Assembly: GCA_024654165.1 (NCBI GenBank)
Contig: JANLIP010000006.1
Span: forward strand, 1-10,126
From: Candidatus Kaiserbacteria bacterium
GTDB lineage: Bacteria > Patescibacteriota > Minisyncoccia > Phycocordibacterales > UBA2100
Direction of reading: 5' to 3'
Length of the DNA: 10,126 nucleotides
How positions within the stretch are numbered: the stretch's first letter is position 1; each line of letters starts with the position of its first letter. Positions 1 to 10,126 of this stretch are shown here, piece by piece. Position numbers and translations under genes: made by a program. Below the pieces are notes generated by a model. That model worked only from the letters and a program-made list of their open reading frames with translations. It searched no databases and was not told where the DNA came from.

Positions 1-252
1 GGAAGAATAGTCGGTTGTTGCGCGTTGGAGGTTTACTCCAAACGATTAGCCGAGATAAGAAGTCTGGCGGTAACAAGACGTTATCAAGGCAAAGGCATAG
101 CGACAAAACTCATAGAAACATGCCTGGAGCTCGCAAAGAAACGCGGAGCGTATGAAGTGTTAAGCATCACAGGCGCGTCCAAACTTTTCAAGAGAAACGG
201 GTTCGGGACTTTTAACAAAGAAAAGTACGCACTCATAAAGATACTGCAGTAG
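1..252 (+). CDS. GNAT-family N-acetyltransferase, C-terminal part (5' end outside window)
   Basis: This is an acetyl-CoA-dependent N-acetyltransferase of the GNAT fold, left-truncated by the window edge. The frame is open from base 1 (G-R-I-V-G-C-C-A-L-E...), so the TTG at 25 is internal rather than a start. Visible parts are a beta-4-like strand (IVGCCALEV), the strand IRSLAV, and the acetyl-CoA pyrophosphate-binding loop RRYQGKGIATKL, which fits the family signature R/Q-x-x-G-x-G/A. A helix (ETCLELAKKRG) and the terminal strand pair around FKRNGF follow. The substrate cannot be told. The pattern resembles the acetyltransferase domain of ArgA-type N-acetylglutamate synthases, but this is only a resemblance and no arginine genes are visible. 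It runs in the same direction as efp, 193 bases upstream of it, with no obvious terminator between. Confidence 0.85.
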   Translation, partial: GRIVGCCALEVYSKRLAEIRSLAVTRRYQGKGIATKLIETCLELAKKRGAYEVLSITGASKLFKRNGFGTFNKEKYALIKILQ

Positions 253-306
253 AAATAGCAGAAAGACTGGACATTCGGGCGATTTTGCATAGAATGTCGC
301 GATGTC

Positions 307-448
307 CATGCCCGTTAGGACAATTTTGAATCGTCTCACATGGACAATAAACCAGCAGTGCCAACAAATCGTCGAGCACGCGGAAAATCAAACCTTCTAC
401 ATAAATAACCGCGACAGTAATTATTCAAAATTGTACTAACCGGACATG
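307..448 (+). repeat. Long inverted repeat in the efp leader, right arm covering the efp start codon
   Basis: The left arm (307-331) and right arm (423-448) are reverse complements over 25 positions, with 23 pairs, mismatches at 313/441 and 319/435, and one bulged A at 444. The core ACAATTTTGAAT (320-331) pairs perfectly with 423-434. The loop is 91 bases (332-422). The right arm ends exactly on the efp ATG (446-448), so in the mRNA the whole initiation region could be paired. The loop contains a smaller possible stem, CGCGG (379-383) with CCGCG (409-413). It may be a regulatory RNA fold, or a palindromic mobile repeat that landed at the start of the gene. The repeat itself is seen directly; the function is inferred. 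Confidence 0.75.
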
Positions 449-1006
449 CTTTCATACAACGAAGTTCTGCCAAAGAAATTGATCCTCCTAGACGGCGAGC
501 CGTATGAGGTTCTTTCTGCATGGGTTTTCCGAAAACAGCAAAGAAAACCGGTGAATCAAACTAAACTGAAGAATGTGAAGACGGGCTCAACCACCGAATA
601 TACTTTCCATGTGTCCGACAAGGTTGAGGAAGCGGAAATTGAATCAAAAACTGCAAAATTCATTTACGGCCGGAACGGAGAGTGGTTTTTCCACGACATA
701 GATAACACATCCAAGCGCTTGTCTCTTTCTGACGAACTTGTCGGGGACTCGGGGAAATTCCTAACAGCAAATACTGAAGTAGAAGTCCGACTCTTTGATG
801 ACATCCCTTACAAAATCACTCTGCCTATAAAGATGGAGCTGAAAGTTACGGATGCCCCGCCGAATACTCGCGGGAATACGGCACAAGGAGGAAATAAGGT
901 TGTTACAGTAGAAACTGGGGCCACTGTGAATGTACCGATGTTTATAAATACCGGAGATGTAATTCGTGTTAACACAGAGACTGGGGATTACGTTGAGAGA
1001 ATTTAG
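446..1006 (+). CDS. efp: Translation elongation factor P
   Basis: EF-P binds the ribosome next to the P site and relieves stalling at consecutive prolines. The product has 186 residues, the usual length, with all three domains. The N-terminal KOW-like domain (about 1-64) contains LLDGEPYEVL. An OB domain (about 68-126) follows, then the C-terminal OB domain (about 130-186), with the signature region PPNTRGNTAQGG and the ending NTETGDYVERI. The start is fixed because an in-frame TAA (437-439) lies three codons upstream. There is no Shine-Dalgarno; the start lies in a long inverted repeat. The oddity is the tip loop of domain I. The family's K-P-G-K/R-G is replaced by FRKQQRKPV (28-36), so Gln32 or Arg33 falls where the modified Lys34 of E. 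coli would be. No EpmA/EpmB or EarP-type modification gene is in the window. The family call is secure. Confidence 0.97.
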   Translation: MLSYNEVLPKKLILLDGEPYEVLSAWVFRKQQRKPVNQTKLKNVKTGSTTEYTFHVSDKVEEAEIESKTAKFIYGRNGEWFFHDIDNTSKRLSLSDELVGDSGKFLTANTEVEVRLFDDIPYKITLPIKMELKVTDAPPNTRGNTAQGGNKVVTVETGATVNVPMFINTGDVIRVNTETGDYVERI

Positions 1007-1028
1007 TTAGAGAGAATATGCCTGCCCC

Positions 1029-1054
1029 GTAGCCAGCGCGAAGCGCTGTGGTAC
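1029..1054. other. Imperfect hairpin downstream of efp
   Basis: CAGCGC (1034-1039) pairs with GCGCTG (1043-1048) around a GAA loop. The stem can be extended outwards to GTA (1029-1031) and TAC (1052-1054) across a bulge and a mismatch. No T-tract follows. It lies 23 bases after the efp stop and ahead of the main terminator, so it may be a 3'-end stabilising or processing structure. Confidence 0.4.
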
Positions 1055-1089
1055 TGTGGTGGAAAGGGTGGAGAAAAACTAAAAACATT

Positions 1090-1123
1090 AACAAAAAACC
1101 CCGCTTTTGCGGGGTTTTTTGTT
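1090..1123. terminator. Bidirectional Rho-independent terminator between efp and rpsR
   Basis: A perfect 15-bp stem (1090-1104 with 1109-1123) is closed by a TTTT loop. Its GC core is CCCCGC/GCGGGG, flanked by six A on the left and six T on the right. It therefore reads as a terminator on both strands. It serves efp from the left and the rpsF-ssb-rpsR transcript from the right, which fits the convergent arrangement. Confidence 0.95.
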
Positions 1124-1137
1124 ATCTTGCTACGTAA

Positions 1138-1177
1138 GGCTAAACCTTCGGTCGCCCCTAGGCCGACGGTGTTAGCC
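1138..1177. other. GC-rich hairpin downstream of rpsR
   Basis: GGCTAA (1138-1143) pairs with TTAGCC (1172-1177), with a near-matching CC/GG step and an inner stem TCGGTC/GGCCGA (one G-T wobble), giving a 40-base two-tier hairpin. It lies just beyond the rpsR stop, between that gene and the shared terminator. A second small stem, GCCCTA (1192-1197) with TAGGGC (1208-1213), spans the rpsR stop codon. These could protect the 3' end of the long minus-strand transcript or be a decayed repeat. There is no T-tract of its own. Confidence 0.45.
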
Positions 1178-1194
1178 GGGCTAGGCCGGTCGCC

Positions 1195-1395
1195 CTACCT
1201 AGCGACATAGGGCAAAAGCCCAAGGAAACGCGCTCGTTTAACCGCCGCTTCTACAGCGCGCTGTTGTTTAGAAGTGAGGCCCGTGCGTTTTCTCCCAACA
1301 ACACGCCCGTGCGGATTGATGAATTGTTTCAGCAAATCCACATCTTTGTAGTCAACATGCTGTATATCATTCTGCGTCAAAATATTTGTGGACAT
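1195..1395 (-). CDS. rpsR: 30S ribosomal protein S18
   Basis: S18 is a small RNA-binding protein of the 30S platform that heterodimerises with S6. The product has 66 residues, slightly short for the family (about 70-80). It shows the conserved [32 protein letters not shown] and [12 protein letters not shown] segments. There are no N-terminal cysteines, so it is of the zinc-free type. The ATG at 1395 is the only plausible start: the frame upstream closes at a TAA without another initiator. It is the last gene of the minus-strand run and follows ssb after an unusually long 196-base gap holding a large inverted repeat. No Shine-Dalgarno is seen close to the start. Confidence 0.97.
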
Positions 1396-1439
1396 GTTAG
1401 ATTTTCTTAACGAGTAATAACGAGTTTAGCAAATCTTAC

Positions 1440-1554
1440 ACCCGCCCACCCTCCTAAATTTCTTGGCTTGTTGTATTTAGTCATATACATTCATTACGTT
1501 ATATTTTAGCTTTTCTAAAAGATTTTGTTAAGAAATTTGGGCGGGTAGGCGGGT
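1440..1554 (-). repeat. Long inverted repeat in the ssb-rpsR intergenic region
   Basis: The arms 1440-1464 and 1530-1554 are reverse complements at 22 of 25 positions. As minus-strand RNA, one mismatch becomes a G-U pair, giving 23 of 25. The stem has two parts, AAATTTCTT/AAGAAATTT nearest the loop and a GC-rich CCCGCC-type part farther out. The loop is 65 bases and holds a small stem, TTTTAG (1504-1509) with CTAAAA (1515-1520). The 3' arm on the mRNA is purine-rich and contains AGGAGGGT about 50 bases before the rpsR start, too far away to act as its ribosome site. The better pairing on the minus strand suggests an RNA element of the operon. Confidence 0.7.
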
Positions 1555-1557
1555 AGT

Positions 1558-1589
1558 GAAAAATATATTCGCTTCGCTCTGTATTTTTC
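1558..1589 (-). other. Hairpin immediately after the ssb stop
   Basis: GAAAAATA (1558-1565) pairs perfectly with TATTTTTC (1582-1589) around a 16-base loop rich in GCGAAGCG. On the minus strand it begins two bases after the ssb stop codon. The stem is all A/T apart from its terminal G-C pair and the 3' side is not a pure T run, so termination would be weak. It may mark an mRNA processing or attenuation point before the long rpsR leader. Confidence 0.35.
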
Positions 1590-1591
1590 TA

Positions 1592-2044
1592 CTAGAAAGG
1601 TATATCGTCCGGATTAATGTCATCTTTCGGGTACTCAACGCCGGAACCACTAGATGAAGGCGCATCATCCCCCTGCGGTTCCTCCCGCTTTGCTCCGCCG
1701 GCGGATCCACCGCTTCCCTTCGGCCCAAACTGCACGCGATCTGCTATTACCTCCGTGCGATATTTCTTCTCTCCGCTTGTTTTGTCGTCCCAGCTCCTGG
1801 TCTGCAAGCGTCCTTCAATAAACACAGAGCTCCCCTTTTTCATGTACTGCGCTACGGTATCTGCCTGACGGCCGAAAACTACCACGTTGTGAAAATCTGT
1901 CTGCTCTTGTTTCTTTCCGTCCCTGTCGCGAAAGACGCGGTTTGTTGCAATTGAGAAATTGACTACATTCATGCCGGAAGGAAGCGCCTTCAACTCCGGG
2001 TCGCGAGTGAGATTGCCAAACAAGATTACTTTATTTATGTACAT
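1592..2044 (-). CDS. ssb: Single-stranded DNA-binding protein
   Basis: SSB coats single-stranded DNA in replication and repair. The product has 150 residues. The OB-fold domain covers residues 1-105 and opens with MYINKVILFGNLTRDPEL, followed by FSIATNR, TDFHNVVVFGRQAD, YMKKGSSVFIEGRL and the strand YRTEVIADRVQF. A glycine/serine-rich disordered linker (about 108-137) follows. The acidic tip ends in NPDDIPF, the conserved C-terminal peptide through which SSB recruits partners, RecO among them in characterised bacteria. It lies between rpsF and rpsR, the standard operon order. The start at 2044 follows a 58-base spacer that contains a heptad repeat array; no Shine-Dalgarno is visible. Confidence 0.97.
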   Translation of the reverse strand: MYINKVILFGNLTRDPELKALPSGMNVVNFSIATNRVFRDRDGKKQEQTDFHNVVVFGRQADTVAQYMKKGSSVFIEGRLQTRSWDDKTSGEKKYRTEVIADRVQFGPKGSGGSAGGAKREEPQGDDAPSSSGSGVEYPKDDINPDDIPF

Positions 2045-2050
2045 AAATGA

Positions 2051-2085
2051 ATAGCTTCTAGGGACTAGCTTCTAGGGGCTAGAGA
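2051..2085. repeat. Heptad tandem repeat array in the rpsF-ssb gap
   Basis: There are five 7-bp units in exact register over 35 bp: one degenerate unit (ATAGCTT) followed by four with a constant CTAG core and three variable bases, for example CTAGCTT and CTAGGGG. The array is bracketed by the 6-bp direct repeat CATAAA at 2042-2047 and 2095-2100. The first copy overlaps the ssb start codon. Comparable arrays lie at 7606-7640 and 9642-9676. Confidence 0.8.
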
Positions 2086-2102
2086 AAATAATATCATAAA
2101 AA

Positions 2103-2675
2103 TTATTCGGTTGTGATGTCTCGCAGGGCCTTCTCCAGGTCTTCTTCGGAAACAGGAACGGCGCTTTCTTCAGTCGGAGCGCGCTTCGGGGAAGATTTTA
2201 TCGTGTCTGTGCGCTTCACCTCGCGCAGAGTCGGTGGCTTCATTTTTGCACGCGTGTCTTCGCGCACAGTCCTAAAAATACCGAAACGAAGAATGTTGGC
2301 GTCAGATTTTAGCTTTTCCATAAGGACAGAGGCGGTTGAAACGGCTGATTCAAATTTTATCCATCCAAAATATCCGCGGTCATATTCTACCCTCTTTTCA
2401 CCTTCAACGGCGAGAGCGCTCATTGGGTACGCAAGCCGAATCAACGAAGGAGCGCCTTCTGCAATGAAAGCCGCTTTTCCTCCGGTGGAGGATCCGTCTC
2501 CGGCGGACTCAATGATACTGCGAATCCCGCTTACAATTTTCTCAACATCTTCCTCTTTGACTGTGGGGATGATGTGGTAACCGAGTTCGTATATACGCGG
2601 TTCAGCCGGCCCGTCTTCCACAGGCATAGCAACAGCCAAATCTGCGTCTAATAGTGTTGTTTCTTCAGCAGTCAT
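2103..2675 (-). CDS. rpsF: 30S ribosomal protein S6, extended form
   Basis: S6 pairs with S18 on the 30S platform. The core begins at RIYELGYHIIPTVKEEDVEKIV (from about residue 27), with the family's ferredoxin-like pattern, LIRLAYPM in the position of the usual R-L-A-Y-P motif, and RGYFGWIKFE as the third strand. At 190 residues it is about twice the length of E. coli S6 without its tail. It carries an N-terminal acidic extension of about 26 residues and a basic-then-acidic C-terminal tail of about 50 residues (KMKPPTLREVKR onwards). Such extensions are common in Parcubacteria as I recall. A shorter start at Met17 is possible and would remove most of the N-terminal extension. It begins 43 bases after tatD. 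Confidence 0.92.
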   Translation of the reverse strand: MTAEETTLLDADLAVAMPVEDGPAEPRIYELGYHIIPTVKEEDVEKIVSGIRSIIESAGDGSSTGGKAAFIAEGAPSLIRLAYPMSALAVEGEKRVEYDRGYFGWIKFESAVSTASVLMEKLKSDANILRFGIFRTVREDTRAKMKPPTLREVKRTDTIKSSPKRAPTEESAVPVSEEDLEKALRDITTE

Positions 2676-2718
2676 GTGGGGAGCACTTTAGCACATATAC
2701 TAGCCGTAGGGCAACACC

Positions 2719-3558
2719 CTAGAAACCAAAGACTCTGCGCGCATTGGCAAGTATCTGATTAGATACAGTCTCTAAATCCTCCCCGCGAATTCTTGCGATT
2801 GCACGAACGACCTCTTGCACATATAAGGGCTCGTTGCGCTTCCCGCGATGAGGAACCGGCGTCACATATGGCGCATCGGTCTCCGAGAGAATCATATCAA
2901 GCGGGGCATTTTTCACGACCTCGTCGTAATCATGAGTAAATGTAAGAACGCCGGTGAATGAGAGCGTGAATCCGATGTTCAGAAACTGCTTCGCGATATT
3001 CCAATCTCCCGCAAAAAAGTGCACATCTCCTCTGACCGTCGCATGCGTTTTGATTATTTCAAGCGCGTCTTCGTAGGCGTTGCCTACTTCGCCAAGGCTT
3101 CGAAGGCCAGGCCTAATATGCAACATTAACGGTTTCTTGAGAGCATTCGCCAGTTCAATTTGCTGAATAAATACCTTCTTCTGGATTTCTTTCGTGCTTT
3201 CGTCCGAACGGTAATAATCCAGCCCACACTCTCCCACCGCAATCACGCGCGGATTCTTCCCCAACATTTCGTATGCGCTCATATCAAAAACTTCTCCGCG
3301 CGATGTAAACTCTTTTCCTCCAACACCCAATTCTTGTACATCGTGATACGACTTCGTCGTGTGAACGGGGTGCAGGCCGATTGTCGCATACACATTGTTG
3401 TACTTCTCCGCAAGCGCCACTGCCGCCTTTGATGTATCAAATTGCGTACCGACCACATTCATTCCCACCCCCGCATCCTTCGCGCGCACAATAACCTCCT
3501 CGCGGTCTTCGTTGTACGCGACAAAATTCGTATGCGCGTGCGCGTCAAAGTACCTCAT
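2719..3558 (-). CDS. tatD: TatD-family metal-dependent hydrolase / DNase
   Basis: This is a TIM-barrel metal-dependent hydrolase; characterised TatD proteins are 3'-5' exonucleases involved in DNA repair or fragmentation. The product has 279 residues. Metal ligands expected for the family are visible: His7 and His9 (DAHAH), Glu110 (VGECGLDYY), His147 (LMLHIRP), His180 (DVHFFAGD) and Asp228 (SETDAPYVTP). An insertion of about 25 residues sits after GLHPVH (about 70-95). It is longer than the usual loop there but keeps the frame open. The start is two bases after the metG stop, so translation is probably coupled to metG, a pairing seen in many bacteria. The TAG stop lies in a small TAGGG/CCCTA hairpin (2707-2721). 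Confidence 0.93.
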   Translation of the reverse strand: MRYFDAHAHTNFVAYNEDREEVIVRAKDAGVGMNVVGTQFDTSKAAVALAEKYNNVYATIGLHPVHTTKSYHDVQELGVGGKEFTSRGEVFDMSAYEMLGKNPRVIAVGECGLDYYRSDESTKEIQKKVFIQQIELANALKKPLMLHIRPGLRSLGEVGNAYEDALEIIKTHATVRGDVHFFAGDWNIAKQFLNIGFTLSFTGVLTFTHDYDEVVKNAPLDMILSETDAPYVTPVPHRGKRNEPLYVQEVVRAIARIRGEDLETVSNQILANARRVFGF

Positions 3559-3560
3559 AT

Positions 3561-5057
3561 TTAATCTTTGCGCGGGAAAAGATTCGCGGGTTTCTTATTT
3601 GTCTTTGTTGCCTCAATGATGGTTTTTGATGTATCTGGCATGAATGGTTCAAGCATACAACCGATGCGATAAAGATTGAGTACCAAGTTTTTTATCACTT
3701 CGATTCCTTCTTCGGTTTTTTCCTTGATCAAAGAAAACGGTTTTTTCTCCGTAATTTCTCTGTCCAAATCACCCATCTTAGACCAAATATATTCCATCGC
3801 CAGATCAACTCTATATTTTCCAAGCATCTCATCGATATACCCACCTTGAAAGCGGTATCCATGACTCTCAACGCCAACCGGCCTGTCAAGATGATCCTCG
3901 GCCATCTTCATAACTCTGGATAGGAGGTTGCCTATGCCATTCGCAAGATTGGCGTTATATGCCTCCTTAAATTTCGCAACTGTAAAATCAGAGTCTTCAA
4001 AAGGATGAATGTGCCGTGTGAGAAAATAGCGCAAAGCATCAGCCCCATATTCATCCGCAATCGCGATAGGATCAATTACATTTCCGAGCGATTTGGACAT
4101 CTTCTGCCCGCCAACATTTATGAATCCGTGTATAACTATCTGCTTTGATGGAGGAAGCCCTGCAGACATAAGCATCGCCTGCCACATGGCCGCCTGCTGG
4201 CGTATCTGGTCCTTCCCCGCCATTTGAATTCCATTTGGGTGTTCCTTCGTACCCCAGAATTTTGTAAATAAGTTCTCCGGCTCGCCCGCCTTAGCTTCAG
4301 CGGAGGCGGGCCAACCAAGAGTGGAGATGTAATTGATAAGGGCGTCAAACCACACGTACATGACATGGTCTCTATCGCCCGGTACGGGAATTCCCCACGG
4401 CATCTTTTTGGCAAGGCGAGATACGCTGAAATCTTCCAGTCCCGCCTCAACAAACTTCTTTATCTCGTTGAAACGAAAGTCCGGCACTACGAAATCCGGC
4501 TGCTTCTTGTAGAGATCAAGCAGCTCTTTTTGATACTTTGACCAGCGGAAAAAATAATTCTCCTCGTTGATGAGTTCGATTTCAAGGTTCGTATGTATCG
4601 GGCATCGTCCATCAACAATTTCCGAATCAGTTTTTTCCAATTCGCACCCGACGCAATATTTCAGCTGGTAATTTTTCTTATAAATATCGCTGTTCTTTAG
4701 ACAGAGCCTCCAAAACTCTTGCGCCGCCTTCTTGTGATGCGAATCTGTGGTGCGGATAAAATGCAGGTTGGGATACAGGTTCAATTTATCTTTGAGGTTT
4801 TGGAATTTCTCCGCATATTCATTCACATACTCTTGCGGTTCCTTCCCTTCTTCAAGCGCATTGCGGTAAATCTTGATGCCGTGTTCGTCCGTGCCAGTGT
4901 TAAAAAACACTTCGTCGCCCAAAAGCTTATGGTACCGGGCAGAGATATCCGCGTGCACTATTTCCAGCGCGAATCCTATATGCGGATCCGCGTTTACGTA
5001 CGGAAGGGTTGTCGTAAGATAAAAATTCTTCACCCCGTTAGAAGCTTGTTCTTTCAT
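3561..5057 (-). CDS. metG: Methionyl-tRNA synthetase
   Basis: MetRS charges tRNA-Met with methionine and supplies initiator tRNA. It is a class I enzyme: HIGF (26-29) is the HIGH motif and KMSKS (319-323) the second signature, inside the conserved context GGQKMSKSLGNVIDP. A zinc-knuckle-like insert is visible with Cys135, Cys138, Cys152 and His155. WFDALINYIS and MAGKDQIRQQ are also typical. At 498 residues it stops after the helical anticodon domain and lacks the C-terminal EMAP-like tRNA-binding domain. Residues 250-258 come from an inserted palindromic element. The ATG at 5057 adds eight residues before the typical opening KNFYLTTTLPYVN. A GTG at 5033 would start the protein exactly there and is a serious alternative. 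Confidence 0.97.
   Translation of the reverse strand: MKEQASNGVKNFYLTTTLPYVNADPHIGFALEIVHADISARYHKLLGDEVFFNTGTDEHGIKIYRNALEEGKEPQEYVNEYAEKFQNLKDKLNLYPNLHFIRTTDSHHKKAAQEFWRLCLKNSDIYKKNYQLKYCVGCELEKTDSEIVDGRCPIHTNLEIELINEENYFFRWSKYQKELLDLYKKQPDFVVPDFRFNEIKKFVEAGLEDFSVSRLAKKMPWGIPVPGDRDHVMYVWFDALINYISTLGWPASAEAKAGEPENLFTKFWGTKEHPNGIQMAGKDQIRQQAAMWQAMLMSAGLPPSKQIVIHGFINVGGQKMSKSLGNVIDPIAIADEYGADALRYFLTRHIHPFEDSDFTVAKFKEAYNANLANGIGNLLSRVMKMAEDHLDRPVGVESHGYRFQGGYIDEMLGKYRVDLAMEYIWSKMGDLDREITEKKPFSLIKEKTEEGIEVIKNLVLNLYRIGCMLEPFMPDTSKTIIEATKTNKKPANLFPRKD
4284..4311. repeat. Palindromic element inserted in frame in metG
   Basis: GCCCGCCT (4284-4291) pairs perfectly with AGGCGGGC (4304-4311) around a 12-base loop. 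On the metG strand it encodes residues 250-258 (P-A-S-A-E-A-K-A-G), an Ala/Gly-rich stretch between the conserved LGWP and the FTKFWG segment, where I recall other MetRS proteins having a shorter join. Palindromic repeats of this GCCCGCC...GGCGGGC type recur in Parcubacteria genomes in my recollection, and the situation parallels the palindromic elements found inside Rickettsia genes. Confidence 0.65.
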
Positions 5058-5129
5058 AAGTAATATTGATTATTGTTTCACTACCTCGTCCCCTTGCCAA
5101 AACTTCCGAACGCTGGCTTCTAACGGGGT
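5032..5129 (-). repeat. Inverted repeat around the metG start
   Basis: ACCCCGTTAGAAGC (5032-5045) is the exact reverse complement of 5116-5129, a 14-bp perfect stem with a 70-base loop. On the mRNA the loop holds the ATG at 5057. The 3' arm covers codons 5-8 and ends on the alternative GTG start at 5033. The arm motif CCCGTTAGAA resembles CCCGTTAGGA in the efp leader repeat (311-320). No T-box signature was found. Confidence 0.7.
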
Positions 5130-5148
5130 TCATGTCCATTTCTTTCAA

Positions 5149-6210
5149 TCACTCTTCCAAAACAGCAAAAGACCTTCTCTTCCCTATGTCTTTTACCAAT
5201 TCCTGTATCGTCGCGGCAGCCGGAACAGAAAGAAGGATTCCCAAAAAACCTGCAAGCTTCGCGCCCACGATAAGAGCCAATATCACTAAGAGTGCGGGAA
5301 CTCCTACGACCCTGGTTACAACGAGCGGATAAATCAAATGATTTTCAAATTGCTGGACAATTGCGTAAAGCGCGACAGTAAGAAAGCCAAGGGTCGCACC
5401 GCCGTCTACGAAACCGATGATGACCGCCGGCACTGCCGCGAGAGTGGGGCCGAACACGGGGATAATCTCAAATACCGCGGCAATGATAGACAATAGCAAC
5501 GCATGTTTTACTCCCAGAATGGTGAGTCCCAGATACACGAGAACTCCCATGATTACGGCAAGAATCAGCTGCCCCTGCATCCACAATCCGATTTTATTTT
5601 GGGAGCGCCTCCACAAATCCAGAACGTACGCGTGATATTTAACAGGAGTAACAACGCGCAGAAAATCGTCTACGCCAGTTTCTATCACTGCAAAGTAAAA
5701 AGAGAAAACGACAATGAGTATAAACGAGAACACCCCGCCAAACACGTTGCTTGCAGTCTCAAAAGCGCTGCCGAACGTTCCGTTCACGACTAGGGCACTG
5801 CGCACGCTCTCTATAATGTCGGCGCCGGTTACGGTACTCGGGGCCACGGTGCCCAGAAAGCGGGAGTATCCGTCAAACGCTCCCGCGCGAGTGAATGCGT
5901 CAAGATATGTAGGAAGCGTCGTCAAAAACGTTGCCAGTTCTTCCAAGACAGTCGGGAGAAAGAAATAGAACATGAGGAAAAAAACGCCGAACATTGTCAG
6001 GTAAACGGAGATGACAGAGAGAAGCCGCGGCAATTTTCGCCGCATCAGGGCCGCGATGGCGGGTTCTATGGACGAAGCGATTACGACTGCAGTTATAACC
6101 ACAAGAACAAAATCGCGCAGGTAATATATTAACCATGCAACCACCAAAATTAAGACTGTTTTTATTACAGTACCGGTCGTGATGGATATATGTAGAGGGC
6201 GGTCTTCCAT
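5149..6210 (-). CDS. AI-2E family (PerM/TqsA-like) membrane permease
   Basis: This is a polytopic inner-membrane protein of the AI-2E transporter family. The 353 residues show the family layout: two N-terminal membrane helices (about 13-29 and 32-50), a third near 66-86, and then a soluble amphipathic stretch (about 88-150) before the rest. Further segments lie at about 155-176, 210-232, 235-266, 272-288 and 300-332. The conserved C-terminal part has FEIIPVFGPTLAAVPAVIIGF and a QQFENHLIYPLVV motif. Members act as exporters or ion antiporters, and few are truly tied to autoinducer-2. No quorum-sensing gene is nearby, so the substrate is unknown. It begins 56 bases after glyS and ends 91 bases before metG, in the same direction as both. 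Confidence 0.92.
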   Translation of the reverse strand: MEDRPLHISITTGTVIKTVLILVVAWLIYYLRDFVLVVITAVVIASSIEPAIAALMRRKLPRLLSVISVYLTMFGVFFLMFYFFLPTVLEELATFLTTLPTYLDAFTRAGAFDGYSRFLGTVAPSTVTGADIIESVRSALVVNGTFGSAFETASNVFGGVFSFILIVVFSFYFAVIETGVDDFLRVVTPVKYHAYVLDLWRRSQNKIGLWMQGQLILAVIMGVLVYLGLTILGVKHALLLSIIAAVFEIIPVFGPTLAAVPAVIIGFVDGGATLGFLTVALYAIVQQFENHLIYPLVVTRVVGVPALLVILALIVGAKLAGFLGILLSVPAAATIQELVKDIGKRRSFAVLEE

Positions 6211-6266
6211 TCCCGCAATCGTAGCACAAGAAGAAAACGCGCGCTAAATAGACCCCGAGGGCATTT

Positions 6267-7568
6267 TTATACGTCTGCAGTTACGCGTTGCAAAAGCGCA
6301 CTTGTTGAAACGCGCTCTTGGGCCCCCGTATCACGATTTCGTACAGTAACGGTATCATCTTCAAGCGTCTGGAAATCTATAGTAATACATACGGGCGTGC
6401 CGATTTCGTCCTGCCTGCGATACCGCTTGCCTATATTGCCGTTGTCGTCCCACATGATTTGCGGCACCGCCTTTTTTAACTCTGTGTATATGCCGCGCGC
6501 CTTGGCGACAAGTTCGGGCTTATTTTTCAGAAGCGGAAAAACGGCTGCCTTAATCGGAGCAACTGCTGAATTAAATTTCAAATATACCCTGGTCTCTTCG
6601 CCCGAATCATCTTCAGTGTATGCAGATGCAAGAAGGGCAAGAATCGTACGGTCAACTCCAAACGACGGTTCAATGACATGAGGCACTGTCTTTTCTCCCG
6701 TGGCATCGTCAACAATCACTGAGAGCTCAACCCCAGAGGCTTTTGTATGCGCCTGCAAATCAAAATCGCCTCGGTATGCAAGCCCGCACAACTCTTTTCT
6801 GCCAAATGGAAAATCAAACTCAAAATCAATCGTGCGCTTGGAATAATGCGCGCGGTCGCCGTCTCCCACTTCTAATTCATGCACAGAATCGCGCATGATG
6901 CCTATGGCAGTGAGAAATTTGAGCACATTTTCTCTCCACGCCTCAAACCCCTTTTCCCATTCACCCGGTTGCACAAAATATTCAACTTCCATCTGTTCCA
7001 TTTCGCGAACGCGGAATAGAAAATCGCGCGGGGCTATCTCGTTGCGGAACGCTTTTCCTATTTGTGCAATTCCAAAAGGCAATTTCGGATGAAACGAATC
7101 AATAATATTTTTGAAATTGACGAAGATTCCCCCTGCTGTTTCGGGCCGGAGATATGAGACCGCGCCGGCGTCATCTGTCGCGCCGATATGCGTCTTGAAC
7201 ATCATATTAAACTGCTTAACCTCGCCGAATTGGCCCCCGCATTCCGGACACTTACCCTCTACCTGATCGGCACGAAATCTGTGACGGCATTTTTTGCACT
7301 CAACAAGCGGATCCTGAAACCCCTCTACATGCCCGCTTGCTTTCCACGCTTCGCTACTCATGATTATCGCGGTATCCACCCCATACATATCATCGCGATT
7401 CTGGACGAACATTCGCCACCATAAGTTCTTGATATTATTTTTGAGTTCCACGCCAAGAGGGCCATAATCCCAAAATCCGGAAAGCCCGCCGTAGATCTCG
7501 GAGCCCGGATAAATGAATCCGCGTCTCTTTGCGAGCGAGACTATCTTTTCCATCGTAACTTCGTTCAT
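6267..7568 (-). CDS. glyS: Glycyl-tRNA synthetase, homodimeric class II type
   Basis: This alpha2-type GlyRS charges tRNA-Gly. It opens MEKIVSLAKRRGFIYPGSEIYGG, the family's N-terminus. A zinc-binding pair C-x2-C...C-x2-C (about residues 91-110) follows. Motif 2 is FRNEIAPRDFLFRVREMEQME, and there is a GDFDLQAH segment, motif 3 EPSFGVDRTILALL, and an anticodon-binding domain from about 330 to the end. The RPETAQG signature reads RPETAGG here. I chose the ATG at 7568 (433 residues). A GTG at 7580 would add four residues, but it lies inside a direct repeat, and only the ATG gives an ATGA overlap with the upstream gene once that repeat is collapsed. No Shine-Dalgarno is seen. Confidence 0.96.
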   Translation of the reverse strand: MNEVTMEKIVSLAKRRGFIYPGSEIYGGLSGFWDYGPLGVELKNNIKNLWWRMFVQNRDDMYGVDTAIIMSSEAWKASGHVEGFQDPLVECKKCRHRFRADQVEGKCPECGGQFGEVKQFNMMFKTHIGATDDAGAVSYLRPETAGGIFVNFKNIIDSFHPKLPFGIAQIGKAFRNEIAPRDFLFRVREMEQMEVEYFVQPGEWEKGFEAWRENVLKFLTAIGIMRDSVHELEVGDGDRAHYSKRTIDFEFDFPFGRKELCGLAYRGDFDLQAHTKASGVELSVIVDDATGEKTVPHVIEPSFGVDRTILALLASAYTEDDSGEETRVYLKFNSAVAPIKAAVFPLLKNKPELVAKARGIYTELKKAVPQIMWDDNGNIGKRYRRQDEIGTPVCITIDFQTLEDDTVTVRNRDTGAQERVSTSALLQRVTADV

Positions 7569-7605
7569 AGGTTTGTACACCGTACCATATATTGTGTATT
7601 TCTTC

Positions 7606-7640
7606 AGGCTACAAGCTACCGGCTACGGGCTATAAGCTTT
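7606..7640. repeat. Heptad tandem repeat array between the surface-protein gene and glyS
   Basis: There are five 7-bp units in exact register over 35 bp, of the form nnGCTAC (AAGCTAC and CGGCTAC are two of them); the fourth ends in CTAT and the last is degenerate. A 10-bp direct repeat CACCGTACCA brackets the array at 7578-7587 and 7642-7651. The inner copy overlaps the stop codon of the surface-protein gene and the outer copy overlaps the alternative GTG start of glyS. Confidence 0.8.
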
Positions 7641-9590
7641 TCACCGTACCACAGTAGCATTAGTAGAAGAAAAACCGGCGTCCCCCAGAATATTCGTGGT
7701 TACGTCGGGCGCCGAGCGCGTGACTGCTAAGCCGGTAGAAGCATCCGTTCCGGAAAGAGAGATGTTCTGAAGAATGGCTGGTATCTGCCCGATCTGGCTG
7801 GTTGAGGGCGTAACCCCGAGAGCAATCGCCACTAGGCGCGGAGGATTTCCGCGAATTCCAACTCCGGATTCTATATCGCCGATATTCCACGTGATAGTCC
7901 CGTCGGTATTATTGAAAACAATATTCTCGGAGGAAGGAATGTACATTCCAAGAGAGCGCACATAAGGAGGAAGATGCGCCGTGAGCTTGGCGCCGGTAAT
8001 TTTATTAGTGGTATTAGTAACATTGAGAATAACTGCATAGGTCGTCTCTGCGCCCGATTGCGGAGGCATAGGTCCCACGCTTCCAAAAGGATTCTCGTAG
8101 TAATGCCCTTCGGCGCTCACTTCTAGATTACTGGCTACCTTCACGATTTGCGACGCAGTGGCCTGCAAGTTTTCCGGCACGCCGGATTCAGAGAGCCTTT
8201 TAACAGCGGCATGCACTGTGATGGTCAGTTTCGGATTCTTAAGAGCTTCCAAGACTTGTGCGGACGGCATTATAAATGAGAAACCTACGGTCCCTTTTGC
8301 GCCGGGGGCAAGGTTTGCCAAAGTGCCTTTTGTCGTATTTTTATCCCATAAGACAACGCTGTCTGAAGAGCGGTAAAAGCCATCTGTTGAACGCACGGTC
8401 TGGCCGTCGATTTCCACTCCTGAAAGCCTGGCGACTATTACGGCATCGGTAATGGGGGTTATCAGGTTGTTTTGCCATGCGATAGAAACATCAACTGTAT
8501 CCCCTGGGGCCACAACCACTCCGGAACCGCTTTCCTTGTTTACAGAAACGGCCATGTCCAAAAATGGTTTGGAAACGGCTACATTGTAAGAATTCACGGA
8601 GAGCACGGTATCTATGTTCGGGCTGTTCTTCGTGGTTCGCGTGCCAAGTGTAGTTCTAAACATGCGCTCATCGCCGGATTCTCCTATAAGCGTTCCCCTG
8701 ATAGAAATACTGATTGATTTTCCCGGCACTATGTCTCCGAGCTCCCACACGCCAGGACGCACAGGCTTCACATCTGCAGACGAGAAAATAAATCCGAAAG
8801 GATAGCCCACGCTCAACAAAACATCTCTTATAGGAACTTCTGCATTTGAGGATATGTTGAGGCGTATAATCATCGGCTGGCCGGAAACGGTCTCTTTGTT
8901 GCCTTCAATGGCGATAGAGATAGGACTGGAACTGAAAGTGAGTTCATACTCCGTCTCTGGCGTAACAAAAATGGCACTTGAGCCCTGGAGGCGGTACTCA
9001 AGCGCAACCTTGACCGTTGCACGCTGTCCCTCTGCGCCAGAAAATATGGCTTGCACAGGAATGTTGCGGACGCCTCCTTGTTCCAGTGTGCCGATTGAAA
9101 TGCGCTTGCCTAAAACATCTGAAGCAACGTCCGTAGAAGAACGAGTGCCTGCCGGGTACGTGATGAGCAAATCCGCGAGCTGTAGCGCAGTACTGTTTCT
9201 ATTTGAGACTGTTATCTGAAGTTCTGTTTTTCCACCGCCCGGAACATTTGGGGGGCCGGAAACTGAAATTCCGATGTTGCTTGACGCACCAGGTGAAGCG
9301 CCTCCTCCGATGATGAAATAGTATGCAAAGAAAACGGCTATGCCGATAATAAATGCTATTACAGCAAAGATAAACCATTTAAATATATTCTTAGTAAGCG
9401 CGGTGTTAGATGGCTCCGCGATTACGTCCTCGGGATTTTGGCCTTGTTTTTCCCAGTCTTCGGGGGGAGATGTTCTGTCCTGTGTTAAGAAACGCCGCGG
9501 ATGCTCTTTGATTTTGCCGGAAAGCGAACGCGAATACATCGCACGGCGCAAGCGCTCTATTTTCTCTTTCTCGTGTTCTGAAGAATCCAT
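7641..9590 (-). CDS. Membrane-anchored surface protein with repeated beta-sandwich domains
   Basis: I do not recognise a named gene. The product has 649 residues. A charged N-terminal cytoplasmic region (1-69, starting with the helix EHEKEKIERLRRAMYSR) precedes one membrane helix (about 70-94, FKWFIFAVIAFIIGIAVFFAYYF). A Gly/Ser-rich spacer and about 550 outward-facing residues follow. These look like four beta-sandwich repeats of 110-140 residues starting near 106, 222, 343 and 487. Each opens with a strand such as ISVSGPPNV or LEVSAEGHYY, with a P-G or S-G turn and an N-x-T/S-rich strand (ITVSNRNST, LNVTNTTNK). The style is that of DUF11/CARDB-like adhesion or cell-wall domains. There is no LPXTG or other sorting signal. 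The start has GAGGGG directly against the ATG. A role in the envelope or host contact is inferred. Confidence 0.8.
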   Translation of the reverse strand: MDSSEHEKEKIERLRRAMYSRSLSGKIKEHPRRFLTQDRTSPPEDWEKQGQNPEDVIAEPSNTALTKNIFKWFIFAVIAFIIGIAVFFAYYFIIGGGASPGASSNIGISVSGPPNVPGGGKTELQITVSNRNSTALQLADLLITYPAGTRSSTDVASDVLGKRISIGTLEQGGVRNIPVQAIFSGAEGQRATVKVALEYRLQGSSAIFVTPETEYELTFSSSPISIAIEGNKETVSGQPMIIRLNISSNAEVPIRDVLLSVGYPFGFIFSSADVKPVRPGVWELGDIVPGKSISISIRGTLIGESGDERMFRTTLGTRTTKNSPNIDTVLSVNSYNVAVSKPFLDMAVSVNKESGSGVVVAPGDTVDVSIAWQNNLITPITDAVIVARLSGVEIDGQTVRSTDGFYRSSDSVVLWDKNTTKGTLANLAPGAKGTVGFSFIMPSAQVLEALKNPKLTITVHAAVKRLSESGVPENLQATASQIVKVASNLEVSAEGHYYENPFGSVGPMPPQSGAETTYAVILNVTNTTNKITGAKLTAHLPPYVRSLGMYIPSSENIVFNNTDGTITWNIGDIESGVGIRGNPPRLVAIALGVTPSTSQIGQIPAILQNISLSGTDASTGLAVTRSAPDVTTNILGDAGFSSTNATVVR

Positions 9591-9641
9591 CCCCTCAATA
9601 ATACCAGAATTTCAACGTAGTCTTCCTGGTTTCTGGTCCCC

Positions 9642-9676
9642 CTAGAAGCTAGTATCTAGCAGCTAGAAGCTGTCCC
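9642..9676. repeat. Heptad tandem repeat array in the recO-surface protein gap
   Basis: Four perfect CTAGnnn units (9642-9669), including two copies of CTAGAAG, are followed by a degenerate fifth unit, again 35 bp in total. An 8-bp direct repeat GTCCCCCT flanks the array at 9636-9643 and 9672-9679. The second copy reaches the recO stop codon. The remaining gap (9591-9635) has only a weak ACCAGAA/TTCTGGT stem (9603-9609 with 9631-9637). Confidence 0.8.
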
Positions 9677-9678
9677 CC

Positions 9679-10126
9679 TTACAGATGCGTTTCCGAAATT
9701 GCATGGTTTATCGTGCGCAACAGTACTTCGCGCATGGCGTCTGCCTCGCGCAAGCTTTCTTCTGTATAAGTCGTGTGCGTTAGGAGAGCGCTTTGCAATG
9801 CCTCGGAGGAAATGTACCCAAGCGTGTGCATAATCCTCGCTACGCAAATGAGTTCAATAGAAGGCCACGCTTCGCACTCGTCTTGCATGAGTGCACGATG
9901 CGCCTCTTTCAAAATATCAAAGAGGCGTTCATGCGCCTCCTCCCCCGCGACGAATCTAGTGACAAGCCCTGATATGCGCGCGAATGCGGATAAGGCTTTG
10001 GGATTCTTTTTGTTCGCGCCCCCTATCGCTTTTGCTCCGGCAAGGCGCCAGCCCGCCTTCCCCTTAACAAGAGCGACATGTGCAAGAGAATAATTCTGCA
10101 GAGAGTATCGCATCTTGGATTTTGTT
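9679..10126 (-). CDS. recO: DNA repair protein RecO, C-terminal part (5' end outside window)
   Basis: RecO loads RecA onto SSB-coated single strands and anneals DNA in the RecFOR pathway. The frame stays open through the right edge (T-K-S-K-M-R-Y-S-L-Q...), so the Met at 10113 is internal and the N-terminal OB domain lies outside. About 149 residues are visible. SKMRYSLQNYS followed by ALVKGKAGWRLAGA matches the end of the RecO OB domain (typically S-K-L-R-Y-S-L-Q...V-R-G-K-E-G-W-R-L), and an all-helical C-terminal domain follows (residues AFARISGLVTRFVAGEE to the end). No zinc-binding cysteine cluster is visible. The first ORF-like methionine could mislead an annotator into calling a short complete gene. 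The protein's usual partner SSB is encoded further along the same strand. Confidence 0.82.
   Translation of the reverse strand, partial: TKSKMRYSLQNYSLAHVALVKGKAGWRLAGAKAIGGANKKNPKALSAFARISGLVTRFVAGEEAHERLFDILKEAHRALMQDECEAWPSIELICVARIMHTLGYISSEALQSALLTHTTYTEESLREADAMREVLLRTINHAISETHL

Follow-up and report, generated by a model that had tools for sequence, protein, structure and literature searches.

Intergenic heptad arrays with exchangeable four-base cores in a Kaiserbacteria genome and its relatives

Introduction

What are the short arrays with an exact 7-bp step that occupy three gaps between genes in a contig of a Candidatus Kaiserbacteria bacterium, and what sets their form? The window analysed here is the whole stretch of 10,126 nt at the start of contig JANLIP010000006.1. 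Heptameric repeats are over-represented in bacteria without an accepted explanation. Those known as the STRR of heterocystous cyanobacteria are heptameric tandem repeats between genes, and by this general description the arrays resemble them in unit length and intergenic position. A preliminary description of the window considered a mobile or slippage-generated repeat class and a protein-binding array.

Results and Discussion

The arrays belong to a genome-wide class

The three arrays were found where the preliminary description had placed them and are the window's three best period-7 stretches (Table 1). Each lies between co-directional genes, as described, in every case on the minus strand. 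Array 1 has rpsF on its stop side and ssb on its start side, and its words on the plus strand are CTT, GGA, CTT and GGG. On the sense strand of its neighbours array 2 reads GTAG/ATAG, and it lies immediately past the stop codon of the gene for the 649-aa protein. Array 3 has the 144-aa ORF on its stop side and the gene for the 649-aa protein on its start side. The rpsF-like gene matches its profile just above the threshold (E 3.3e-6, 27.6 bits against a cut-off of 27), and ssb was found in 49 of 52 genomes of the genus. An Rfam scan of the window gave 12 matches up to an E of 1, none at the gathering score and none at the arrays.

Table 1. Arrays, neighbouring genes and a direct repeat in the window.
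Feature	Positions	Strand	Details
Array 1	2051..2085		CTAG ×4 at 2058, 2065, 2072, 2079 (7-bp step); extra TAG at 2052
Array 2	7606..7640		plus strand: CTAC at 7609, 7616, 7623; CTAT at 7630
Array 3	9642..9676		CTAG ×4 at 9642, 9649, 9656, 9663; extra CTG at 9670
ssb, single-strand binding protein	1592..2044	-	PF00436; downstream of array 1
rpsF-like, ribosomal protein S6	2103..2675	-	PF01250; upstream of array 1
Class II aminoacyl-tRNA synthetase, presumably glycyl	6267..7580	-	PF00587, PF03129; downstream of array 2
649-aa protein	7641..9590	-	no Pfam match; upstream of array 2, downstream of array 3
144-aa ORF	9679..10113	-	no Pfam match; upstream of array 3
10-bp direct repeat CACCGTACCA, copy 1	7578..7587	+	next to array 2
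10-bp direct repeat CACCGTACCA, copy 2	7642..7651	+	in the 3' end of the gene for the 649-aa protein

Within the window alone, the period-7 scores of the arrays (16, 18 and 20 of 28 positions) are not far above those of other periods, the best of which was 19 at period 6. Tandem Repeats Finder, run on the window at a score of 30, listed array 1 (as period 14) and array 3, with array 2 absent. The decisive test is the genome-wide count. The pattern CTAN4CTAN4CTAN4CTA matched 131 times (64 + 67) against none (0 + 0) for the reversed pattern, a shuffled-type control; the genome scan proposed in the preliminary description thus yields far more arrays than that control. Scanning all 64 trinucleotides gave 216 four-in-a-row runs at period 7 and no more than 22 at each of the remaining periods from 4 to 15, the 22 falling at period 14, whilst a scan of all cores gave 51 arrays at period 7 against at most 5 at any other of periods 5 to 12. 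Because all trinucleotides and all cores were scanned, the excess at period 7 is independent of the choice of CTA. The arrays of the window belong to a class of short elements that occupies gene-gap edges throughout the genome. CTAG itself, said beforehand to be usually rare in bacteria, is not rare here: the window holds 20 against 17 expected from its trinucleotide counts.

The sample of the window's genome (G000) comprised 20 contigs picked for listed arrays plus the window's own contig, 151,647 of 616,030 bases, and its density of 33.6 arrays per 100 kb is biased upwards because contigs were picked for having arrays. Some stretches of G023 and G044 were likewise picked because they had hits to arms, whereas the stretches of G028, and most of those of G039, simply follow the order of the contigs. 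The G023 count of 82 period-7 arrays includes four N runs, and unit-similarity analyses used the other 78. ORFs throughout came from a crude caller, inside whose ORFs lay 8 of 44 CTA arrays in G000, 4 of 62 in G028 and 13 of 34 in G039.

Four cores are the preferred number

The typical format is four copies of a 4-base core at an exact 7-bp step, with three freer bases between. Exactly four was the modal length of identical 4-mer runs at 7-bp steps in four of five array-rich genomes, with counts for three, four and five copies of 16, 34 and 4 in G000, 32, 41 and 12 in G023, 35, 60 and 11 in G044 and 41, 50 and 6 in G039. The counts in G028 (65, 23 and 12) fell steadily. Single cores gave sharper peaks, as for TTCG in G039 (2, 20 and 0) and ACAG in G023 (2, 14 and 0). 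Neighbouring units were no more alike than next-but-one units; in G039 (permutation 0.004) and G023 (0.033) the next-but-one units were the more similar, and G000 and G028 showed no significant difference.

Free, neutral slippage, and with it the earlier suggestion of a slippage-generated class, fits badly with the peak at four copies and the missing gradient of neighbour similarity, although the G028 counts do fall steadily. A broader mutational account would have arrays built in tolerant gaps by replication or repair that favours steps of 7 nt; they would later decay and serve no function, and slippage would be joined by template switching that copies one arm into an inverted partner. Some arrays do run long without a mismatch, such as the GGTGGTA-type of L064 and CTACAAC of L069, and a long perfect array can be counted several times (8 of 15 for G041, 8 of 11 for G045). 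Mismatch repair and hairpin nuclease genes also seem absent, with MutS_V above the cut-off in 1 of 41 genomes and SbcD in none of 41. Mrazek's idea, as reported in the available part of PMC4692102, traces the excess of bacterial heptamers to the stretch of DNA that the polymerase holds. Against such an origin stand the same copy-number peak and unlike neighbours, and congeners devoid of arrays are also devoid of MutS and SbcD. With the constraint at rpsF-ssb described below also against it, we consider a mutational product unlikely.

Two readings of the letters themselves were also rejected. A TAG core repeated every 7 bp places stop codons in three reading frames, and a CTAG core does so in all six, but the ACAG/CTGT and CGAA/TTCG families keep the format with no stop in the core, and the stop-codon idea is rejected for that reason. 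G-quadruplexes were rejected for the CTAG, ACAG, ATAC, CGAA and CAAA cores, which have no GG and at most one G in a row. Other families do contain GG (GGCA, AGGC, GGTT) and might form a quadruplex.

Arms tend to lie at gap edges and often face each other

Each array of the window is one arm of an intergenic element class defined by its format. Arms tend towards gap edges, and the strand that runs out of the gene into the gap tends to be the purine-rich (TAG-type) one. Where one gap holds two arms, they are often in facing orientation and have complementary cores; this is usual in G000 and some other genomes, and many arms are solitary. Same-gap pairs were facing and complementary in 9 of 12 cases in G000, where 3 more fit both ways, and in 14 of 20 in G023, against 17 of 179 pairs farther apart in G023. 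CTA arrays at most 150 bp apart in G028 ran TAG-then-CTA in 14 of 18 cases, with 1 in reverse. Same-gap facing was weak in G028 (8 of 21) and G039 (11 of 40). By a strict exact-partner test, facing pairs are a minority of arrays: non-palindromic four-core arrays had no exact facing partner within 150 bp in 16 of 19 cases in G000, 32 of 51 in G023, 29 of 37 in G028 and 46 of 64 in G039. A search of the spacer side found A-rich sequence and no sharp common motif, and no general rule was seen by which arms avoid full complementarity.

Median arm distances to start and stop codons were 4 and -4 nt in G000 and 6 and 2.5 nt in G039. The sense core was mostly CTA near starts (7 of 8 in G000, 27 of 34 in G028, 6 of 8 in G039) and TAG near stops (4 of 4, 15 of 23 and 10 of 13, respectively), and in G039 arms occur inside an apparent ribosomal-protein operon, its genes named by eye. 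These positions would suit an element acting as RNA, in which the arm forms the 5' leader of a transcript, with a pyrimidine-rich sense strand, or its 3' tail, with a purine-rich one, and acts by structure or through RNA-binding proteins; two facing arms would base-pair, and the resulting hairpin would link the stop codon of one gene with the start codon that follows. In line with this, G028 words paired more within elements than when swapped (0.71 vs 0.46, sd 0.075). By contrast, G039 words paired less than swapped ones (0.145 vs 0.228), and arm duplexes within elements were not significantly better than those between elements (permutation 0.07 in G000, 0.19 in G028). RNAalifold on eight copies of a G039 element gave 27 pairs, and in no pair had both partners changed. 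Arrays also occupy convergent gaps, and the cold-shock domain does not track them. An RNA-level element is in our judgement distinctly unlikely.

Cores often differ between orthologous gaps

Genomes differ in core dialect, with CTAG in G000 and ACAG, GTAT, CGAA and CCTA in others. The core varies between species and between families in one genome, even in orthologous gaps. Where both species had an array, cores differed in 10 of 12 comparisons covering 8 distinct gaps; the rpsF-ssb pair of G023 and G044, which share an ACAG core, is missing from those 12, and 10 of 13 is the fairer figure. Different cores in the same gaps make the format separable from the sequence. Gap sharing exceeded chance for G000-G023 only (Fisher 0.001; 0.16 for G000-G044, 0.36 for G023-G044).

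In the rpsF-ssb gap the element is 85-88% identical among G021, G044 and G023, where fourfold sites of ssb are identical at 21 of 54, 18 of 48 and 23 of 44 positions (38-52%). This points to constraint on the element, at this one locus, which argues against a purely mutational origin. More in keeping with that origin, an array was present in one species in 23 comparisons and in both in 12, and within the genus the genomes of higher GC have fewer arrays (Spearman -0.71, n = 19). The presence of arrays is a lineage trait: congeners G002, G004, G019 and G024 had 0-1 period-7 arrays in 66-100 kb, and one of the two found was an N run.

Little points to mobility

Filled and empty orthologous gaps, a comparison put forward in the preliminary description, would also be expected of MITE- or REPIN-like palindromic families that insert into gaps, each with its own core. 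One G039 element does have 8 copies of 115-123 bp, whose identity to the first copy is 76-87% with the spacer counted in. A homologous interior between copies is clear in this one G039 family and absent in G000 (0 of 24). Outside the arrays themselves, the sequence of array gaps showed no more recurrence than gaps that lack arrays (G000, 0 of 24 vs 10 of 64; G044, 1 of 29 vs 19 of 136; G023, 11 of 40 vs 45 of 167; G028, 10 of 31 vs 68 of 190; G039, 8 of 44 vs 45 of 220).

Direct repeats of 6-10 bp had been described as bracketing all three window arrays. For array 2 the 10-bp repeat holds, and its copy 1, read on the minus strand as TGGTACGGTG, fits a promoter-like TGnTAnnnT motif; arrays 1 and 3 have 6 bp at best, and the mark does not extend to the class. 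Among 50 G000 arrays, repeats of at least 7 bp were seen at 2 against 2.7 expected from swapped flanks, and in four other genomes at 6, 6, 13 and 9 against 5.5, 6.5, 9.4 and 11.4 expected. MITE target-site duplications were rejected on this chance level in five genomes.

RAYT-type Y1 transposases occur in 26 of 30 genomes with CTA arrays and 2 of 11 without (Fisher 9e-5). However, none of 22 RAYT genes has a four-unit heptad array in its flank (500 or 170 bp); there were two weak three-unit matches among 3 of the 22 genes, and many of the genes have other palindromes beside them. The numbers of RAYT genes and of arrays each track GC, and within the genus RAYT correlated with arrays at only +0.43. 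The flanks and GC together undo the strong co-occurrence, and RAYT mobilisation was rejected. The proposed repeat class is upheld in part, as a genome-wide family present or absent at orthologous gaps whose flanking direct repeats are at chance level, and we regard insertion by mobile families as quite improbable.

A possible docking array for a cooperative protein

We infer that a reader of some kind keeps the format in place. The mechanism we favour, at rather less than even confidence, is a cooperative protein-docking array, which develops the earlier guess of a protein-binding array. A small dimeric DNA-binding protein would take the core at each 7-bp step, and a stable complex would need about four adjacent sites, as with the omega ParB of pSM19035, whose parS repeats likewise measure 7 bp. 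A gap, be it a promoter or an intercistronic spacer, would be bracketed by its two facing arms, and drift in the reader's specificity, or its replacement, would yield the core dialects. The copy number of four, the missing neighbour gradient, facing arms, constraint at rpsF-ssb, different cores in the same gaps and presence by lineage lend this reading tentative support.

Omega needs at least four contiguous 7-bp repeats, according to the available part of PMC9499535, and this gives an independent reason for both the 7 and the 4. In that text omega/parS carries WATCACW in 7-10 repeats at each of a handful of sites, overlaps promoters and binds one dimer per repeat. The arrays share its contiguous 7-bp repeats and at least four sites, but WATCACW is not among their cores. 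The RHH_1 model (PF01402) matched 4 of 41 genomes and none of G000, G023, G028 and G039. No RHH family appeared among 25 of 53 families listed from 116 small ORFs of G000 and G044 (116 of 185 scanned, being 40 of 48 from G000 and the longest 76 of 137 from G044). None of RHH_1, MutS, SbcD and the cold-shock domain separates array-rich from array-poor genomes. Several cores coexist in one genome and so several readers would be needed, which counts against docking. So do these RHH results, the many four-core arrays with no exact facing partner, the G028 copy numbers, the weak same-gap facing in G028 and G039, and gap sharing above chance for a single pair of genomes.

Relation to known heptameric repeats

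Heptameric intergenic repeats are already known, and it is the core-swapping four-core format that looks new. The available part of PMC4692102 describes GGGAATC or (GGGANTN)n repeats in Xanthomonas and GGGGA(C/T)T in Nostoc, with convergent pairs at 70 of 186 sites in Xcc and 75 of 183 in Xac, and explains their four units by G-quadruplexes. As far as described there, the likeness is close: a 7-bp unit, four (plus one) conserved positions, mostly four units, convergent pairs, and the coding strand after a gene and non-coding strand before it. The present class has the same exact 7-bp period and intergenic position; it shares the four-unit preference in G000, G023, G044 and G039 and not in G028. 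It differs in that cores such as CTAG, ACAG, GTAT and CGAA have no G-tracts, and in that the core shifts from one related species to another and even inside single genomes. Arrays that keep the four-by-seven format in the absence of G-tracts take away quadruplexes as the reason for the unit number.

In the available part of PMC4679880, TAACTGA direct repeats of Beggiatoaceae have 2-6 copies (68, 40 and 19 sets of two, three and four) and share with our arrays the 7-bp period, places near start codons and occurrence in ribosomal-protein operons. Unlike our arrays, which do not consist of one fixed heptamer, TAACTGA is a single exact heptamer with related ones rarely repeated, direct, with no facing arms and two copies commonest. 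REPINs, as presented in the available part of PMC3116915, also lie between genes as two inverted arms around a spacer, in several families per genome; REP arms, however, are palindromic and RAYT-linked, and ours are heptad arrays.

A bolder reading, which we hold to be doubtful, is that inheritance preserves the format and leaves the letters free. It would be a cis-element code of four cores at 7-bp steps, mostly at gap edges, in which the core has been exchanged across the whole genome between sister species while many gaps remain filled in both, and which is read by co-evolving or sequence-agnostic machinery common to much of the phylum; the heptamers of Xanthomonas, Nostoc and Beggiatoaceae would then be further dialects and not products of G-quadruplexes or slippage. 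Whether a protein or a structure reads four sites at 7-bp steps becomes a testable question. Heptameric intergenic repeats, which the preliminary description mentioned for cyanobacterial STRR, are not confined to these: besides the published Xanthomonas, Nostoc and Beggiatoaceae repeats, CTAG heptads occur in many phyla among the matches listed. These matches include Shewanella canadensis and Aestuariicella hydrocarbonica, in the latter of which a single stretch of 8 kb holds 10 period-7 arrays. Some of the named hosts of CTAG heptads are cultured.

The 7-bp period across the genome and the phylum

The preliminary description had placed three heptad arrays in the window, and all three were found at those positions, where they form its top period-7 stretches. 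Within the window alone this signal is only moderately striking; across the genome it is overwhelming. In the window's own genome (G000), a motif of four CTA spaced 7 bp apart matched 131 times and its backwards version not once, bearing out the proposal of an array family. A scan of three genomes for every trinucleotide, covering periods 4-15, ranked period 7 first in each (216, 294 and 305 runs), with period 14 the runner-up (22, 52 and 45 runs). An any-core scan, requiring four units that share at least four identical columns, gave 51, 58 and 99 period-7 arrays in sequence sampled from G000 and the compared genomes G028 and G039. The best rival among periods 5-12 was period 12 (5, 38 and 37 arrays, tying with period 9 in G000), whose extra columns allow more matching by chance.

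The CTA pattern was matched in 30/41 neighbourhood genomes and in 151/286 genomes drawn from the phylum. Period-7 arrays occur at 17-34 per 100 kb in G000, G023, G028 and G039, the G000 value being biased because its contigs were picked for arrays. In four CTA-negative congeners, 1, 0, 0 and 1 arrays of any core were found in 88, 91, 100 and 66 kb, and one of these two was a run of N. Many phyla were represented among the matches listed in a four-CTAG scan of named genomes, with titles including Nomurabacteria, Uhrbacteria, Microgenomates, Shewanella, Aestuariicella, Acidobacteriaceae and Subsaximicrobium; 15 of the 16 loci read from these matches held further arrays as well. Two 8-kb stretches of Subsaximicrobium wynnwilliamsii (L235 and L277) contain 19 and 20 period-7 arrays, with several cores next to one another.

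Open-licence PMC literature yielded no description of heptad arrays from Patescibacteria or Parcubacteria. The nearest published works are PMC4692102 and PMC4679880; PMC4692102 ties four units to G-quadruplexes and reports having found no gene-regulatory role.

Core dialects and orthologous gaps

Four-core ACAG and CTAG arrays occur in 22 and 23 of 52 genus genomes, respectively. No CTAG match occurs in G044 or G014, whose ACAG matches number 42 and 31, whilst G000 has 38 CTAG matches versus one ACAG. At the rpsF-ssb gap, 17 of 30 genus loci were short and empty by eye; CTA arrays were present in the window's species and two others, CAG/CTG arrays in four, two-unit remnants in four and something else in two.

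Syntenic gaps were compared using an array test that is positive in 1.1% of coding stretches. Between G000 and G023 (n = 41), arrays were present in both species in 7 gaps, in one only in 2 and 5, and in neither in 27 (Fisher 0.001). The corresponding counts were 2, 7 and 0, and 13 for G000-G044 (n = 22; Fisher 0.16) and 3, 6 and 3, and 13 for G023-G044 (n = 25; Fisher 0.36). Cores differed in 10 of the 12 cases with arrays in both species (8 distinct gaps). Gap sharing could partly reflect some gaps being tolerant of insertions.

A four-core format

Runs of three, four and five identical 4-mers (any 4-mer) at 7-bp steps numbered 16, 34 and 4 in G000, 32, 41 and 12 in G023, 35, 60 and 11 in G044, and 41, 50 and 6 in G039, with G028 as the exception (65, 23 and 12). 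With a step of 6 or 8 bp instead, each genome had 0-4 runs of at least four. The copy-number step was sharper when counted core by core, as for ACAG in G023 (2, 14 and 0) and TTCG in G039 (2, 20 and 0, mostly homologous copies).

The favoured mechanism, held tentatively, is a cooperative docking array, on which a putative reader protein would dock cooperatively, because this gives a reason for both numbers, the 7-bp step and the four cores. The reasoning is by analogy: according to PMC9499535, omega, the ParB-type protein of pSM19035, binds as one dimer per 7-bp repeat and forms a stable partition complex only where at least four repeats are contiguous. The omega/parS consensus differs from the cores described here, and RHH_1 was not found in the four array-rich genomes searched (G000, G023, G028 and G039).

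Slippage with template switching is a less probable origin, although slippage is likely in those arrays that are long and perfect. The three bases separating cores are variable, and a unit resembles its neighbour no more than the next-but-one unit (lag 1/lag 2 base identity 0.42/0.44, 0.47/0.49, 0.41/0.47 and 0.42/0.46 in four genomes). Tested by shuffling the units, the excess at lag 2 was significant in G039 (0.004) and G023 (0.033) and not significant in G000 and G028. MutS (MutS_V) was above cut-off in 1/41 genomes and SbcD in 0/41, in array-rich and array-poor genomes alike. Mismatch repair and the hairpin nuclease thus look absent from the whole clade, which is permissive for arrays, not explanatory.

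Facing arms and conservation

CTA arrays at most 150 bp apart in G028 were ordered TAG-then-CTA in 14/18 cases and oppositely in 1/18. With all cores considered, same-gap arrays matched as inverted cores in 9/12 pairs in G000 (three fit both ways), 14/20 in G023, 8/21 in G028 and 11/40 in G039. G023 showed no inverted preference for pairs across one gene (7 inverted, 7 direct, 22 neither) or for farther pairs (17, 16 and 146). Under a stricter definition, a partner had to lie no more than 150 bp away and face the array with three or more consecutive cores exactly complementary to its own. Among non-palindromic arrays, 3/19 (G000), 19/51 (G023), 8/37 (G028) and 18/64 (G039) had such a partner; with the core reversed as a control, none did. 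Facing pairs are therefore real, while many arms are solitary.

On the sense strand, CTA lies close to starts and TAG close to stops. Facing arms at gap edges yield this rule in any gap, so alone it does not point to an RNA role of the arms, a reading that stays live at a lower probability than docking or slippage. G039 carries a 115-123-bp element with CGAA/TTCG arms in eight copies (76-87% identity to the first), six of them inside one 20-kb stretch whose translated ORFs resemble, by eye, the ribosomal-protein S10/spc operon. These six share one orientation relative to genes. In the consensus fold of the element, core pairs with core; compensatory changes were absent.

The same ACAG/CTGT element precedes ssb in G021, G044 and G023, at 85-88% identity with its spacer included; ssb fourfold sites in these species are 39% (21/54), 38% (18/48) and 52% (23/44) identical. 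At other loci of these genomes, mostly the arms alone match (16/52 genomes). Conservation at this one locus is the best sign of function, with recent exchange a possible source of the high identity.

Mobility and other features

That the arrays are mobile elements is the least probable of these live readings. They had been described as bracketed by direct repeats, a claim that was not confirmed, as flanking direct repeats are at chance level. Once the arrays themselves are set aside, the remaining sequence of their gaps is repeated elsewhere no more often than that of gaps lacking arrays. RAYT-type Y1 transposase (RAYT) genes co-occur with arrays over 41 genomes (26/30 vs 2/11); mobilisation by RAYT was rejected, as four-unit heptad arrays were absent from the flanks of the 22 genes inspected.

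RAYT-type genes are common in the clade (28/41 genomes), and many have short perfect palindromes on both sides, different each time (by eye). Two further dispersed repeats lie in the window, in the gap that separates its EF-P-like gene from the S18 gene.

Table. Locations of arrays and other features (L numbers, sequence stretches analysed)
Feature	Location	Details
Array 1	window 2051-2085	rpsF-ssb gap
Array	window 7606-7640	
Array	window 9642-9676	
Dispersed repeat	window 1020-1060	41 bp, 97.6% identity to gap in L049
Dispersed repeat	window 1396-1448	54 bp, 90.7% identity to gap in L032; directly 5' of S18 start
649-aa protein	window 7641-9590	no Pfam match at 0.001
RAYT-type Y1 transposase loci	L031:4593-5267, L065:10835-11536, L088:6256-6990, L192-L210	

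An extended -10-like TGnTAnnnT lies 6-9 nt upstream of the start codon in 16/135 ORFs of G000, 20/261 of G028 and 14/308 of G039, with few at other distances. Such sites, exemplified by the rpsF-ssb gaps of L094, L098, L099, L101, L106 and L110, are probable leaderless promoters.
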